Part shown: positions 1-64,000 of the stretch, piece after piece
Position numbering within the stretch: the stretch's first letter is position 1
How the letters are laid out: each line of letters begins with the position of its first letter
NCBI GenBank assembly: GCA_025359065.1
Contig: JANYHM010000059.1
Coordinates: 62,001-126,000, forward strand
Length of the DNA: 64,000 nucleotides
Source of the DNA: Synechococcales cyanobacterium GL140_1_metabinner_5_sub
Lineage (GTDB): Bacteria; Cyanobacteriota; Cyanobacteriia; Cyanobacteriales; Chamaesiphonaceae
Direction: 5' to 3'
Translations under genes and position numbers: made by a program
Notes under the pieces: model-generated
Database searches by the model: none
Told to the model about the DNA's origin: nothing
What the model saw: the letters and a program-made list of their open reading frames with translations, nothing else

Positions 1-764
1 ACAGTGGTTTGCCCCAGGCTCCCAGCTTTGACTGTGTTGATTTGGGCGGTCAGCCGGCAGCTTGTCTTTCTACCGGTCAGGCGATGTCGATCGAGCTAGT
101 GCAACATCTCTGGCAACAGGGTCTAGCTTGGGGATCTAAGCTTATTGCCACCGCTCCCTACATCGTAATTGGTGAATGCGTCGTGGGTGGCACCACCACT
201 GCCTTGGCCTTGCTAACTGGCCTGGGGATCAAGGCCGACGGCAAAGTAAACAGCAGTCATCCCCAATGTAATCATCAGCAAAAAAAGCTGCTGGTAGAGC
301 AAGGTCTACAGCTTTTTCCAACTCATGCTACTGCCTGGGAAATAGTGGCGGCGATCGGTGATCCTATGCAGGTAGTAGCAGCCGCGATGGCGGTAGCGGC
401 CAGTAAGCAAGGAGGAGTATTGTTAGCTGGCGGCACCCAAATGCTGGCAGTTTATACCCTTATACTAAAACTAGCCCCAGATTGTCATCTGGAGCGAATT
501 GCTGTGGGAACCACTGGTTGGGTGACACAAGACCGCAGTGCTGATGCTGTGGGTTTGGCGAAAAGCCTTGCACCTGCAATGTTTTTTTCTGCCCAGATGC
601 AGTTTGCCAATTCTGGCTACGAACAGTTGCAGGTGTACGATCAGGGATTTGTAAAAGAAGGAGTGGGGGCTGGCGGGGCAGCGATCACGGCTAGTTTATA
701 CCGAGATTGGGGCAGCAATGAAGTCTTACAGGCTACTGAAGAACTCCTAGGCTTAATGCTCTAG
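1..764 (+). CDS. CobT-like nicotinate-nucleotide phosphoribosyltransferase family protein (5' partial)
   Basis: C-terminal part of a protein of the cyanobacterial/archaeal CobT-like family (UPF0284/TIGR00303), related to the enzyme that activates dimethylbenzimidazole or a related base for the lower loop of cobalamin. The frame is open to the left edge, so the true start is outside the window; the TTG at position 9 is inside the gene. About 254 residues are present against roughly 350-370 for the family. The glycine/threonine-rich GGTTTALALL near residue 60 of the visible part and a later GGTQMLA match the family. Family membership is firm; the exact reaction in cyanobacteria is less well established. 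Its stop overlaps the stop of the convergent gene in the shared CTAG. Confidence 0.8.
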   Translation, partial: SGLPQAPSFDCVDLGGQPAACLSTGQAMSIELVQHLWQQGLAWGSKLIATAPYIVIGECVVGGTTTALALLTGLGIKADGKVNSSHPQCNHQQKKLLVEQGLQLFPTHATAWEIVAAIGDPMQVVAAAMAVAASKQGGVLLAGGTQMLAVYTLILKLAPDCHLERIAVGTTGWVTQDRSADAVGLAKSLAPAMFFSAQMQFANSGYEQLQVYDQGFVKEGVGAGGAAITASLYRDWGSNEVLQATEELLGLML

Positions 765-1135
765 TGAATACGCTGTCTGGCTAATAACTGCTCTTCGAGG
801 GCTGCAATGCGGGAGTAGGCCACAGTGAGCTGGGCAGTTAGGCGCTGGATTTGGGACTGAGGCGACAGCATGATTTCTTGCTGGCGGTAGCTGCTGGTTT
901 CGTTGTCAACCAAAACATCTTGGTGAATCAACCAGTCGGCAGACTCTTGAATATCAATTTTGGGGAAGTTTTGCTGGGAACGAGCCTTCATGGCTGATTC
1001 AGGAGCAATTTCCGGGCGAGAATTTTCTGGTAATAAATGCTGGTGCAACCGATCGAGGATGTGATAAACATCATTTACTTTGCTGGTTAGCAACTCAATT
1101 TTTTTCTCTACGAACTGTTTATCTGTTGATTGCAT
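761..1135 (-). CDS. Hypothetical coiled-coil protein
   Basis: A 124-residue soluble protein that I cannot assign. No signal peptide or membrane segment. Residues 1-40 and the C-terminal 35 residues (QIQRLTAQLTVAYSRIAALEEQLLARQ region) have heptad-like hydrophobic spacing, suggesting two short coiled coils around a polar linker. ATG start at 1135. It converges on the CobT-like gene and the two stop codons overlap in the palindrome CTAG. Codon use is like the neighbours, so it is probably real, but no function is supported. Confidence 0.6.
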   Translation of the reverse strand: MQSTDKQFVEKKIELLTSKVNDVYHILDRLHQHLLPENSRPEIAPESAMKARSQQNFPKIDIQESADWLIHQDVLVDNETSSYRQQEIMLSPQSQIQRLTAQLTVAYSRIAALEEQLLARQRIH

Positions 1136-1337
1136 AGTCTAAATCTCTAGGTGGATGGATTAGTGAATATTGAAATCAAGTCCTCGCCAAGTTCAGAATC
1201 TAGTTCGAAACCTTTTAATTGGCCTGACTTTTACTACCTGAGACACCGAAAAATATGGTAACTTTGGTTTGGAGCAGGTATGAATAGACAATAATTGCCG
1301 AGCAGTTATTAATCGGTGTATGTGGGGTAAAGAATAA

Positions 1338-1970
1338 ATGCTGAATGCTAAAGACTTTTTTGCAGTCTGCGCTGGACAATGGCAAACTGAGCGAATTTAC
1401 CACTATCCCTTGCGGGGAGAAGTGGAGCGTTCTCATACTGAATTTAATGCAGAAACTTTAAATTTGGTAGAAAAACACCAAATTTCTTCATCTTTCATTC
1501 CCCGAGAGTTTTTTAAAAGCGATGATGCGATCGAGCATTCTTATGGGTTTGCGATTGCTTTTGACACCAAATCAGAAACCGGTGAAGAAGTTTCGATGCG
1601 GTTGAAAGCTTTATTTGTACCCGACGCGATCATTACTTACCCAGACAAATTGCCCAAAGATCCTGCTGCTCCGGCATTGCCTCTGTCCGCAGAAGTTTCT
1701 GATAGTGAGGAAGTAATACACGGCTTTTATTTGCGCGACCAAGGCTATTCTGAATCGGGGGCAATTACTGGGCGATTTACTTACTTGCCCAGTCGTCAAG
1801 CTCTAGAAATGACCACCTACTACGGTCGATCGGTCGCTGTAGATCAAATCCGGATATTGTCAGAACAGGTGCGTTTGCGCACCATTATCACCTACCAGCG
1901 ACCAGTGGCTGGTGCAGTACCCAGCATAATTACTTTAGTGGGCTTCGGCTTAGAACGACGAGAGGAATAG
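1338..1970 (+). CDS. Phycobiliprotein lyase, CpcS/CpeS family
   Basis: 210 residues, the usual size for the CpcS/CpeS/CpcU lipocalin-fold lyases that attach phycocyanobilin or phycoerythrobilin to cysteines of phycobiliproteins. The N-terminal pattern (MLNAKDFF, then AGQWQTERIYHY) matches the family's opening helix and first strand. Mid-protein GFYLRDQGY and FTYLPSRQALEMTTYYG also resemble family signature strands. The sequence cannot tell CpcS from CpcU or CpeS, so bilin and target cysteine are left open. No phycobiliprotein structural gene is nearby. It precedes the solute-binding gene by 5 nt; its last codons supply that gene's Shine-Dalgarno (GAGGAA). Confidence 0.75.
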   Translation: MLNAKDFFAVCAGQWQTERIYHYPLRGEVERSHTEFNAETLNLVEKHQISSSFIPREFFKSDDAIEHSYGFAIAFDTKSETGEEVSMRLKALFVPDAIITYPDKLPKDPAAPALPLSAEVSDSEEVIHGFYLRDQGYSESGAITGRFTYLPSRQALEMTTYYGRSVAVDQIRILSEQVRLRTIITYQRPVAGAVPSIITLVGFGLERREE

Positions 1971-1975
1971 TACTA

Positions 1976-3085
1976 ATGGAACGTCGTCAATTTTTACGGG
2001 CTTTGGGTCTGTTATCTCTAGAGCCGTTGCTTTTTAGCTGTCAACAAGCGCCCCCTAATCAACTGCAAGTCAAGTTGCTACGGGGCACTTTTCCTGGAGT
2101 ACTACTGGGTGAATTTCGCCGTTTTAGTAAGAGTGATTTGTTAGAAGTATCGGCTTTTGGCCAACTGGCTGAGGGTTTAAAGTTGTTAAAAGATTGGAAA
2201 AATCCCCCAGCTCCAAAAGGTGGCTGGAGCTGGCGATTACCTTGGCAGGCACCACCCAATTACCAAGCTACTAATTTGATCTCCTTGGGTGATACCTGGC
2301 TCAATGAGGCGATCGAGCAAAAGCTGGTACAGCCCTTAGATATTGGCAAACTGCCCAGTTGGCAAAAGCTCGCGCCCCAGTGGCAGAAGTTGGTTAGCAG
2401 CGATGGGAAAATTTGGGGCGCACCTTACCGGTGGGGCAGTACGATATTAATTTATCGGAAAGATCGCTTACAGCAAAACAAGATTCCCTTACCTACTGAC
2501 TGGTCAGATCTGTGGCAGCCTGCGCTGAAAGGAAAAGTGGTATTGCTAAATCAACAGCAAGAAGTGATTGGCCTGACTCTTAAGCACCTTGGTCACTCTT
2601 ACAGCACCGATCCCAAGGAAGTGCCCGAGTTATTACCGGCTCTGCGGCAGTTACATCAACAAACCTTGTTTTACAGCTCCGATCGATATATCTCGCCGCT
2701 GCTGACTGGTGATGCCTGGGTGGCCGTTGGTTGGTCGGCGGATGTGGTGGGCTTATTGGCTCGCCAGCCAGATCTGGGTGTTGCGATTCCAGCTTCTGGC
2801 GCTTCTCTGTGGGCAGATTTATGGGTACAGCCCAATACGGCTAAATCTTTGCCGAGTTCTTCGCCTTCGATCGAGCAGTGGATTGATTTTTGTTGGCAAA
2901 ATCCAGCGGCTACTAAGATTTCTACTTCTACTAACGGGGCTTCCCCAATTTTTAGTGACCAGCCACCTGCTGGTTTACCAGAAAATCTTGTATATAAAGC
3001 CTTTGCCAAAGGTGAATTTTTGCCGAGCTTAAACATTGCACAGCAACAGCAATATCAAAAGCTCTGGCAAGAAATGCGCGGTTGA
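1976..3085 (+). CDS. Extracellular solute-binding protein (PotD-like), lipoprotein
   Basis: 369 residues. The N-terminus combines a twin-arginine-like RRQFLR (residues 3-8) with a lipobox-like LFSC ending at Cys22, predicting an exported, lipid-anchored periplasmic protein. The body has the layout of family-1 extracellular binding proteins of the spermidine/putrescine or iron type: W-rich strands, 'GAPYRWGSTILIYRKD' near 145-160 and 'DLWQPALKGKVVLL' near 180-195, which are typical of PotD/polyamine-like proteins. No permease or ATPase gene is next to it, so its transporter partner is elsewhere and the ligand is not known. Translation is probably coupled to the lyase gene 5 nt upstream. Confidence 0.75.
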   Translation: MERRQFLRALGLLSLEPLLFSCQQAPPNQLQVKLLRGTFPGVLLGEFRRFSKSDLLEVSAFGQLAEGLKLLKDWKNPPAPKGGWSWRLPWQAPPNYQATNLISLGDTWLNEAIEQKLVQPLDIGKLPSWQKLAPQWQKLVSSDGKIWGAPYRWGSTILIYRKDRLQQNKIPLPTDWSDLWQPALKGKVVLLNQQQEVIGLTLKHLGHSYSTDPKEVPELLPALRQLHQQTLFYSSDRYISPLLTGDAWVAVGWSADVVGLLARQPDLGVAIPASGASLWADLWVQPNTAKSLPSSSPSIEQWIDFCWQNPAATKISTSTNGASPIFSDQPPAGLPENLVYKAFAKGEFLPSLNIAQQQQYQKLWQEMRG

Positions 3086-3121
3086 AATTTTATGAGTTTA
3101 ATTCGAGGTTCAAAATTTGTT

Positions 3122-3718
3122 TCAATTTTCTACCATCCACTTCAAAATCCCTAAAATTCGTTCTACCGGACTAACAAAATACTCATTAATATCAATGGTT
3201 ACATCTTTATCCTCCAGCTTCAGAAATTGCCACAGCTTACCACTAGTCACACAGCCATAAATAACTGGAGTTACTTTTTCGGCATTTGCATTGAACAATT
3301 GTGCTGCAAACATTTCGGCGATACATTGCCCCAGCCCAACATCTAATTCTCCCTTTTTAGCTTCTACCAACATCACAATAGGAGCTTCAATAACGTAAGG
3401 AGCGGTAGATCTACTCAGCAGAAAATCACAGAAACCATTCAAGCCTAGCTCACGGTCAACGTTGAACTCTTCACCAGAAAACAACTGAACCTGATCAGCA
3501 GTCAATCTTCTAACTTCAGTCAAGATCGGGCTAACCAGAAGCTCAGATTTAGCTTTCTCAGATTTGGCTCTCTGAGCTAAAGGCAACCATTGACGAAAAA
3601 TAGTCAGAAACTCAGGCTGAGGATCGGCAGAAGGCAAAGACTCACAGAAAGGAGAATCAATAAGATTCAACCCAAATTGATGCTTAGCAGTTTCTAAGGT
3701 GAAGTTATTGTAAGCCAT
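3122..3718 (-). CDS. Uncharacterised protein with PD-(D/E)XK nuclease-like signature
   Basis: 198 residues from the ATG at 3718; a longer frame reaches 3805, but its extra 29 residues look non-genic. Residues 96-135 hold D98 after a Gly (GFCDFLL), then the strand IVMLVEAKK with E119 and K121, then Q131 in a following helix. This D-(X)n-E-X-K plus Gln layout is that of the PD-(D/E)XK nuclease fold found in many cyanobacterial proteins of unknown role. No methyltransferase or partner subunit is adjacent, so it is not an evident restriction system. Convergent with the upstream binding-protein gene. Confidence 0.6.
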   Translation of the reverse strand: MAYNNFTLETAKHQFGLNLIDSPFCESLPSADPQPEFLTIFRQWLPLAQRAKSEKAKSELLVSPILTEVRRLTADQVQLFSGEEFNVDRELGLNGFCDFLLSRSTAPYVIEAPIVMLVEAKKGELDVGLGQCIAEMFAAQLFNANAEKVTPVIYGCVTSGKLWQFLKLEDKDVTIDINEYFVSPVERILGILKWMVEN

Positions 3719-3894
3719 AGGACTCAGGAAAGAAAGACTTAGATCAGTTATACCACAATCAGTATTAAGAACTACGTAGCTGTGCCGTCCCGAAGCCAGT
3801 GCCAACAGTTCGATAAGTATGTTGAAAGATCTTTAGCTGCTGAAAACGGCTAAACTGTTCAAGAATATCTGGATTTAAATTGATTGGAAGTGTT

Positions 3895-4962
3895 ATGGAG
3901 AAATCAATTCGCTCGATCGTGCGGGAACAGCTTCCCCCAAAACAAGCGGGTAGCATAAGAAGCGATCGAGCTATTCGCCTAGATAAAGGCGAGTTTCCAT
4001 ACCCTCCTTCTCCTCAAGTGATCAGTGCCATTCAAGCAGCGGCCAGTGGTATTAATCGCTATCCTGAAGTGCTGACCAATACTCTGCGTCAAGCGATCGC
4101 CGATTACAACCAAGTAGACCTTGATCAAATTTTTGTGGGCAATGGTTCGGATGATTTGATTGAACTGGTGCTAAAAATTTGCATAGAGCCAGGTGATGAA
4201 GTGATTTTGCCGGTGCCCACATTCTTTGTATATGGGGCTGCTAGTCAAATGTTAGGTGGTGTAACTATTTCTATACCGCGTCAGGCTGATTTTGAACTGG
4301 ATGTGGCGGCGATACTGGCTGCGATCACTTCGCGCACGAAGCTAATTTTTATTGCTAATCCCAATAACCCCACGGCTAACTTGGTCGATCGCGCTGCTTT
4401 AATTGAGCTACTAGACCAAACTGACTGCTTAATTGTGGTGGACGAATGCTATTTTGAAATTTGCCAAACCACGATCGCTGCTGAAATTGAAAAATATCCT
4501 AATCTGATTGTGCTGCGCAGTCTTTCTAAGGGGTTTGGGTTGGCGGGTTTGCGGTTGGGCTATGGCATTACTAGTCCGCAGATGGTCGATTACCTCTATC
4601 GGATAGCACAGATTTTTCCGGTAAATCAGTTGGCGATCGCGGCGGGCATTGCGGCCTTGACTGATTTAGATTATGTGGAGACTAAGTTGGCTGAGATTAA
4701 AAAAGAGCGGCAGCAGTTAGCCGAATCTATGCAGGCTTTGGGCTTGAAAGTCTATCGATCGGATACTAACTTTCTACTGGTAAGCTGTGCAGCTTGGAAT
4801 ATGACTTCTTCGGTATTAGTATCTCAACTGGCACAGCAAGAAATCTTTGTGGCGGACTTTGGTGGCAAACCTGGTTTAGATGATTATCACTTACGAGTAG
4901 CTACCGGTACTCCTGCCGAAAATCAAGCCTTTCTAGTCACGTTACAAGCTTTAAAACCATAA
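3895..4962 (+). CDS. hisC: Histidinol-phosphate aminotransferase
   Basis: Fold-type I PLP aminotransferase that converts imidazole acetol phosphate and glutamate to histidinol phosphate in histidine synthesis. 355 residues from the ATG at 3895, which has GGAAG 6 nt upstream; a TTG 15 nt earlier is less likely. Visible motifs: the ANPNNPT substrate/PLP loop (154-160), D183 in VVDECYFE, and K212 in SLSKGFGLAGLR as the Schiff-base lysine. The N-terminal 'RLDKGEFPYPPSP' is HisC-like. A broader substrate (aromatic transamination) is possible, as in other HisC homologues. No other his gene lies nearby, normal for cyanobacteria. Confidence 0.88.
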   Translation: MEKSIRSIVREQLPPKQAGSIRSDRAIRLDKGEFPYPPSPQVISAIQAAASGINRYPEVLTNTLRQAIADYNQVDLDQIFVGNGSDDLIELVLKICIEPGDEVILPVPTFFVYGAASQMLGGVTISIPRQADFELDVAAILAAITSRTKLIFIANPNNPTANLVDRAALIELLDQTDCLIVVDECYFEICQTTIAAEIEKYPNLIVLRSLSKGFGLAGLRLGYGITSPQMVDYLYRIAQIFPVNQLAIAAGIAALTDLDYVETKLAEIKKERQQLAESMQALGLKVYRSDTNFLLVSCAAWNMTSSVLVSQLAQQEIFVADFGGKPGLDDYHLRVATGTPAENQAFLVTLQALKP

Positions 4963-4980
4963 TTACGCCTCATCAAACAC

Positions 4981-5014
4981 AAATCTCACCTCAAGGATGA
5001 GATGAGATTTTCTA
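4981..5014. terminator. Stem-loop after hisC, possibly bidirectional
   Basis: AAATCTCA (4981-4988) pairs perfectly with TGAGATTT (5003-5010); a further inner CTCA/TGAG pair extends the stem. It is followed by TTTT on the plus strand and by AAA before it, so it could end hisC from one side and the small minus-strand gene at 5033-5173 from the other. Confidence 0.5.
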
Positions 5015-5032
5015 TGGGCATTGCCTATTCAT

Positions 5033-5173
5033 TTAACCGCTGCACTCCAAAGAGAAACAGCCAGACTCCAATGCTTGTGAGAGCCAGTATTCTATTTCTA
5101 ACTGCTGCTTAATGCGAGCCATCTGTTTTGAGGTTGGCTTTGCTTGCTTTACCACATTTTGTAACAAATACAT
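5033..5173 (-). CDS. Small hypothetical protein (46 aa)
   Basis: A 46-residue reading frame from ATG at 5173 to TAA at 5033, preceded by AAAAAGGTG about 6 nt upstream of the start, a credible ribosome-binding site. The protein is basic at its N-terminal half and then amphipathic (RIKQQLEIEYWLSQALES), with two Cys near the end. No homologue recognised. It points the same way as the 65-residue gene at 5451-5648, and the stem-loop at 4981 lies just past its stop. Support is the ribosome-binding site and sensible composition only. Confidence 0.4.
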   Translation of the reverse strand: MYLLQNVVKQAKPTSKQMARIKQQLEIEYWLSQALESGCFSLECSG

Positions 5174-5450
5174 ATTTCGCACCTTTTTAAACTTGAGATT
5201 TCAGTCTGATAAATCACGATAAAGAACATTTGCGTTCTTCCCCTCACATACGCCGATGAAAGTATCTTAACCTTTATCTATCTTTGCTTTTGCATCCAAA
5301 ATAACATACTTGATGACTTTTTTCAGCTCTCACTGTAACGAAAAAGATTGAACCTCTTTGATCGAGCTGTAAGTCTTCATACTAGCGATTCAAAAGAGCC
5401 TGTAGCGTAATATACAAATTCACTACAAGCTCTGTATAAATGACAACAAG

Positions 5451-5648
5451 TTAGCTAGCCTTTTCTAGCATCCGGTTTCGTGCGGCTATCATTAAACTGC
5501 GATGATGTTCTAACTGTTGGTTTTGGCGATTAATCGAAGCCTGCCAGATCTCTGGCCATTGTTCAATGATAATTCGAGTGATTCGATCAACTTGTAAGCC
5601 AGATTTGAGGCCAGTTTTAGGTAAGCGAGCTGCGTTATTGGAGTTCAT
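5451..5648 (-). CDS. Small hypothetical protein (65 aa)
   Basis: 65 residues, ATG at 5648 with AAGGA 8 nt upstream. Composition is basic and helical: a central IIIEQWPEIWQASINRQNQQLEHH stretch (two pieces either side of Trp) suggests one amphipathic helix. No transmembrane segment, signal peptide or Cys. I do not recognise the family. It stands alone between a 277-nt and a 547-nt non-coding stretch and is co-directional with the 46-residue gene downstream. Confidence 0.5.
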   Translation of the reverse strand: MNSNNAARLPKTGLKSGLQVDRITRIIIEQWPEIWQASINRQNQQLEHHRSLMIAARNRMLEKAS

Positions 5649-6195
5649 GAGAAAAGTCCTTAAAGATGATGCACAAAAAATTGTTTGTTAGCGAGTTTTT
5701 GCTTACTACAGGATAACTGTGCGAGATGATTTCGACAGTCGATTGCTGCTTCAGAGCAGGCCAATTCTGGGTTTACGGTGCATTTTAGATAATAACTATC
5801 AGTGAAGTACTAACACTTATTACAGGGAATGCGATGCAAACGACGGATGCACCAAACACTATTCGGACAGTAAATAATTATAGGCATAAAAATACTGATC
5901 GAAAGGTTCTAAGCAATTATTAGACAAACTAGAGTCATACTAATCACTCCGTAGAGTTGGATAATACTTATTGTAACATATACTGCTGAGACCTTCACTT
6001 TTTCATTTTTAATAGTCCAGTAATATAAGAAATATTTATATTTCTTTAAATTTTCATCAGAAATAAGCATCTGTCATTAGAGTATTTTCCCGAGTAGAAA
6101 AAATAATGTCTCAACAGGTATCAAGAAAGCCGAGTTTAATTTTCATTAAACTCGGTTTGCTAAATTATTGCTCTTGAGATATTCCGATAAACTGA
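5649..6195. other. Intergenic region, AT-rich
   Basis: 547 nt without a firm gene. It holds the terminator at 6126-6158 and a possible 29-codon frame at 5834-5923 (plus strand) whose ATG is preceded by AGGGA at 5 nt spacing; that frame has no recognisable product and is not called as a gene. The rest is AT-rich, with no repeat or RNA signature I can name. Confidence 0.4.
6126..6158 (-). terminator. Rho-independent terminator of the RTX/HAF gene
   Basis: Perfect 11-bp stem: 6130-6140 pairs with 6145-6155, loop TTTC; A/T pairs extend the base. On the minus strand the stem is followed by CTTTCTT. It lies about 40 nt past the stop of the gene at 6196-8223. Confidence 0.75.
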
Positions 6196-8223
6196 CTAGG
6201 CAACTTCTTTCAGTAAGAAAGACCGAGTACCCACTGTATCAACGCTTTTAGCATTTTTGTAGGTGTAAGTACCTGTTGCTATGATGTCGCCAAAGTTGTT
6301 GATACTAACTGCACTGGTGAGAGTAACAGCCGCTCCGTTTACAGTCAAAGCATTGGTGACTAGAGAGTTCAGATCAGTCTGAACGCCCATACTCCAAACA
6401 TATGCTCGGTTGACACCGGAAGCAATTTGGGAGGTTCCTACCACAGTACCAAACTCGTTGATTTCGGTAGCAGAGCCAGTTTTACCGCCCAGACTGCTGA
6501 TCGAAGTATATTCACCATCCCGAATAATAAATGGTGAGCTGGTGGCAGTTGCTCCAGATCCGCTGTTGGTAGCACCAATAATACTGCCAGCATTGTTAAT
6601 GTCGATCGCCCGTGCCTGTTCATCGCCAAAGGTTCCCAATGTTTCTAGCACGTACTGACCACTAGCATTTAGTTTCCAGACCACCGCCGCATATTTTTCT
6701 TCGCCATTTAAAGCTCCATCTTGGTCTAGATAGCCCACGATAGTGCCTTGGCCGTTAATACTCTGCGCGGTGCCACCGTTACCGCCCGATTCGGCTAAAC
6801 GAGTGACGACACCATTCTCTACGTAGACTGGTCTTTCAAAGGTTTGGACAACCCCCGCAGCATCAGTTTGAGAAACAATGTTGCGGCCAGCAATTTGGTT
6901 TTGGACGTTGATGTCTAAATAATAACTTTCCTTGCCACTAATAGAATTGATTGCTAGGTCATAGCCATTTGCCCCTTTTGTCCAAACTAAAGCTCGGTCA
7001 GAAGCTAATCCTTGGGGCTGCCTTACTTCATCAGCGGTTCCGGTAATAACTCCTCGGTTGTTGATGGTGTTGAGGTTTGGGGTCAGCAGTGTGACGGTTG
7101 CACCGTTTGGAGCACCATCATCAGATGAGCCTTTCTTCACTCCGGTAGCGGGCAGAAGAGTTTGTACGCCATTTTCCCAAATAAAAGCTCCTCGCACTAC
7201 GTTGGTGGAGTTGACAACTCCAGCCGCATTGGTAGTGTTATAAGTTTCACCAGTGTTAAATCGACCGACTATTGATCCAAAGTCGTTAATTGATACAGCA
7301 TTAACTGAAGCAGCAGTTTTTGCTGTAGTTGGGTCTTGAGCTAAAGAACCTAGATCGGTGGCAGCGTAGCGAGTTAATGGCCCGCGATCAACTAGTGTCT
7401 GAGAACCAGAGGCTACCCCTTTGAGAGTCGCTAATAAATCACGACCAGATCTAACTAGAGTATCAGTACCGCTAGTTGTAAAACTCAAAGATCTACCCAG
7501 CAGACTTTCTCCTAGACGCAGTTTATCAACGGCAGCATTAAAATTATTAATGGTGACAGAGCCTTCGCCCGTTTCTAAGATTACTCGATCTTGACCGCTG
7601 CCCAAAGTAACGGTGTCTTTGCCAGTTCCAGCATTAATCAAATTTTTGCCATTGCCTGCATCAATAACGTCATCACCGGCACCGCTGAAAATTACGTCAT
7701 CGCCAGCTCCAGCAAAAATTGTATCTTTGCCCTTGCCAGTCAAAATGCGGTTGTTGCCACCACCGGCCACCACGTTATTTTTGCCATCGCCAGCATCAAT
7801 AAAGTCGTTGCCGCTTCCGCCAACTACGGTGTCATTACCAGTACCGCTGGTAATAATGTTAGTACCATCGCCAGCAACAATATTATTATCGCCATTGCCA
7901 GCTTCAATCACATCGTTGCCAGCTCCAGCAAAAATTTTATCATTGCCGCGACCGCCTAGTATAAAATTGTTGCCTTCGCCTGTAAAAACGCTGATGGCTT
8001 TGTTTCTGCTGCTGGTGCTGGCATTAGAAGCAGCTTTAAAATCGATAACATCATCACCTGCACCATAAATTAGGGGAGCAGCAGAGCCACGGCTCGATCG
8101 ATCTGAAGATCGATCTCTGGAGCCACTTTCCAGCGAGAAAATATTGCCGGTTGATCCTAATGCAGGCACTAAATCTGCCGCTAAACTGCCAAATACGTTT
8201 GGTGCAGAACTGTTGGTATCCAT
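6196..8223 (-). CDS. RTX calcium-binding repeat / HAF-repeat secreted protein
   Basis: 675 residues, ATG at 8223 with GGAG 7 nt upstream. Residues about 50-215 are haemolysin-type nonapeptide repeats (GGxGNDxI, GAGDDVI, GTGKDTV), which bind Ca2+ in a parallel beta-roll. Residues about 290-670 contain at least six HAF-type repeats (INxxGxIxG followed by AFxWxxG), the TIGR02913 extracellular repeat. There is no N-terminal signal peptide, consistent with type I secretion; the secretion signal would normally be C-terminal, yet here the RTX block is N-terminal and the HAF block C-terminal. No type I ATPase is adjacent, although a TolC-like channel is encoded at 39264. Probably a surface or secreted protein; substrate or partner unknown. 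Confidence 0.8.
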   Translation of the reverse strand: MDTNSSAPNVFGSLAADLVPALGSTGNIFSLESGSRDRSSDRSSRGSAAPLIYGAGDDVIDFKAASNASTSSRNKAISVFTGEGNNFILGGRGNDKIFAGAGNDVIEAGNGDNNIVAGDGTNIITSGTGNDTVVGGSGNDFIDAGDGKNNVVAGGGNNRILTGKGKDTIFAGAGDDVIFSGAGDDVIDAGNGKNLINAGTGKDTVTLGSGQDRVILETGEGSVTINNFNAAVDKLRLGESLLGRSLSFTTSGTDTLVRSGRDLLATLKGVASGSQTLVDRGPLTRYAATDLGSLAQDPTTAKTAASVNAVSINDFGSIVGRFNTGETYNTTNAAGVVNSTNVVRGAFIWENGVQTLLPATGVKKGSSDDGAPNGATVTLLTPNLNTINNRGVITGTADEVRQPQGLASDRALVWTKGANGYDLAINSISGKESYYLDINVQNQIAGRNIVSQTDAAGVVQTFERPVYVENGVVTRLAESGGNGGTAQSINGQGTIVGYLDQDGALNGEEKYAAVVWKLNASGQYVLETLGTFGDEQARAIDINNAGSIIGATNSGSGATATSSPFIIRDGEYTSISSLGGKTGSATEINEFGTVVGTSQIASGVNRAYVWSMGVQTDLNSLVTNALTVNGAAVTLTSAVSINNFGDIIATGTYTYKNAKSVDTVGTRSFLLKEVA

Positions 8224-8449
8224 GTGAAATCTCCGTGAAAGTATGAGTTACTAGAAAAATGTGGTTAGAAGACCGGGCAAGAACTAAGTCTTTGGTGGAA
8301 AAATAGTCAAGGCGGTATCTTTCCTGGGGCATACGTCCCAAAAAACACAGTGAGATTGAACATGATGGTAAAATTGAGGCTTGTAAATTTAATTTGCTGG
8401 GTAAAGTCTGGTAAATCGATGTGCAGCATCAATTTTCAGGCTTGCCCTC

Positions 8450-8668
8450 TTATTTTTTTGGTAGCGGCGGCACCACCAAACTGGCACACATTTCACCGGT
8501 CGTAACGGTGCGCTGATCTGGCATCTTGCCAGCGCAATTCCAAGAGTTAAAAGATTGACCGGCAAACTGCGGGGTTTGACTAACTCGCCACATGGCGATC
8601 GGCAGCGTGACGGCAAGAATTACCCCTATTCCTGTCCAACCCCAAACTATTTTGTGCATTGTCGGCAT
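8450..8668 (-). CDS. Small single-span membrane protein
   Basis: 72 residues with AGGAG 6 nt before the ATG at 8668. One membrane helix (about 8-27) is followed by a polar tail with C44 and C61 and a basic C-terminus. It is the last of four closely packed minus-strand genes (10570 to 8450), 9 nt after the 151-residue membrane protein, so it probably belongs to the same complex. No family recognised. The two tail cysteines could form a disulphide or bind metal if the tail is periplasmic. Confidence 0.6.
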   Translation of the reverse strand: MPTMHKIVWGWTGIGVILAVTLPIAMWRVSQTPQFAGQSFNSWNCAGKMPDQRTVTTGEMCASLVVPPLPKK

Positions 8669-8677
8669 AGCTAGCTC

Positions 8678-9133
8678 CTACTGTAGTGGTAAATATGGAA
8701 AAGCTGGATGCCAAGACATGGCAGCAGCCAATGTGTACAGGCCAAACAACCAAAAGAACATAGTGCTGGGCTTCACCTGACGATTTTTAAGTAATGGATA
8801 CAAAATCATTAGGCTCAGCAGCCAGCCAATCAACATGGCAGTTTCTTTGCCAGCATAGCTGCCAATGTTGCCCCACATGGGGTCAGGATTTACTGCCCCC
8901 GGAATCCAGCTTCCCAGGGTTTTTACCGTGCTTTCAAAACTTTTAGAGGTGTCTGAGATGTGATGAACTACCATCATTGTGACAGCTCCAACCCCGCCAC
9001 TAATTAATAGTGCTGCTGCCGAACCAGAAGTATCAGGCGGATTTTTGGAGCCATTCTTAATAAAACCAGGAAAATTGCGCAACCCAGTCCATAGTGATTG
9101 GTAGAAGGGTTTAGCGCTAGCAGAATTTCTCAT
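8678..9133 (-). CDS. Uncharacterised membrane protein with His pair
   Basis: 151 residues, AAGG upstream of ATG at 9133. Three hydrophobic segments: about 40-58 (ending VVHH, H57/H58), 97-113 and 124-140 (ending near H142). The soluble loop 60-95 is likely extracytoplasmic. Membrane-embedded histidines at segment ends would fit haem or metal ligation but I do not recognise the family. It lies 26 nt downstream of the 209-residue membrane protein and 9 nt upstream of the 72-residue one; the three probably act together. Confidence 0.6.
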   Translation of the reverse strand: MRNSASAKPFYQSLWTGLRNFPGFIKNGSKNPPDTSGSAAALLISGGVGAVTMMVVHHISDTSKSFESTVKTLGSWIPGAVNPDPMWGNIGSYAGKETAMLIGWLLSLMILYPLLKNRQVKPSTMFFWLFGLYTLAAAMSWHPAFPYLPLQ

Positions 9134-9159
9134 TGTTAACCTTGATAGTTATTTAAAAT

Positions 9160-9789
9160 TTATAGTGCATGAACTTTAGCAATGCCCAGACCAGTCACAA
9201 AGCCCCCCATTCCAAAAAACATCATTCCCATTAGCGCTACGCAGGTAGCTGTCAAAACAGGCCGGTTTTTCTTTTCTAAAATACTGTCGCCATAGCTCCA
9301 CAAAATCCAGGCACAGGCCACACTCAAAGGGAGAGTGAATAAAACGCTGAATTCGTGATATTCCATAAACACATACTGCACCAGCGGCGAGTTGGTTTTT
9401 AGCCAAGCCCTAGCACCGCCATAGCTGGCATCTGCCCGATAGCGCATGTAGGCAAAATTACCACTGGCAATACCGAGAAAGGTAATTATGCTCGACCAAA
9501 AAGCTAAAGTCCGCACTGGTGGCAAGGCTTTGGCTGAGCCGCGCAGAAGAGGAAAAGCCAAGTGTCCGGTGTAAGCGACCACAATCGTGGTCAACATCGA
9601 AGCGCTGCCGTGTAAAAAGCCGATCGATCTTTGCCATGGACTGGGGTGAATGAGGTTTACAAGAGGCAAAAACATAAACATGCCTGCCGAGAGAATAGCC
9701 AAACCATAAACGCTGACTGTAGCGATATCTAACTGCCGGGGAAAGGTTTCTTCCGCTATCGGCTTAAATTCAGAATCAGTAACTTGCAT
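9160..9789 (-). CDS. Uncharacterised five-span membrane protein, His-rich helices
   Basis: 209 residues with about five membrane helices (roughly 22-48, 56-82, 92-115, 138-165, 176-203). Histidines sit in or at the ends of helices: H48, H60, H76, H145 and H207. Such paired His positions are what one sees in b-type haem membrane proteins, but no known cytochrome signature is present and this remains inference. The start at 9789 follows the hydrolase stop by one base, so translation is probably coupled. It diverges from the FTR1/multicopper-oxidase gene set, suggesting a part in metal or electron transfer at the membrane. Confidence 0.6.
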   Translation of the reverse strand: MQVTDSEFKPIAEETFPRQLDIATVSVYGLAILSAGMFMFLPLVNLIHPSPWQRSIGFLHGSASMLTTIVVAYTGHLAFPLLRGSAKALPPVRTLAFWSSIITFLGIASGNFAYMRYRADASYGGARAWLKTNSPLVQYVFMEYHEFSVLFTLPLSVACAWILWSYGDSILEKKNRPVLTATCVALMGMMFFGMGGFVTGLGIAKVHAL

Positions 9790-9790
9790 G

Positions 9791-10570
9791 TTATCTTCTT
9801 GCCTCCAAAGGTTGAGGTAACAAACAAGGCAGACTCTGGGAGGTGATCTTTCTCCAAAAATCTCGTATTTTTACGCCCAACGTCTCGGCGTGCTGATGAT
9901 GGAAAAAGTGACCGCCGGTAGGCTGATGCCAAAACTGATCTCCATTTTTGAGATAGTACAGCCATTCCGAAAAGATGTTGCCCATCAGTACCGGATCATC
10001 TACGGCTGCGCAAACCAGCAAGGGTTGGGCAATAGCACCTTGAACAAAAAATTCATCTTTTTTTAGCAGTGAGGTCTTGGAGGGAGCTTCTAATAAGTCA
10101 CGATCTAGCCTTTCGGCTAGGTGCTCAACGTAGCGCAGACAAGGAATACCCGAAATCCAACCTGCCACTAACTTCAGCACCGTATCTCGCTGACAATAAA
10201 TTATCGACAGTTGCTGATAGTAATAAGTTTGCCAGGTAATGCTGGGCTGAGCCGCCACACTAATTAACACCACCGAAGCTACGCGGCCAGGGTAGCAGCG
10301 AGCATAATTGAGCGCGAGTACCCCGCCCAATCCATGACCAATAATATGTAAGGGTCGATCGCTGGTTTGGATAAATTCATGAAGCAATTCCAAGGCAGCC
10401 TCTAAAGAACCAGGCTCATCAGGAGTCTGGGAATATTCCCAGTATTTCAGCGGAAACTCTTGGTCGAGTACACCCAATATGCGGCGATGAAAGCATTGCA
10501 AGCTAGGGCTGGTACTAATCCACAAAAACTGTCGGTCGCACAATGTCTCAGAAGGAGATTCACAAATCAT
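9791..10570 (-). CDS. Alpha/beta-fold hydrolase
   Basis: 259 residues from ATG at 10570; a TTG at 10594 would add 8. The sequence holds the classical nucleophile-elbow region 'HIIGHGLGGVLALNYA', but the central residue is His-Gly in G-H-G-L-G instead of the usual G-x-S-x-G: the position of the catalytic Ser is taken by His. Later 'PLLVCAAVDDPVL' and 'GGHFFHHQH' match the acid and His positions of the family. Either it uses other chemistry or it is a non-catalytic member. It heads a tight four-gene set with three membrane proteins and diverges from the iron-uptake genes. Confidence 0.7.
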   Translation of the reverse strand: MICESPSETLCDRQFLWISTSPSLQCFHRRILGVLDQEFPLKYWEYSQTPDEPGSLEAALELLHEFIQTSDRPLHIIGHGLGGVLALNYARCYPGRVASVVLISVAAQPSITWQTYYYQQLSIIYCQRDTVLKLVAGWISGIPCLRYVEHLAERLDRDLLEAPSKTSLLKKDEFFVQGAIAQPLLVCAAVDDPVLMGNIFSEWLYYLKNGDQFWHQPTGGHFFHHQHAETLGVKIRDFWRKITSQSLPCLLPQPLEARR

Positions 10571-10594
10571 AAGAATAAACGGGATGAAGGACAA

Positions 10595-10981
10595 AGTTTA
10601 AATGGCCATGTGTTGGCTAGAAGGGCTAACTGTGAGCCATGCCATCTTGAAGCTTATTGATAATCTCTAGCATCAAAGGATTAAGGGAATCCTAACATCT
10701 TATTGAAAATAAGTCTCATTAAAATTTAGAAATTAGATAGTTTTATATTATCAAATTAACTATTTAAACTCTGTTTTGCTGATATATCAAAGGAATAAAT
10801 ATGAGGGTATGGCAAGACTGATAGTGCCTATAAACTTTGTCTGTCAACAGTTATAGGCTTATGTATCTCGCTGTTCATCTTTGTCGATTGTGCAATCTGA
10901 AACACAAAATATCTCATTGACTCTCTGTCGCTAAAAAACAAATAAGTATTCTTCTCAATTAAATGTGGTAGCATCTTAGCC
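10595..10981. promoter_or_regulatory. Divergent regulatory region with candidate Fur box
   Basis: 387 nt between the hydrolase and porin genes, the only place for promoters of both sets. GAAAATAAGTCTCATTAAA at 10705-10723 matches the 19-bp Fur consensus at 12 of 19 positions by my count, a moderate match. A second element, GCCTATAA (10826-10833) with TTATAGGC (10851-10858), is an 8-bp inverted repeat with an 17-nt spacer nearer the porin gene. Both are inferred from sequence only. Confidence 0.4.
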
Positions 10982-12322
10982 ATGGTCAAAGACCAAAACT
11001 TACAAAAACTGTCAGTAATTTTTAGCATGTTTAAGTCAATATCTGCTCTAATCGTTACCGCAAGCTGCACTGCGGCGATTTTGCTTCTAGAAATGGGTGG
11101 TCGATCGCCTGCTGTGCAAGCGAAGCCATCGTCGGTTGAGGAAGCTCAATCTAGCCTAGAAGTATCAGCAACCAATTTCTTAGTCTCTGACAATCAGCTT
11201 TTTTCCAGTCAGCCAGCGGCTCTTGCAGCTCAGCCAGAGGGAAAACCAGCAGAAGCTCCTGCTAACCAGTTTTCGCTGACGACTAAGCTGCAAGGACAGG
11301 TGATTTTTGGTCTAACCAGTGGATTATCTGGCGATATTAGTAGAAATGCTGCCCTTGGTCAGCGGAGCCGCCTAGAGCTGGTGACTGGTTTGGGTAACGG
11401 TACTCTCACTACCAGGCTACAAATTGATGGCATGGGCACACCAAACTCTACTGTGCCAGCAGGCATAATTGATACTCCAGAAGGAGGGTCTTCTTTTGGG
11501 GTAAGCAAACCAAGCAGTCAGGTGAATCTTGACCTGCTGAAGTATGAGATGCCGATCGGAGCTAATACTCAACTTGTAGTAGCGGCTAATGCCGCTGGCG
11601 CTGATGATTTCACTGATTCTATCAACCCCTACTTTGATGGTGATGGTGCTAGTGGTTCAATATCGCGCTTTGGCAACCGGCCATCTATTTATTATTTGGT
11701 GTCTGGGGCTGGAGCTGGTATTCGGCACAAGTTTAGCCCCACAGTTGAAGGTAGCTTAGGGTATTTAACCAGCAATGCTAGCAGTCCTGCGTTGGGTAGT
11801 GGATTAGGTGGAGGTAGCTATGGGGCGATCGCTCAAATTACGTTGAACCCCAACGAAAATACCAAATTAGGGCTAACTTATGTAAATGCTCGTGATACAA
11901 CGCCCGGTACCGGTAGCACCAACGCTAATTCTAGTGGTTCCAATAGTATGTTTGGAGTACAGGGGTCATTTAAGGTAAGCCCCAAGCTCGCTTTGGGTGG
12001 CTGGGTTGGTTACAACAAAAACAGTGACGTAGCCGGAGATAAAGATATTTTAAATTGGGCAGTTACTGCGGCGTTTCCGGACTTGGGTGCGCCCGGTAAT
12101 TTGGGTGGACTGCTAGTTGGGCAAGAGCCTCGGGTTACAGGAGCAACTGGTACGGCTTTGACAGATACTGGTTCTTCATTGCATTTAGAAGGATTTTATC
12201 AAGTCAGGCTAAACGATAACCTCAGTATTACTCCTGGCTTAATTTATCTCACAGCCCCCGATCATAATAGTGCCAATGGCGGAGCCTTAATTGGCACAGT
12301 CAGAACCACCTTTAGTTTTTAA
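10982..12322 (+). CDS. Outer-membrane beta-barrel porin of the cyanobacterial iron-uptake-porin type, lacking an SLH domain
   Basis: 446 residues. An N-terminal signal region (hydrophobic stretch after residue 16, MFKSISALIVT..., which may be the true start at 11027) is followed by a Pro/Ala/Glu-rich linker and then alternating strands typical of the C-terminal barrel of cyanobacterial OprB/SomA-like 'iron uptake' porins (RSRLELVTGLGNGTLTTRL, NVDLLKYEM-like strands), ending in Phe (TTFSF). The usual N-terminal SLH domain that anchors these porins to peptidoglycan is absent, so it is shorter than the typical 500-600 residues. As first gene of the ferritin/oxidase/FTR1 set it is the likely outer-membrane entry step for iron. 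Confidence 0.72.
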   Translation: MVKDQNLQKLSVIFSMFKSISALIVTASCTAAILLLEMGGRSPAVQAKPSSVEEAQSSLEVSATNFLVSDNQLFSSQPAALAAQPEGKPAEAPANQFSLTTKLQGQVIFGLTSGLSGDISRNAALGQRSRLELVTGLGNGTLTTRLQIDGMGTPNSTVPAGIIDTPEGGSSFGVSKPSSQVNLDLLKYEMPIGANTQLVVAANAAGADDFTDSINPYFDGDGASGSISRFGNRPSIYYLVSGAGAGIRHKFSPTVEGSLGYLTSNASSPALGSGLGGGSYGAIAQITLNPNENTKLGLTYVNARDTTPGTGSTNANSSGSNSMFGVQGSFKVSPKLALGGWVGYNKNSDVAGDKDILNWAVTAAFPDLGAPGNLGGLLVGQEPRVTGATGTALTDTGSSLHLEGFYQVRLNDNLSITPGLIYLTAPDHNSANGGALIGTVRTTFSF

Positions 12323-12396
12323 TTGCTGAAATCTGTCTTTAAATCTGTCTTTGGACGTAAGCAGCTCCACGTTAATAAATCACTGAGTAAATTTAT

Positions 12397-13455
12397 ATGA
12401 AAAGACTGTATAAAAGAATAGCCTATGCGCTGATGGCTTTGTTGTTTGGCTTCATTGTCGCCTGTAACAATCCCACAGCCGATAAACCTCCTGAAAAGCC
12501 AGCGGCTGAAAGTAATTTATCAACAGATAAAAAACCGGACGATAAGTCAGCGACAGAAGCTAGTCCATCTGCTCATAGCGGCGGACACAGTATGGGTAAG
12601 AAAATTAATATCAACGATGCTATTCTTTCGGAATTAGATAAGCTGGAAGGTAAGCTGGGTATTCCATCGCTCTCCAACAAAATTCAGTCGAGTCGGCCAT
12701 ACACCAAAACTGAAGATTTAGTGAGCAAAAAGGTAATTGACCAGGCACAATTTGATCAGATCAAAGATATGGTGACGATTGAAGAGGTCAAATTAGTTGG
12801 TGAGGCTAAAGATATCGATTATATGATCAAGCTAGGTCTAATGAAAGGACATCTGATAGTTGCCAAAGAATTGATCGATTTGAAGAAAATAGAGCAGGCC
12901 GAACCGCATATTGGCCACCCAGTGGAAGAAATTTATGCTGACGTAGAAGAACAGCTCAATGAGCGTAAAGTAAAAGAATTTAAAACTCCATTGATTGCTT
13001 TACATGACCAAGTGAAAGCTGGTGGAAAAGACCTTGCTAAATTAGGTAATGACTTTAAAACTTCGATGAAGTCGATTGAAGATGCGATTGCTGGCTTGCC
13101 TGCTACTCAAAGAACTTCGCCCAAATTTGCACTGCAAGTAATTGCTGGCCTATTAGACAGCGCTAACTCTGAGTACACTGCTGCAATCGCCAATGGTAAA
13201 ATTGCTCAAGCCGTAGAATATCAAGATTCACGGGGCTTTGTGGTTTATAGTCAAGAACTATTTAAAGCCATTCAACCAGAGCTAATTAAAACCAATGCCT
13301 CTATTGCTACCAGCATTGCTAAATCTTTAGCCGATGTGGCTAAGGCTTGGCCAGCACCGATCCCCCCGGCTGCACCAGTACTACCTACTAGTGAAGTCTC
13401 TAAATTAGTGAAGTCGATCGAAAGCGAATCTGCTAAAATTACGCAACCTGCCTAG
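12397..13455 (+). CDS. Lipoprotein with helix-hairpin-helix domain, iron-cluster associated
   Basis: 352 residues. Lipobox IVAC with Cys23, then a low-complexity Pro/Lys/Glu linker and a His-containing segment (HSGGHSMG, about 60-67). Residues 68-130 read as two helix-hairpin-helix units of the ComEA kind (INDAILSELDKL, then YTKTEDLVSKKVI). The C-terminal 200 residues are all-helical, with GHLIV and HIGHPVEEIY motifs that recall the His/Glu-bearing helical domain of EfeO/imelysin proteins, though I cannot prove that link. Placed between porin and ferritin-like genes, a periplasmic iron-binding or scaffold role is reasonable. No SD is obvious. Confidence 0.6.
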   Translation: MKRLYKRIAYALMALLFGFIVACNNPTADKPPEKPAAESNLSTDKKPDDKSATEASPSAHSGGHSMGKKININDAILSELDKLEGKLGIPSLSNKIQSSRPYTKTEDLVSKKVIDQAQFDQIKDMVTIEEVKLVGEAKDIDYMIKLGLMKGHLIVAKELIDLKKIEQAEPHIGHPVEEIYADVEEQLNERKVKEFKTPLIALHDQVKAGGKDLAKLGNDFKTSMKSIEDAIAGLPATQRTSPKFALQVIAGLLDSANSEYTAAIANGKIAQAVEYQDSRGFVVYSQELFKAIQPELIKTNASIATSIAKSLADVAKAWPAPIPPAAPVLPTSEVSKLVKSIESESAKITQPA

Positions 13456-13479
13456 TTCATGCTCTCATCCTTATTAATA

Positions 13480-13914
13480 ATGAAAGATCTAAATTCTGAA
13501 ACCACTATCGACACCCTACGCACCATTATGGAGTTTGAGTTAGCGGGAGTAGTCCGCTATACCCATTATTCTTTGATGGTGACAGGGCCAAATCGGATTC
13601 CAATTGTAGAATTTTTTAAAGCTCAGGCGATCGAGTCACTGACTCATGCTCAACAAGTCGGTGAAATCCTCACTGGCTTGGAGGGTCATCCTTCCTTGAG
13701 CATTGCCCCCATGGAAGAAACTTATAAGCATGCAGTCAAAGATATTTTGGAAGAAAGCCTTTCTCACGAAAAGAAGGCTTTAGGTCTCTATAAGCAGCTA
13801 TTAGATATCGTAGAAGATTCTAGCGTCTACTTAGAAGAGTTTGCCAGAACTATGATTGGTACTGAAGAGCTACATAACATTGAAATCAAAAAAATGCTGA
13901 GAGATTTTAGCTAA
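13480..13914 (+). CDS. Ferritin-like (bacterioferritin-type) protein
   Basis: 144 residues from ATG at 13480; the frame allows a start 7 codons earlier at 13459. Four-helix ferritin-like fold with the expected dinuclear-iron ligands: E18/E20 in helix 1, E52 with H56 (ESLTHAQ) in helix 2, E91/E92 in helix 3 and E130 with H132 in helix 4. This is the conserved cyanobacterial bacterioferritin-like family, a little shorter than classical Bfr. It sits immediately upstream of the ferredoxin-like gene and within the FTR1 set, so storage or handling of newly imported iron is likely. Confidence 0.8.
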   Translation: MKDLNSETTIDTLRTIMEFELAGVVRYTHYSLMVTGPNRIPIVEFFKAQAIESLTHAQQVGEILTGLEGHPSLSIAPMEETYKHAVKDILEESLSHEKKALGLYKQLLDIVEDSSVYLEEFARTMIGTEELHNIEIKKMLRDFS

Positions 13915-13920
13915 ACAATT

Positions 13921-14487
13921 ATGTTAAAAAAACTAGAAGGGAGTTTTTTGCGGTGGCAGCGGTCTGAATCTGGCAAGCTAAACAGCATTCAGATTCAGAC
14001 CAGCACAATTATTCAGTCAGTACACGTAAATAAAGATCTGCGCGTGCTGCTACATGATCTACTTATTCCTAATGTTACTATTTCGTTACAGGTCAAAGTA
14101 AAAAAAAGGCGAATGACGGCTAAATTTGTGGTTTTAACGCCTCGCTGTGATCTCACAATTGACCGCAAAATGATTCCTAAGCCAATTGAAGTTAAAGTTT
14201 GTAGCAGTAAACATTGCTGCAAGAATGGCAGCAAAGATATTTGTAAATCTTTAGAGCAGTTGCAATTAGATAGTAACATCGGTGTTCAAATCAGTAAGGT
14301 TGGCTGTATGGGCAACTGTAAAAATGCTCCAGCAATTAAAATTGATGGTCATAAGCATCAGAAGCTCTCACCGGCATCTGCCGTCGCTTTGGTTAAAAAA
14401 ATGTGGTGCAAACTCCAGCCTCATCCACGTAATGACTCTGAAAAAGAATTGCCTATGAGACAAATAGCACCGACGACTGGTTTCTAA
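13921..14487 (+). CDS. (2Fe-2S) ferredoxin domain protein, thioredoxin-like
   Basis: 188 residues. The C-terminal half (about 90-165) is a thioredoxin-like [2Fe-2S] ferredoxin: C94 and C99 (C-x4-C) plus C129 and C133 (C-x3-C, VGCMGNCKNAP) are the cluster ligands; C100 and C108 are extra. The N-terminal 85 residues form a basic beta-rich region seen in cyanobacterial proteins of this kind. It starts 6 nt after the ferritin-like stop and ends 3 nt before the multicopper oxidase, so the genes are co-transcribed. An electron carrier for iron release or reduction at the ferritin or membrane step is a fair inference. Confidence 0.75.
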   Translation: MLKKLEGSFLRWQRSESGKLNSIQIQTSTIIQSVHVNKDLRVLLHDLLIPNVTISLQVKVKKRRMTAKFVVLTPRCDLTIDRKMIPKPIEVKVCSSKHCCKNGSKDICKSLEQLQLDSNIGVQISKVGCMGNCKNAPAIKIDGHKHQKLSPASAVALVKKMWCKLQPHPRNDSEKELPMRQIAPTTGF

Positions 14488-14490
14488 TTT

Positions 14491-15474
14491 ATGTCTAATG
14501 ACGCGACTTCAAATTCATGGTCAAGGCGACAGATTCTACAGTGGGGCGGAGCGGTAGGGCTAAGCTTTGCAGCTAGTGCCGTAGCAATACGGGCTTTTAA
14601 TCGTCAGTCAGTGATTACTCCACCACCCATGCGAGACCTGGATGCAGAGAGTCCTGGCTTTTTGCCCGTAAAGTTTCTGCGCAGCTTTGATTATGGCAAA
14701 GTGGTCAAAGAAAATGGTCGCACGGTGAGAGAGTTTACTCTCAATGCTAAAACCACTCCGGTACAGCTTGATAAGGCAAACAGCTTTATTACCTGGAATC
14801 TCAATGGTCAGGTGCCTGCACCTACTCTACGGGCAACCCAGGGCGATCGAATTCGGATTGCGTTTTACAACCAGGCCGGACATGCTCACTCCCTGCATTT
14901 TCATGGCACTCACCCATCCAACATGGATGGCATTAAGCCCGTCAAACAAAGCAAAGTATTTATTTATGAGTTCGATGCTGAGCCTTACGGGGTGCATCCT
15001 TATCATTGTCATATTGAACCGGTCACTCGCCATATCGGCAAAGGACTATATGGAATGTTAATTGTTGATCCCCCTCAGCCGCGACCGCTCGCTGATGAAA
15101 TGGTACTGATTATGGGAGCCTATGATCTGGATGAAAATCGCCAAAATGAGCTATATGCCTTTAATGGTTTGCCCCATTATTATATGCACCATCCAATTCC
15201 AATTAAAAAAGATCGATTGGTACGCTTATATGTGCAAAATATGATTGAATTCGATGCCGCAGCTTCTTTTCATTTACATGCCAATATGTTTCAGGTATAT
15301 CCTACCGGACGAACAATCCATCCTGCTTTTGAAACTGACGTAATTACTATGGGGCCAGCCGAACGACATATTTTAGAGTTTAGCTATAAATATCCTGGCC
15401 AGTATATGTTTCATCCTCACCAAGACTATATGGCCTCTGCTGGTTGTATGGGAATATTTGATGTGATTTCTTAG
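14491..15474 (+). CDS. Two-domain multicopper oxidase, Tat-exported (probable ferroxidase)
   Basis: 327 residues. Twin-arginine signal SRRQILQWGG (11-20). Two cupredoxin domains with copper motifs: H136/H138 (LHFHGTH), H169-P-Y-H172-C173-H174, H261/H263 (HLHAN) and H308/H310 (HPHQD). In domain 1, C173, H181 and M189 complete a type 1 copper site; in domain 2 the equivalent Cys is replaced by Pro309, so only one T1 site is present, in the N-terminal domain. Such enzymes work as trimers with trinuclear centres between subunits. Its neighbour downstream is an FTR1 permease, so Fe2+ oxidation coupled to uptake is the best-supported role; a laccase or nitrite-reductase-like activity is not excluded. 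Confidence 0.85.
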   Translation: MSNDATSNSWSRRQILQWGGAVGLSFAASAVAIRAFNRQSVITPPPMRDLDAESPGFLPVKFLRSFDYGKVVKENGRTVREFTLNAKTTPVQLDKANSFITWNLNGQVPAPTLRATQGDRIRIAFYNQAGHAHSLHFHGTHPSNMDGIKPVKQSKVFIYEFDAEPYGVHPYHCHIEPVTRHIGKGLYGMLIVDPPQPRPLADEMVLIMGAYDLDENRQNELYAFNGLPHYYMHHPIPIKKDRLVRLYVQNMIEFDAAASFHLHANMFQVYPTGRTIHPAFETDVITMGPAERHILEFSYKYPGQYMFHPHQDYMASAGCMGIFDVIS

Positions 15475-15524
15475 CTGGCATTTTTCTGTTTGATAATTGT
15501 CCTTACACCTAACTACTTAATATT

Positions 15525-16478
15525 ATGGACTTACTCTCTGCCTTACCCACATTTATTCTGACTCTGCGCGAAGGAGTTGAGGCTGCCTTGGTAGTAGGAA
15601 TCGTCATGGCTTACCTAAAAAAATCAGGTCAGTCTTATTTGAAATCTTGGGTGTATTGGGCGATCGGGATAGGCATTGCCCTCAGTGCTGCTACTGGCGT
15701 AGCATTTCAGTGGATAATTCAGAATTTGGGCACAGCTAATCAGCAATATGCTAGCTCAATCGAACCAGCGATCGAAGGCTTTTTTGGCCTATTAGCAATT
15801 TTCATGCTGAGTTGGATGTTAATTTGGATGGCCAAGCACGCCAAAACTCTCAAGCAAGAAGTAGAAGGCGCAGTAGATAATGCTGTTCATGCCCAAGCCA
15901 AAAATGGCTGGCGAATATTTGGATTAGTTTTTTTTGCGATCATGCGAGAAGGCTTTGAAACCGTTCTATTTATTGCTTCTAAGCTTCAGCAAGGAGTTTT
16001 TCCAGCATTGGGAGCAGTGAGTGGAGTTGTAGCCGCAACTATTATTGGCATGTTGATGTTTAAGTGGGGCGTGCGGCTGAATATTCGCAGATTCTTTTCG
16101 ATTATGGGGATTTTACTACTTTTAATTATTGGTGGTTTAGTCGTAACTTCTTTAGCCAGATTTGATCAGGCTGTGGGGGCACTGGCTAGCTCTAGCCGAG
16201 AATCCCAGAGCATGTGTTTTTTCTATGAACGTTTTGCCAAACCGGCTGACAAAAATTGTATCTTGGGGCCGATGGTGTGGAATTTTAGTAAAGTAATGCC
16301 AGAAGAAACTTTCCCTGGCATAGTTTTTAGCTCTTTGCTGGGCTATGTGCAGCGACTATATTTAGTGCAGGCGATTGGCTATATTTTCTTTTTAGTGACA
16401 GTTGGCAGCTTGTATTTACAGCCTACCTGGCTGAAGAACCTAATTCCTAGTGGCAAGAGGTCTTTAAAGGGTGGTTAG
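15525..16478 (+). CDS. FTR1-family high-affinity iron permease
   Basis: 317 residues with about seven membrane helices. Carries the two REGxE iron-binding motifs of the FTR1/EfeU family: R15-E16-G-V-E19 near the N-terminus and R141-E142-G-F-E145 in the middle. In yeast the homologue works only with the multicopper oxidase Fet3; here the oxidase gene ends 50 nt upstream, so the pair is conserved in arrangement. Plasma-membrane location is expected. No EfeO/EfeB genes are present; the helical lipoprotein two to three genes upstream may take that place. Confidence 0.9.
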   Translation: MDLLSALPTFILTLREGVEAALVVGIVMAYLKKSGQSYLKSWVYWAIGIGIALSAATGVAFQWIIQNLGTANQQYASSIEPAIEGFFGLLAIFMLSWMLIWMAKHAKTLKQEVEGAVDNAVHAQAKNGWRIFGLVFFAIMREGFETVLFIASKLQQGVFPALGAVSGVVAATIIGMLMFKWGVRLNIRRFFSIMGILLLLIIGGLVVTSLARFDQAVGALASSSRESQSMCFFYERFAKPADKNCILGPMVWNFSKVMPEETFPGIVFSSLLGYVQRLYLVQAIGYIFFLVTVGSLYLQPTWLKNLIPSGKRSLKGG

Positions 16479-16502
16479 CTAATGAAACTGATTAGCTAAT
16501 CC
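16473..16502. terminator. Hairpin at the 3' end of the FTR1 gene
   Basis: TTAGCTAAT (16475-16483) pairs with ATTAGCTAA (16491-16499) around a 7-nt loop; the stop codon of the permease gene lies in the left arm. No T-run follows, so it may stabilise the mRNA end and is a weak terminator at best. Confidence 0.4.
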
Positions 16503-16605
16503 AGATGATGACTCATTTTGGTAAATTGCCGTATAAATGCGATCGCTAGCATTCCGACGCAGACTCTTGACGATCATCTGGAAACTCACGAATTAGTCAA
16601 GATAC

Positions 16606-18510
16606 TTACATTAATATCTCGATCTGGGATGCCCGATCAATTTTAATATCTAACTTACCATCAGAATTTTTTATAGGCTCTACATCAACTATCTTTATTT
16701 GTTTGTCTTTGAGATTTAGTAAGCTTCCTCCCCCTGGAATTTGATTAATTAAGCCTAAAGGCAATGTTACTCGCCCTGTTTGACGATCACTAATATAACC
16801 TTGTTCGTCAGGTTCTGAAATTTTTCGATCTAGCCATTTTGCCCTTAGATTAGAATGATTTAGCTGGTTTGTGATGAATAATCCCATTAATTCATTAGGT
16901 ACTAATATTGCTCCAGTAGAAATTGGTAGTTTCCATCTTTGTGCTGCATCCCTGAAGAAGTCAATGATTGCCTTTAATTGTTTGATTAAATCATCAGTTA
17001 AAATTATTTTTGGTTTTCTACCACTAAGAGAAGAAAAATTTGTTACGGCAGTTCTTCGATCAGATCCATTAATCAAAATTTGTGGACAAGCTTTTCCAAT
17101 CTCTTTGGTATTACGAAAACTTTCACTTAGTGTTCGGATGGTAGGTCTACAATCGATTTCTTGTTGAACAAAATTCCAGCAAAAAACTTTCTCATAAAGA
17201 GATTGAGAAGTATCAGCCGTCAAAAATAATCCTGATGGTTCAACCAATTTAACTAGTAATCTGAGTGCAGTAGGTGATAAATCTTGTGCTTCATCAATAA
17301 TTACGGCATTGTAAGGCTTCTTGCTTAAATTACTGACCTTCTCTAAAGCTTGTCTTCTTGACTGTTCGATGGTTGTATAACCAGAATTTTGTAATAAATT
17401 TTTCCATTCCTCATAGATGTCCCAAACTGCTCTGCGCAAATCTCGACGAAATGGCTCTCCTGCCGCAATTTTACTTTTTTCTTTATACTCGTCTGAATTG
17501 ACAATCCCTTTGGACTCAATCGTTTTGACAATTTCATTTAAAATAGATGATTCGCCTAGTTGCTTCAATTTATTTTGAATATTTGCATCAAACTGGTTAA
17601 TTCGCAATATCGATTGTAAACAAAGCCGAGATATTTCTTCAGTAGCTGTTGTCTTTCTACTTGCTTCGTTGCAATCAGCAACAATTTCATCAACTTTGCA
17701 GACCTTAACATCAAGTTGATCGAGTGAATCTGGCAGCAATTTTTCTAGCAGTTGTTTAAAATAATCAACTAATGTTTCTGTATGAGCAGTCAGTAAAATA
17801 TTTCTAACCCCTGACTCGACAAGCTTTTTTACTCGATAGATCGCTAAAATTGATTTCCCCGTACCTGGACCACCTTTAACTAAAATTGCATTATCACAAT
17901 CGAGATCTAGTATTCTTTTTTGCTCATCAGATAGGAACAGTAAAAATTTATCCAATTCTTCCGAATTACCTAAATTACCTGGGCTGACAACCTCATAATA
18001 AGTTTCTTCACTAACATCTTCTATCTTACGATCTAAGAGATCGATAATATTTAATATACACTCATCTGGTACTGGATGTTTTGAACAAAGTAGGCCATCT
18101 TCATTTTTTACTGAAAGAAGATAGTTGTGGTATTGTTCTGGAATTTTCCATTCACAGAGTTGCTCTTTAGATAGCAAATTTTGTGAGGTTAGATTGTCGC
18201 TTTCCTCTTGAGATGTCTCTTCTGATATCGATAAAACAGGCAGTTGATTGAGAAGTGACATATCTCTATATGTATGTCCATCTCGCCGGCGCAGATCGAG
18301 TAAGCATAAACAACCTGAATCGTCATATGTGTAAAAAAGTCGATACTTAATGGTTATACGTGTTCGCCAGAACCCGCCGCCTCTAATTCTGCACGCATCG
18401 CGTGGATGACGCTCTTCGATGTAAGCAATGACTTCAGGTAATTTTGTCCTGATTTCTGGTGACAACCATGACGAAGCCCTCAAAAATCGTTTAGTGGCTT
18501 TAATGCTCAT
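16606..18510 (-). CDS. RelE-like/UvrD-like superfamily 1 NTPase fusion, apparently lacking domain 2
   Basis: 634 residues from ATG at 18510 (GAGG just upstream; a GTG at 18549 is weaker). Residues 1-85 resemble a RelE/ParE-type toxin fold (IEERHPRDACRI, TRITIKYRLFYTYDD, LLDLRRRDGHTY). Residues 205-475 form an SF1 helicase 1A/1B core: Walker A GGPGTGKS (213-220), Walker B DEAQD (406-410), motif III-like TADTSQSLYE and motif IV LSESFRNTKEIG. Motifs V and VI (the KGLEF-type and VAxTR-type segments of domain 2) are not seen; the C-terminal 60 residues are short strands ending RASQIEILM. It may be an ATPase without translocase activity, or a truncated gene. Convergent with the FTR1 gene. Confidence 0.7.
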   Translation of the reverse strand: MSIKATKRFLRASSWLSPEIRTKLPEVIAYIEERHPRDACRIRGGGFWRTRITIKYRLFYTYDDSGCLCLLDLRRRDGHTYRDMSLLNQLPVLSISEETSQEESDNLTSQNLLSKEQLCEWKIPEQYHNYLLSVKNEDGLLCSKHPVPDECILNIIDLLDRKIEDVSEETYYEVVSPGNLGNSEELDKFLLFLSDEQKRILDLDCDNAILVKGGPGTGKSILAIYRVKKLVESGVRNILLTAHTETLVDYFKQLLEKLLPDSLDQLDVKVCKVDEIVADCNEASRKTTATEEISRLCLQSILRINQFDANIQNKLKQLGESSILNEIVKTIESKGIVNSDEYKEKSKIAAGEPFRRDLRRAVWDIYEEWKNLLQNSGYTTIEQSRRQALEKVSNLSKKPYNAVIIDEAQDLSPTALRLLVKLVEPSGLFLTADTSQSLYEKVFCWNFVQQEIDCRPTIRTLSESFRNTKEIGKACPQILINGSDRRTAVTNFSSLSGRKPKIILTDDLIKQLKAIIDFFRDAAQRWKLPISTGAILVPNELMGLFITNQLNHSNLRAKWLDRKISEPDEQGYISDRQTGRVTLPLGLINQIPGGGSLLNLKDKQIKIVDVEPIKNSDGKLDIKIDRASQIEILM

Positions 18511-18890
18511 ATATCCTCTACCTTGCCATTCTGTTGTGGTCAATAACACGATGTTACGATATACTCAACTTTTATCCATGAATCAAGATAAAATTAAGTG
18601 AAAATGAACCAGCCTGCATTATACATGAAGATACTAGCAAATCACCAAAAACTTTACCAGAAAAGCAATCTTGCGATTTGCCAGAAAAACAGTCTGTTTC
18701 TTGAGATGTCCTCGCGATCGGGACTTGGGCGATTTGAGAATAATGCAGGTTAGTTCGGTGGCAAATATTACTCAAGGGATCGGCTTCCTCACTGTCAATT
18801 ACCTGTCAGGCTTACCCTCGGCAACGATTTCCTTATTTACGATTGCTGCGTTAATCTCGATCGCTTATTCGTATTGAATTATTCCTAATT
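18511..18890. other. Intergenic region upstream of the IS30 remnant
   Basis: 380 nt between the NTPase gene start and the transposase remnant. It contains a short frame on the plus strand (18671-18877) that shows no family resemblance and lacks a convincing ribosome-binding site. An imperfect repeat around CCAGAAAA (18657 and 18679 areas) is visible. Probably decayed sequence at an insertion boundary. Confidence 0.4.
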
Positions 18891-19079
18891 TTGCAAAAAA
18901 TCGGCAATTGGTTCTTCAGTTCTTCCTATAAAGATGCAAGCTTCAAAACTATTAAACAAGAAAAATTTCAAAGGGTTATTGATTTGATAAACCACAGACC
19001 CAGGAAATTGCTTGATTATCGAACACCATATGAGGTACTTTGTACCGTATCAGTATATTATGTTGCACTTCCGATTTGA
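18891..19079 (+). pseudogene. IS30-family transposase, C-terminal remnant
   Basis: The frame 18951-19076 encodes SFKTIKQEKFQRVIDL, INHRPRKLLDYRTPYEVL and VALPI, the hallmark C-terminal end of IS30-family transposases (N-x-RPRKxLxYxTPxEV...VAL). Only about 55 residues of the usual 300-plus remain; the DDE core and N-terminal helix-turn-helix are missing, and the residues before SFKT no longer fit the family. No terminal inverted repeats are recognised. An old insertion left this scar between the NTPase and two-component genes. Confidence 0.75.
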
Positions 19080-19133
19080 ATTGGCAAATAGATCCATTTA
19101 AAGTAAAAAATAGTGATAACTGTCAGGTGTTGA

Positions 19134-19808
19134 ATGAGAATTCTCCTCGTAGAAGACGATGATCGAATTGCCGACCCTCTAGCTGAAGATTTACGCCATC
19201 AAAGTCATGCCGTGGATATTGCTGCTGATGGCTTAGCTGGTTGGGAATTTGCCCAAGCAGCAAATTATGACGTAATTTTACTCGATTGGATGCTGCCCAA
19301 ACTCGATGGGGTGCAACTCTGCCACCGATTGCGTCAAAGTGGCTGTCAAGCCTATATTTTATTATTAACCGCCAAAGATGCCACAGGTGATAAAGTGATT
19401 GGGCTAGACGCTGGAGCGGATGACTATTTGGTTAAACCTTTTGAAGTTGACGAATTAACAGCCAGAATTAGGGCTTTATCCCGTCGTCATCCGCTTTACC
19501 AATCTGTGGTATTGAAACATGAAAAAATCGAACTAAATCCTAGTACTCATAGTGTTACTTATGCTGAAATAGCATTAGAACTAACACCCAAGGAATATAC
19601 GCTAATAGAATATTTTCTTAGACATCCCACTCAAGTTATTTCTCGGGGAGCATTGCTAGACAAACTGTGGGAATTTGACCAAACATCTGGAGAGCAAACA
19701 ATTAAAACTCACTTAACCAACCTTCGACGTAAACTCAAGCAAGCTGGTTGTCAACAAGATATTATTGAAACAGTATATGGAGTTGGTTATCGACTTAGTA
19801 ACAGCTAA
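19134..19808 (+). CDS. OmpR-family response regulator
   Basis: 224 residues: receiver domain (1-115) with acidic pocket at E7-D8-D9, phospho-acceptor D51 (LLDWMLP) and K101 (VKPFE), then a winged-helix DNA-binding domain (ELTPKEYTLIEYFLRHP to GVGYRLS). The overall sequence resembles cyanobacterial RppA/NrsR-type regulators that respond to metals or redox, but the signal is not known here. Its histidine kinase starts 19 nt downstream, so the pair forms an operon. It may control the nearby COG4705, PAP2 or UppP genes. Confidence 0.88.
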   Translation: MRILLVEDDDRIADPLAEDLRHQSHAVDIAADGLAGWEFAQAANYDVILLDWMLPKLDGVQLCHRLRQSGCQAYILLLTAKDATGDKVIGLDAGADDYLVKPFEVDELTARIRALSRRHPLYQSVVLKHEKIELNPSTHSVTYAEIALELTPKEYTLIEYFLRHPTQVISRGALLDKLWEFDQTSGEQTIKTHLTNLRRKLKQAGCQQDIIETVYGVGYRLSNS

Positions 19809-19827
19809 TAGATAATTCATTTGAACT

Positions 19828-21078
19828 ATGTTTGATCGCTTGCGTTGGCAATTATTACTTTCATATTTAGGCGTATTTACAGCAATTCTGGGAGTATTTG
19901 CGATCGCGGTGCGGTTGGTATTTGGTTATAGTCTGCGTCACAGCTTGAGTGAAGAATTGATTATCTTGGCTAAGGTTGCGGCTACTCATGCCGAAATTAA
20001 AGACAATCAATTGATTGTTAGTGATGAGTTTACTGGAAGCACTGTAGCATTACCAGATAGCAAGTTTGAGTGGTTCGATCGCCAAAAAAAGTTAGTAGAT
20101 AAAGTCGGCAACTTAAATATCAACCTACCGCTGAATATTGATTCTCCAGTTCAATTCAATAAGTATCCAGGACGAAAACCAGATGAAACAATATCAGCAG
20201 TCGTCCCAATTATTCGTAACGATAATCGCCAACAAATTGGCTATGTGCGGATTACTCAATCTTTAGAATCACTTGATCGCACATTCCACCAGCTAGATAT
20301 TGGTTTAATTAGCGGGATGATACTTTCTCTAATAATTAGCGGTGGAGCGGGAATTTGGCTAACTCACAGAGCAATGAAGCCCGCAGTAACGAGTTACCAA
20401 AAATTGCAACAGTTTACCGCAGATGCCGCTCACGAACTACGCAGTCCCTTGATGGCAGTTAAAACTAATGCTCATACTGCACTCAAATATTCTGATGGCA
20501 TGAGATCGGGAGATCTAAAAAAGTTTAGGGCAATTGCTAGTGCAACAGAACAGATTATCACTCTCACCAAGGATTTATTGATCTTAGCTAGGGCAGAAAC
20601 CGATGTGGATAGTGCAATGGAGCAAATCGATCTAACTCTGCTACTACAGCAAATAGCTGCAAAATACCAACCCCAGATTGAGGCTAAATTCATAACATTA
20701 GAAGTAGCTATTCAACCTAGTTTGTGGCTTTATGGATGCAACAATAATCTTCATAGAGTGTTTATTAATTTACTGGAGAATGCGATTCACCATACACCAT
20801 CAGATAGAGAAATTAGAATTTTAGCCGAGCAAATTGAGAACCAGATTGAAATTGCTATTATCGACACTGGGGTAGGAATTGCTGCCGACGATTTAGAGCG
20901 AGTATTTGATAGGTTTTGGCGGGGAGATCGATCGCGTACCAGTTGGAAAGGTGGTTCAGGTTTGGGTTTGGCAATTGCTAAGTCAATCGTCGAGCAACAT
21001 TACGGATCGATCGATGTACAGAGTAAATTAGGAGCAGGAAGTAAGTTTACGATCAGATTACCTAGTCAGCAAAATTAA
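19828..21078 (+). CDS. Sensor histidine kinase
   Basis: 416 residues. Two membrane helices (about 10-34 and 158-178) enclose a 120-residue periplasmic sensor region with no recognisable ligand motif or His/Cys cluster. H202 in FTADAAHELRSPLMA is the phospho-accepting His; the ATPase domain shows the N box (INLLENAIHHT), G1 (DTGVGIA), F box (DRFWRGDRS) and G2 (GGSGLGLAI). Closest style is the RppB/NrsS class of cyanobacterial kinases that pairs with the regulator encoded upstream. It ends just before the convergent COG4705 gene. Confidence 0.88.
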   Translation: MFDRLRWQLLLSYLGVFTAILGVFAIAVRLVFGYSLRHSLSEELIILAKVAATHAEIKDNQLIVSDEFTGSTVALPDSKFEWFDRQKKLVDKVGNLNINLPLNIDSPVQFNKYPGRKPDETISAVVPIIRNDNRQQIGYVRITQSLESLDRTFHQLDIGLISGMILSLIISGGAGIWLTHRAMKPAVTSYQKLQQFTADAAHELRSPLMAVKTNAHTALKYSDGMRSGDLKKFRAIASATEQIITLTKDLLILARAETDVDSAMEQIDLTLLLQQIAAKYQPQIEAKFITLEVAIQPSLWLYGCNNNLHRVFINLLENAIHHTPSDREIRILAEQIENQIEIAIIDTGVGIAADDLERVFDRFWRGDRSRTSWKGGSGLGLAIAKSIVEQHYGSIDVQSKLGAGSKFTIRLPSQQN

Positions 21079-21095
21079 ATCCCTTCCTTTACTAT

Positions 21096-21860
21096 CTAGT
21101 CTATCGGCAATGATGCTGGTTTCTTCTGTTTAATGCTTAAGTAGATAATTAAACTAGTAATGATACAAAGAAAAATGATACTAGTACCGACTGTGCCTAA
21201 ACCATAACCACCGTTTTTAGGAGATTGAGATAGTAGATCGCCAATCGATGCTCCTAGCGGACGAGTTAAAATATAAGCTAGCCAAAATGCCAAAACTGCA
21301 TTCACTTTGAGGTAGTAATACCCAACGAATATAACTGCAATTGCCGCCCCAAATACCGGTACCGATCGAGCGTAGCCTAAATTTAGCCATTCTGCTAAAA
21401 AGTCTCCAGTTGCCGTACCTAGTGTAAAGGTAAGTAAAATAACTGTCCAATAAAATAGCTCTCTTTTTAACGAATTGATCGAGTGCATAGCCAGTGTTTT
21501 CTCACTTGCATACCAAAGCCCAAAAACAGCCACTAAAACAACACTAAAAATGATGTTAATCGCAACTAAACTAATCCCGAGTTCATCTACTAATCGATCT
21601 GTTACAAGTGTTCCCGTGATACTCATTAGTACAACAACGATCCAGTAACTAACAGGTACATATCGTTTTAATCTGAATTGATTGAAGAGAGCGAGTAATA
21701 ATATACCGCTCATAATATAAGATGTTCCACTCAAGCCGAGTTTAAGGTTTGTTGATAGATAATCTGCCCCGGTTTCACCTACTGTTGTTGCTAGTATCTT
21801 AATTATCCAGAATGAACCAATAACTTCTGGTACCCTGTTTGACAGATTATTTGTATTCAT
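21096..21860 (-). CDS. COG4705-family membrane protein (copy 2)
   Basis: 254 residues with about eight membrane helices arranged as repeats: each begins with a Gly-rich turn followed by Asp (KILATTVGETGADYL, FTLGTATGDFLAE, YILTRPLGASIGDLL). That G-x2-3-G-D pattern and size match COG4705, uncharacterised membrane-anchored proteins sometimes near metal-resistance genes. ATG at 21860 with AGGAG 8 nt upstream. It lies 14 nt after its paralogue and they are clearly co-transcribed. Function unknown; transport is possible from the conserved Asp and Glu in the helices. Confidence 0.75.
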   Translation of the reverse strand: MNTNNLSNRVPEVIGSFWIIKILATTVGETGADYLSTNLKLGLSGTSYIMSGILLLALFNQFRLKRYVPVSYWIVVVLMSITGTLVTDRLVDELGISLVAINIIFSVVLVAVFGLWYASEKTLAMHSINSLKRELFYWTVILLTFTLGTATGDFLAEWLNLGYARSVPVFGAAIAVIFVGYYYLKVNAVLAFWLAYILTRPLGASIGDLLSQSPKNGGYGLGTVGTSIIFLCIITSLIIYLSIKQKKPASLPID

Positions 21861-21874
21861 GATATTTCTCCTAC

Positions 21875-22666
21875 TTAATGTCCTTTTTTGGCTGGTTTTT
21901 GCGAAAATATAAACAGGCAGACTAAGATTGAGGCTAGTAGCACTGCCGATGCCGTGTAGCGGTTCAAATTCAGACCGCCTTTAGCGACGGGTTTATCTAG
22001 AAAGTCGCCGACAACCGCACCGAGCGGACGAGTCAGTATAAAAGCCACCCAAAATAGCAAGGTCTGAGAGATGTTTGTTTGGTAATAAGCAACTGCAACC
22101 GCCACTAACATCGTACCAAAGATGATCGCACTACCCTGATACCCCATACCCGCTGTATCGGCTGTCCAGTCACCAAGAGCAGTCCCCAAGGTTTGTGAAA
22201 ACATGATGACGATCCAATAAAACATTTCAGATTTCGGAGATTTCACCGTACTAACATCGATCGAACCAAGAGTGCGATACCAAATGAATAGTGATGCTAA
22301 TAACAAAATCACCAATATTGCCGTTCCACCCGTATAGCCAATACCCAGCGAACGATCGACGAAATCTGCCAGTGTTGTTCCTACTGTTGTTGTGGCAATA
22401 ATTGTCGTCCAATAAACTAGTGGATGAAATTTCTTCGCCATAATCTGAGCGATGACTGCAACTAGGAATATGCCTGCAAAGATGACAGTACTGATGAGAT
22501 AGCCGAGATTCATCGACATCGATAAGGCATCTCCGCCTGTTTCTCCAAGGGTTGTAGCTAGAATTTTGACGATCCAGAAGCTCAAGGTTACGGCGGGAAC
22601 CTTACTAAGAGCATCTTGCTGTTCTGTATTCGGTATTACTTTCATTTTTACTTTGATTGATGTCAA
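21875..22666 (-). CDS. COG4705-family membrane protein (copy 1)
   Basis: 263 residues, paralogue of the downstream gene with the same GETGGD, LGTALGD and RPLGAVVGD turns. A TTG start at 22666 has an excellent AAAGGA 5 nt upstream and is preferred over the ATG at 22645, which lacks one. Both copies keep the same acidic turns, so neither looks decayed. The tandem arrangement suggests duplication followed by possible heteromer formation. Diverges from the PAP2 gene. Confidence 0.75.
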   Translation of the reverse strand: MTSIKVKMKVIPNTEQQDALSKVPAVTLSFWIVKILATTLGETGGDALSMSMNLGYLISTVIFAGIFLVAVIAQIMAKKFHPLVYWTTIIATTTVGTTLADFVDRSLGIGYTGGTAILVILLLASLFIWYRTLGSIDVSTVKSPKSEMFYWIVIMFSQTLGTALGDWTADTAGMGYQGSAIIFGTMLVAVAVAYYQTNISQTLLFWVAFILTRPLGAVVGDFLDKPVAKGGLNLNRYTASAVLLASILVCLFIFSQKPAKKGH

Positions 22667-22837
22667 TATATCCTTTGAGTTGGAGAATCGAGCTATCGAT
22701 CCTCCAACTCAAGCTTTGTGTCATCGTATAGAGGAAAAGTCAAGAACTCGACAAGAGCTAAAATATGCTGCCTTTTCTAGTTCTTAACAATTTATGTATA
22801 AGATCAACCTGTTCGATCCAATTAAACTAATCTTGCC

Positions 22838-23482
22838 ATGCCAGATCTTCGCTCTAACCGCCAAAATTTAATTAATAGCCTGCGACAAGGAGTATGGCTG
22901 ATTGGATATCTGCTCATTCTCAGTATCGTGGCGTGGTTGTGTACTGAGGTGTGGGAGAAAGAAGTATTTAGCCTCGATCGATCTTTACTATTGTGGATTC
23001 ATCAATTTGCCAACTCTCAACTGGATGGCGTGATGCTATTTGTTACCGCTTTAGGCGATCCAGGGATGGTAATAACAGTCTTTATTAGTATAATCGTTTG
23101 GCTGGCGATGAAGCGACGGTATACTGATGCGATTAGATTTACTAGTGCTTGTACCGGTGGATTATTGATTAATCAAGTGATGAAGTTATTTTTCGCCAAA
23201 CCTCGCCCCGAATTATGGACGCGATTAATCAACGAACATTCCTTTTCTTTTCCGAGCGGTCATGCGGTTGGCTCGATGGTTGTTTATGGTTTTATTGCTT
23301 ATATATTAGCGAGAGAGTTACCTATTTATCAGAAATATATTTATGCTGTCGCCAGTATTTTAATTATCGCGATCGGCTTTAGTCGTTTGTATTTGGGGGT
23401 ACACTATCCCACTGATATTATTGCTGGATATGGTGTAGGCATATTGTGGCTGATTACTTGTTTAAAAGTAAAATTTAGTTAG
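22838..23482 (+). CDS. PAP2-family phosphatase (membrane)
   Basis: 214 residues with six membrane helices and the three-part lipid phosphatase signature: KLFFAKPRP (C1), FPSGHA (C2) and SRLYLGVHYPTD (C3), with catalytic His in C2 and C3. Such enzymes dephosphorylate undecaprenyl-PP, phosphatidic acid or PGP at the periplasmic face. A UppP of the unrelated BacA type lies 1.3 kb downstream, so both kinds of undecaprenyl-PP phosphatase are in this stretch. Exact substrate not determinable. Confidence 0.88.
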   Translation: MPDLRSNRQNLINSLRQGVWLIGYLLILSIVAWLCTEVWEKEVFSLDRSLLLWIHQFANSQLDGVMLFVTALGDPGMVITVFISIIVWLAMKRRYTDAIRFTSACTGGLLINQVMKLFFAKPRPELWTRLINEHSFSFPSGHAVGSMVVYGFIAYILARELPIYQKYIYAVASILIIAIGFSRLYLGVHYPTDIIAGYGVGILWLITCLKVKFS

Positions 23483-23495
23483 AGATTTCGTAAGG

Positions 23496-24131
23496 CTAAC
23501 CATGCGTCTGAAGGTCAGTTTTTGGTAGTTTAGCAGGGATCGCCTGCCCTTGGCTGGGTAAAGTTCCAGCCACCATAAATCCAATCCCGATCGCCGATAT
23601 TCCTAACCCGATATACCAAACCAATTTTTTTCGAGTTAGCGCAGATATGGCTCCCATTGAAATACCTACTTGTAAGGCAGTGACACTACGTGCAAATAGC
23701 TCATGATGTTCTAAATCTTCCTTTGCTTCTATTTGAAGCTTTTGGGCTTCTGTTTGAATCTCTTTTTGTTCTGAACTTAGTTTAGCGATCACACCTGTTG
23801 TTTCCGGTGGAATTGGCTTTTGCAGCGCTTTTAGTAGTGTGACATTTGCTGATTCAATATGCTGTTTTGTCGATTTTGCTTGATATTGTGACCAACTATC
23901 GCTAGATTTAATTTGTGCCAACATCCCTTCATTAGCATAGTAACCACCTTGCATCGCCGCGATTGCGGCTAATGTTGAGAGAATCGCCGTCGATAACCCG
24001 ATTAAATTTAGTGAATTCCGCTCTTTTTTTTCCTCAGCCTTTTCTTCGGCTAGCTCTTCTTTCATATCTTTGAGAGCCTCCAGTGTATCATCCTGCATTT
24101 CTACAGGTTCGCGACCTAAATCTTCTTCCAT
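23496..24131 (-). CDS. DUF4337-family membrane protein
   Basis: 211 residues, AAAGG upstream of ATG at 24131. An acidic, coiled-coil-prone N-terminus (about 10-40) is followed by a membrane helix (43-66), a helical soluble region with heptad spacing (about 75-145) and two C-terminal helices (about 150-195). This pattern and the YYANEGMLAQIKSSDSWSQYQAKSTK-type stretch (74-90 region) match DUF4337. Function unknown. Converges on the PAP2 gene with 13 nt between stops. Confidence 0.75.
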   Translation of the reverse strand: MEEDLGREPVEMQDDTLEALKDMKEELAEEKAEEKKERNSLNLIGLSTAILSTLAAIAAMQGGYYANEGMLAQIKSSDSWSQYQAKSTKQHIESANVTLLKALQKPIPPETTGVIAKLSSEQKEIQTEAQKLQIEAKEDLEHHELFARSVTALQVGISMGAISALTRKKLVWYIGLGISAIGIGFMVAGTLPSQGQAIPAKLPKTDLQTHG

Positions 24132-24183
24132 AATTATTACCTTTGCTCTAAGTGGATAGGGTGTGCAATTCTATCGATACTTG

Positions 24184-24218
24184 ATCGCTCGCATTATCAG
24201 GTAATGCGAGCGATTTTT
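24184..24218. repeat. Perfect 13-bp hairpin between two minus-strand genes
   Basis: 24184-24196 pairs perfectly with 24202-24214 around TCAGG. The T-run (24214-24218) follows on the plus strand, whereas both flanking genes are on the minus strand, so it would terminate transcription coming from the PAP2 side or act as an RNA-stability element in the minus-strand mRNA. Confidence 0.5.
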
Positions 24219-24227
24219 ACGGATAGA

Positions 24228-24488
24228 TTAGGTTTCTGAATTGTGCTGGCTGAATAGACCTTCAACAGCTCCCAACATACCGCCAGCACCCTCATTAACT
24301 TCAGAGTTAATGGCATTATTAGCCGCTAAATCGAGACCGGTTTTTAGCACTCCAGACAATGTTTCACCACCAGGGATGTGAGAGGCAACAGCATCGACGA
24401 CATTATTGATAACGCCATCCGCTGCGGTATCGATGCCAGCATCAGCAGCAAAAGCACCAGCTTGTTCGACAAAATTTGGATCTGACAT
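24228..24488 (-). CDS. Small hypothetical protein, Ala/Gly-rich
   Basis: 86 residues with GGAG 8 nt before ATG at 24488. Low-complexity sequence rich in Ala, Asn, Asp, Gly (FAADAGIDTAADGVINNVVDA), no signal peptide, and a possible amphipathic helix in the middle. Not assignable. Weakly reminiscent of small cyanobacterial/actinobacterial antitoxin-like or secreted peptides, but there is no motif. It shares orientation with the DUF4337 gene and the hairpin lies between them. Confidence 0.5.
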   Translation of the reverse strand: MSDPNFVEQAGAFAADAGIDTAADGVINNVVDAVASHIPGGETLSGVLKTGLDLAANNAINSEVNEGAGGMLGAVEGLFSQHNSET

Positions 24489-24783
24489 GACTATATCTCC
24501 AGATATATTGAGGTGTTTAGTGACTCTATATCAATCAGTTTTTCATAAACGATTTGTATAGATTTAATATTTTTTAGGCCGCAATTTATTGTAAAATCAA
24601 TTACTGCTAAGAATCAATATTTTAACATATCTTTTCAATTACAACGGGATAACCGTTGATGTCTGTGCGCATCAGTTAGTAATTATGGAGTGCGATCTCG
24701 ATATTAACGCCATCGAGCTGCTACTGCGATCAAGTAAAATCCAAATTCATATCATATCTCATAACATTTTTGCTATTTTACCT

Positions 24784-25668
24784 ATGAATTATTATTTAGC
24801 TACATCCGCACCAGAAACTATCGATTTAGGCTTCGTCCAATTAGGCTGGTTCAAAGTGTTAATTCTGGGAATAATCCAAGGAATCACCGAACTATTACCG
24901 ATCAGCAGCACAGCTCACATGCGGATCGTACCGAGTTTATTAGGCTGGCAAGATCCTGGTTCGGCATTCTCAGCAGCAATGCAGATGGCAAGTTTGGGTG
25001 CAGTTCTCTCTTACTTCTGGAAAGATATCAAAAGTTTGGTGGGGGGAACTGTTAGAGCGATCTCCGATGGCAATTATCAATCTAGAGATTTGCAACTGAC
25101 ACTAGGACTCATCATTGGAACGCTTCCACTGAGTATTTTTGGTATCCTGCTCAAGAAAAATCTCAACGCGCCAAATTCGCCCATGCGAGGGTTAATTGTC
25201 ATTGGGGTGGCTTGTATCGTGATGTCTTTGCTGCTGGCGATCGCCGAGCTTCGAGGTACCAGAGAGCGAGGATTTAGCAAGCTGACCCTCAAAGATGGCT
25301 TGTGGGTGGGTATCGCCCAAGCTCTAGCCCTAATTCCTGGCGTATCGCGATCGGGTTCGACACTCACGGCTGGTTTATTTCTGGGGATGGAGCGCGAAAC
25401 TGCCGCTAAGTTTTCTTTTTTGCTAGGATTGCCCGCAGTTACTTTAGCTGGTGCGGTTGAATTACACGCACTATTGCAAGCCGGACTCGATGCTAATGGC
25501 TGGTTTGTACTGATGGTTGGATTGGTTTCGGCTAGTATTTCCGCTTTTTTGGCTATTTATGGATTACTGAAATATTTAGAAAACCAGAGCACTTGGATTT
25601 TTGTCTGGTATCGATTAGCGATCGGTCTAATCTTGATTTTTGGCTCGTTACAAGGCTTCCTGCATTGA
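24784..25668 (+). CDS. uppP: Undecaprenyl-diphosphatase UppP (first copy)
   Basis: 294 residues from ATG at 24784; the longer frame to 24685 adds 33 residues that do not look like UppP. Integral membrane BacA/UppP family enzyme that recycles undecaprenyl-PP to the monophosphate carrier. Signatures: GITELLPISSTAHM in the first helix pair with catalytic Glu and Ser, and GVSRSGST in the second half. A second uppP is at 42131-43003 and the two differ considerably in sequence, so they are not a recent duplication. Neighbour genes here are envelope-related. Confidence 0.9.
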   Translation: MNYYLATSAPETIDLGFVQLGWFKVLILGIIQGITELLPISSTAHMRIVPSLLGWQDPGSAFSAAMQMASLGAVLSYFWKDIKSLVGGTVRAISDGNYQSRDLQLTLGLIIGTLPLSIFGILLKKNLNAPNSPMRGLIVIGVACIVMSLLLAIAELRGTRERGFSKLTLKDGLWVGIAQALALIPGVSRSGSTLTAGLFLGMERETAAKFSFLLGLPAVTLAGAVELHALLQAGLDANGWFVLMVGLVSASISAFLAIYGLLKYLENQSTWIFVWYRLAIGLILIFGSLQGFLH

Positions 25669-25704
25669 TTTCGATTAAAACAATCGTGCTTTGTGCGAAG
25701 CATG

Positions 25705-26169
25705 TTATGAATCTGCACCAGTTAGCTTGGGTGTATAATCCCCCTGATAAACAACACAGATACAAATAATCGCCATGAACACCATGCCGATTAAAAAGAT
25801 TACATTAGCAACATTTCCAACTCGCCGGATATTTTGATTACCCTTAGTCATCACTCTGACTACCCAGTATGACAGCAAGTAAGCTGCTAGGAAAATAAAG
25901 GAATTGATCGCCAGTAGGTCGTCAACGTATGTATTGAGACTATTGATATCTTCGTCTACATTCAGAATGGATACTCCTGTTAGGCAAACCCCAATCATTG
26001 CCACTGATACTTCCGAAACGTGTAAGTAAATATCTCGATCGAACATTCTTTGATAAAAAGCATCGATCACATCGTGTTCAATTTGAGGATGATTTATTGG
26101 ATCTTGACTATCTGTTGGTTCTTTAGAAACAGTCATTGCACTAATAATTTTTCTGGTAATTTTTCTCAT
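25705..26169 (-). CDS. Hypothetical four-span membrane protein
   Basis: 154 residues from ATG at 26169; longer reading to 26334 adds an implausible N-terminus. A cytoplasmic polar region (about 1-38) carrying DPINHPQIEHDVIDAFYQRMF precedes four helices. Residues 45-62 (YLHVSEVSVAMIGVCLTG), 76-95, 110-125 region and a final span before the C-terminus GADS. No family recognised. Start at MTVSKEP (26136) is another option. Function unknown. Confidence 0.5.
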   Translation of the reverse strand: MRKITRKIISAMTVSKEPTDSQDPINHPQIEHDVIDAFYQRMFDRDIYLHVSEVSVAMIGVCLTGVSILNVDEDINSLNTYVDDLLAINSFIFLAAYLLSYWVVRVMTKGNQNIRRVGNVANVIFLIGMVFMAIICICVVYQGDYTPKLTGADS

Positions 26170-26374
26170 GATAATTATCACATTATTTTGTAATTTTGGC
26201 GGTAGCACCTTCTGTTTTATGAACGTTTTAGTATGAAATAAGTGGCTACGCTGACGCTCTGAGAACACGATCAATCGTCTAACTTTAATCATGCATTCAA
26301 GTTGCTTCAAGTATGCTGGAAGTAATGAGGGCAAAGAGAGAGGCCATATTTAGAATCCCCCCTCTAAGCAACAA

Positions 26375-26917
26375 CTAAATTGACATCTGGATGGCAATCG
26401 CTACACCAGGGTGGTTGCGGTTATACAAGTAATAACCATCGTTGGTGTAGTCGATATACACGTTATCGGTTTCAAACCAATTTTGTGCCCATGTTTGCGG
26501 CCATGGATTGACGAAAGTTACCCAATAGCCATCATATTGGAAACGTGGATACCCACCTACGAACACCATCGGCAGAAGATTGATGTTAAAGAAGTGATTG
26601 CTCCCGAAATAAAGTCTGAAGCGATCTTCAGGAACGCGGAAGCCCTGATAGCCGCCGAGCTGACTCCAACTACGGTGGTCTTTTTCCCATGAAGTAGAAC
26701 GGGACTGATTGAAACCAGCCCGTGCTTGTCCTGGTTGTGGGACACCGCTATGATGGACTCCACCGTGTATTCCACCCCAATCAATCTGTTTTCTTGCTGG
26801 TTTTCCCTGCCGCTGTTGATCCCCTCTTTCTGGTTGTCGAAACTGGGCATTTGCTGGGGCGATCGATCCGAGTAATAATAGCAATGATCCAATGCCGATT
26901 GCTAGTTTCGTTAACAT
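26375..26917 (-). CDS. Hypothetical secreted protein, aromatic-rich
   Basis: 180 residues. ATG at 26917 has AGGAG 6 nt upstream and starts a clear signal peptide (MLTKLAIGIGSLLLLLGSIAPANA|QFRQ). The mature part has a basic Gln/Gly/His-rich segment and then a tyrosine/tryptophan-rich C-terminal half (FQYDGYWVTFVNPWP, VYIDYTNDGYYLYN) that resembles small envelope proteins with repeated aromatic strands. No named family is certain. It is followed in the same direction, 9 nt after the next gene start, by no other gene; upstream is the barrel-like gene. Confidence 0.55.
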   Translation of the reverse strand: MLTKLAIGIGSLLLLLGSIAPANAQFRQPERGDQQRQGKPARKQIDWGGIHGGVHHSGVPQPGQARAGFNQSRSTSWEKDHRSWSQLGGYQGFRVPEDRFRLYFGSNHFFNINLLPMVFVGGYPRFQYDGYWVTFVNPWPQTWAQNWFETDNVYIDYTNDGYYLYNRNHPGVAIAIQMSI

Positions 26918-26971
26918 ACTTCTCTCCTTGCTAACACGCGAAGAATTATAGTTTAAGTCCATATCTTTAAT

Positions 26972-27442
26972 TTAGAATCGGATGCCGCCACCCAAGATAA
27001 CGGCAGTAGATTGACCGGAATCAGTATTTAGAGGCACAGCCACTTCAGCTTTTAGTTGAACTGTATCGGTGAGATTAAGATCGGCTCCGGCAACCAGATT
27101 AGCCGTGGTAATACTGCTGCCCATAGCAGTGTTAAAATCTACAGCACCGCCCACAAAGGGAGTTATTTGCAAGTTGTTACCGTTGTTGGGGAGATGAAAA
27201 TCATAAGTCAGCGCACTTCCGAAGTCTGTACCACCGCTGGGAAAGTAAACAAAGGGACGAACTGAAAGATTATCGCTGACACCAAATTTAGAATCGATCC
27301 CAAAATTGGTTTGCCCACCACCGATCTGAACTGATGGGCCGATCGTATTATTTTGAACTGTTTGGGCTTGAGCTGGCGCACTCATAGCTAAAGCCGCAAT
27401 TGAAGCACAGATCCAAGCTAATCCTAAGATATGTTTTTTCAT
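26972..27442 (-). CDS. Small outer-membrane beta-barrel-like protein
   Basis: 156 residues, GGAG before ATG at 27442. Signal peptide (MKKHILGLAWICASIAALAMSAPAQA|QTVQ), then strands of alternating polarity with Gly turns (GPSVQIGGGQTNFGIDSKFG, LSVRPFVYFP, LTYDFHLPNNG, LQITPFVGGAVDF, LKAEVAVPL), ending in the outer-membrane type terminal GGGIRF. About eight strands fit an OmpA/Omp-β-brl-like barrel. It is co-directional with the secreted-protein gene downstream. Confidence 0.6.
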   Translation of the reverse strand: MKKHILGLAWICASIAALAMSAPAQAQTVQNNTIGPSVQIGGGQTNFGIDSKFGVSDNLSVRPFVYFPSGGTDFGSALTYDFHLPNNGNNLQITPFVGGAVDFNTAMGSSITTANLVAGADLNLTDTVQLKAEVAVPLNTDSGQSTAVILGGGIRF

Positions 27443-27848
27443 TGTGAGTTCTCCGGTTTTAAATAGATTGAATTAATTTGCGAGTCTAATTCCTGTGGTG
27501 AGAAAAGAGATTTTTTGTTGGAATGTCTTTTTAACTTCCATCCATCTATCCTATTAGTTCCGCCTCTACTGCACATCTATCTGTGGTCATGGATTCGACT
27601 CGATCAAAGTATGACTTTGCTACCTGTTTAGATCATGACTAAAGTAATTACCCATGCTCGTGACAATCTGCTAGAGCAATAGAATCACACTTGACGATCT
27701 ATTTTCCTAAAAACCTTAGCTACAGCAGTTACCATACTTATTAGGACAATGATCGAACACCCAACCAACCTCAAACTGTGGCAGTCATCATACTCCTGAA
27801 GAGATGAGATACAATGAGTTTGATAAAAATTAGCAGGAGCTAATTTAG
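27443..27848. other. Intergenic region
   Basis: 406 nt between divergent genes (the barrel-like gene to the left, Uma2 gene to the right). It must hold both promoters. I see no repeat, RNA motif or additional gene. AGGAG for the Uma2 gene lies at its right end. Confidence 0.4.
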
Positions 27849-28769
27849 ATGACAAGTTTGCCATTGGTCAAAAGCGCTAAACCTATTATCGCTAAAGATT
27901 TGAATATCAAAAAGCGGAATCCTGTGATCGAGGATTTCTACTTTCCTGATGGACTACCAACGGCGGATGAGTTGCCCTGTTCTGATGGTGCCCCAGTGGA
28001 TAGCGAGTTACAAGAGCTGATTCCAGGATTGTTGAAAGCAATTCTGATGGATATTTGGAGTGATCGCAAGAATTGGCTATTTAGTATTGACATGGCCTTT
28101 TACTATAATCCAGCCCAGCCTCAAGCGGGCATAGCTCCTGATGGAATGCTGAGTCTGGGGGTAGCAGATGCCCAGAGCGAAAATTTACGCTCTAGCTTTG
28201 TGCTGTGGCAAGAAAAAGTAATTCCACTATTTGCGGTAGAGATAGTATCTAAAAGTCCTGGCGGGGAGAAGGCCAAGAAATTCGAGATATACCAATCTGT
28301 GGGAATTCTGTACTATTTAATATATTCACCGCTGTTGAAAAGAAAAGCCAAGTTTCAACTTTATAAGTTGATTGAAGGTAAATACGTGTTGCAGAGTGCT
28401 GGTCAGCAGCCTTACTGGATGCCCGAAATTGGACTGGCAATCGGAGCCGAAAAGCAGAAGTATAGTAACACCGAGCGGGAGTGGCTTTATTGGTATGACC
28501 AGAATAATGTGAGATACCCTACTCCAATTGAGAAGTCTGAGATGGAGACTAGAAGGGCAGATGCTGAAGCTCAACGAGCGGACGCTGAAGCTCAAAAAGT
28601 CAAGCTTGAGAGTCAACGAGCAGACGCTGAAGCTCAACGGGCAGATGCTGAAGCTCAACGGGCAGACGCTGAAGCTCAAAAAGCCAAGCTTGAAGCTCAA
28701 CGGGCAGAACAGAGAGTAAGCGATCTGTTGGAGAAAATGCGGAAACTGGGGATAGATCCAGACTTGTAG
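27849..28769 (+). CDS. Uma2-family PD-(D/E)XK endonuclease with heptad tail
   Basis: 306 residues, AGGAG 9 nt upstream. Residues 1-225 are the Uma2 (DUF820) domain abundant in cyanobacteria: P97-D98 (APDGML), E131-I-V-S-K135 (VEIVSKSP) as the D..ExK-type core, and a Tyr-rich KFEIYQSVGILYYLIYS segment. Residues 235-290 consist of eight heptads, mostly RADAEAQ, giving a long charged helix. The tail is unusual in length and regularity. Uma2 genes are thought to be mobile-genome or defence-linked, but the biological role is not settled. Confidence 0.85.
   Translation: MTSLPLVKSAKPIIAKDLNIKKRNPVIEDFYFPDGLPTADELPCSDGAPVDSELQELIPGLLKAILMDIWSDRKNWLFSIDMAFYYNPAQPQAGIAPDGMLSLGVADAQSENLRSSFVLWQEKVIPLFAVEIVSKSPGGEKAKKFEIYQSVGILYYLIYSPLLKRKAKFQLYKLIEGKYVLQSAGQQPYWMPEIGLAIGAEKQKYSNTEREWLYWYDQNNVRYPTPIEKSEMETRRADAEAQRADAEAQKVKLESQRADAEAQRADAEAQRADAEAQKAKLEAQRAEQRVSDLLEKMRKLGIDPDL
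28551..28718 (+). repeat. Degenerate 21-nt repeats encoding heptads
   Basis: About eight units of 21 nt, GCAGA(C/T)GCTGAAGCTCAACG-like, within the 3' part of the Uma2 gene. The in-frame unit is RADAEAQ, with two units changed to K-K/V-K/A-LE-S/A-Q. Copy number is likely to vary between strains by slippage. Confidence 0.75.
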
Positions 28770-28840
28770 CGTCTTCGGAGAAGAATCACATAGTGTCTTC
28801 ATAGACTTTTGTGGTAAGGCCACTACTCGGTAGAGAGGTG

Positions 28841-29677
28841 TTACGCCAAAAGATTGGTGATCACAGCCAGTTCGGCGATCGATCTAGGCACCTGATGATC
28901 ATCTCTAACTTTTGCTGGTAAAGTCTGCCATATTTGCCAAATCAAAGGCATTCCTATTTCAAAACTGGGCAGCAATTGCAATTGTTCAAACACCGCCAGA
29001 GTTTCGCCTTCTAACAACAAACTGCCATTATTCATGACCAGCACCCACTCAGCCCACTGATAGACAAAATCTAAATCGTGAGTAGCAATTAATAGCGTAG
29101 TACCCGATCGAGCAATATTATCTAGCTCAGTTAATAAATTGCGAGTTTGTACTGGGTCTAAGTAAGCCGTTGGCTCATCTAATAACACCAAATCTGGTCG
29201 CAGTGCCATTACTCCCGCAATACTCACCCGCTTCTTTTGCCCCAGGCTCAAATGATGCAGTGGCCGCCGAGCCAGTTCTGTCAGTTGAAAATCGGCCAAG
29301 GTGCGCCGTACTCGATCGGCCACCTCCTGCTCGGGCAGATTTTGATTACACAGCCCATAAGAAATATCAGATTCTACCGTTGGTGCCACTAACTGCTGTT
29401 CGGGATCTTGAAACACCAAACCCACTCGCTGCCGCCAGCGATTCAAGGTTTGTCGATCGAACTTTAAGGTCACACCATCTAATAAAATCACTCCCTGCTG
29501 AGGACGACATAAACCATCAGCCAACAAAAACAGCGTAGATTTACCACAACCATTTTGGCCAATTAAAGCAGTTTTCCGCCCAGATGGTAATCGGAAGCTG
29601 AGATTTTTCACTGCTGCTTGCTCGGCCATGGGATAGGTATATTCCACCCCTTGCATTTCTAGTAAATAGTCAGACAT
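28841..29677 (-). CDS. cbiO: Cobalt ECF transporter ATPase CbiO
   Basis: ABC ATPase that energises cobalt uptake by CbiMNQO. 278 residues from ATG at 29677; the frame runs to 29701. Walker A GQNGCGKST, Q-loop VFQDPEQQL, signature LSLGQKKR, Walker B VLLDEPTAYLDP and a switch His (ATHDLDF) are all intact. It overlaps the end of cbiQ by 8 nt. The four genes read away from the cobalamin riboswitch. Nickel specificity is possible in this family but the riboswitch argues for cobalt. Confidence 0.9.
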   Translation of the reverse strand: MSDYLLEMQGVEYTYPMAEQAAVKNLSFRLPSGRKTALIGQNGCGKSTLFLLADGLCRPQQGVILLDGVTLKFDRQTLNRWRQRVGLVFQDPEQQLVAPTVESDISYGLCNQNLPEQEVADRVRRTLADFQLTELARRPLHHLSLGQKKRVSIAGVMALRPDLVLLDEPTAYLDPVQTRNLLTELDNIARSGTTLLIATHDLDFVYQWAEWVLVMNNGSLLLEGETLAVFEQLQLLPSFEIGMPLIWQIWQTLPAKVRDDHQVPRSIAELAVITNLLA

Positions 29678-30455
29678 AAATTCGGTAGAATATTTCACCA
29701 ATAACTAATAAAATACAGCCCGCGATCGACTCTAAACCATAGCGCCAAGAATATTTATAGGGCTGAGACTGCCAAAAACGAAATTCTTGGTTAAACCCCC
29801 TCGCTTTAATGCCCAGAGCAATTTGCTGATAGCGGATAGCGGTGCGTTGAATGAGCTGACGAATAAGTAAGCTGACACTACTTAAGGCCAATCGGCGCGT
29901 GCGGTAGCCCCCTCGGGACTGCTGAGCGATCGCAATGCTCTGAGCCACTTCCGCTAGCAAAAAAATAAACCGATAACAGAGCAGCAGTAGCTCTGTCAAA
30001 ATTGTGGGTAACGGTGTTTTTTCTAAAACTACGGCCAATTCGGCAAAAGGCACAGTCAAAATAATAAAAAACAGCGTAGCTGTGCTGGCTAAAGAACGAG
30101 AAAAAATCTCGATCGCCTGCTGTAAGGCACTCATACTCATATAAATCTGACCACCCCACAGCGGCCAGCTCCATAGGGAATCATCCGGTGCCAACGAGGC
30201 AAAATTGCAGATTATTGCTGCTAGGCTGGTCAGTAAAAAAGACATTACTCCCAGCACCATACCCAAATAAAATCGCCAGGGAATACCGGCATAAAAGACA
30301 GTCCATACCAGCATCCATGAGCCAACTGCCAAATGGATAGGGGGATGAACAAACATAGCTATTACTAGTAGCACCAGCGCAAAAAAGAGCTTTTGTTCTG
30401 GTGGTAAGGTGCGTAGGCGGTTGCCGTAAGCAAGCGCATCAAGTTGAGTATTCAC
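29670..30455 (-). CDS. cbiQ: Cobalt ECF transporter transmembrane subunit CbiQ
   Basis: 261 residues, the T component of an energy-coupling-factor transporter. Six or so membrane helices; two Ala-Arg-Gly-type coupling motifs are recognisable in the C-terminal third (AQQSRGGYRTRR near 188-199, GIKARGF near 228-234) that engage the ATPase. It overlaps cbiN by 4 nt at its start, as is usual for this operon. Standard length for the family. Confidence 0.88.
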   Translation of the reverse strand: MNTQLDALAYGNRLRTLPPEQKLFFALVLLVIAMFVHPPIHLAVGSWMLVWTVFYAGIPWRFYLGMVLGVMSFLLTSLAAIICNFASLAPDDSLWSWPLWGGQIYMSMSALQQAIEIFSRSLASTATLFFIILTVPFAELAVVLEKTPLPTILTELLLLCYRFIFLLAEVAQSIAIAQQSRGGYRTRRLALSSVSLLIRQLIQRTAIRYQQIALGIKARGFNQEFRFWQSQPYKYSWRYGLESIAGCILLVIGEIFYRIYV

Positions 30456-30817
30456 TCCTGTTCAACTTTTTGATTAACAGGAGAATGGGAAAGCTGCTTG
30501 GCCTCTGACCGACCTTTGTAGAGACCGATCGCGTAGCCCAATACACCTGCTCCTAAAGCAGCTTGCACTGCAAACAACAAACCAGCAATTTCGCTACTAG
30601 CAGGCTGCATAAAAGATTCAAACCAGGGCTTGTACTCGGGATTGATTTTGGTAATGGCTTCTTTCCCTTGATCATCTGCACCACCAAACTTACCGTCTTT
30701 AACTACAAATAGTGGTATTAATGCTAAGGCAACAACTCCACCAATCAGCAACCAGTTTTTGAGTTTATTGCTCAACAAAGGCTGGCGAGTGGATGTATCG
30801 GTAGATTTACTTTTCAT
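30452..30817 (-). CDS. cbiN: Cobalt ECF transporter small subunit CbiN
   Basis: 121 residues with two membrane helices (about 22-40 and 74-95) joined by an extracytoplasmic loop rich in acidic and Gly residues ([12 protein letters not shown]). This hairpin topology is that of CbiN, which loads metal onto CbiM. The start overlaps the cbiM stop in ATGA. An N-terminal cytoplasmic extension of about 20 residues is slightly longer than usual. Confidence 0.85.
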
Positions 30818-31584
30818 AAAACGTTATTTCTAGCTGAGATTGATTTTAAAGTGTTCAGTTCTTCTGAATTATACTGACGGAGCCAGTTCCATACTAGCAC
30901 TGTCAACAGACCTTCACTGATGGCCAGTGGCACTTGAGTAACAGCAAAAATACCACCGAATTTAACAAACGAAGTTAATATACTTGGTGAAGGAAATGCC
31001 AAAGAGAGCTGCATGGCCGTTACTACATAAGTAACTAAATCACCCAAAGCAGCAGCACAGAAGATTGCCACTCCATAGCTATTACTAGTTCGCAGCACAA
31101 TGTGATAAATCCAATAGGCCGTGAAAGGACCAGCAACCGCCATCGAAATAGCATTGGCTCCCAAAGTAGTCAACCCACCATGAGCCAACAGCAGCGCCTG
31201 GAATACTAGCACCATTGAACCCAATACCGACATAACGCTGGGGCCAAACAATACCGCACCCAATCCGGTGCCGGTAGGATGGGAGCAGCTCCCGGTTACA
31301 GAAGGGATTTTTAGAGCGGAGAGGACAAAGGCAAAAGCGCCAGATAAAGCCAATAGCAGCTTGAGATCGGGGTTCTCTTTGGTGATCTTGACCAGTGATC
31401 GCAAACCCCAGGCAAAGAACGGAATAAAAACTGCCCACCAAAACAAAGCCCAAACCGGTGGCAAATAACCTTCCATAATGTGCATGGCCTGAGCTGGAGC
31501 TGCACCACCCAAAACCAGATAAGCACTTAAGCCAACCATAGCGAGTAAGCTTAGAGCCTTTCGCCGTATATTATTTTTACGCAT
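30814..31584 (-). CDS. cbiM: Cobalt ECF transporter substrate-binding subunit CbiM
   Basis: 256 residues from ATG at 31584. The reading frame runs upstream to 31743 but that stretch is the cobalamin riboswitch, so the downstream start is right. An N-terminal segment (1-33, ending AQA) looks like a cleavable signal peptide and is followed by M34-H35-I-M-E-G-Y-L-P-P, the CbiM/NikM N-terminal motif in which the first residues chelate the metal. The 'SHPTGTG' motif in the third helix is the second metal-binding element. Seven or eight membrane helices follow. Confidence 0.9.
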
Positions 31585-31604
31585 CCGTACCTCGCAGAAG
31601 CAAA

Positions 31605-31735
31605 TTAACTCTTTTCGATCGGGTGTTCTGACTGAAGAAGCCACTGCTCCTATTACAGTTGCGGGACAGTGACGGATTTGCACCGTTCTTTCCCCGAGCT
31701 GACAAAAATTGTCAACCCTCACAGCATAGCCGAAA
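31605..31735 (-). ncRNA. Cobalamin riboswitch upstream of cbiMNQO
   Basis: Minus-strand sequence contains the conserved core GGTGCAAATCCGTCACTG followed by TCCCGCAACTG at about 31654-31684, and the 3' B12-box-like AGTCAGAACACCCG at about 31620-31637. This is the adenosylcobalamin-class fold. Its position about 30-150 nt before the cbiM start means cobalt import is shut when cobalamin is plentiful. Boundaries are approximate. Confidence 0.9.
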
Positions 31736-31868
31736 TTGAGCAAGATTTGATTACGAAATATGAATGCTGATTTTGCGTGTTCCTCTAGCTATTTTCCTCT
31801 GAGGGAAACATTCTTTGATCAGCTACCATAAATACAACAGCAGTAAATTTTCTGAATAACTACAAAAA

Positions 31869-33212
31869 ATGCACTTTTTGCCCAGATGGCTACAGGTTCT
31901 ACATAACTCTACTTTTGCTAGACTATATTTGGCGCAGACTATTAATTTAATAGGAGACGCTTTAACTTGGCTGGGGCTAGCTCTGCTGGCTTTTGAGCTG
32001 GCCGGTGAGCAATCTGGCGCAGTCTTAGCCGTGGCTTTGACTCTTAGGGTTACGGTGTTTGTTTTACTATCGCCGATCGCTGGAGTATTGGCCGATCGCT
32101 ATGATCGCAAGATCCTCATGACCTGGACTCATCTGGCACGAATGTTTGTAGTTTGTCTCTTTCCCTTTGTTACTCAGATTTGGCAGATTTATGTAATTGT
32201 GCTGACTCTGAATATTTTCTATGCGTTTTTTGCTCCCACTTATACAGCTACTATTCCCTTGGTGACGACCGAGGCCGATCGATCTCAGGCAATTTCTTTA
32301 GCCAGTGCCACCTCTCAGTTGCTAAATGTGCTAGGGCCTAGCTTGGCAGGCAGCATGGCAGCATTTGTTGGGACTAGACAGGTTTTCTTTTTAGATGGAT
32401 TCACTTTTTTATTGGCGGCAGTTTTAATTATCACTTTGCCCAGAAAGTTAACGGTGTCTCAAAATTTAGTCGCATCCAAAACAATTCATCAAACCATTGC
32501 TGACATTAAGATGGGTACAGTTTGTCTGTTTGCTGATGCTCCGATGCGCTACGCTCTGGCCATGCAGCTAATTACGGCGATCGCTGGTGCCGAAGTTTTA
32601 GTAAATACTGTTGGTCATCTTCAAGGGTCGCTTCATGGTGGCAAACTAGAATATGGTTGGTTGATGGCAGCATTCGGCCTGGGTGCGACGGTGGCGGCGC
32701 TGAGCTGTGGTTATTTGAAGCAGAAAATCAGTCCTCTTCTACTAGTCAGCAGTGGTGCTGTTTTGATGACTTTGGCAGTGCTACCTGCAAACTTTGTGAG
32801 TTTAAGTGGATTGTTAGTATTGTGGGTGATCGCTGGGGCTGGACAAACCCTGGTAAATGTTATGGTTCAGAATTTAATTGCTGATCGGGTGGCAACCGAA
32901 ATTCAAGGTCGGGTATATGGCGCTCATTTTGCCTGGAGCCATTTGTGGTGGTCTTTTGCCTACCCAGTTGCCGGGTGGTTAGGGCAATATTTACCCAGAT
33001 ACAATTTTGGAGTTAGTAGCTTGGTGGGTTTGATTTTACTGATAGTAGTTTGGCTGGCTCTACGGCCTCAAATGTTTGCTCGTTTGCAGCAAGGGCAATG
33101 GCACGAACATGATCATAGCCATAATAAACACCATACTCATCAGCATTCTTGCAACATTGCGAGTCAAGATACTCATTGCCATTTACATTTTCATGTCATG
33201 GCAGATTTTTAG
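31869..33212 (+). CDS. MFS transporter with His-rich C-terminus (NrsD/NreB type, probable Ni/Co exporter)
   Basis: 447 residues, 12 membrane helices of the major facilitator type, with the helix 2-3 motif GVLADRYDRK. Residues 411-442 are a tail with twelve His and two Cys (HEHDHSHNKHH, THQH, HCHLHFH). That tail on an MFS protein is the mark of NreB/NrsD, nickel exporters; cobalt may also be a substrate. It diverges from the cobalt-importer operon across the riboswitch region, suggesting that import and export of these metals are handled together. The metal is inferred from family and context. Confidence 0.75.
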   Translation: MHFLPRWLQVLHNSTFARLYLAQTINLIGDALTWLGLALLAFELAGEQSGAVLAVALTLRVTVFVLLSPIAGVLADRYDRKILMTWTHLARMFVVCLFPFVTQIWQIYVIVLTLNIFYAFFAPTYTATIPLVTTEADRSQAISLASATSQLLNVLGPSLAGSMAAFVGTRQVFFLDGFTFLLAAVLIITLPRKLTVSQNLVASKTIHQTIADIKMGTVCLFADAPMRYALAMQLITAIAGAEVLVNTVGHLQGSLHGGKLEYGWLMAAFGLGATVAALSCGYLKQKISPLLLVSSGAVLMTLAVLPANFVSLSGLLVLWVIAGAGQTLVNVMVQNLIADRVATEIQGRVYGAHFAWSHLWWSFAYPVAGWLGQYLPRYNFGVSSLVGLILLIVVWLALRPQMFARLQQGQWHEHDHSHNKHHTHQHSCNIASQDTHCHLHFHVMADF

Positions 33213-33264
33213 TAGATGATTGCTGTTGCTATACAATGGCAAAGAAATTCTTTTGGTTTGAGCT

Positions 33265-34269
33265 ATGGCATCTATCCAACGCACATTGCTCTTTTTATTG
33301 CCTGGGACCACTCAAAAGTATTTTTGTGGTGGTTTGGTAGCAGAAATGAAAGCCATGAAGTTGGCTCAGCAATTTACTGATGCCGCGATCGTCACCTATC
33401 GACAGCGGGAACCAGACAAGCTGTTTTTGCCCGATTTATTGGCAGCGGGGCGATCAAATCAGATTTTTGTGGTGAGCTGGGGTTTTGATGTGCCAAAGTT
33501 GGTCAAGCAACTGCAAGGACATCATGTGATGTACCATGCCCATAGCAGCAACTATGGCTTCCGTTTAGATAGCCGCGTTCCTATTGTGACAGTGAGCCGA
33601 AATACTTTGGGTTATTGGGGGCAGCAATCTCCTCATTCTCCGCTATATTACATACCCAATGAAATTTCGCCAGAGTTTGTGAATCGTAACCAAAAGAGGG
33701 ATATTGATGTGTTGGTGCAGGTGCGCAAAACTTCTAGTTACCTACGACATTCTCTGATTCCGGCTCTAAGTAAACAATGTAATTTGCAAGTTTTGGATGG
33801 TTTTGTAGAAGACTTGGCAGGTTTGTTTAATCGATCGAAAGTCTATCTCTATGATTCGGCAGAATATTGGGCAATCCAAGGTTTAACTGAGGGGTTTGGA
33901 CTACCGCCCTTGGAGGCGATCGCCTGCGGTTGTCAGGTATTTTCTAGCGTGAACCATGCTCTGGCCGACTATTTGGATCCGGGTTTTAACTGTCAAAAGA
34001 TTGCTGTTTACGATACTGGCTATGATGTACAGCGAATTTTACATAGTGTGAATCAGCAACCCACAGCTTTGCCAGCAGAATTTTTGCAGGCTTATAGAAA
34101 AGAATCGATCGGGCAGCGTTGGCAATCTATTTTACCGGAAATCAACGATTTTTTTGACTATCAAGAAAAATCATCTTCTGGCATTGCACCGCTGACAAAA
34201 TGGCGTATTCAGACTTTGTGGTGGCAGTCTAAATTAGCTAAACTCCAAGGCAATTTACGCAAATTCTAA
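33265..34269 (+). CDS. Glycosyltransferase family 4-like protein
   Basis: 334 residues. The C-terminal half has the E-x7-E nucleotide-sugar motif (E209-GFGLPPLE217-A) and the preceding strand VLVQVRK (150-154) of a GT-B fold. The N-terminal domain is short and lacks the usual GGxxR loop in a standard place, instead having 'GTTQKYFCGGLVAEMKAM' near 14-31. Probably transfers a sugar onto cell-surface or exopolysaccharide acceptor. A Gly-rich N-terminal loop is compatible with donor binding. No other polysaccharide genes are adjacent. Confidence 0.75.
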   Translation: MASIQRTLLFLLPGTTQKYFCGGLVAEMKAMKLAQQFTDAAIVTYRQREPDKLFLPDLLAAGRSNQIFVVSWGFDVPKLVKQLQGHHVMYHAHSSNYGFRLDSRVPIVTVSRNTLGYWGQQSPHSPLYYIPNEISPEFVNRNQKRDIDVLVQVRKTSSYLRHSLIPALSKQCNLQVLDGFVEDLAGLFNRSKVYLYDSAEYWAIQGLTEGFGLPPLEAIACGCQVFSSVNHALADYLDPGFNCQKIAVYDTGYDVQRILHSVNQQPTALPAEFLQAYRKESIGQRWQSILPEINDFFDYQEKSSSGIAPLTKWRIQTLWWQSKLAKLQGNLRKF

Positions 34270-34389
34270 CTTAAATCACTACTATCACTTGATCTCCTGC
34301 AATGGCAATACCTTTAAGCTAGCAGAAGCTGGCATAGTTCTGTAAAAAATACCCCCATGAAAAAATTTCACAGAGGCACTAAAATTAAT

Positions 34390-35115
34390 CTAGTTTTCTA
34401 CTTTTTCAGCCAAGGGCGGGCGATGGCCATGCTCAAAAGCAAAACGAACCAACTGCGATCGATTTTCCAAGCTTAGCTTAGTCAAAATATTGCTCAGGTG
34501 AGTCTGGACAGTGCGAGGGCTAATAAACAGTCTTTGGCTGATCTGCTTATTGGTCAAGCCCTGAATAACTTCCCAAAATACCCGTGCTTCAGCCGGAGTC
34601 AAAGGCAACTCCTCAGTAGGTTCGGTGGGCAAAGGTGGCCGAGTAGCAACTGCCACAGCGGCAGGAACTTCTACTTGCTCTTCTCTAACTGCCGAAGTGT
34701 CTTCGGGAGCCTGCTGAATGAGGCGAATCATCTCGGAGTGAATCCGACGAGATCGCTCCAACTGCGACTCAATCTTGGCCAACAGCTCCAACGGCTCAAA
34801 AGGCTTAGTGATATAGTCATCAGCACCAATGTAATGACCCTGTACCCGGTCTTCCAAGTCTTTCTTAGCAGTGAGAAAAATAAATGGCACCAACTGACCT
34901 GGACGAGTAGCGCGCAGTCTGCGACAGAACTCTACGCCATCCATACCCGGCATCATAATGTCGGACACCACCAAATCTGGTGGATCTTGCGAGAACATTT
35001 TCAATCCTTGGATGCCGGAAGTCGCTACTTGTACCGAATAGCCACGCTTTTCCAAATAGCGCGTCAAAACAGTCTGTAACGTCTTATCATCATCCACCAG
35101 TAAAATTTTTTTCAT
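34390..35115 (-). CDS. Response regulator with LuxR-type output (Ycf29-like)
   Basis: 241 residues from ATG at 35115. Receiver domain 1-120 with D9/D10, phospho-acceptor D52 (VVSDIMMPGMDGVEF) and K104 (ITKPFEPL), a Pro/Val-rich linker (about 135-165), and a LuxR helix-turn-helix (TPAEARVFWEVIQGLTNKQISQ, IS-PRTVQTHLSNILTKL). This is the arrangement of the plastid/cyanobacterial Ycf29 regulators. No kinase is adjacent (an orphan regulator). DNA targets are unknown. Confidence 0.85.
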   Translation of the reverse strand: MKKILLVDDDKTLQTVLTRYLEKRGYSVQVATSGIQGLKMFSQDPPDLVVSDIMMPGMDGVEFCRRLRATRPGQLVPFIFLTAKKDLEDRVQGHYIGADDYITKPFEPLELLAKIESQLERSRRIHSEMIRLIQQAPEDTSAVREEQVEVPAAVAVATRPPLPTEPTEELPLTPAEARVFWEVIQGLTNKQISQRLFISPRTVQTHLSNILTKLSLENRSQLVRFAFEHGHRPPLAEKVEN

Positions 35116-35533
35116 TTGGCCCCTGGTGCCACACAATTTAAGTGCGCTGAATAAATAGAGAACGGTTTTCCTCGAAAGGTGATCGAGGCATTTGACTATG
35201 CTTTCACGGAGAGTGTTGCCAATTCAGGAAAGAAACTCAATCGAGAGTCGCATCAGAGCATCAGATAGTTCCGCGATCTACCCAATTTAACAACTTCAAC
35301 AGCCCGAAAGTCCCAGTTCATCCTACATGAAATAGATGACGTGGTAACAGTCGAACCGGGCGAGAACTCCCCAGCCCCTGAATAATATGGAACATACCAA
35401 TATTCATCACCTGACACAATGACCCCGATCGCCGTCTGAAATAAAACTTTTTCTCAATGGCGGATTTCCGATATCTATTTTGGGGATGAATCGCTACAAT
35501 TAGAAAATATCTCGATCGAACTTCAGACAACCT
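35116..35533. other. Divergent intergenic region, possibly structured
   Basis: 418 nt between the response-regulator start and the DUF3318 gene. Small hairpins are visible, e.g. CCTCGA/TCGAGG around 35172-35191 (minus sense) and GAATA...TATTC around 35371-35396. I looked for tRNA, tmRNA, RNase P and 6S features and found none convincing. It could hold a long leader of the regulator gene or a small RNA. Confidence 0.3.
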
Positions 35534-36214
35534 ATGTCCTACACTACTGCCTCTGCTCGCGCGGAAATGAGTGAGCTGCGCCGCTTGAAGAGTATCATTC
35601 CCCCCGAACTGCAAAGCTGGGTGACGGTGGAAACCACCACCGAAGTCAATCCGCCTTTGGTGCGGTGCGAAGAAATTGGGAAAGATCAAGTGGAAATTCA
35701 AATCGATTTGGTCAAATGGGAAAAACTGGCAATCGACCAGCGTAACCTGCTGTTTTGGCATGAAGTGGCACGCGTTCAGCAAGACACCATCCCCCGGGAT
35801 GGCTGGGAAATGGCAGCTCTGGCCATTGGTCTTGGTGGTGCCGTAGGTGAACTCTGGGTGCGGGATGGCCTGCTGTTGGTGTTAGCTCTATCACTTTGTG
35901 GCATCTCAGGCTATCGCCTGTATGTGCGCAACAACAATGAGCGGTATGTGAAAGAGTCGATCGATGCCGACGAAAAGGCGATCGCCTTAGCCACCAGGTT
36001 TGGTTACACTCTGCCCAACGCCTACAAAAGCCTTGCCAGTGCTCTCAAGTCTTTAATTGATGACACTTCCAAAAAGAGTTTGCGTCGCCGCTATGAGTCT
36101 CGGCTAGATGCCCTTCAGCGCAGCGCCAAGAAGGCTAAAAACGGAGTTGCAGGCAATACAGGTAATCGCAATAGCCTTGGTAGCCGGGAAGATCGCGAAA
36201 GTTGGAGCAGCTAA
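35534..36214 (+). CDS. DUF3318 cyanobacterial protein
   Basis: 226 residues. Contains the family core LLFWHEVARVQQDTIPRDGWE (quoted in part: FWHEVARVQ, IPRDGWE) at about 73-92, then two membrane helices (about 95-108 and 111-128) and a basic, Ser-rich C-terminus (residues 178-226). The H-E pair resembles a metal motif but no metallopeptidase signature is complete. First gene of a run with DUF3285, ybeY and dgkA. Function unknown; conserved across cyanobacteria. Confidence 0.8.
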   Translation: MSYTTASARAEMSELRRLKSIIPPELQSWVTVETTTEVNPPLVRCEEIGKDQVEIQIDLVKWEKLAIDQRNLLFWHEVARVQQDTIPRDGWEMAALAIGLGGAVGELWVRDGLLLVLALSLCGISGYRLYVRNNNERYVKESIDADEKAIALATRFGYTLPNAYKSLASALKSLIDDTSKKSLRRRYESRLDALQRSAKKAKNGVAGNTGNRNSLGSREDRESWSS

Positions 36215-36257
36215 AGACAATCTCAGTAATTTTTTGTGGGGTTGCCCACCATATTGT

Positions 36258-36485
36258 ATGACCACCGAAACTACCGACCCAGAAAATCAAGAAAACCCCG
36301 AAGTCGCTGCTGAGAGCACCCCTGATACGGAGGTCAGCACGGAACCCGGAAAGCGCCCCGACAGCTACGTCAAGCTTGCCATGCGCAACATGGTCAAGAA
36401 GCGGGGCAAATCGCTTCAGCATTTTTTCTTGAGCACTGTAGGTTTACTGATTTTATTTGTCGGTTTGGCCTATCTTACCCGCTAA
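36258..36485 (+). CDS. DUF3285 small membrane protein
   Basis: 75 residues from ATG at 36258; a longer frame back to 36108 lies within the DUF3318 gene. An acidic Pro/Glu/Thr-rich N-terminus precedes the family block SYVKLAMRNMVKKRG and one C-terminal membrane helix ending AYLTR. Its TAA stop is directly followed by the ATG of ybeY, so they are translationally linked. Conserved in cyanobacteria with ybeY; function unknown. Confidence 0.85.
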   Translation: MTTETTDPENQENPEVAAESTPDTEVSTEPGKRPDSYVKLAMRNMVKKRGKSLQHFFLSTVGLLILFVGLAYLTR

Positions 36486-36992
36486 ATGCTAGAGCTCACT
36501 GTTCAAAACACGCTTGACCAGCCATTGGGCATTAGTGAAGCCACTTGGTCAGAGTACTTTCAGACCTGGATTTGTCAGTCCAACTTAGGCTTACCCCCAG
36601 CCACAGACTATGAGATCACCCTGCGGCTGACTGAAGATGCCGAAATTCAGAGCCTTAATGCCCAATACCGTCAAATTGATCGACCTACCGACGTATTAGC
36701 TTTTGCTGCCCTAGAAGATGAGATGATCTTACCTCCAGAGATGGGTACCCTGCCGCTATATTTGGGTGATATTATTATTTCTATAGAAACCGCTCAAAAA
36801 CAAGCCGATGTGCAGGGTCATTCCCTTTCGATCGAGTTGCTGTGGTTGGCCAGTCACGGATTTTTACATTTACTGGGCTGGGATCACCCAGATGACCAGA
36901 GTCTGGCAAAAATGTTAGCTTGTCAAGACATTTTGCTGGGAACAATTAATGTAGTAATTGAGACACAGTTTTCAGGAGATACTAAGCTATAA
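36486..36992 (+). CDS. ybeY: Endoribonuclease YbeY
   Basis: 168 residues. Zn-dependent RNase for 16S rRNA 3'-end maturation and ribosome quality control. The metal-binding H-x3-H-x5-H motif is clear: H124-GFL-H128-LLGWD-H134. The preceding 'PTDVLAFA' and 'LGDIIISIE' strands are also family-typical. ATG abuts the DUF3285 stop; dgkA follows 63 nt later, as in many bacteria. Confidence 0.93.
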   Translation: MLELTVQNTLDQPLGISEATWSEYFQTWICQSNLGLPPATDYEITLRLTEDAEIQSLNAQYRQIDRPTDVLAFAALEDEMILPPEMGTLPLYLGDIIISIETAQKQADVQGHSLSIELLWLASHGFLHLLGWDHPDDQSLAKMLACQDILLGTINVVIETQFSGDTKL

Positions 36993-37055
36993 GTATCACT
37001 GACACGGTAAATAGCAGCAAATAATTCATATTTTTTACGGTGGGGTAAACAAGCT

Positions 37056-37553
37056 ATGGAGCATAAACTGGACGAGTCTACAGTAATTATCTCTCCCTCT
37101 GTTTCTATGGCAACCAAAGCTTCTGGATTAGTTAGTAAGAAGTCTGCCCACAAGCGAGACATGGCTTTGCAAGTAGCCAACAATTTTTTCGCTAGTTTCC
37201 GCTACGCTTCGGCGGGAGTAAGCTATGCTTTCATGACTCAGCGAAACTTTCGGGTTCACTGCGCAGTAGGAACTTTGGCGGTTTGCCTAGGAGCCTATCT
37301 TAGATTGCCTCCGGTAGAAATGGCCATTATTTCGATCGTCTGTAGTTTGGTGCTTACTCTAGAACTACTAAACACCGCGATCGAGTCAGTAGTAGACCTA
37401 ACCGTAGAAAAAACCTATCATGAGCTAGCTAAGGTTGCCAAAGATTGCGCTGCTGGCGCGGTTTTGATATCGGCGATGGCTTCTCTAATGGTAGCGGCTT
37501 GGTTGATTTTGCCTCGGTTGTTTACGCTGCTGTTTTGGAGTGGCCTAAAGTAG
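37056..37553 (+). CDS. dgkA: Diacylglycerol/undecaprenol kinase, DgkA family
   Basis: 165 residues, GGGG-containing ribosome-binding region before ATG. Integral membrane lipid kinase with three helices; the signature ELLNTAIESVVD (111-122 area) and KDCAAGAVL are the DgkA/UdpK active-site stretches. N-terminal 45 residues are an extra polar segment ahead of the NFFASFRYASAG helix. Gram-positive and cyanobacterial homologues phosphorylate undecaprenol, others diacylglycerol. Typical partner of ybeY. Confidence 0.9.
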   Translation: MEHKLDESTVIISPSVSMATKASGLVSKKSAHKRDMALQVANNFFASFRYASAGVSYAFMTQRNFRVHCAVGTLAVCLGAYLRLPPVEMAIISIVCSLVLTLELLNTAIESVVDLTVEKTYHELAKVAKDCAAGAVLISAMASLMVAAWLILPRLFTLLFWSGLK

Positions 37554-37581
37554 CTGTGGCTGCCATAATATTTTGCGAAAG

Positions 37582-37625
37582 GCTCCGATTTTGACTGTAA
37601 AATGACCTACAGTCAAAATCGGAGC
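37582..37625 (+). promoter_or_regulatory. 18-bp perfect hairpin enclosing the thrB ribosome-binding site
   Basis: 37582-37599 pairs perfectly with 37608-37625 (loop AAATGACC); A/T pairs can extend it further. The right arm ends GGAGC, whose GGAG lies 9 nt before the thrB ATG at 37634, so the hairpin hides the Shine-Dalgarno. TTT follows the stem, so it could equally serve as the dgkA terminator. Confidence 0.7.
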
Positions 37626-37633
37626 TTTCATCT

Positions 37634-38530
37634 ATGTCTGTCAGCGTTAAAGTCCCAGCTACCACTGCTAATTTAGGTGCAGGTTTCGACTGCATTGGTG
37701 CAGCATTGAGCCTGTATAACCAATTTACTTTTACCTTGGCAGAAGGTCTCAAAATTACAGCTCAAGGTGCTGAAGCTGATCGCGTAGACTTAAGCTCTCA
37801 GAACTTGGCTTATCAAGCTTTTGTCCAGGTGTTTGATCGGCTCCAACGACCTGTTCCAGGAATTCTACTAGAAATCGACTTAGAAGTGCCTTTAGCCCGA
37901 GGCTTAGGAAGTTCTGCCACAGCGATTGTGGGTGGGCTGTTGGGCGGTAATGGTATTGCCGGGTTTCCTTTAAGTCCAGCAGAGATTATGGAAATGGCGA
38001 TCGCCATGGAAGGCCACCCCGATAACGTAGTGCCAGCTTTAATTGGGGGCTGTCGATTAGCCGCTAGCCACAGCGAAAAATGGGAGATTTGTGATATTCC
38101 TTGGCATTCGGCTATTGTGCCGGTAGTAGCGATTCCCAACTTTGAACTGTCTACAGCCGATGCCAGACAGGTTCTACCCAGCACTTATAGCCGTGCTGAT
38201 GCGGTGTTTAATATTTCGCACTTGGCGCTGTTACTGCGCGGTTTAGAAACTGGTAACGGTCAATGGGTGAGAGCCGGGTTAGCTGATCGAATTCATCAGC
38301 CCTACCGGCAAAAGTTGATTAAAGGTTATGCCGAGGTAGAGCAGGCGGCTGTCGCGGCAGGGGCTTATGGCATGGTGATTAGTGGTGCCGGACCAACTTT
38401 GTTGGCTTTGGTCGATGAGAGTAGAGCTAGCCAAGTAGTCCAATCAATGTCAGCGGCTTGGCAAATGATGAAGATCGAGCCGATCGTGCAAATTCTTCAG
38501 TTAGATTTAGCGGGCGCACAAATATCCTAG
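37634..38530 (+). CDS. thrB: Homoserine kinase
   Basis: 298 residues, GHMP kinase that phosphorylates homoserine for threonine synthesis. N-terminal VKVPATTANLGAGFDCIG, ATP-binding PLARGLGSSATAIVGG (about 85-100) and C-terminal GAYGMVISGAGPTLLAL are the three GHMP motifs of ThrB. Full length. The gene is headed by a strong hairpin over its ribosome-binding site and followed by a strong terminator, so it is probably a single-gene unit. Confidence 0.93.
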   Translation: MSVSVKVPATTANLGAGFDCIGAALSLYNQFTFTLAEGLKITAQGAEADRVDLSSQNLAYQAFVQVFDRLQRPVPGILLEIDLEVPLARGLGSSATAIVGGLLGGNGIAGFPLSPAEIMEMAIAMEGHPDNVVPALIGGCRLAASHSEKWEICDIPWHSAIVPVVAIPNFELSTADARQVLPSTYSRADAVFNISHLALLLRGLETGNGQWVRAGLADRIHQPYRQKLIKGYAEVEQAAVAAGAYGMVISGAGPTLLALVDESRASQVVQSMSAAWQMMKIEPIVQILQLDLAGAQIS

Positions 38531-38538
38531 CATCAACA

Positions 38539-38577
38539 AAAAGGGCAAAGTAGGTTTATGCCTACTTTGCTCTTTTT
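38539..38577 (+). terminator. Rho-independent terminator of thrB
   Basis: GCAAAGTAGG (38545-38554) pairs with CCTACTTTGC (38561-38570); A-run on the left and T-run (38573-38577) on the right extend the stem. A classic strong terminator, usable in both directions (also psbM from the other side). Confidence 0.88.
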
Positions 38578-38634
38578 GTGATTATTAGTCATTCAAGATA
38601 TCTCAGCGGCTGATATTACCAGACGCTTACAATA

Positions 38635-38745
38635 CTAAGCGCCAGTGTCACGAGTATTAGTTTGAATAAAGAGAATTATCAAAAAAATCGAGGGCACCAG
38701 AACAAATAGCAGGCTAGCCACAAAGCCAAGAGTGTTAGTTTGCAT
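38635..38745 (-). CDS. psbM: Photosystem II reaction centre protein M
   Basis: 36 residues read directly from ATG at 38745 to TAG at 38635. The sequence begins MQTNTLGFVASLLFVLVP and ends LIILFIQTNTRDTGA, matching PsbM in length and in nearly every conserved position: one membrane helix, Gln-Thr-Asn near both ends. PsbM sits at the PSII dimer interface. GAG-containing ribosome-binding stretch 8 nt upstream. It lies between thrB and a ferredoxin gene, co-directional with the latter. Confidence 0.95.
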   Translation of the reverse strand: MQTNTLGFVASLLFVLVPSIFLIILFIQTNTRDTGA

Positions 38746-38852
38746 ACTTTTTTCTCAATTAACAATTTACCGAATATTAAGAGCTAGCATACCGCAGAGC
38801 GACTATTGCAGCAAGCAACTTTTACAAAACCAAGCCATAAATTCGGCATGGT

Positions 38853-39152
38853 CTAGGCTGGTTTGGTATTGACCTTAACAGGGCCATTCACGATCGTCTG
38901 ACAGGCTAACCGAAAGCTAGCGGGCTTGTTTTTCAGCTTCTTTTCTTCAAACTCGGTGCGCGGCGAAAGATTTTCGGCACCTTCTAGGATATCGATTTTG
39001 CACATGCCACATTGGCCATAGCCGCCGCAGTTCATCATTTTGCCCTTGAATGTGTACATATCAATGCCATTTTGGACAGCCTTCTCGCGTAGGTTAGAAC
39101 CCAAGGCAATAACGACTTCCTTGTTTTCTTTGGCAAAGGTGATAGTGCTCAT
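38853..39152 (-). CDS. [2Fe-2S] ferredoxin
   Basis: 99 residues. Plant-type [2Fe-2S] ferredoxin fold with the cluster motif [10 protein letters not shown] (C42, C48 and C51 by count) and a distal fourth Cys in FRLACQTIV. The spacing around the first Cys ([13 protein letters not shown]) differs from photosynthetic PetF, so this is one of the minor ferredoxins. Followed downstream by psbM, 107 nt away. Electron donor role; partner not deducible. Confidence 0.88.
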
Positions 39153-39208
39153 ATTTTTCCAGCTAACTTATATTAAGAATTATCAAGAATTTTGGCTCGT
39201 TTGCCAAG

Positions 39209-39243
39209 GGGGGAAGCGATCGAATTATTCGATCGCCTCCCCC
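39209..39243 (-). terminator. Hairpin after the TolC-like gene
   Basis: 16-bp stem with one mismatch: 39209-39224 against 39228-39243, three-base loop TTA. The arms contain CGATCG-type HIP1-like cores. It lies 20 nt past the TolC-like stop. No long T-run follows. Confidence 0.6.
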
Positions 39244-39263
39244 AAAGTCATTTGTAGAGCTAG

Positions 39264-40652
39264 CTAGAATTTGCCTACATATACCGCATTTCTCAACGTA
39301 GAAAGTGAACGGTTGTAACCAATCACTGCTCTCAACCGATTGCTCTTAGCTCTGGTCAATTCTGTTTCAGCACTAATTACATCAGTTTGAGTTCCCACCC
39401 CAGCCGCAAAGCGTAGTCTTGCCAAGCGCAGACTTTCTTCGGCCTGTTTGAGTCCGCCAGAAGCCGTCACAATATTACGCTGGTCAGAGTTGAGAGTGTT
39501 GTAAGCTTGCTCTACCTGTAGACGAATCTGATCGCGGCTAGAAATGTACTGAGTATCGGCAACTAATTGAGTTGTGCGAGCTTGAGCTGCCCGTGAGCTA
39601 GCGGCACCACCATCTAAGAAATCCCAGCGGACTCTGGCTCCTACACTATAATTATCTGCAAATCCAGCAGATTGCCGAAAATCTTTGCCCAGATCATAGC
39701 GAGCAAACAGACCAATCTGAGGTTGATCGCCAGCAGCAGCTTCGTTAACTTGTTGAACCCCAATCTCTCGTCGCACGCCAGCCTGTTTCAACTCTGGTCG
39801 ATTGCCGTAGGCCAAAACAATGCTGTTCTCTAAGCTGATATCCCAGGTGCCCCGTGGTACAACATCTTCAGAAGAGGTGTATTCTACGTTTTCAGTAATG
39901 TTCAAAATTTGAGCCAACCGCTTGCGGGCATTTTGTTGCTGACTAATAATTCTGGTGACATCTTGCTCGGCAGTAGCTTTTTGCACCTCGGCACGGATCA
40001 CGTCAAACTTGGTACCTAATCCAGCTTGCTCTTGCAGTCTGGCATCACGCAAACTGCGCTCGGAATTTTTGACCGCAGCAATGTTGATTTTGAGCTGTTC
40101 ATCTGCTTCCTGCAAATCGTAATAGGCCGTAATTACATCGGAGCGCACTCGACGGGCAATACGATCGACTTCTAAGCGATCGAAATTCAACTGACCCTCA
40201 GCAGCTTTTACTCGGCTGCTGTTCCGACCGGCAGAGGAAATGGCATAACCTGCTTCAATTCCAGCACGCAAGGGTGTACCAGGAGTTGCTAAAGCATTAT
40301 TGGCAATTACTGGAGCATTATTGTTAGTAAGAGAGCCATCAGCAGTTACCGTCAGGGATTCTGCTGCTTGGGCTTCTCTGATCGAAGCGCTACTGCGATC
40401 AGTTTGTAAGCGAGCAGCTTCGATTTCTCGATTGTTTTTTTCTGATAAGTCTAAAGCTTGGCGCAAGGTCAGACTGCGACTACTCTGAATTCTTACATCG
40501 CTAGGCTTAGATTGGCGTTGCAGCAGGTTCTGGTTTTGATTTGGACTCTTGGCTGGTGCCGGAGCATTACTTTGGGCGCTAGCTGGTGCCGCTGCTGAAG
40601 CAGTCAAGAGGAATATTGCACCAAGAGTTTTAGACGGTTTGAAAATAGTCAT
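39264..40652 (-). CDS. TolC-family outer-membrane efflux protein
   Basis: 462 residues with a signal peptide (MTIFKPSKTLGAIFLLTASAAAPASA) and two long repeats of coiled-coil helices of the OEP type (LTLRQALDLSEKNNREIEAARLQ, RPELKQAGVRREIGVQQVNEAA). Two strand hairpins and a conserved proline-glycine layout fit TolC trimers. Cyanobacterial homologues export proteins, exopolysaccharide and toxins with type I systems; the RTX protein at 6196 could be a client but this is inference. Single-gene unit. Confidence 0.88.
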   Translation of the reverse strand: MTIFKPSKTLGAIFLLTASAAAPASAQSNAPAPAKSPNQNQNLLQRQSKPSDVRIQSSRSLTLRQALDLSEKNNREIEAARLQTDRSSASIREAQAAESLTVTADGSLTNNNAPVIANNALATPGTPLRAGIEAGYAISSAGRNSSRVKAAEGQLNFDRLEVDRIARRVRSDVITAYYDLQEADEQLKINIAAVKNSERSLRDARLQEQAGLGTKFDVIRAEVQKATAEQDVTRIISQQQNARKRLAQILNITENVEYTSSEDVVPRGTWDISLENSIVLAYGNRPELKQAGVRREIGVQQVNEAAAGDQPQIGLFARYDLGKDFRQSAGFADNYSVGARVRWDFLDGGAASSRAAQARTTQLVADTQYISSRDQIRLQVEQAYNTLNSDQRNIVTASGGLKQAEESLRLARLRFAAGVGTQTDVISAETELTRAKSNRLRAVIGYNRSLSTLRNAVYVGKF

Positions 40653-40775
40653 TTGCGGTTAGTTCTTAGTTCTTTGATGTTAATTCACAATCAATTTGGG
40701 TACTTCAGGCTATGTGTAAAAAAATTCAGTTTGATGAGAATTCCGACACAGCACTTAGATACTAGTTAGCATTTT

Positions 40776-42134
40776 TTAGTCCCAGTTGTCATCAGTTGAG
40801 TTGGTGTTTATGCCAACCACTGCTAGAAAATCGGCAATATCAGCAATGGGCAAGGTCGGTACACCCAATGCTTGCTCCAACTCGGCGAGAGTCATATCAT
40901 CGAGGAATTTGGCCTCATCGTGTTTGAGCATGACTGTTGGGATCAATATTCCATCACCCAAGGGCATTTTCTGGAGGTTTTTGAACAAATCTTGACCAGT
41001 GATCAGACCGGTCACGGTCATGGTTTGTCCCCAGTAGTCACTGGCGATCGGTACCAAATTGATTTGCAGGCCAGCAAACTGATTCAGTCGATCGACGATC
41101 GGCTCGAAAGCCTGAGCAATGGCATTACCCACTACCCAAGTATAAGTTACAGCTTGAGCCGGTGGCTGACAATCAGCAATTTCAGCAGTGAAATCATCGA
41201 TAAAGCGCCGGATGGAACCCACGCCATTGCCTAACTGAGGATAATCTTCGTAGCTTTCACTGCTGGGTAGTTCTTGCTGAGCAATTAGATACCATTCATC
41301 AGCTAACCAGACAAAGGTGGAATTATAGGCTCGGCGAAACTCAGCTTGTAAGGCTTCGATTTGCTGGATCACCTGTCGGGCATCTTCAATGCTCACTGGC
41401 AGCAAAGGATCTGCACTAGGTGGACGAAATTTGGTGAGTCCGACCGGTACTACGGCGACCGAAGCGACAGCCGGGATGTCTCCTTGATGAAATGATGCCA
41501 AATCTCTAATGGTGCGCTCTAGCTCTGCGCCATCATTAATGCCGGGACAGATCACTACCTGGGCATGAATCTGTAAGCGGTGTGCTTGGAACCAAGCCAA
41601 GTTTTCTAAGATTTTCCCTGCCCGATCGTTCTGCAATAATCGACTGCGCACTTCGGGGTTAGTGGCATGAACCGAGACAAATAGGGGAGAAAGACGTAGC
41701 CGATCGATCCGCTCCCATTCATGACTGCTCAGGTTAGTCAGAGTTAGATAGCTGCCATACAAAAAGCTCAATCGATAGTCATCATCTTTTAGGTATAGTG
41801 AAGCCCTTTTACCGGGGGGCTGCTGGTCGATAAAGCAAAAAGGGCAGCGATTGTTGCATTGAATCAAGCCATCGAATAAAGCAGAGGCAAATTCCAAGCC
41901 CAGATCTTCATCAAAATCTTTTTCGATTTCAATGCTGTGGGTGCGATTGCGATCGTCTAATACCTCCAAAGTAAGAAATTCTTCAGCGCAGAAAAACCGG
42001 TAGTCAATTAAGTCCCGTAACGGCTGACCATTGATGGTGACTAGTCGATCGCCTGCACTGAAACCAACTTCCTCGGCAATCGAGCCAGGAATTACGCCAC
42101 TAATTTCGGCTGGTTTGATCGCCGCGTCGCTCAT
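40776..42134 (-). CDS. PDZ / radical-SAM-like DUF512 oxidoreductase (TIGR03279)
   Basis: 452 residues. Residues 8-45 are a PDZ-like domain (GVIPGSIAEEVGFSAGDRL). A CxxxCxxC cluster, C93-NNR-C97-PF-C100-FID, identifies a radical-SAM [4Fe-4S] site. Residues about 105-330 follow the DUF512 layout (DDDYRLSFLYGSYLTLTNL, ATNPEVRSRLLQNDRAG, CPGINDGAELERT). In cyanobacteria this is the FeS-containing oxidoreductase TIGR03279; substrate unknown. Its ATG overlaps the uppP stop by 4 nt (ATGA), so they are co-translated. Confidence 0.88.
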   Translation of the reverse strand: MSDAAIKPAEISGVIPGSIAEEVGFSAGDRLVTINGQPLRDLIDYRFFCAEEFLTLEVLDDRNRTHSIEIEKDFDEDLGLEFASALFDGLIQCNNRCPFCFIDQQPPGKRASLYLKDDDYRLSFLYGSYLTLTNLSSHEWERIDRLRLSPLFVSVHATNPEVRSRLLQNDRAGKILENLAWFQAHRLQIHAQVVICPGINDGAELERTIRDLASFHQGDIPAVASVAVVPVGLTKFRPPSADPLLPVSIEDARQVIQQIEALQAEFRRAYNSTFVWLADEWYLIAQQELPSSESYEDYPQLGNGVGSIRRFIDDFTAEIADCQPPAQAVTYTWVVGNAIAQAFEPIVDRLNQFAGLQINLVPIASDYWGQTMTVTGLITGQDLFKNLQKMPLGDGILIPTVMLKHDEAKFLDDMTLAELEQALGVPTLPIADIADFLAVVGINTNSTDDNWD

Positions 42135-43003
42135 AATGCTCCAAGGTTAGGTAGTTTGCCATTGCCAAATATTAACGCGCCCAAGATGGCCAAGCCAAAA
42201 GCCAATCGATACCAGACAAATACCCAGGTGCTTTGTTTTTGCAGAAACTTCATTAACCAGGCGATCGAGAGATAGGAAAAAACAAAAGTGGCCGCAATGC
42301 CCACTAGCATCGGCATGATCATTTCTGTATCTTTTAAGACATCTTTCGTTTGTACCAAAGTCACTAAAGTTAAGGTCGGTAAGCCTAACAAAAAAGAAAA
42401 TCGTGCTGCAGTCTCCCGCTTTAACCCTAAAAATAAGGAGGCTGTGATGGTAGAGCCAGAACGGGAAACACCGGGCAAGATCGCCAGGGCTTGTGCCAGA
42501 CCGACTAAAGCACCATCCATAATGTTGAGCTTATGGAAATCACGCTCTCTTTTGCCCATTTGTTCAGCCGCACCCAGCAGTAAGGCCATCACAATAGACA
42601 TCACGGCAATTTCTAAGGGGCTTTCGAGAGGGATTTTGCTCATTTTTACGGCAAAACCAATCACGATCGCCGGCAAGGTTCCGATGGCAATGCCCACCAA
42701 AATTTTCCATTCTTCCCTGCGCCAGTCTTTAGCCTGAAATGCTTGCCAAGAACCCTTCATAACTTGCACAATATCTTTCCATAAGTACACAAACACGGCA
42801 CCTACACTACCGAGCTGAATCCCATCGATCGCCGCTTTGCTCCACCCCGGATGAGTAACACATTTTCCGATCACATCGACACAGGTTTCCGCTTCCCAGC
42901 CCAGCACATCTCGGAAAATAATTAGGTGCGCCGTGCTGCTGATCGGCAGAAACTCAGTGATCCCCTGCACCAAGCCTAAGATGATTGCCTGCAAATATTC
43001 CAT
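42131..43003 (-). CDS. uppP: Undecaprenyl-diphosphatase UppP (second copy)
   Basis: 290 residues. GITEFLPISSTAHL and GVSRSGST catalytic motifs are intact. A 10-20 residue insertion (EAETCVDVIGKCVTHPGW, about 37-54) after the first helix pair is absent from the copy at 24784 and is typical of the main cyanobacterial UppP. Likely the housekeeping enzyme; it forms an operon with the DUF512 gene. Confidence 0.92.
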   Translation of the reverse strand: MEYLQAIILGLVQGITEFLPISSTAHLIIFRDVLGWEAETCVDVIGKCVTHPGWSKAAIDGIQLGSVGAVFVYLWKDIVQVMKGSWQAFQAKDWRREEWKILVGIAIGTLPAIVIGFAVKMSKIPLESPLEIAVMSIVMALLLGAAEQMGKRERDFHKLNIMDGALVGLAQALAILPGVSRSGSTITASLFLGLKRETAARFSFLLGLPTLTLVTLVQTKDVLKDTEMIMPMLVGIAATFVFSYLSIAWLMKFLQKQSTWVFVWYRLAFGLAILGALIFGNGKLPNLGAL

Positions 43004-43142
43004 ATCAACCTCACATTATCGCAATTTAGCATACAGGAAAAACCACCGGCGATACCCCTTATCCTGCGCCTAGTCTCTTGAGATTTTTGTGATATCTTTA
43101 AAGGAATAAATTAAATTTAGTAAATAAACTTAACAAACTATT

Positions 43143-43841
43143 TTGTTAAATAACACTTTTAACCCCAATCCAGCAAAGGGCTGGTTGGTGGCACTCAGCG
43201 AAAGTCATTGGCAAGTATTTTGCGGCGCAGCGGCATTGGTATCAATACCCGTATTTATCGAAGCTCCTTTAGTAAGACAAATGCCCGGTTTATGTTTAGC
43301 ACTCACCATGTTGTGGGTAGCACTCAGTTATTTTTTGTATCAGCGTCCCCAAACTCGACTTTGGGGAGATCTGCTTTTTGGCTTTAGCTGGAGCTGGTTT
43401 GCTGGGGCTATTTATTGGGGCTGGTGGCGGTGGCTGCCCGCGATTCATTTGCCAGTTGAGTCGATCGGGCTGCCGATCGTAATCTGGCTTTACTGGCAGG
43501 GCAAAGGGAAAGTTGGCAGCCTGTTTTATATAGGGTCATTATTAGGAACTGCCGCCACCGACTTTTATATGTACGCAGTCGATTTGGTACAGTATTGGCA
43601 GCAGGTGATGGTGGTCGAACCAGATTTGGTTGCGCCTTTGCTGCAAGCGGCGATCAGCCAAGTTCAAACCCCCAGAGGCACAGCTTGGGCTGTACTATTG
43701 GTGAGTTTACTATTAAGCTTGGGCATAATCTGTTTAAGTCAAAAGAAAAATCATTGGTATGCTTTCAGCGGTGCAGTATTAACTACTATTTTTGTGGATA
43801 GTTTGTTTTTGGTTGCTGCCACTTTTACGCAATCTATGTAA
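43143..43841 (+). CDS. DUF3120 cyanobacterial membrane protein
   Basis: 232 residues, TTG start at 43143 (an in-frame stop lies at 43131-43133, so the start is between; ATT at 43140 is the only alternative). Six or so hydrophobic helices, Trp-rich (WSWFAGAIYWGWWRWLP). Matches the cyanobacteria-specific family DUF3120 by helix pattern and motifs FGFSWSWF and TAATDFYMY. Function unknown. Confidence 0.75.
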   Translation: MLNNTFNPNPAKGWLVALSESHWQVFCGAAALVSIPVFIEAPLVRQMPGLCLALTMLWVALSYFLYQRPQTRLWGDLLFGFSWSWFAGAIYWGWWRWLPAIHLPVESIGLPIVIWLYWQGKGKVGSLFYIGSLLGTAATDFYMYAVDLVQYWQQVMVVEPDLVAPLLQAAISQVQTPRGTAWAVLLVSLLLSLGIICLSQKKNHWYAFSGAVLTTIFVDSLFLVAATFTQSM

Positions 43842-43933
43842 ACATGTAGTTTTCTTGAAATCTAATCTATTACAAAAAGCATTTTCTCTACCAATCTCTA
43901 TAAGTTATCTAGTTCCCCCTCGCCTCCTCTGTT

Positions 43934-44998
43934 GTGAATCAAGGACCCTCCGCCTACTTAGTGCTGCAATCCGATTCTGGCACTCGCCGCTTTGCCCTCG
44001 TGGAAGGCAAGTGCTGGACGGTTGGTAGGGGTGAAGAAAGCAATATTGTGATCAAAGATCGCTGTATTTCGCGTAATCATGCCATGCTGCAAAGCACCGA
44101 AAGCGGTTACTACCTAATTGATATGGGTAGTAGCAATGGTACTTTTGTGAATGGGCGCAGAGTAAGCGTACCGCTGATTATTCACGATGGTGATACTGTT
44201 ACTTTTGGTCAGACGGAGTTAAAGTTTTTCCGGCCTCAAATCGAAGAAAACTCAGTTAACAACGGCGAGGAAATGACCCTCGATGGCACTGTTACTTCTA
44301 TCTTGCATGTGCGGAAGCTGATGTCGGTGATGGTGGTAGATATGCGCAACTATACGGTGTTGGCCAGACAGACCGATGAGAATTTACTGTCGGAAGTGAT
44401 GACTACCTGGTTCCGCAATGCTGGACATATCATTCGTCGCTATGGTAGCTGGGTAGATAAATATATTGGCGATGCGGTGATGGCGCTGTGGTTTCATAAC
44501 TCTGAGACGGTGACTAAGCAAGAAATGATGGGTATTTTGCACGCCCTGAATGATATTGATCGGATGACTAAAGCCTTGAGTAAGCGTTATCCATTGCCTT
44601 TTGAGCTGCGGGTCGGTGCGGGAATTAATACCGGCTATGGGATGGTGGGCAATGCCGGGAGCAGCAGTCAGCCAGACTATACGGCCTTGGGTGATACAGT
44701 GAATTCGGCTTTTCGATTAGAAAGCATTACCAAAGAAATTGGCGCAGAAATTGCGATCGGCACCGAGACTTATCAATATGTGCTGCCGCTGATCGGTGAA
44801 AATAGAGTGTTCAAACAGTGTTCGGTGCAGCTTAAAGGCTATGAACAACCGGCGATTACTTATGCCACTAAGTTCAGTGCCCTAAATACCTTCTTGAATT
44901 TGGCGGGAGACAAGCCCCAACCAAAGATTAAAAAAACCGCGCCGGTTACAGCCCAAATGAAATCGATGGATCATGGTGTTTCCAACGCCGGACTCTAG
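43934..44998 (+). CDS. FHA-domain class III adenylate/guanylate cyclase
   Basis: 354 residues from GTG at 43934. N-terminal FHA phosphothreonine-binding domain (about 20-98; GRGEESNIVIKD, SRNHAML, DMGSSNGTFVNGRRV). Residues 125-300 are a class III cyclase homology domain: metal Asp in VVDMRNYT, KYIGDAVMALW with second Asp and adenine-selecting Lys, then ALGDTVNSAFRLE. This pairing links Ser/Thr-kinase signalling to cAMP. Nucleotide identity (cAMP or cGMP) is not proven. Convergent with purN; stops overlap. Confidence 0.85.
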   Translation: MNQGPSAYLVLQSDSGTRRFALVEGKCWTVGRGEESNIVIKDRCISRNHAMLQSTESGYYLIDMGSSNGTFVNGRRVSVPLIIHDGDTVTFGQTELKFFRPQIEENSVNNGEEMTLDGTVTSILHVRKLMSVMVVDMRNYTVLARQTDENLLSEVMTTWFRNAGHIIRRYGSWVDKYIGDAVMALWFHNSETVTKQEMMGILHALNDIDRMTKALSKRYPLPFELRVGAGINTGYGMVGNAGSSSQPDYTALGDTVNSAFRLESITKEIGAEIAIGTETYQYVLPLIGENRVFKQCSVQLKGYEQPAITYATKFSALNTFLNLAGDKPQPKIKKTAPVTAQMKSMDHGVSNAGL

Positions 44999-45600
44999 AG
45001 CAACTTTAAAGCCGCTGGTAAAATACGGTGTTCTTGAATTTGAATGCGGGCATGAAGTGTTTCGGCAGTATCATCTGGCAATACTGGCACTGCTGCTTGG
45101 ATTAAAATAGGGCCGCTGTCTACTACTGGACGAACTAAATGGACGGTACAGCCGCTAATTTTGACTTTGGCAGCCAAAGCTTGTTCGATCGCCTTAATGC
45201 CAGGAAAGCTGGGTAGCAAGCTGGGATGAATATTGATAATTCGATCGGGGAAGGCATCAATTAACACTGTTGTCACCACTCGCATCCAGCCAGCCATCAC
45301 CACGCAGTTTACTTGATACTCTTGCATTGTTTGGACGATCGCTGCATCTAAGGCACTGCGTTCTAGTCCGCGATGGTCATGAAAAACCGTAGGAATCTGA
45401 TATTTGGCTGCATGTTCTAAGGCTTTAATGCCGGGATTGTTATGAATTAGCACAGCAATTTTGGCCTGTAGTTGTTTATTAGCAATAGCTTCAGCCACTG
45501 CTGCAAAATTACTGCCACTCCCCGAAGCCATGATCCCCAGTCGTAAGCTACCGGATCGATCTGAGACAATTGGTAAACTCGGGGCAACTAAACAATCCAT
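44995..45600 (-). CDS. purN: Phosphoribosylglycinamide formyltransferase
   Basis: 201 residues from ATG at 45600; ATG at 45612 adds four. Folate-dependent GAR transformylase of purine synthesis. GIMASGSGSNFAA, the catalytic IINIHPSLLPSFPG (Asn-His) and VDSGPI (Asp) motifs are intact. Converges on the cyclase gene with overlapping stops in CTAG. Confidence 0.92.
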   Translation of the reverse strand: MDCLVAPSLPIVSDRSGSLRLGIMASGSGSNFAAVAEAIANKQLQAKIAVLIHNNPGIKALEHAAKYQIPTVFHDHRGLERSALDAAIVQTMQEYQVNCVVMAGWMRVVTTVLIDAFPDRIINIHPSLLPSFPGIKAIEQALAAKVKISGCTVHLVRPVVDSGPILIQAAVPVLPDDTAETLHARIQIQEHRILPAALKLL

Positions 45601-45692
45601 GACGATCTCCAAACAGGTGCCAGGAATTATACCAGCTCTGGCAATCTTGCCGAATAATCTATTACCATGAGTTCAAAGTAACCTCTGGCTCT

Positions 45693-46424
45693 ATGTTGAT
45701 TTCTCTTACCCCACTAAAATTTTTGCTCACTCTGGCAATTTGCTGGCAGCTCACCATGACTCCAGGATTTGCCCTTATCCAATCAAAATTCTATAGCTAC
45801 CGCCAGCCCAGCTTTGATGGTACTGGCAAAGTCTATATGGGGCGCGAGATTGCTCAAGTAATGGGGTATACCGGCGCAGAATGGCTAGAAAGAGCCGATC
45901 GAGCCAAGGAAGAACAGCCCGAGAAGATGGTGGCCACATTGGGACTAAACCCGACAGACACCGTAGCTGATGTGGGTGCAAGCACCGGCTATATTTCTCA
46001 GCTTTTAGCACAGCAAGTACCTCAGGGTCAGGTGATCTCGATCGATCTTCAACCAGAAATGATTGACCTGCTGCAAAAGCGAATTGATCGAGAAAAAATC
46101 ATTAACATTAGACCCCAACTAGCTGCCAATGAGCAAAATCCTGGATTGCCCGCCAATAGCATTGATCTGGCTTTGATGGTCGATGCCTACCACGAATTCA
46201 ATTATCCCCAGGAAGTAATGACCAACATTGTGGCAGCACTAAAACCGGGCGGTAGAGTAGTCTTAACCGAATATCGCGGCGAAGATCCACTGGTATTTAT
46301 CAAACCCCATCACAAAACCACCCAAAAACAGGTTCGCCGCGAATTGGCAGCCGTGGGTCTTACCTGGCAAAAAACTGAGGATCTTTTGCCTCAGCAGCAT
46401 TTATTATTTTTCACTAAAGCTTAG
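45693..46424 (+). CDS. SAM-dependent methyltransferase with N-terminal export-like segment
   Basis: 243 residues. Class I Rossmann methyltransferase: motif I VADVGASTGY (91-100), then a second acidic strand end (SIDLQPEMI), and motif IV DLALMVDAYHEF. Residues 1-27 form a hydrophobic segment ending GFA that resembles a signal peptide or anchor; a cytoplasmic methyltransferase would not need one. Cyanobacterial homologues share this segment. Substrate unknown. Either thylakoid/plasma membrane anchored or lumenal. Confidence 0.8.
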   Translation: MLISLTPLKFLLTLAICWQLTMTPGFALIQSKFYSYRQPSFDGTGKVYMGREIAQVMGYTGAEWLERADRAKEEQPEKMVATLGLNPTDTVADVGASTGYISQLLAQQVPQGQVISIDLQPEMIDLLQKRIDREKIINIRPQLAANEQNPGLPANSIDLALMVDAYHEFNYPQEVMTNIVAALKPGGRVVLTEYRGEDPLVFIKPHHKTTQKQVRRELAAVGLTWQKTEDLLPQQHLLFFTKA

Positions 46425-46495
46425 ATTGGTATGCCAATTGGCATGGTGTCTAAAAAATATGTTATCTGTTGATACAGACCTTCCTCTTTTTCCCC

Positions 46496-46888
46496 ATGCC
46501 TGTTACTAAATCTAGCAACTTAAAAGTGATCGCCGAAATCGATCGCCAGCTCTCTAACCGCCACATTGACCTTGATCCTGGTGGGTATTTTATTATTTAT
46601 GTAGATACTGCGGCTAAAACCATTTGTGCCAAACACTTTGGTAATGTGATCGACGATCGAGGTTTAGCTGTAGATCCCAAAACCGGCAAGGTTATTCCTG
46701 CCAAGGGCAAAGTCGATCGGCAGTCTGAGCAGCTATTTAGTGGCCGTACCGCCAAAGAACTCTGTGTGGCTGTTTTTGAACAAGATACTTGCCCCGTCAC
46801 CATGTTCGATCATGCCGCATACTTAGGACGAGAATTTCAAAGAGCCGAAGCCTGCTTGGTGAGTAGCACTGAATATATTCAAGATTGA
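46496..46888 (+). CDS. DUF4346 cyanobacterial protein
   Basis: 130 residues from ATG at 46496. The family pattern DLDPGGYFIIYVD, CAKHFGNVIDDRGL, SGRTAKELCVAVFE and DHAAYLGREFQRAE is present along its whole length. DUF4346 is also the C-terminal part of methanogen MtrA, but the cyanobacterial stand-alone protein has no known role. Co-directional with the methyltransferase, 71 nt downstream. Confidence 0.82.
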   Translation: MPVTKSSNLKVIAEIDRQLSNRHIDLDPGGYFIIYVDTAAKTICAKHFGNVIDDRGLAVDPKTGKVIPAKGKVDRQSEQLFSGRTAKELCVAVFEQDTCPVTMFDHAAYLGREFQRAEACLVSSTEYIQD

Positions 46889-46935
46889 TAATGATCACTA
46901 AAGCTATCTAACTATAGACTATCTGCTACATCAAT

Positions 46936-48240
46936 CTACTTCCACACTGCAAAAACCCCTTGCAACTGAAGCCACCGAGAAATCTTTGGCCAGAGAGCAG
47001 GCTGTTTGCGAATTTCTTGCCACATTTCGGTCAAAATCAACCGATTGTTGCTGGAGGCACCACCGCTGCGAAAAATTGAGAGCGGGACTGAAGATAACCT
47101 GACTGACTCGGTATTAAACTTTTCAATCAACATCACTGTATCCGAAAAAATTCGATATTCTTCGCTAAAAATACTGGTAGCGTTGATTTTATTAATAAAG
47201 CCGGGATGCACCATGGCAGTATGAGAGATCTGAAGAAAATGATCCTGATAAGTAACATGCTCTGCCAAACTGTTTTTAGTCATCTCGATCGGCTCTCTAG
47301 CCATTCGCCCATTTTGTAAATTGACTTTAAGGATACTGCGCATGTGGTTATCCTCAAAATGCGCAATATTCAAGAATTCTAGACCATGTGGCTCAAATAG
47401 TAAATCATCGGCATTGAGGTGTAAAACATGGCTGCCAGTGGCTAGTTTAGTACCTTTATTCATCGCATTATAAATGCCAGTATCTGGCTCACTGATCCAA
47501 TAATCAATGTAGTCATTATATTTGGCAATAATTTCTAAAGTGCGATCGGTAGAACCACCATCAATAACAATGTACTCCAAATATTCATAAGATTGATTAA
47601 TCACCGATTGAATAGTTTGTTCTAAATATTTTTCGCCGTTATAAACAACTGTGACGATCGATAATAGTGGCCGTGCTGGATCGGCATCTTTAAATAAGCC
47701 CTTAGTGCGCAGACCGCCTTGAGGCACATCAGGTAGAGATAAACTTCCACCATCAAATTCTCGCTGAATAGTTGGGACTCGATCAGTTAAATTGGCCGTG
47801 GTAGCATAACCCGGATCAATTTTATCTAGATCTGGCAAGATAAATGGATGAGGATCCTGGGTATAGAAATGGGTGAGACTAGTCCAGTTTCGGCCAATCA
47901 AGAAATGCGCTGGCAACACTTCAACACCCTGCTTGAGCATTTTTAGGCCGGGATCGCAGAGATAGATAATTAGCTTGTGACGTTCTTGATTGCGATTGGC
48001 CAACAGCATCTGTTCTGTCCAGCCAAAATCCCATAATTCTTGATGAAAAATAGTCTCTTGTGCTGCCCAGCGCACATCAACGTCATAGATCTTATTTTTG
48101 GCCTTGCCCACTAAGGCACAAACCCCCACCCAACCACGCATGGTCGAATCAGGATGGGGTTCGATCGACAGAATTTGCTCTAGCTGAATCGCCGAACTTA
48201 GGCTGTTAATAAAAGTCAGTAGCAGGGTAGTGTTTTGCAT
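46936..48240 (-). CDS. Glycosyltransferase family 2 with N-terminal extension
   Basis: 434 residues. The GT2 domain starts near 195 (LSIVTVVYNGEKYLEQTIQS; IVIDGGSTD; NADD as the metal DxD-like site; AMNKGTKLATG). The N-terminal 190 residues are unrelated to GT2: a globular domain with Trp-rich strands that I do not recognise, possibly an acceptor-binding module. It follows the GT4 gene directly (TAA then ATG), so the two enzymes probably build one glycan. Confidence 0.82.
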   Translation of the reverse strand: MQNTTLLLTFINSLSSAIQLEQILSIEPHPDSTMRGWVGVCALVGKAKNKIYDVDVRWAAQETIFHQELWDFGWTEQMLLANRNQERHKLIIYLCDPGLKMLKQGVEVLPAHFLIGRNWTSLTHFYTQDPHPFILPDLDKIDPGYATTANLTDRVPTIQREFDGGSLSLPDVPQGGLRTKGLFKDADPARPLLSIVTVVYNGEKYLEQTIQSVINQSYEYLEYIVIDGGSTDRTLEIIAKYNDYIDYWISEPDTGIYNAMNKGTKLATGSHVLHLNADDLLFEPHGLEFLNIAHFEDNHMRSILKVNLQNGRMAREPIEMTKNSLAEHVTYQDHFLQISHTAMVHPGFINKINATSIFSEEYRIFSDTVMLIEKFNTESVRLSSVPLSIFRSGGASSNNRLILTEMWQEIRKQPALWPKISRWLQLQGVFAVWK

Positions 48241-49344
48241 TTACTCAAGCAGGACTTTCTCATAAATATCCACGGTATCGTGTAGCATCCCAGCTAAGGC
48301 AAACTTTTCTTGATACCGCTCATAACCTTTTTGGCCATAAGCGGCTAACAAAACGGGGTCAGCCAGCAGTTGATCAATACTCTCTGCCAAAGCATTAGAA
48401 TCCTTTGGCGGTACAATAAAACCAGTCAGACCATGAACAACCTGTTCTGGAATCCCCCCCACATTAGTCCCTACAATTGGTTTCCCCAGAGCCATTGCTT
48501 CAGCACAAACCAAACCAAATGGTTCTTGAAGAGAGGGAAGTACAAAAATTTTCATTAAATATAACAAGTTGTGCAAGTCGGCCACATATCCAGCAAATAC
48601 CACATGTTTTGAGATTCCTAGATCTATTACCATCTGATGCAATTCGCTTTCTAGCTCCCCTTCTCCCGCAATTATTAGTTTAATCTCAGGATGTCGATCG
48701 ATCAACTGTGCTACAGCTAAGATTAGATACCTTAAACCTTTGGCTTCGCTAAGTCGTGCTGCTGTACCGATCGTAATTTGAGTAGCCGAATTCAAGGAAA
48801 ACTGCTCGGTAAGCTCGGCAATACGGTACATGTTTGGCTTAGTTTCGGCTACGCCATTGTAGATCAAAGTGGTTTTATGAACTTTGAGACTGTGTACTCC
48901 CAATAATTCTAATTCGGACTGAGAAACTGCAATAACCTGGTTGGCAAACCAATTACAAAAAAAGGCGGCTAGCCGATAACTGATGGGACTTTGACGACCA
49001 TGGTAGCCATGCACCGTAAAAACCACTGGGACTCTGGGTAAAAAAAGCTTCACCAACAAAATCAACTCGTGGGCACCATGAACGTGAACAACATCGATCG
49101 GTTTCTGGCAGTGAATAGCCAACAAAGATTGGCGAAACTGAGTAAGACCACCAAGTAGGTTTTGTTCTAAACGAGGAAATTCGAGATAGGGAAACTTCGC
49201 ATCCCGAAACGGCTTTGCCCCCAAACCATCTGGAGCTAACAGCGAAATATGATATTGCTGCTGCAAGTTATTCATTAAACTAAAAGCCTGCTTTTCAGTC
49301 CCACCAAGATTCATATAGGGTAAAACATACAAGATGTGCTTCAT
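48241..49344 (-). CDS. Glycosyltransferase family 4
   Basis: 367 residues from ATG at 49344 (frame extends to 49482). Standard GT-B fold: GGTEKQAFSLM near the N-terminus, E-PFGLVCA-E as the E-x7-E motif with following MALGKPIVGTNVGGIPE. Full length. Its stop is directly adjacent to the GT2 start. No other polysaccharide genes are beside it. Probably surface polysaccharide or glycolipid synthesis. Confidence 0.9.
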   Translation of the reverse strand: MKHILYVLPYMNLGGTEKQAFSLMNNLQQQYHISLLAPDGLGAKPFRDAKFPYLEFPRLEQNLLGGLTQFRQSLLAIHCQKPIDVVHVHGAHELILLVKLFLPRVPVVFTVHGYHGRQSPISYRLAAFFCNWFANQVIAVSQSELELLGVHSLKVHKTTLIYNGVAETKPNMYRIAELTEQFSLNSATQITIGTAARLSEAKGLRYLILAVAQLIDRHPEIKLIIAGEGELESELHQMVIDLGISKHVVFAGYVADLHNLLYLMKIFVLPSLQEPFGLVCAEAMALGKPIVGTNVGGIPEQVVHGLTGFIVPPKDSNALAESIDQLLADPVLLAAYGQKGYERYQEKFALAGMLHDTVDIYEKVLLE

Positions 49345-49530
49345 GGTGAGGCGGTCTTCCAAGACTGAAAATTCAGTGGGGCTGAGTTGTACAGAAGAAA
49401 TTTGCATACAGGCAGAAGACTGCACCAAAATTATATTCAATAGCAAAAGGTCGCCAAACGAGATTCTATCAGAAAGAACCACAGATTAACGACCTCACCA
49501 GTCTGATCACAAAGCTAGGGTGATGTCAGG

Positions 49531-49860
49531 TTATGCAGCGCTAGTAAAAACTTGGATTTGTTTAATTGCCCGAATGCAAGCTGGGCAGTCACAGCCAAAT
49601 TTCTTAATGGCAGCATCACTTTCCTCATCTGTAAAGATGACACCTGCATCAAAATCAGAGCCGATCGCCTTAGCCTTCATCGCCAATTGAACGTTCGGGC
49701 GAGCTTGAGTTACACAATATTTTTTATTGTGTTGATCTAAGCAAAGAGTGCTGTCTTTCTTTTGAGGTTGAGCAGCCGGAGTACCAGCATGGCTCGATAG
49801 TGGCAGGAACAAGCCTACAACTGTTGGCATTGTAAGTAATGTCAGAAACAGTTTTTTCAT
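49531..49860 (-). CDS. Small secreted cysteine-rich protein
   Basis: 109 residues from ATG at 49860. Signal peptide ends at SHA|GTPA (about residue 25). The mature protein has C40, C49 and a cluster C90-D-C92-P-A-C95 (CDCPAC). Such a C-x-C-x2-C could bind a metal or form disulphides in the periplasm. No family recognised. It stands alone between the GT4 gene and topA, which is divergent. Confidence 0.6.
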   Translation of the reverse strand: MKKLFLTLLTMPTVVGLFLPLSSHAGTPAAQPQKKDSTLCLDQHNKKYCVTQARPNVQLAMKAKAIGSDFDAGVIFTDEESDAAIKKFGCDCPACIRAIKQIQVFTSAA

Positions 49861-50147
49861 AGTCAAGGTTTTAGGTTGAATTTTTAAATAAACATTGAGG
49901 AAGCCACACAGCCACACGTTCGCAAAACTTCACTCAATTATAAGGGCAAATGCCGATCTTCCCTCAGTTCACCATACCCTGATTCTGGGTCAATCTAACA
50001 GTATGCCATAGCCCGAAAAGCTCTTGTGCTGGTAGAGTCTAGTTTTCATCAATATCTCGGGTGTTTGTAAAAAATCTTTAAGATGTACTTGACAAATTGC
50101 AGAATTTATTCCAGCTTGAATAAGCAATCCTCCTTAATATCGCCTTT

Positions 50148-52847
50148 ATGACCATTCTTGTCATTGTCGAGTCGCCGACTAAAGCCCGCACCATCAGTAA
50201 GTTTCTACCTAGTGGCTATCAAGTCGTGGCTTCGATGGGGCATGTGCGCGATTTGCCTTCCTCTGCCGACGAGATTCCCGCAGAGTTCAAGAAAGAAAAA
50301 TGGTCTAACTTGGGAATCAATGTGGCTCAAGACTTTGAACCGCTATATGTGATTCCCAAAGACAAGAAAAAGATTGTTCAAGAACTGAAGACTGCTCTGA
50401 AGAATGCTGACGAATTGATTCTTGCCACAGACGAAGACCGAGAAGGGGAGAGCATTAGCTGGCATTTGCTACAGTTACTCAAGCCTCGGGTACCTGCCAA
50501 GCGGATGGTGTTTCACGAAATTACCAAAGAAGCGATCAAAAAAGCTTTGAGCAATTGCCGTGAGATTGATGAAGACGTAGTGCACGCTCAAGAAACCCGC
50601 CGGATTCTCGATCGACTAGTAGGCTACACTGTGTCACCGCTACTCTGGAAAAAAGTTTCTTTTGGCCTCTCCGCCGGTCGAGTTCAATCAGTAGCTGTGC
50701 GGCTAGTGGTGAACAAAGAGCGGCAACGGCGCGCCTTTCGCACCGCAGAATATTGGGATCTGAAGGCGGTTCTACAACAGGTTAAAACCGACTTTGAAGC
50801 CAAGCTAATGACTTTGGATGGAGTTAAAGTAGCTACTGGTGCTGACTTTGACCCGAACACTGGCCAGCTTTTGGCAGGGAAGAAAGTAGCCTTGCTGGAT
50901 GGTGCTGCCGCCGAAAAACTCAAAAGCGACTTACAGGGCAAAGCCTGGACAGTGGCAAATCTAGAAGAAAAACCCGTTACTCGCAAGCCGTCGCCGCCTT
51001 TTACCACCTCCACAATGCAGCAAGAGGCCAACCGCAAGCTGCGACTCTCGGCCAGAGATACCATGCGCACCGCCCAGAAGCTCTATGAGCAGGGTTATAT
51101 TACCTACATGCGTACAGATTCGGTAAATCTTTCTAATCAGGCGATCGAGGCCGCCAGAAGCTGTGTAGAGCAAATGTATGGTGCCGAGTATCTCAGCCCT
51201 CAGCCCCGCCAATACACCACCAAGTCTAAAGGTGCGCAAGAAGCTCACGAAGCGATTCGACCAGCGGGCAGTACTTTTCAAACTCCCAAGCAAACTGGCT
51301 TAAAAGAACGGGAGCTAGCTCTCTACGACATGATCTGGAAGCGGACAGTGGCTTGTCAGATGGCTGATGCACGCCAAACCCAGGTTATTGTAGATATTCA
51401 GGTAGAAAAAGCTGGTTTTCGTTCCAGCGGCAAACGCATTGATTTCCCTGGCTACCTGAGAGCTTATGTAGAAGGTTCAGATGATCCAGATGCAGCGATC
51501 GAAGACCAAGAAATTATTTTGCCTGCTCTCAAAAAAGGCGATAAGCCCACCTGTAAAAAGCTGGACGCGATCGATCACCAAACCCAACCGCCAGCCAGAT
51601 ACACCGAAGCATCTTTGGTAAAGACCTTAGAAAGTGAAGGCATTGGGCGGCCTAGTACATATGCCAGCATTATTGGCACCATTATCGATCGGGGCTATGT
51701 GATGCAGCAGAGCAATGCCTTGGTGCCCACCTTTACGGCTTTTGCGGTGACGGCGCTATTAGAAAATCATTTTCATGAATTGGTAGATATAGGCTTTACT
51801 GCCCGCATGGAGCAGACTCTAGATGATATTTCTACCGGTGGAACTGCTTGGCTACCATATTTACAAAAGTTCTATTTGGGTGAGGATGGCCTAGAAACTC
51901 AGGTGAAGGCTAAGGAAACTCAGATCGATGCTACTACGGCGCGGACGATCGAGCTAGAAAACCTGGATGTGAAGATCAAAATCGGCAAGTTTGGTGCCTA
52001 CATTGAATCCGAGCAGGGCAATGCTTCGATTCCTACTGATCTAACTCCGGCAGATTTGGCTCCTGAGACGATCGAGCTGTTGCTGAAGCAAAAGAGCGGT
52101 GAGATGGATGTGTTGGGCTATCACCCAGAAACTGGTGAGCCGATCTACGCCAAGCTCGGCCCTTATGGCCCTTACGTGCAGCTTGGGGTTAAAACTGAGG
52201 ATGGCAAGAAGCCAAAGCAAAGTTCTTTGCCTAAGGGAGTGCAGATGGCCGATGTGACGGTGGAATTGGCCGTTGGTCTGTTGGCTTTACCTCGTAAATT
52301 GGGTGAGCATCCCGAGACTGGTGGCAAGCTGCAAGCTGCACTGGGTCGCTTTGGTCCTTACATTTTGCATGATCAGGGTAAAGATGGTAAAGAATATCGA
52401 TCGCTGAAGGCTACTGATGATGTGCTGACAGTGACTTTTGAGCGGGCGGTGGCGCTGTTGGCTGAGCCAAAAGCAACGCGAGGCAACCGTAAAGCTAAAG
52501 AACCACTGCGCAAGCTGGGTGTGCATCCAACTGATAACGAGCCAATTAATATTTTTGAAGGGCCTTATGGTAACTACATTAATCATGGCAAGGTGAATGT
52601 CAGTATTCCAGAAGGAGAAACCCTAGAATCAGTTTCCTTAGAAACAGCTTTGACCTTGTTGGCAGCAAAGCAGCCGGCGAAAAAAGGTAAAGGCTCAAAG
52701 GCAGCGGCTAAGTCTACTGGAACTGCCAAAAAAGCAACGGCTAAGAAAACTCCAGCCGAGAAAGTGCCAGCTAAAAAGACCGTAGCTAAAAAGACTGGGA
52801 CTAAAAAAACCACTAAAAAAATTGCCGCTGAAAAATCTGCTGGCTAA
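50148..52847 (+). CDS. topA: DNA topoisomerase I
   Basis: 899 residues. Toprim domain at the N-terminus (LVIVESPTKARTISKFL; DEDREGE), catalytic Y320 in the YITYMRTDS motif (E. coli uses Y319), GRPSTYASI, then three C-terminal topoisomerase repeats (GxHPETGxP... LGPYGPYVQ, LGRFGPYILHD, FEGPYGNYINHG; about 660-835). The last 60 residues are a Lys/Ala-rich tail (KKxTAKK type) common in cyanobacterial and actinobacterial TopA. It lacks the Zn-finger repeats of E. coli. Confidence 0.95.
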   Translation: MTILVIVESPTKARTISKFLPSGYQVVASMGHVRDLPSSADEIPAEFKKEKWSNLGINVAQDFEPLYVIPKDKKKIVQELKTALKNADELILATDEDREGESISWHLLQLLKPRVPAKRMVFHEITKEAIKKALSNCREIDEDVVHAQETRRILDRLVGYTVSPLLWKKVSFGLSAGRVQSVAVRLVVNKERQRRAFRTAEYWDLKAVLQQVKTDFEAKLMTLDGVKVATGADFDPNTGQLLAGKKVALLDGAAAEKLKSDLQGKAWTVANLEEKPVTRKPSPPFTTSTMQQEANRKLRLSARDTMRTAQKLYEQGYITYMRTDSVNLSNQAIEAARSCVEQMYGAEYLSPQPRQYTTKSKGAQEAHEAIRPAGSTFQTPKQTGLKERELALYDMIWKRTVACQMADARQTQVIVDIQVEKAGFRSSGKRIDFPGYLRAYVEGSDDPDAAIEDQEIILPALKKGDKPTCKKLDAIDHQTQPPARYTEASLVKTLESEGIGRPSTYASIIGTIIDRGYVMQQSNALVPTFTAFAVTALLENHFHELVDIGFTARMEQTLDDISTGGTAWLPYLQKFYLGEDGLETQVKAKETQIDATTARTIELENLDVKIKIGKFGAYIESEQGNASIPTDLTPADLAPETIELLLKQKSGEMDVLGYHPETGEPIYAKLGPYGPYVQLGVKTEDGKKPKQSSLPKGVQMADVTVELAVGLLALPRKLGEHPETGGKLQAALGRFGPYILHDQGKDGKEYRSLKATDDVLTVTFERAVALLAEPKATRGNRKAKEPLRKLGVHPTDNEPINIFEGPYGNYINHGKVNVSIPEGETLESVSLETALTLLAAKQPAKKGKGSKAAAKSTGTAKKATAKKTPAEKVPAKKTVAKKTGTKKTTKKIAAEKSAG

Positions 52848-52992
52848 AATTTTTGGGAGGTTCTGGAATTGCTTGATCGACCACTGTATTGAAAATTGAA
52901 TGAATTAGCTGGAGAGGAATTCTAGGCCGTGGCATCCCGCTCCAAAAGATTTCATTTCAACATCCTGCTTAATCACAAAACTAAATATAGTT

Positions 52993-53346
52993 ATGAAAAC
53001 TCTGCGTGTTTTACTCGTAGCCTCTGTTGTCACTGCCTCTAGCCTGTTGGGTTCAATCTCTGCCAAGGCATGTGGCGATGAAGCCAGTACTTATCAAGGC
53101 GGCGGTTACACTGTTTCGATCGGCCAAGAAGGCAGCTACTACGGCTGCAATTCTAAAAATCAATGCCTAGAAATTGCCCAGTATGCTTCAGCTACCCAAG
53201 GTCAATATATTTGGGAAAACAAAGGCACCTCCTACAGCATGACTCCCATTACAACTCAAGAAGGTGCCTACCGGCTCAGAGTTGTTGATGCTCGTAACCG
53301 GGTCTTAGTGAGTAAGATCGTCAAGCCAGTAATCGATGCCCACTAA
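52993..53346 (+). CDS. Small secreted protein, unknown
   Basis: 117 residues. Signal peptide MKTLRVLLVASVVTASSLLGSISAKA|CG, then a compact domain with a Cys after the cleavage site and two more (C53/C58 region: YGCNSKNQCLEIAQYA). Beta-rich, no known family. It is followed by a strong bidirectional terminator, so it is a single transcription unit. Possibly a periplasmic or surface protein. Confidence 0.6.
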   Translation: MKTLRVLLVASVVTASSLLGSISAKACGDEASTYQGGGYTVSIGQEGSYYGCNSKNQCLEIAQYASATQGQYIWENKGTSYSMTPITTQEGAYRLRVVDARNRVLVSKIVKPVIDAH

Positions 53347-53358
53347 AATTGGGCAATA

Positions 53359-53397
53359 AAAAAAGAGAGGTTAGGCAATACCTAACCTCTCTTTTTT
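53359..53397. terminator. Strong bidirectional terminator
   Basis: 17-bp perfect stem: 53359-53375 against 53381-53397, loop CAATA, with A6 at one end and T6 at the other. It serves the secreted-protein gene on the left and the convergent CPBP protease gene (stop at 53411) on the right. Confidence 0.92.
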
Positions 53398-53410
53398 CCT
53401 GTTAAAATTC

Positions 53411-54976
53411 TTAACCAGCTAGCAAATACAAAGTCAAAAGCGATCCGCCATTCCATAAGCTATGGACTAACATCGAAGCCAATAAATTTCCGGTTCGGTA
53501 ATAAATATAAGCTAAAATGCTTCCCAGGACTGCCAATGGCAATACTTCCGAGACACTAAGATGAGCAACGGCAAAAATTAAGCCGCTGAGACCGATCGAT
53601 TGCCACACTGAAAAATAACGAGTGAGAGAGGGAAACAAAAATCCCCGAAACAAATATTCTTCAAACAAGGGAGCAGCAAATGCGGCGGTGATCATAAATA
53701 TGAAAAAAGCCCAGCTATCGTTATTTTCTAATAGTAAAGATAACAGTGGATTGCTGCCGCCCTTGCCCTGCCAGATTTTATCGTTAATCACCGAAACTAA
53801 CAGCACGATCGGGGTGGCCACTAAATAACCGCCAATGCCCCACTGCACCCAGTTTTTACCTTTAAAACTAAACCATTCAGCATTGATCGGCTGATAGGAA
53901 GCGATCGATAGGTGTAAGAAGGCAATCATGGCGATCGCTAATACTCCATAGCTTACCAAAATAAAGGCAGCGTTTTCTAACAGGCTGGCATGTTGCCGAT
54001 CCCAGCCGCTAGCTCTAATTACAATGCTAAAAAATTGCGGGATTATTAGTTGGCCAATGATAAAAAAGCCCAACATTACTTGCCAAATAGTTTCCCAATT
54101 CCAAGGTACCGATGGTAAATGAGGTTCATTGGTAATTACCTGACCCATCGCGTCAGTCCGCAGCATGACCATGCCTTCTGTGCGAGGTGGATTCAAATCT
54201 CCTCGCCGTTGCCAGAGCTGAGCTATACCCCACCATAGACCTAGACCAATTCCTAAAATTACACAGCCGCCGCGAATAATGCCCATGGTAGCTAGGCGAT
54301 AAACCGAACCGGTAGCAGCGCTGATTTGCTGCGATTCCAGCGTTTTGAGCTTGGCAGTGGCAGATTGTTTGATATAGAGTTGTTTGAGTGATTGATATCT
54401 AAACCAGCCCTGCAAGTTTTTGGTAATAATGCTTTCGGCTATTGCTGGGACTGGTTTTTCGGCTATCCAGAGTTGGTTGAGCACTTCGGCAGTAGTGGCG
54501 ATCGCCGACCCAGGGATATCGCGCTCAATTTGTTGCCAGAGTTGTTGAGCCGCGATCGGCTGTTTTTGAACGGCTTGGATTAATCCCAAATCTAGGTTAA
54601 TTTCTTGCAGATTGTGATTGGCTTTCTGAAAAGCATCAGATTCTGGGGTGCGTTGGGCTGGACTGGTGGTAGCGGGCAGCCTTTTTTGCAGTTCATCAGC
54701 GGTGTCACGGGCGGTTGTGCGGGCTTCTTGATATTGGGTTTTTGCTAGGTTGACAGCTTCTTTGCCAATCAGCGAATCATAGAGTGCCGGGGGAATAGTG
54801 GGATCTGCTGCTAGGGTGGAACCCTGGAGCATAATGTTAGTTTGATATAAGTTCAATTTTCCGGCTACTTGTGGTTCGTTCCAGCTTCCTAGTAGCGCTG
54901 AAGAAATAAATAAACCTACGATCAGGGACAAGACCGTGAGCACGATCTGCCGCACTGTCAAACTTACACTTTGCAT
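53411..54976 (-). CDS. CPBP-family intramembrane metalloprotease
   Basis: 521 residues. N-terminal anchor helix and a long helical extracytoplasmic domain (about 40-215), then about eight membrane helices. The CAAX/CPBP site is complete: E439-E440-x3-R444, H472 in FAVAHL, H505-x3-N509. In cyanobacteria this long-domain form is conserved; substrate not known. Convergent with the secreted-protein gene, separated by the shared terminator. Confidence 0.87.
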   Translation of the reverse strand: MQSVSLTVRQIVLTVLSLIVGLFISSALLGSWNEPQVAGKLNLYQTNIMLQGSTLAADPTIPPALYDSLIGKEAVNLAKTQYQEARTTARDTADELQKRLPATTSPAQRTPESDAFQKANHNLQEINLDLGLIQAVQKQPIAAQQLWQQIERDIPGSAIATTAEVLNQLWIAEKPVPAIAESIITKNLQGWFRYQSLKQLYIKQSATAKLKTLESQQISAATGSVYRLATMGIIRGGCVILGIGLGLWWGIAQLWQRRGDLNPPRTEGMVMLRTDAMGQVITNEPHLPSVPWNWETIWQVMLGFFIIGQLIIPQFFSIVIRASGWDRQHASLLENAAFILVSYGVLAIAMIAFLHLSIASYQPINAEWFSFKGKNWVQWGIGGYLVATPIVLLVSVINDKIWQGKGGSNPLLSLLLENNDSWAFFIFMITAAFAAPLFEEYLFRGFLFPSLTRYFSVWQSIGLSGLIFAVAHLSVSEVLPLAVLGSILAYIYYRTGNLLASMLVHSLWNGGSLLTLYLLAG

Positions 54977-55070
54977 AATCCACCACTATTAGCCAACCAC
55001 CCCATTATTCCACGGGATTGACCTATGACCTGTTTATGGCAGCAGGTCTTTTGTTAGAATTTAGAAACCC

Positions 55071-55970
55071 CTATTTTTCTGGCGGCTTGCCTTGTAACAT
55101 CGCTGATAATAGAGCCTGCGATTCGGCATCGAGAGCATTGAATGCAGAGCTGCTGCCTCTTTTACGTGTTCTTCTGGCAATGTCTGGAGTTTGGCTATTT
55201 ACTGTGACCGGCGGTTTGATTGGTGCTTTGACCTCTAGGTTTTTGAATGATTGGTGGTCAGCTTTTTTAGGCTGCTCCAGATCAATTTTCGGGGCAATTT
55301 CTGGAGTCTGAATATTGGCCTCTGTCGCAGTTGGTGGTTTAGCCTTAGATACTTGCTTCTGGCCTTTTTTCTGCTTCTTTGGACAAAGTGCTGGCGTACT
55401 GCCATGCACCATTGCTGATAATACAGCTTGAGATTCCGCATCGAGAAAATTAAATAATCTGCCGGTGCCAGCGCCTTTTTTGTGTTTCTTTTTGCCAAAG
55501 GCCGCATCCCGAGCTTTGCGGGAGCTAGATTCGATATTGTTGACTAGCTGTAAAGCTGAGAGCCATTCCGCTCCAAAACCGCCAACAGTAAGCTGCTGTG
55601 CCCGATCGGAGGTAGCCACCAAAACACGGGTTTTTAGACGGGCATCAGTTCTGTGAGCAGCGCAGAATTTTTCGATGTAAGTATCGGCGGTTTCTTTGTA
55701 CTCAGTGTAATAGATCGAAACGTTAGGGGTTAGTATTTCGGTGACAGATGGGGTGTCTCGGTTATGAGCATCGAATACTACGGTGGTAAAGTAGCCTTCA
55801 AAGGAGCTGAAGTTAATGAGCTGCTCAATTAGCCTGTTGCGAGCCACTTCCAACTCTTCGCCGTTGGTCTGTTGCAGCGGAGTCTCTTCGTTGGGATATA
55901 GGTCTTTCCAGGCACCGATGACGTTGTAACCGTCAACGAGCAAAATGACTTCTTGCCGTTTGGGTGCCAT
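55071..55970 (-). CDS. YacP-like NYN-domain protein with duplicated C-terminal motif
   Basis: 299 residues. Residues 7-140 are the NYN/YacP (DUF901) nuclease-like domain: LLVDGYNVIGA with Asp13, FDAHN, DTYIEKF and VATSDRAQQ carry the expected acidic residues. It resembles Rae1/YacP ribosome-associated RNases. Residues 150-299 are a basic, Pro-rich tail with an 18-residue motif occurring twice, at 173-190 and 277-294 (14 identical), each followed by a Gly. The role of the repeated motif is unknown. It is 39 nt downstream of trpF. Confidence 0.82.
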   Translation of the reverse strand: MAPKRQEVILLVDGYNVIGAWKDLYPNEETPLQQTNGEELEVARNRLIEQLINFSSFEGYFTTVVFDAHNRDTPSVTEILTPNVSIYYTEYKETADTYIEKFCAAHRTDARLKTRVLVATSDRAQQLTVGGFGAEWLSALQLVNNIESSSRKARDAAFGKKKHKKGAGTGRLFNFLDAESQAVLSAMVHGSTPALCPKKQKKGQKQVSKAKPPTATEANIQTPEIAPKIDLEQPKKADHQSFKNLEVKAPIKPPVTVNSQTPDIARRTRKRGSSSAFNALDAESQALLSAMLQGKPPEK

Positions 55971-56008
55971 AACTGATGGGGCTGTAGCGTGGGGAGTTAA
56001 CTTCTATA

Positions 56009-56641
56009 TTAAGATTGTTTGCGAACTTCCGCGAGTAAATCTTGAACTAAGTTGAGGTCTTTGATACCAGGACTGACTTCTACGCCGCTAGAAAGATCGA
56101 TGCCGTTAGGGTGAAGCTGGCCGAGGGCGATCGAAATATTGCCAGGATTTAGCCCTCCAGCTAAGAACCAGGGAATAGCAGGCTGGAAATCCAGCGACTG
56201 CCAGTCTAATGTTTGACCAGTGCCGCCCAGGGCTTGGGGATGATAGGCATCGAGGAGCAGCGTATCTACAATTGGACTGTAGGTTTGGATGGTGTGGAGG
56301 TCTTGGGTGGTGCGTACTCGCCAAGCTTTAATTATTTCTTGATCGGGCAATTGCTGCCGCAGGTTCTGGCAATATTCTAAAGATTCTTGACCATGTAGCT
56401 GGATAGAACCGAATCCAGCGGCTTTGGTGCTGTTCACTAAAATTTTTAAGTCCTCATCGGCAAAGACTCCGATGCAGTTTACTTGGCGTTGCAGTTCTGG
56501 CACCAAGGCTTGCCGATTTGCTGGGGAGACATAGCGGGGAGATGCGGCCACGCAGATAAATCCTAGATCAGTCACGCCAGAGTTGGCGATCGATCGGCCC
56601 TGTGCCAATTGAGTAATTCCGCAGATTTTGATGCGCAGCAT
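56009..56641 (-). CDS. trpF: Phosphoribosylanthranilate isomerase
   Basis: 210 residues. TIM-barrel tryptophan-synthesis enzyme: MLRIKICGITQ at the N-terminus holds the catalytic Cys, and D-A-Y in LLLDAYHPQALGGTGQ with the later LAGGLNPGN and LSSGVEVSPGIKD motifs complete the site. ATG at 56641, 22 nt after the small zinc-ribbon gene stop; other trp genes are elsewhere. Confidence 0.93.
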   Translation of the reverse strand: MLRIKICGITQLAQGRSIANSGVTDLGFICVAASPRYVSPANRQALVPELQRQVNCIGVFADEDLKILVNSTKAAGFGSIQLHGQESLEYCQNLRQQLPDQEIIKAWRVRTTQDLHTIQTYSPIVDTLLLDAYHPQALGGTGQTLDWQSLDFQPAIPWFLAGGLNPGNISIALGQLHPNGIDLSSGVEVSPGIKDLNLVQDLLAEVRKQS

Positions 56642-56662
56642 GATTGGTATTGGTGGTAAGTG

Positions 56663-56842
56663 CTATCTTTTGCGGGCTTTCCAGGTGCCCCCGTAAACAT
56701 AGTCGGGGTTGTTTACGCTCAACAGTGGCCAGCAAGAACTACAAACAAATTTCCATTGGTTCGATCGATCTGTTTGAATACGATACATGACATCGGCAGA
56801 AATTTGGCAATGGTCACAGTTTTTAGCGCGGTTTCTAGTCAT
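56663..56842 (-). CDS. Small zinc-ribbon-like protein (59 aa)
   Basis: Read directly: ATG 56842, TAG 56663. 59 residues with CDHC (C9, C12) and CSSCW (C34, C37), so a compact Cys4 zinc-ribbon. The C-terminus GGTWKARKR is basic. Conserved order with trpF is likely because it sits 22 nt before trpF and 26 nt after the upstream gene in one run. Its role is unknown; a nucleic-acid-binding or redox protein is possible. No clear ribosome-binding site is seen. Confidence 0.7.
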   Translation of the reverse strand: MTRNRAKNCDHCQISADVMYRIQTDRSNQWKFVCSSCWPLLSVNNPDYVYGGTWKARKR

Positions 56843-56868
56843 TATGTAAATAGTCCAGAATATCCAGT

Positions 56869-57897
56869 TTAAGGCGCAATCGCTAACTCGGTTTTTTCAC
56901 TGACTCGTTTAACTGGGGTACCATTTAATACTGCTGGTAACGGGCAATCTAACATAATAGAAATCGTGCTGAGCAGATCTACTTCGATATTGGAAACCTG
57001 TTTATTGGTGGCTACTACTTCGGCACAGGCTGCTACTAAGGTTTTTCGCTCCGCTAATTTAGCCTGTCCCAACTGTTCTAAACATTCTTGTAACACCTGC
57101 CAATCGCATTCTTTGGGTATTACTGGATCTTGGCTACCATTGTGAGGTAGTCGCAGTACGCCCGCTTGAAAGGCATGTTTGATTGCTTCTGGTTTATGGT
57201 GTCCGGCTCTAGCGATCATCCCTAGCACAGTTAAGCTCTCTGACCAAAAATCTTCTAATGATCTATTGTCAACTAATGTTGCTTGATCTAAAGGCGTTTT
57301 TAAATGATGTTCTAAAATTAGATATGCCAAAGGCACTTGCCAAGATGATGCTGTCACGGTTTCTAGAGTACTAGAGGCACATTTGAGCAAGTGTTTCCGC
57401 ACTGGAACAGGTGCATTGTGTAACTGCATAAAAGCTTGCCCCATAATTGGCAATCGCCAGCGATCTTCAATGCGGACAGCAATAATGTTAAATAGATCGC
57501 CGATGTGATCGCTAATTAAAGAATTTTCGATTTGTTTTAAATAAGCAATTTGTTGCGCTCTGACCTTCATGTTATGAGGGTCTAATAGCAGTGCATAAAT
57601 TAAGGCGATCGATCGATGTTCTTCTTGAAGAGCGCGCTTGATTGCTTTGGGCAGGCTTTTCATCCAGGTGGGTGCTGGGATTTCGGGAGCCGCATAGATA
57701 ATTTCTGGAGGAGTCGCCTTTCTATTGGCAGCTTTGTTGGCTTGGCGATTGACTGGTTGAACGACATTGGCCGCAGCCGCAACGGAGCGTTCGACCACCT
57801 TGTTCTGCTTTTGCAACCGTCTTTTTGCTTGTAAGCGGTTGCCAAAAATAACACCTGAAACCACCAAAGCCACGACGACCAGAATTGCGATTTCCAT
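56869..57897 (-). CDS. Membrane-anchored helical protein, M48-peptidase C-terminal-domain-like
   Basis: 342 residues. One N-terminal membrane helix (1-22) and a basic linker (23-70). Residues 75-330 are all-helical and resemble the non-catalytic C-terminal domain of M48/HtpX-type membrane proteases (IALIYALLLDPHNMKVRAQQIAYLK pattern), which are also TerB-related. No HExxH site exists, so this is not a protease. Role unknown. It starts a co-directional run with the zinc-ribbon gene, trpF and the YacP-like gene. Confidence 0.6.
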   Translation of the reverse strand: MEIAILVVVALVVSGVIFGNRLQAKRRLQKQNKVVERSVAAAANVVQPVNRQANKAANRKATPPEIIYAAPEIPAPTWMKSLPKAIKRALQEEHRSIALIYALLLDPHNMKVRAQQIAYLKQIENSLISDHIGDLFNIIAVRIEDRWRLPIMGQAFMQLHNAPVPVRKHLLKCASSTLETVTASSWQVPLAYLILEHHLKTPLDQATLVDNRSLEDFWSESLTVLGMIARAGHHKPEAIKHAFQAGVLRLPHNGSQDPVIPKECDWQVLQECLEQLGQAKLAERKTLVAACAEVVATNKQVSNIEVDLLSTISIMLDCPLPAVLNGTPVKRVSEKTELAIAP

Positions 57898-58210
57898 ATA
57901 TTAAAATCTTGTTTGCCAATAAAGCGTTCCCCACCATTGTTCCCATTAAAATCTCTGAATTAACACTTGGATATGTGGGAACCTACCGATTAGTCACTAT
58001 GTCAAGAGATCCAGACATGAAGTAGCGAGACTACTTTTGCTTAAATAGCTTGTAATAACCCGTCTAGCCATTTTGACTAAGACTTCGATCAATTCTGGAG
58101 CATTCCTATAACTTTTTCTGATATGAGGTGTGGGTTTTCATTAGTGACAACTTATGAAAAAATGGGTATTGTAAAGGAAGGTTAAAAAATCATTAAGTTT
58201 ATCAAAGTTG
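57898..58210. other. Intergenic region, divergent
   Basis: 313 nt between the membrane-anchored gene and the HAD gene. TTTTCAT/ATGAAAA (about 58136-58159) forms a 7-bp inverted repeat with an AT-rich spacer. No promoters are assignable with confidence and no RNA is recognised. Confidence 0.35.
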
Positions 58211-58963
58211 ATGAAAAAGATGCCTAGAGAACAACCAGCTACCGTATTCTGCGACTTCGATGGGCCATTGGTGGATGTATCCGCCCGCTACTACAGCACC
58301 TATCGATTAGCACTAACTAACGTCTGTGAATATTACAACACCGACAACTTACTAATCTCGATTACTCCCCTTTCCCAAGAACAGTTTTGGCAAATGAAAC
58401 GGAATCGGGTGCCTGACATTGAAATCGCGGGTAAGTCTGGCCTACCCCCAGCGGCGATCGATCCTTTTTTGGCTCAAGTAAGTTACATCGTTAATCACAA
58501 TGACTTGCTGTATCAAGACACTATTCAACCGGGCGCAAGCTGGGCTTTAAACCTGCTGCGCAGTGAAGGAATCGAACTAGTGTTGGTAACACTGCGCGCC
58601 CAAGAGCAGGCTGAGGAAATCTTAGCTAAGGCCAACTTGCTACACCTGTTTAGCGGTGTTTTTGGCACTCATTCCAACGAAGACGTGGCTTATGTCAACT
58701 CGATCGAACTCAAAACTCAGCTTTTGAAGAATGCTGCTGCTGTTCATTGGCCAATGAATGTGCGCGATCGGCAAACGGCCTGCACCATTGGTGATACCGA
58801 AGCAGATGTGTGGGCAGGTCGGAATCTAGGAATTGAAACGATCGCCCTTACCTGTGGTATCCGTAGTCAAGAGTATCTACAGCAGCAATCTCCCTCGGTG
58901 ATTTTAGAAGACCTCGTATCTGCTAGTAATTACTTGGTACGTAGTAAGGTTGCCTGCGCTTGA
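58211..58963 (+). CDS. HAD-family hydrolase
   Basis: 250 residues from ATG at 58211. Haloacid-dehalogenase fold with motif I FCDFDGPLVD (Asp nucleophile and acid), motif II in LVLVTLRAQ, Lys in a helix near 180, and motif IV GDTEADVWAG. The cap insertion (about 25-95) is helical, C1 type. Substrate unknown; many cyanobacterial HADs are sugar-phosphate phosphatases. It converges on the beta-helix gene. Confidence 0.85.
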   Translation: MKKMPREQPATVFCDFDGPLVDVSARYYSTYRLALTNVCEYYNTDNLLISITPLSQEQFWQMKRNRVPDIEIAGKSGLPPAAIDPFLAQVSYIVNHNDLLYQDTIQPGASWALNLLRSEGIELVLVTLRAQEQAEEILAKANLLHLFSGVFGTHSNEDVAYVNSIELKTQLLKNAAAVHWPMNVRDRQTACTIGDTEADVWAGRNLGIETIALTCGIRSQEYLQQQSPSVILEDLVSASNYLVRSKVACA

Positions 58964-59058
58964 GTTAATTAAAAGTTGACAGTTAATAGCCATCAACTGT
59001 CAACGTGATTAATTAAGAGCTTGATAGCGACAGATTTTAACTGTCAACTATCAATTAT
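58964..59058. repeat. Clustered AACTGTCAAC repeats, hairpin at gene convergence
   Basis: The 10-mer AACTGTCAAC occurs as an inverted copy at 58975-58984, then direct at 58995-59004 and 59039-59048. The first two form a perfect 10-bp stem with a 10-nt loop. TTAATTAA palindromes sit on both sides. This resembles small intergenic repeats in cyanobacteria and probably works as the shared terminator. Confidence 0.6.
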
Positions 59059-62000
59059 CTACTCCTTAACTTTAGCTTTGAATTTGATGTAGCCATCAGA
59101 AAGACCGGGTATAGCAGTCGTGCCATTAGCCGCTTGAACAACCACCACATTGTTAGATGTGGTATTAATTGTGCTGCTAGTTAAGTTACAGTCTATCGGT
59201 TGAGTTGTTGCAAACTCACCTTGGTCATTATCAGCAGTTCCAGTCAAGTATTGAGCTGTGTTGCTACCAGGTTTGAGGACAATACCGCTACCTATATGTG
59301 AGGCATCAAAATCTTTTTGATAGACCAAGTTAGTGTTTAGTCGATCGCACACCTTCGCCGAAGAAATCCGGTTCTCGCCAGCATTATGATAATAAACAGC
59401 ATATTCAATAATATCACCCGGTTTGGCTTGACCACCGTTGATTTCGCCTAAAACTGTGGTGGCAACGTTTGGCCAGTTAGCCGCATCATCTTCGGTAGTG
59501 CCAGGATCGTCTACATAGTTGCTAAAGCTAGTAACTGCACCTGTAACACCATCGGTAATTGAGGTAATCCGTTTTGCCAATACCAGTTTTGCTCTGGTGC
59601 TAGGGATGGCACTAAACTCCGAAGTATTGTTGCTGCTGTCGGTAGCTGTAGCAGTAATGTTGTTGTAGTTGCCAGCAGTAAGCGCAGCGCTGGTGATAGT
59701 ACAGAGATTACCTGTTGTACCAAAGCGACCCAGGCTATCGGCAGTACAAGAACCCAAATAAGTTTTACCTTCACCGTGGGGCTTAGATTTACCATCACCA
59801 ACAATTACTTCGCCATTTTGATCGATCGGGCTGTTGTCGGCTAAGAAGAATTCTAGAGTGACATTAGCAAAAGTAGCGTTGCCAGCGGGGCTAATACCCA
59901 CATAACCCTTCACATCTAAGGTAGTCCCGGAGAGAGAAGTTGCGGTGATCAGGGGGTAATCGATACCTTTATTGCTAAGGGTGTTATCGGTTAAACCGTT
60001 ATTGGCAGTGACATTGTTGGCCGTAGTGGCCGTAGCTATATCGATACCGGGGCCAGCATTGCCGTAGGTGGAGTTTTTGGTGATTTTATTGCCCTGTTTG
60101 CCATCTTCTACCCCAATACCGTAAGTACCAATAGAGTTGCGCACTACGTTTTCAGAAATTGTGACATTATTTTGACGGGAGGTAATGCCATCACGATTGG
60201 CATCAAGAATATTTTTGTCGATGTTGATGCCGTTAATGTTGTTGGCTCCAGTACCTTGCAACACAATTCCGAATCCGCTGCTGCCAGAGCCGTTACTAGA
60301 TAAAGAGTTGTTTTGAATCAAGAAACTAGTTGCAGTGCCAGTGGCACCAGCATTAATTTCGATACCAGAATCTGTGCCAGCTTCGGTAATTAAGTTGCCC
60401 AAAATACTCACGTTACCAGCAGTGCTAGAAAATAGCTCAATGCCACCATGTTGGTTGGTAGTGCCCGCGCCATTTCCGGTCTTACGAATTTCGTTACCGG
60501 AAATTACCAAGCCTGTCAGATTAGTAGCAGTGGTGCTGTTGCCGCCCAAAATGCCCCGCTCATTGGTAAAGCCAATCAGGTTGTTGCTGATATTGGCAGC
60601 TAAAGCTCCGCTGATTACAACGCCAGACTGCGATTGGTTAGTAGGTGCTGCAAAGCTGAGAGCCGTGGTGCCGATCGCATTTTCGGTCACTATTGCATCA
60701 GCGGCTCGTAGCAAGATATCACCTTGATCTGAGCCAGCAGCACCAAATCCATGAATCGCAATGTTTCTGACCGTAGTGTTGGCACCGCTTACATCGATAC
60801 CATTAGCTACTACACCATTGTTAGTGATTTCTATTTCTGGGGCGCTGAGGCTAGCCAGCGTTAGACCACCGACTCCTACTGTGCCACCACTGCCTAATGT
60901 TAAGGTATTGCTATTGTTAATGTTGCTGGTTTGAGTCCGACCATCGATCGAAGTATCGGCATCAGTAATAGTTAAAGGTGTCGCTAAACTAATAAGGGCG
61001 CGGTTGCCAGTAAGTTGAGTGGGGACAGTAGCCCGTAAACCAGCATGAGCAGAGCCATCAGGAATCATGAAGATCGAGACTTCTTTGCCAGCAGTTTGAC
61101 CAACTTGAGCCAAGCCGCTGTTAGTTAGAGTATTGCTGTTAGTTACAAACTGGCGCAGTGAGCCTTGGCCAGCGTTATTAGTGTTTACGATCGTGTCAAA
61201 GTTATAGCCAAAATCAACCCCAGAAACCACGGCTGTTCCAGCTTTTACCTTAGTCAAAGACTGCACATAACCACTAACTGCGGCAGTGCCTCCAGCAGTA
61301 GTAAATTGCTTAGTAGTAGGGCTAAAAATGGCACCGGCAGCACTACCGCCAGTGTCACTTTGGCTAGGAGTTTCGCCGCCTACTCGATCGATCACTGGGC
61401 TAACAGTTCCCGCCGTAACACCTGCGTCGGTTAAGAAGGTTTGAACTGGCAACAAGCCGGCGGTGCCACCGGGACGATTGGATTTGACGGTATTATTGAC
61501 TACCCGCACATAGAAATCACCTACGGGCACTGCGGGGAAGTTATAGTCGCCATTAGTATCGGTGGTGGTCGATCGGACAAATTTGCCCAGGCTGTCGTAC
61601 AGTTCTACAGTGGCACTAACCACATTAGTCCCAGATGACGCTGTTTTACTACGACCGCTGCCACCGCCGTAGTTGGCATCTTCAAACACATTGCCCGAAA
61701 CATTTTGACCCACAATAGGCGCTGAGGCGATCGCGCTGGCTTCTCGTTCACCATTGGCAGGTGTACCAATAACTTCATGGTCAGCAGCAGCAGTTAAAGC
61801 ATTTGTTGGGCTGGGGTTGTCTCTGGTATAGATATCAGTACTGCCTGTAACTTCGTATGGTTGATTAGAAGCAGGGTTGGCTGCGGCGGGGCTAGTATCA
61901 CCTAACTGTACGCTGATACTACCAGTACCACTAGTGACAATTACTGGTACTCGTACTTTGATGGAGCTATTGGCAGGAATTGAACCGTTATTGGTGCCAC

Positions 62001-62589
62001 TAACGCCGTTTAATAATGTGCCGGTGCTATTGGCGTTTAAGTTGAAAGTAGTAGGCACATTGACTGGTGTTGTTAAGGCGGTGCCGCCATACTCAATAAT
62101 TTGTAGCTGGCCAACAGTACCATTTGTAACGGCGGCGGTGTTGGGAATGACAAACTGGGTGGGGTCGTTACCAATGTTGTTAATAATAAAATCGAAGTAA
62201 ACAATGTCGCCCAAATGAATTCCGGCGAAACCTTGATAAAGGCCAGGTATTAACTGGGTGCCGCTGGCATCGTTGGGATAAGATGCGGCATTACCAGGAG
62301 CATCGGTGGGCACTTGTGGTGTAATGCTAATACCTGCGACTTCGGCGACTTTCACCGTCACGATGTTGGATACAGTGGTTTCGGTAGTCGCACCAGGAAT
62401 ATCACCGTCGATGTAGCTGCCCGTGGCTTGGTTATCTATTTGAGTACCACCGATCGCAATATCTGCACTGGCCAAAACAGGCAAAGCTCTTAGACTACCT
62501 GCTGCTACCAATCCTAAAATTAAGGATAATTGTTGCAAAGAAAACAACAGATTTTTGTGGCTATTTTGACGGGCAACAGATTTCAGCAT
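59059..62589 (-). CDS. Large secreted beta-helix / SdrD-B-like surface protein
   Basis: 1176 residues. N-terminal signal-like helix (16-42). Residues about 45-290 contain DUF11-like immunoglobulin-fold units (NIVTVKVAEVAGISI; IGNDPTQFVI). Residues 295-360 are an SdrD B-like/carboxypeptidase-regulatory domain (NVFEDANYGG..., TDTNGDYNFPAVPVG). Residues about 460-900 are a right-handed parallel beta-helix (NNGVVANGIDVSG, ISENVVRNSIG, IEINAGATG). A further DUF11 unit is at the C-terminus (about 1000-1176). Probably a cell-surface or secreted structural protein. No obvious anchor at the C-terminus. Confidence 0.78.
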   Translation of the reverse strand: MLKSVARQNSHKNLLFSLQQLSLILGLVAAGSLRALPVLASADIAIGGTQIDNQATGSYIDGDIPGATTETTVSNIVTVKVAEVAGISITPQVPTDAPGNAASYPNDASGTQLIPGLYQGFAGIHLGDIVYFDFIINNIGNDPTQFVIPNTAAVTNGTVGQLQIIEYGGTALTTPVNVPTTFNLNANSTGTLLNGVSGTNNGSIPANSSIKVRVPVIVTSGTGSISVQLGDTSPAAANPASNQPYEVTGSTDIYTRDNPSPTNALTAAADHEVIGTPANGEREASAIASAPIVGQNVSGNVFEDANYGGGSGRSKTASSGTNVVSATVELYDSLGKFVRSTTTDTNGDYNFPAVPVGDFYVRVVNNTVKSNRPGGTAGLLPVQTFLTDAGVTAGTVSPVIDRVGGETPSQSDTGGSAAGAIFSPTTKQFTTAGGTAAVSGYVQSLTKVKAGTAVVSGVDFGYNFDTIVNTNNAGQGSLRQFVTNSNTLTNSGLAQVGQTAGKEVSIFMIPDGSAHAGLRATVPTQLTGNRALISLATPLTITDADTSIDGRTQTSNINNSNTLTLGSGGTVGVGGLTLASLSAPEIEITNNGVVANGIDVSGANTTVRNIAIHGFGAAGSDQGDILLRAADAIVTENAIGTTALSFAAPTNQSQSGVVISGALAANISNNLIGFTNERGILGGNSTTATNLTGLVISGNEIRKTGNGAGTTNQHGGIELFSSTAGNVSILGNLITEAGTDSGIEINAGATGTATSFLIQNNSLSSNGSGSSGFGIVLQGTGANNINGINIDKNILDANRDGITSRQNNVTISENVVRNSIGTYGIGVEDGKQGNKITKNSTYGNAGPGIDIATATTANNVTANNGLTDNTLSNKGIDYPLITATSLSGTTLDVKGYVGISPAGNATFANVTLEFFLADNSPIDQNGEVIVGDGKSKPHGEGKTYLGSCTADSLGRFGTTGNLCTITSAALTAGNYNNITATATDSSNNTSEFSAIPSTRAKLVLAKRITSITDGVTGAVTSFSNYVDDPGTTEDDAANWPNVATTVLGEINGGQAKPGDIIEYAVYYHNAGENRISSAKVCDRLNTNLVYQKDFDASHIGSGIVLKPGSNTAQYLTGTADNDQGEFATTQPIDCNLTSSTINTTSNNVVVVQAANGTTAIPGLSDGYIKFKAKVKE

Positions 62590-62890
62590 TTTTGATTAAG
62601 GCAACAAATTTTTGTATTTAAAGTGACTATGCCCATTTTTTGTAGCAATCTAACTCAAAGAAACAAATTTTAAGCCACAAAAAAACCGGGTTTTACTCCG
62701 GTTTTTTTATGCTGTTAGTTATTGATTTGTTGATAACGTTAGATAATGTTGGTTTCCTGGGAATTCTGCGTAAATCCACTTATGTAAATATACGGAGAGT
62801 AGCTAGAAAGCTCTTAAAAGGATGTCTTCCACTCAGTAAATCCAAGGACTGTACGTCAAAACAACAGTTCAGTAAACTCAATCAAAACAT
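62590..62890. other. Intergenic region with desaturase terminator
   Basis: 301 nt between the beta-helix gene start and the desaturase stop. It holds the terminator at 62679-62708 and, to the left, the likely promoter of the beta-helix gene. The 73-codon plus-strand frame here is not a gene: it overlaps the desaturase and has no coding character. Confidence 0.5.
62679..62708 (-). terminator. Terminator of the desaturase gene
   Basis: A7-CCGG (62679-62689) pairs with CCGG-T7 (62698-62708), loop GTTTTACT. T-runs occur on both strands after the stem. It lies about 180 nt past the desaturase stop and is bidirectional. Confidence 0.75.
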
Positions 62891-63958
62891 TTATTTATTA
62901 GCAGCTTTAAAAGCATTAAAAGACATATAGAAATCTTCCGGATCATAGAGATGACATTCTTCAGTGATGTCCTTCATCAATTCCCAGTTAAACTTGCTTT
63001 CCTTAACATACTTGCCCCAGTTTTCTTTGATGATGCTATGAGCATCCCGCAGATTGTAGGAAGGAATGGCAGTAGAAATATGGTGAGGGACGTGAACGTT
63101 GATGTCGTGGCACAAAAACTCCACCCAGCGCGGGTAGTCGCAATGTACAGTGCCGGTTAACTGAGAAATAGCCTCATTCCACTCTGCGGCTGGGTGAAAA
63201 GGGATATTGCTAGCTGTATGGTGAACTACCGTAAATGTACTCATCCAGAAGTGATAAACCAACCAAGGCATCAACCAAAAACTTACTAAACCCCACCAGC
63301 CGGTGGTCAAAGTCAAAGCTGTTAAACCAATACCGCCACCAATCACCACAAAGAGAGTCGAGAAGCGCATTTGCTCTCTGGCTTTACCGGTACATTTAGT
63401 CCAGTCAAAGTTCACTAAAGCCCAATGAAAAATCGAGCCAGTCCACCACAATTTGCCACGAATAGCATGGTAGACGGTCTTTAAGGTGAAGCCTAAATCT
63501 TTATAGACTTCTTGTTTCCAAGGTTGCCAAGCATTATCAAAGTCAATTTTGTTAGTGTGCTTGTGGTGGTAATTATGCCAAATTCGCCAGCCGTGGAAAG
63601 GATAAATTAGCGGTAAAAAGGCCAAGTGGCCAACAATATTGTTTAAACGCTTGTTATTAGAGAACGATCGATGGCCGCAGTCGTGACCGATCACAAAAAA
63701 ACCGGTGAGGGCAGTACCGGTAAAGATCCACGCTAATGGCAGTAAGTACCAAGGAGCAAAAGCAATTGCCACGTAGCCCAGCGCAACGGATAGAACACTG
63801 ATCAATACATGAGTCCAGGCTTTGCGACTATCTTTAAGGAAAAGCTCACGAGGTAGAGTGCGCAGGATATGTTTGAGTTTTAAATCTTCAGCCGCGATCT
63901 CCTGAGGGGAATGGGCTGATGGCGATAAACTTTGAGGCTGATTGAGCGATAGAGTCAT
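62891..63958 (-). CDS. desA: Fatty acid desaturase, DesA-type (Delta-12)
   Basis: 355 residues, ATG at 63958. Membrane di-iron desaturase with three His boxes: H92-D-C-G-H96, H128-N-Y-H131-H132 and H289-V-P-H292-H293. The boxes and the flanking GWRIWHNYHHKHTNK region match cyanobacterial Delta-12 DesA more than Delta-15 DesB or Delta-9 DesC. It uses ferredoxin and acts on glycerolipid acyl chains. Length is normal. Single-gene unit. Confidence 0.88.
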   Translation of the reverse strand: MTLSLNQPQSLSPSAHSPQEIAAEDLKLKHILRTLPRELFLKDSRKAWTHVLISVLSVALGYVAIAFAPWYLLPLAWIFTGTALTGFFVIGHDCGHRSFSNNKRLNNIVGHLAFLPLIYPFHGWRIWHNYHHKHTNKIDFDNAWQPWKQEVYKDLGFTLKTVYHAIRGKLWWTGSIFHWALVNFDWTKCTGKAREQMRFSTLFVVIGGGIGLTALTLTTGWWGLVSFWLMPWLVYHFWMSTFTVVHHTASNIPFHPAAEWNEAISQLTGTVHCDYPRWVEFLCHDINVHVPHHISTAIPSYNLRDAHSIIKENWGKYVKESKFNWELMKDITEECHLYDPEDFYMSFNAFKAANK

Positions 63959-64000
63959 TGAGCGTGCTGATTCTCCATATTTGATAAACTCGAAAAAACC

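Follow-up and report, generated by a model that had tools for sequence, protein, structure and literature searches.

In the yeast Fet3p-Ftr1p route, iron is oxidised and then imported. In the FtrABCD system of Bordetella and the P19-cFtr1 system of Campylobacter, the FTR1 permease is accompanied by a periplasmic protein; FtrABCD additionally comprises a cupredoxin and a ferredoxin-type protein. For cyanobacteria, an iron route of reduction and re-oxidation through FTR1 has been published for Synechocystis, as cited in PMC7676907 and PMC11221513. In its account of this pathway, the review PMC7676907 gives oxygen as the re-oxidant and mentions no enzyme dedicated to this step. The iron that FTR1 imports in cyanobacteria is thought to be re-oxidised, and the gene cassette described here supplies a specific and conserved candidate oxidase together with an obligate, uncharacterised partner protein. 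Unlike the Synechocystis pathway as reviewed in PMC7676907, it encodes the candidate oxidase beside FTR1. A search of the open-access literature returned no description of this cassette and nothing relevant on IdiC/idiB.

We analyzed a 64,000-nucleotide stretch of DNA, referred to as the window. Its porin–FTR1 gene run at 10982-16478 (+) is tightly spaced (Table 1), with gaps of 3-6 nt between neighbours from the lipoprotein through the multicopper oxidase (MCO), 74 nt between porin and lipoprotein and 50 nt between MCO and FTR1. All six genes that an earlier note on this DNA had named here are present and intact, and the hydrolase-fold gene it had named on the left side is there too. The same note had counted three membrane proteins on that side, but there are only two such genes, memA and memB; the next gene to the left of memA, at 6196-8223, encodes an RTX/HAF-repeat protein.

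Table 1. Features of the locus, in window coordinates.
Feature	Position	Strand	Remarks
memA, small membrane protein	8678..9133	-	directly downstream of memB
memB, predicted helical membrane protein	9160..9789	-	upstream of memA
alpha/beta-hydrolase-fold protein	9791..10594	-	
Fur-box-like site TGATAATCTCTAGCA	10658..10672	not assigned	11/14 match, divergent intergenic region
Fur-box-like site TGAAAATAAGTCTCA	10704..10718	not assigned	11/14 match
OprB-family outer-membrane porin (OprB/SomB-type)	10982..12322	+	NCBIfam name 'iron uptake porin' (SomB-like)
HhH lipoprotein	12397..13455	+	lipobox cysteine C23, HhH domain ~68-126, conserved helical core ~138-350
bacterioferritin/ferritin-like protein	13459..13914	+	
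thioredoxin-like [2Fe-2S] protein (NuoE type)	13921..14487	+	
Tat-exported two-domain multicopper oxidase (MCO)	14491..15474	+	four invariant HxH motifs
FTR1/EfeU-family iron permease	15525..16478	+	PF03239 E 1.3e-49

The MCO comprises 327 aa with a Tat signal and two cupredoxin domains. All eight trinuclear-site histidines (H136, H138, H172, H174, H261, H263, H308 and H310) and the type-1 copper ligands C173, H133 and H181, positions assigned by motif and not from a solved structure, are invariant across the 82 rows of the alignment. Leucine L186 occupies the presumed axial type-1 position, matching the leucine found there in Fet3p. The closest solved relatives are the multicopper oxidases 3gdc and 7rab. 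These are not nitrite reductases. Copper nitrite reductases, which are two-domain relatives, have an incomplete set of trinuclear-site histidines and a type-2 copper centre only; because the four HxH motifs are present and invariant here, this identity was ruled out. An MCO with a complete set of copper-site motifs is encoded with a REXXE FTR1 permease, as in yeast Fet3p-Ftr1p and Chlamydomonas FOX1-FTR1. Fet3p has three domains and a membrane anchor, whereas the cassette enzyme is a soluble, exported two-domain protein. The other bacterial systems differ too: where EfeUOB has the DyP peroxidase EfeB and FtrABCD a single cupredoxin, the cassette has a full MCO. We propose that this MCO is a ferroxidase.

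The permease is encoded by the only FTR1 gene of the genome. Both REXXE motifs (E16/E19 and E142/E145) are invariant in an alignment of 57 rows, and the EfeU (2.9e-55) and EfeU/Ftr1 (3.4e-59) models match strongly, yet below their curated cut-offs. A conserved Cys pair (C231, C245) is present in 20/20 other cyanobacterial FTR1 sequences checked; it is shared with Synechocystis cFTR1 (slr0964), likewise a cyanobacterial FTR1 and one proposed to take up re-oxidised iron. An EfeU/FTR1-family permease in a Gram-negative envelope appears to be a feature in common with EfeUOB and EfeUO(M), and its placement alongside a periplasmic partner resembles FtrABCD and P19-cFtr1, the cupredoxin and ferredoxin-type protein of FtrABCD being a further parallel. 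Among the ten window proteins scanned, none had a Pfam match to the P19/FtrA domain or the polyferredoxin FtrD. Unlike Fet3-Ftr1, the cassette also encodes a lipoprotein of bacterial type, along with a ferritin-like protein that is very conserved (~75-85% identity).

The earlier statement that the locus has no EfeO or EfeB is true at the sequence level, because the whole genome has no match to EfeO/EfeM (Peptidase_M75, PF09375) and lacks EfeB (DyP-type peroxidase, PF04261). The core of the HhH lipoprotein carries the motifs MKGH, HIGHPVEE and EYQDSRGF, and its distant homologues adjoin FTR1 in Deinococcus and an Fe2+ dioxygenase in Roseovarius. The EfeO/EfeM fold consists of two four-helix bundles. 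When the predicted fold of the lipoprotein was compared with the PDB using Foldseek, ranks 1, 2, 4 and 6 were EfeO, EfeO, EfeM and Algp7, all weak matches (E 0.12-0.58, TM ~0.3), and EfeO was not among the top 50 VIA-align rows. PF09375 was matched by 3/40 lipoprotein members with a best E of 8e-4, a noise level at which unrelated families score as well, and in hhalign comparisons with two groups of cyanobacterial M75 proteins the probability did not exceed 16%. Membership of the core in Peptidase_M75 was thus rejected. Unlike EfeO, the lipoprotein has an HhH domain and is not convincingly related to Peptidase_M75 by sequence, and we retain the relation to EfeO as a weak hint from the predicted fold.

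We compared 149 genomes of the same order, 68 of which encode a close MCO. The lipoprotein is encoded in 68/68 of these (p = 6e-37, a statistic that ignores shared ancestry) and lies within 5 kb of the MCO in 65/68, a pairing far beyond chance. The genes for the ferritin-like protein and FTR1 usually come after this pair, and all four are found together repeatedly across cyanobacterial families. The core is therefore a conserved cyanobacterial system and not a chance neighbourhood. These linkage counts are lower bounds because the lipoprotein or FTR1 is missing from some loci where contigs end. FTR1 is encoded in 120/149 genomes, at least 52 of them without a close MCO, indicating that FTR1 in general does not depend on the MCO. 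MCO and EfeO/imelysin (Peptidase_M75) genes are nearly mutually exclusive among the same-order genomes (p = 5e-6, shared ancestry again ignored). The same gene order was sought in other cyanobacteria: the core linkage recurs across families, but of the loci examined only one, the congeneric L032, has the complete run with porin, ferredoxin, hydrolase and gene order. The units that are conserved are MCO-lipoprotein, ferritin-FTR1 and memB-memA, with porin, ferredoxin and hydrolase as optional or lineage-specific extras.

In 40/80 related loci, the MCO has a Fur-box-like palindrome upstream, compared to 4.1 in dinucleotide shuffles and to 4-6 loci for each of six permuted palindromes. Taken by themselves, the window's sites do not reach significance (p 0.11; ~0.11 for TGATAATCTCTAGCA). 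The position aligned to TGAAAATAAGTCTCA is also an 11/14 match in L032 (TGATAATAAGTTGCA).

We considered whether the cassette might serve protection instead of uptake, with a periplasmic MCO of the CueO/CopA kind detoxifying Fe2+ or Cu+, FTR1 and ferritin only storing surplus iron, and a shared metal-stress response grouping the genes. Weak NCBIfam matches to CopA and CueO, two-component systems adjoining the MCO in Microcoleus and relatives, and plasmid-borne MCO relatives that sit among metal-resistance genes would all fit such a role. However, the Fur-box-like enrichment fits induction by low iron, no copper pump or copper chaperone was seen to recur next to the cyanobacterial cassette in the related loci, and FTR1 is an importer in characterised systems. 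We consider protection unlikely. Involvement of another metal (Mn, Co or Ni), handled by the same oxidase logic, seems highly improbable. In ~17 loci, CbiM(N)QO genes for a cobalt/nickel-type transporter adjoin the cassette or are divergent from it, the divergent arrangement being frequent in Nostocales, and in other phyla the MCO has a metal transporter and metal-dependent regulator as neighbours. ZIP metal transporters adjoin the nearest non-cyanobacterial relatives of the MCO, so that manganese or another metal is a possible substrate. Against this, Cbi genes are absent from the window and from most loci outside Nostocales, and FTR1, the ferritin-like protein, the Fur-box-like sites and the neighbours of related cassettes (PKHD/PiuC-type dioxygenase, FecB-like binding protein) all point to iron.

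The genes could also form an iron-starvation regulon island, co-regulated without physical or catalytic coupling of MCO and FTR1. This would account for ferritin-FTR1 linkage in many genomes without MCO, for several loci in which MCO-lipoprotein is accompanied by a PiuC-type dioxygenase but no adjacent FTR1, and for the frequent location of memB-memA elsewhere in the genome. On the tree, moreover, the window FTR1 pairs with a stand-alone FTR1 from the same family and not with that genome's cassette copy. Yet cassette FTR1s group on this tree overall (5 changes vs 18 when shuffled), and among the best 58 MCO genomes, 40 have FTR1, which lies within 10 kb of the MCO in 38/40, tighter than co-regulation requires. 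Co-regulation alone is improbable in our judgement.

A ferroxidase/FTR1 iron system is the best reading, as the earlier note had suggested, and it is supported by the conserved linkage, by the Fur-box-like sites and by the near-exclusion between the MCO and EfeO-type genes; the note's term 'self-contained', however, overstated the case for a run that includes optional or lineage-specific genes (porin, ferredoxin and hydrolase). The cassette probably serves iron uptake in cyanobacteria by means of a ferroxidase and a permease, much as Fet3-Ftr1 does in yeast, and on the most likely reading the lipoprotein takes EfeO's place. Gene content, linkage, intact catalytic motifs, family-level Fur-box enrichment and the absence of EfeB are observed; ferroxidase activity, the direction of iron flow, hand-over between the parts and a role for memA and memB are inferred. 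Iron would cross the outer membrane via the SomB-like porin, and the HhH lipoprotein would bind periplasmic Fe2+, which the exported MCO would oxidise with O2. Fe3+ would then be passed to FTR1, carried over the plasma membrane and stored in the cytoplasm by the co-encoded ferritin-like protein. The [2Fe-2S] protein, on which no export signal was seen, may give electrons for iron release or reduction inside the cell. The lipoprotein, previously taken for an accessory, is a plausible EfeO counterpart and iron-binding component as well as the obligate MCO partner. More tentatively, and with somewhat less than even confidence, its core might define a family of iron-binding proteins of the periplasm that is new, perhaps a remote or permuted imelysin, and that replaces EfeO in an obligate iron-oxidation partnership with the two-domain MCO; cyanobacteria would then possess an FTR1 system of a further type, in addition to EfeUOB and FtrABCD, to which memB-memA would add a membrane redox module as an option. 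As many genera carry the cassette, among them the culturable Nostoc, Calothrix, Microcoleus and Pseudanabaena, the oxidase question is directly testable by knockout and enzyme assay.

Conservation of the two divergent sets together held in part. The constant memB-memA pair is close to MCO, lipoprotein or FTR1 in 10/24 genomes, but the hydrolase is not conserved. Among 80 loci, the hydrolase and the [2Fe-2S] protein each have a close relative in L032 only, and both, like the exact gene order, are genus-level additions. memB has conserved histidines (H60, H76, H145), matches no Pfam family and is known only from cyanobacteria among the genomes searched. It was not assigned a fold, as Foldseek and VIA-align gave generic helical bundles (cytochrome b561, NOX5, cytochrome bd and CcmF among designed proteins). 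memA carries the conserved motifs (T)HH and WHPxFPYLPL, with no Pfam family over the cut-off; a match to cytochrome c assembly protein fell below it and was discarded. The two form a membrane module associated with the cassette, perhaps a haem-type electron-transfer or reductase pair, which is the weakest step of the proposed mechanism. The cassette porin is one of four OprB porins encoded in the genome.

Six forward-strand genes of the window, which belongs to a cyanobacterial assembly of 3.92 Mb in 121 contigs, face a divergent set made up of a gene for a hydrolase-fold protein and two for membrane proteins, memB and memA; the earlier note had counted three membrane proteins there. The genes from the lipoprotein to the multicopper oxidase (MCO) are separated by 3-6 nt, which suggests a single transcript.

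Features of the window and their positions
Feature	Position	Strand	Remark
RTX/HAF-repeat protein gene	6196-8223	-	next gene left of memA
Divergent set	8678-10594	-	hydrolase-fold gene, memB, memA
memA	8678-9133	-
memB	9160-9789	-
Hydrolase-fold gene	9791-10594	-
Fur-box-like site	10658-10672		11/14; divergent intergenic region
Fur-box-like site	10704-10718		11/14; divergent intergenic region
Six-gene run	10982-16478	+	OprB/SomB-type porin, HhH lipoprotein, ferritin-like, NuoE-type [2Fe-2S], Tat two-domain MCO, FTR1
Lipoprotein	12397-13455	+
MCO	14491-15474	+
FTR1	15525-16478	+
UvrD/HelD-like helicase	16606-18549	-	opposite strand, directly after FTR1; N-terminal segment RelE-like by eye
Cobalamin (AdoCbl) riboswitch	31572-31720	-	score barely above Rfam gathering cut-off

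A search recovered the MCO in 77 of 149 genomes of the same order. Co-occurrence was counted with the close MCO subfamily (68 genomes): all 68 carry the lipoprotein, within 5 kb of the MCO in 65 and on a separate contig in the remaining three; in the 149 genomes the close MCO never lacks this partner. Across 80 named loci from many cyanobacterial families the usual order is MCO, lipoprotein, ferritin-like protein (where present) and FTR1, and among the 58 best-scoring genomes FTR1 lies within 10 kb of the MCO in 38 of the 40 MCO genomes that have it. Since the ferritin-FTR1 pair is found in other genomes without the MCO, the cassette looks like two joined modules. In the order sample 120 genomes have FTR1, and at least 52 of these are without the close MCO; FTR1 genomes of this kind must use another route, or none.

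Two further neighbourhoods were seen. Seven loci without adjacent FTR1 combine the MCO with an HhH-less lipoprotein and a PKHD/PiuC-type dioxygenase. At 18 loci, mostly in Nostocales, CbiM(N)QO (a cobalt/nickel-type ECF transporter) stands, often divergently, beside the MCO or beside memB-memA, ferritin or FTR1. The connection may extend to a metal other than iron, or the genes may encode an ECF transporter for an unassigned substrate.

The window's own arrangement of the cassette (lipoprotein, ferritin, ferredoxin, MCO, FTR1) is unusual and shares its ferredoxin and hydrolase, in this form, only with a congeneric locus; a porin recurs in about ten loci, at other positions. One genome of the same family has both a stand-alone and a cassette FTR1, and the window FTR1 groups with the former. 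Given this grouping and the differing gene order, the parts appear to have come together on more than one occasion, consistent with a functional tie among them.

Regulation was assessed with the palindrome TGATAATnATTATCA, the general Fur consensus, which was picked beforehand. Matches of at least 11/14 occur in the 300 bp preceding the MCO in 40 of 80 loci, against 4.1 expected from dinucleotide shuffles; six permuted palindromes gave 4-6, and of the background genes at these loci 7.5% pass the threshold. Upstream of memB the enrichment is weak (6 versus 1.75). The window's two sites alone are not significant (p 0.11); the position aligned to the right-hand one in the congeneric locus also scores 11/14. 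The genome encodes three Fur-family proteins.

The eight trinuclear-site histidines (four HxH motifs) of the MCO and its type-1 cysteine with two histidines are kept in 82 of 82 sequences, the presumed axial residue being leucine. So full a set of motifs speaks against a copper nitrite reductase, and the closest solved relatives are multicopper oxidases (3gdc, 7rab). In Bacillota, Actinomycetota and Deinococcota, relatives of the MCO have ZIP or other metal transporters as gene neighbours; the family is therefore repeatedly paired with a metal transporter, FTR1 not always being the partner. Five such relatives (40-47% identity) are carried on plasmids, where they immediately precede a metal transporter that is either of the ZIP family or unnamed; TatA/TatC genes sometimes accompany them.

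The HhH domain of the lipoprotein is optional, as many orthologues match only the helical core (residues ~138-350), in which MKGH, HIGHPVEE and EYQDSRGF are near-invariant. The structure was predicted with confidence (pLDDT of the core above 90), and Foldseek ranks 1, 2, 4 and 6 in the PDB are EfeO, EfeO, EfeM and Algp7, all weak (E 0.12-0.58, TM ~0.3). Homology of the core to Peptidase_M75 (the EfeO/EfeM/imelysin family) was unsupported by profile comparison with cyanobacterial M75 proteins. Imelysin-like proteins consist of a pair of four-helix bundles and have an HxxE site, and their superfamily is known to include circular permutation (PMC3143127, PMC9174327), so that the lipoprotein is possibly a permuted relative. 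Across the 149 genomes, M75 genes are nearly exclusive with the MCO (1 overlap, p = 5e-6) and with the lipoprotein (3 overlaps, p = 2e-4), by a statistic that ignores phylogeny. Distant homologues of the core immediately precede FTR1 in Deinococcus taeanensis and an Fe2+-dependent dioxygenase gene in Roseovarius indicus. Fold matches, M75 exclusivity and these iron-gene neighbours suggest that the lipoprotein may do EfeO's job. In Indioceanicola profundi (L198:5761-8001) the protein encoded after a core homologue has, by eye, two CxxCH haem motifs and a cupredoxin-like C-terminal segment.

The analysis shows which genes are present, their motifs and their linkage, as well as the Fur-box enrichment across the family; catalysis, hand-over between parts and the direction of iron flow are inferred: iron would enter through the porin, Fe2+ would be bound by the lipoprotein and oxidised by the MCO, and FTR1 would import the iron for storage by the ferritin-like protein. 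A re-oxidation step ahead of cyanobacterial FTR1, with oxygen as oxidant, has already been proposed (PMC7676907), and the MCO is a candidate for it in genomes where it occurs. The proposed route would work like Fet3-Ftr1, from which the cassette differs by its two-domain soluble enzyme and bacterial lipoprotein. It falls outside EfeUOB for want of EfeB and of any EfeO that can be recognised from sequence; in agreement with the earlier note, the genome, which holds one FTR1, a FeoB and four OprB porins, contains neither a DyP peroxidase (EfeB) nor a Peptidase_M75. Nor is it an FtrABCD system, since P19 and polyferredoxin were not found among the window proteins. No published description of the cassette was found in the open-access literature searched.

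Wherever the sequence extends beyond memB, memA nearly always comes next. memB is present in 24 of the 149 genomes and lies within 8 kb of the MCO, lipoprotein or FTR1 in ten of them; in two of these ten it adjoins FTR1 with no MCO there. At three loci the cassette itself includes both genes, placed between the MCO and the lipoprotein. Neither matches a Pfam family over cut-off, and the memB model (moderate confidence, pLDDT 79.5) resembles only generic helical bundles. A haem-binding redox role is a conceivable guess in view of conserved histidines. The RTX/HAF-repeat gene adjoins memB-memA in the window and five other loci. Elsewhere a third small gene of variable length, family x2, often follows memA (eleven loci), with the N-terminus REMHKxVW...FAG..P...WRVS..KFKGFHVKS; the single member scanned had no Pfam match, and x2 was not found in the window. 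In genome G033 (G033:C1:5426741-5427281; L134, L136), memB is interrupted by stop codons and adjoins intact ferritin-like and FTR1 genes, a decayed copy next to iron genes.
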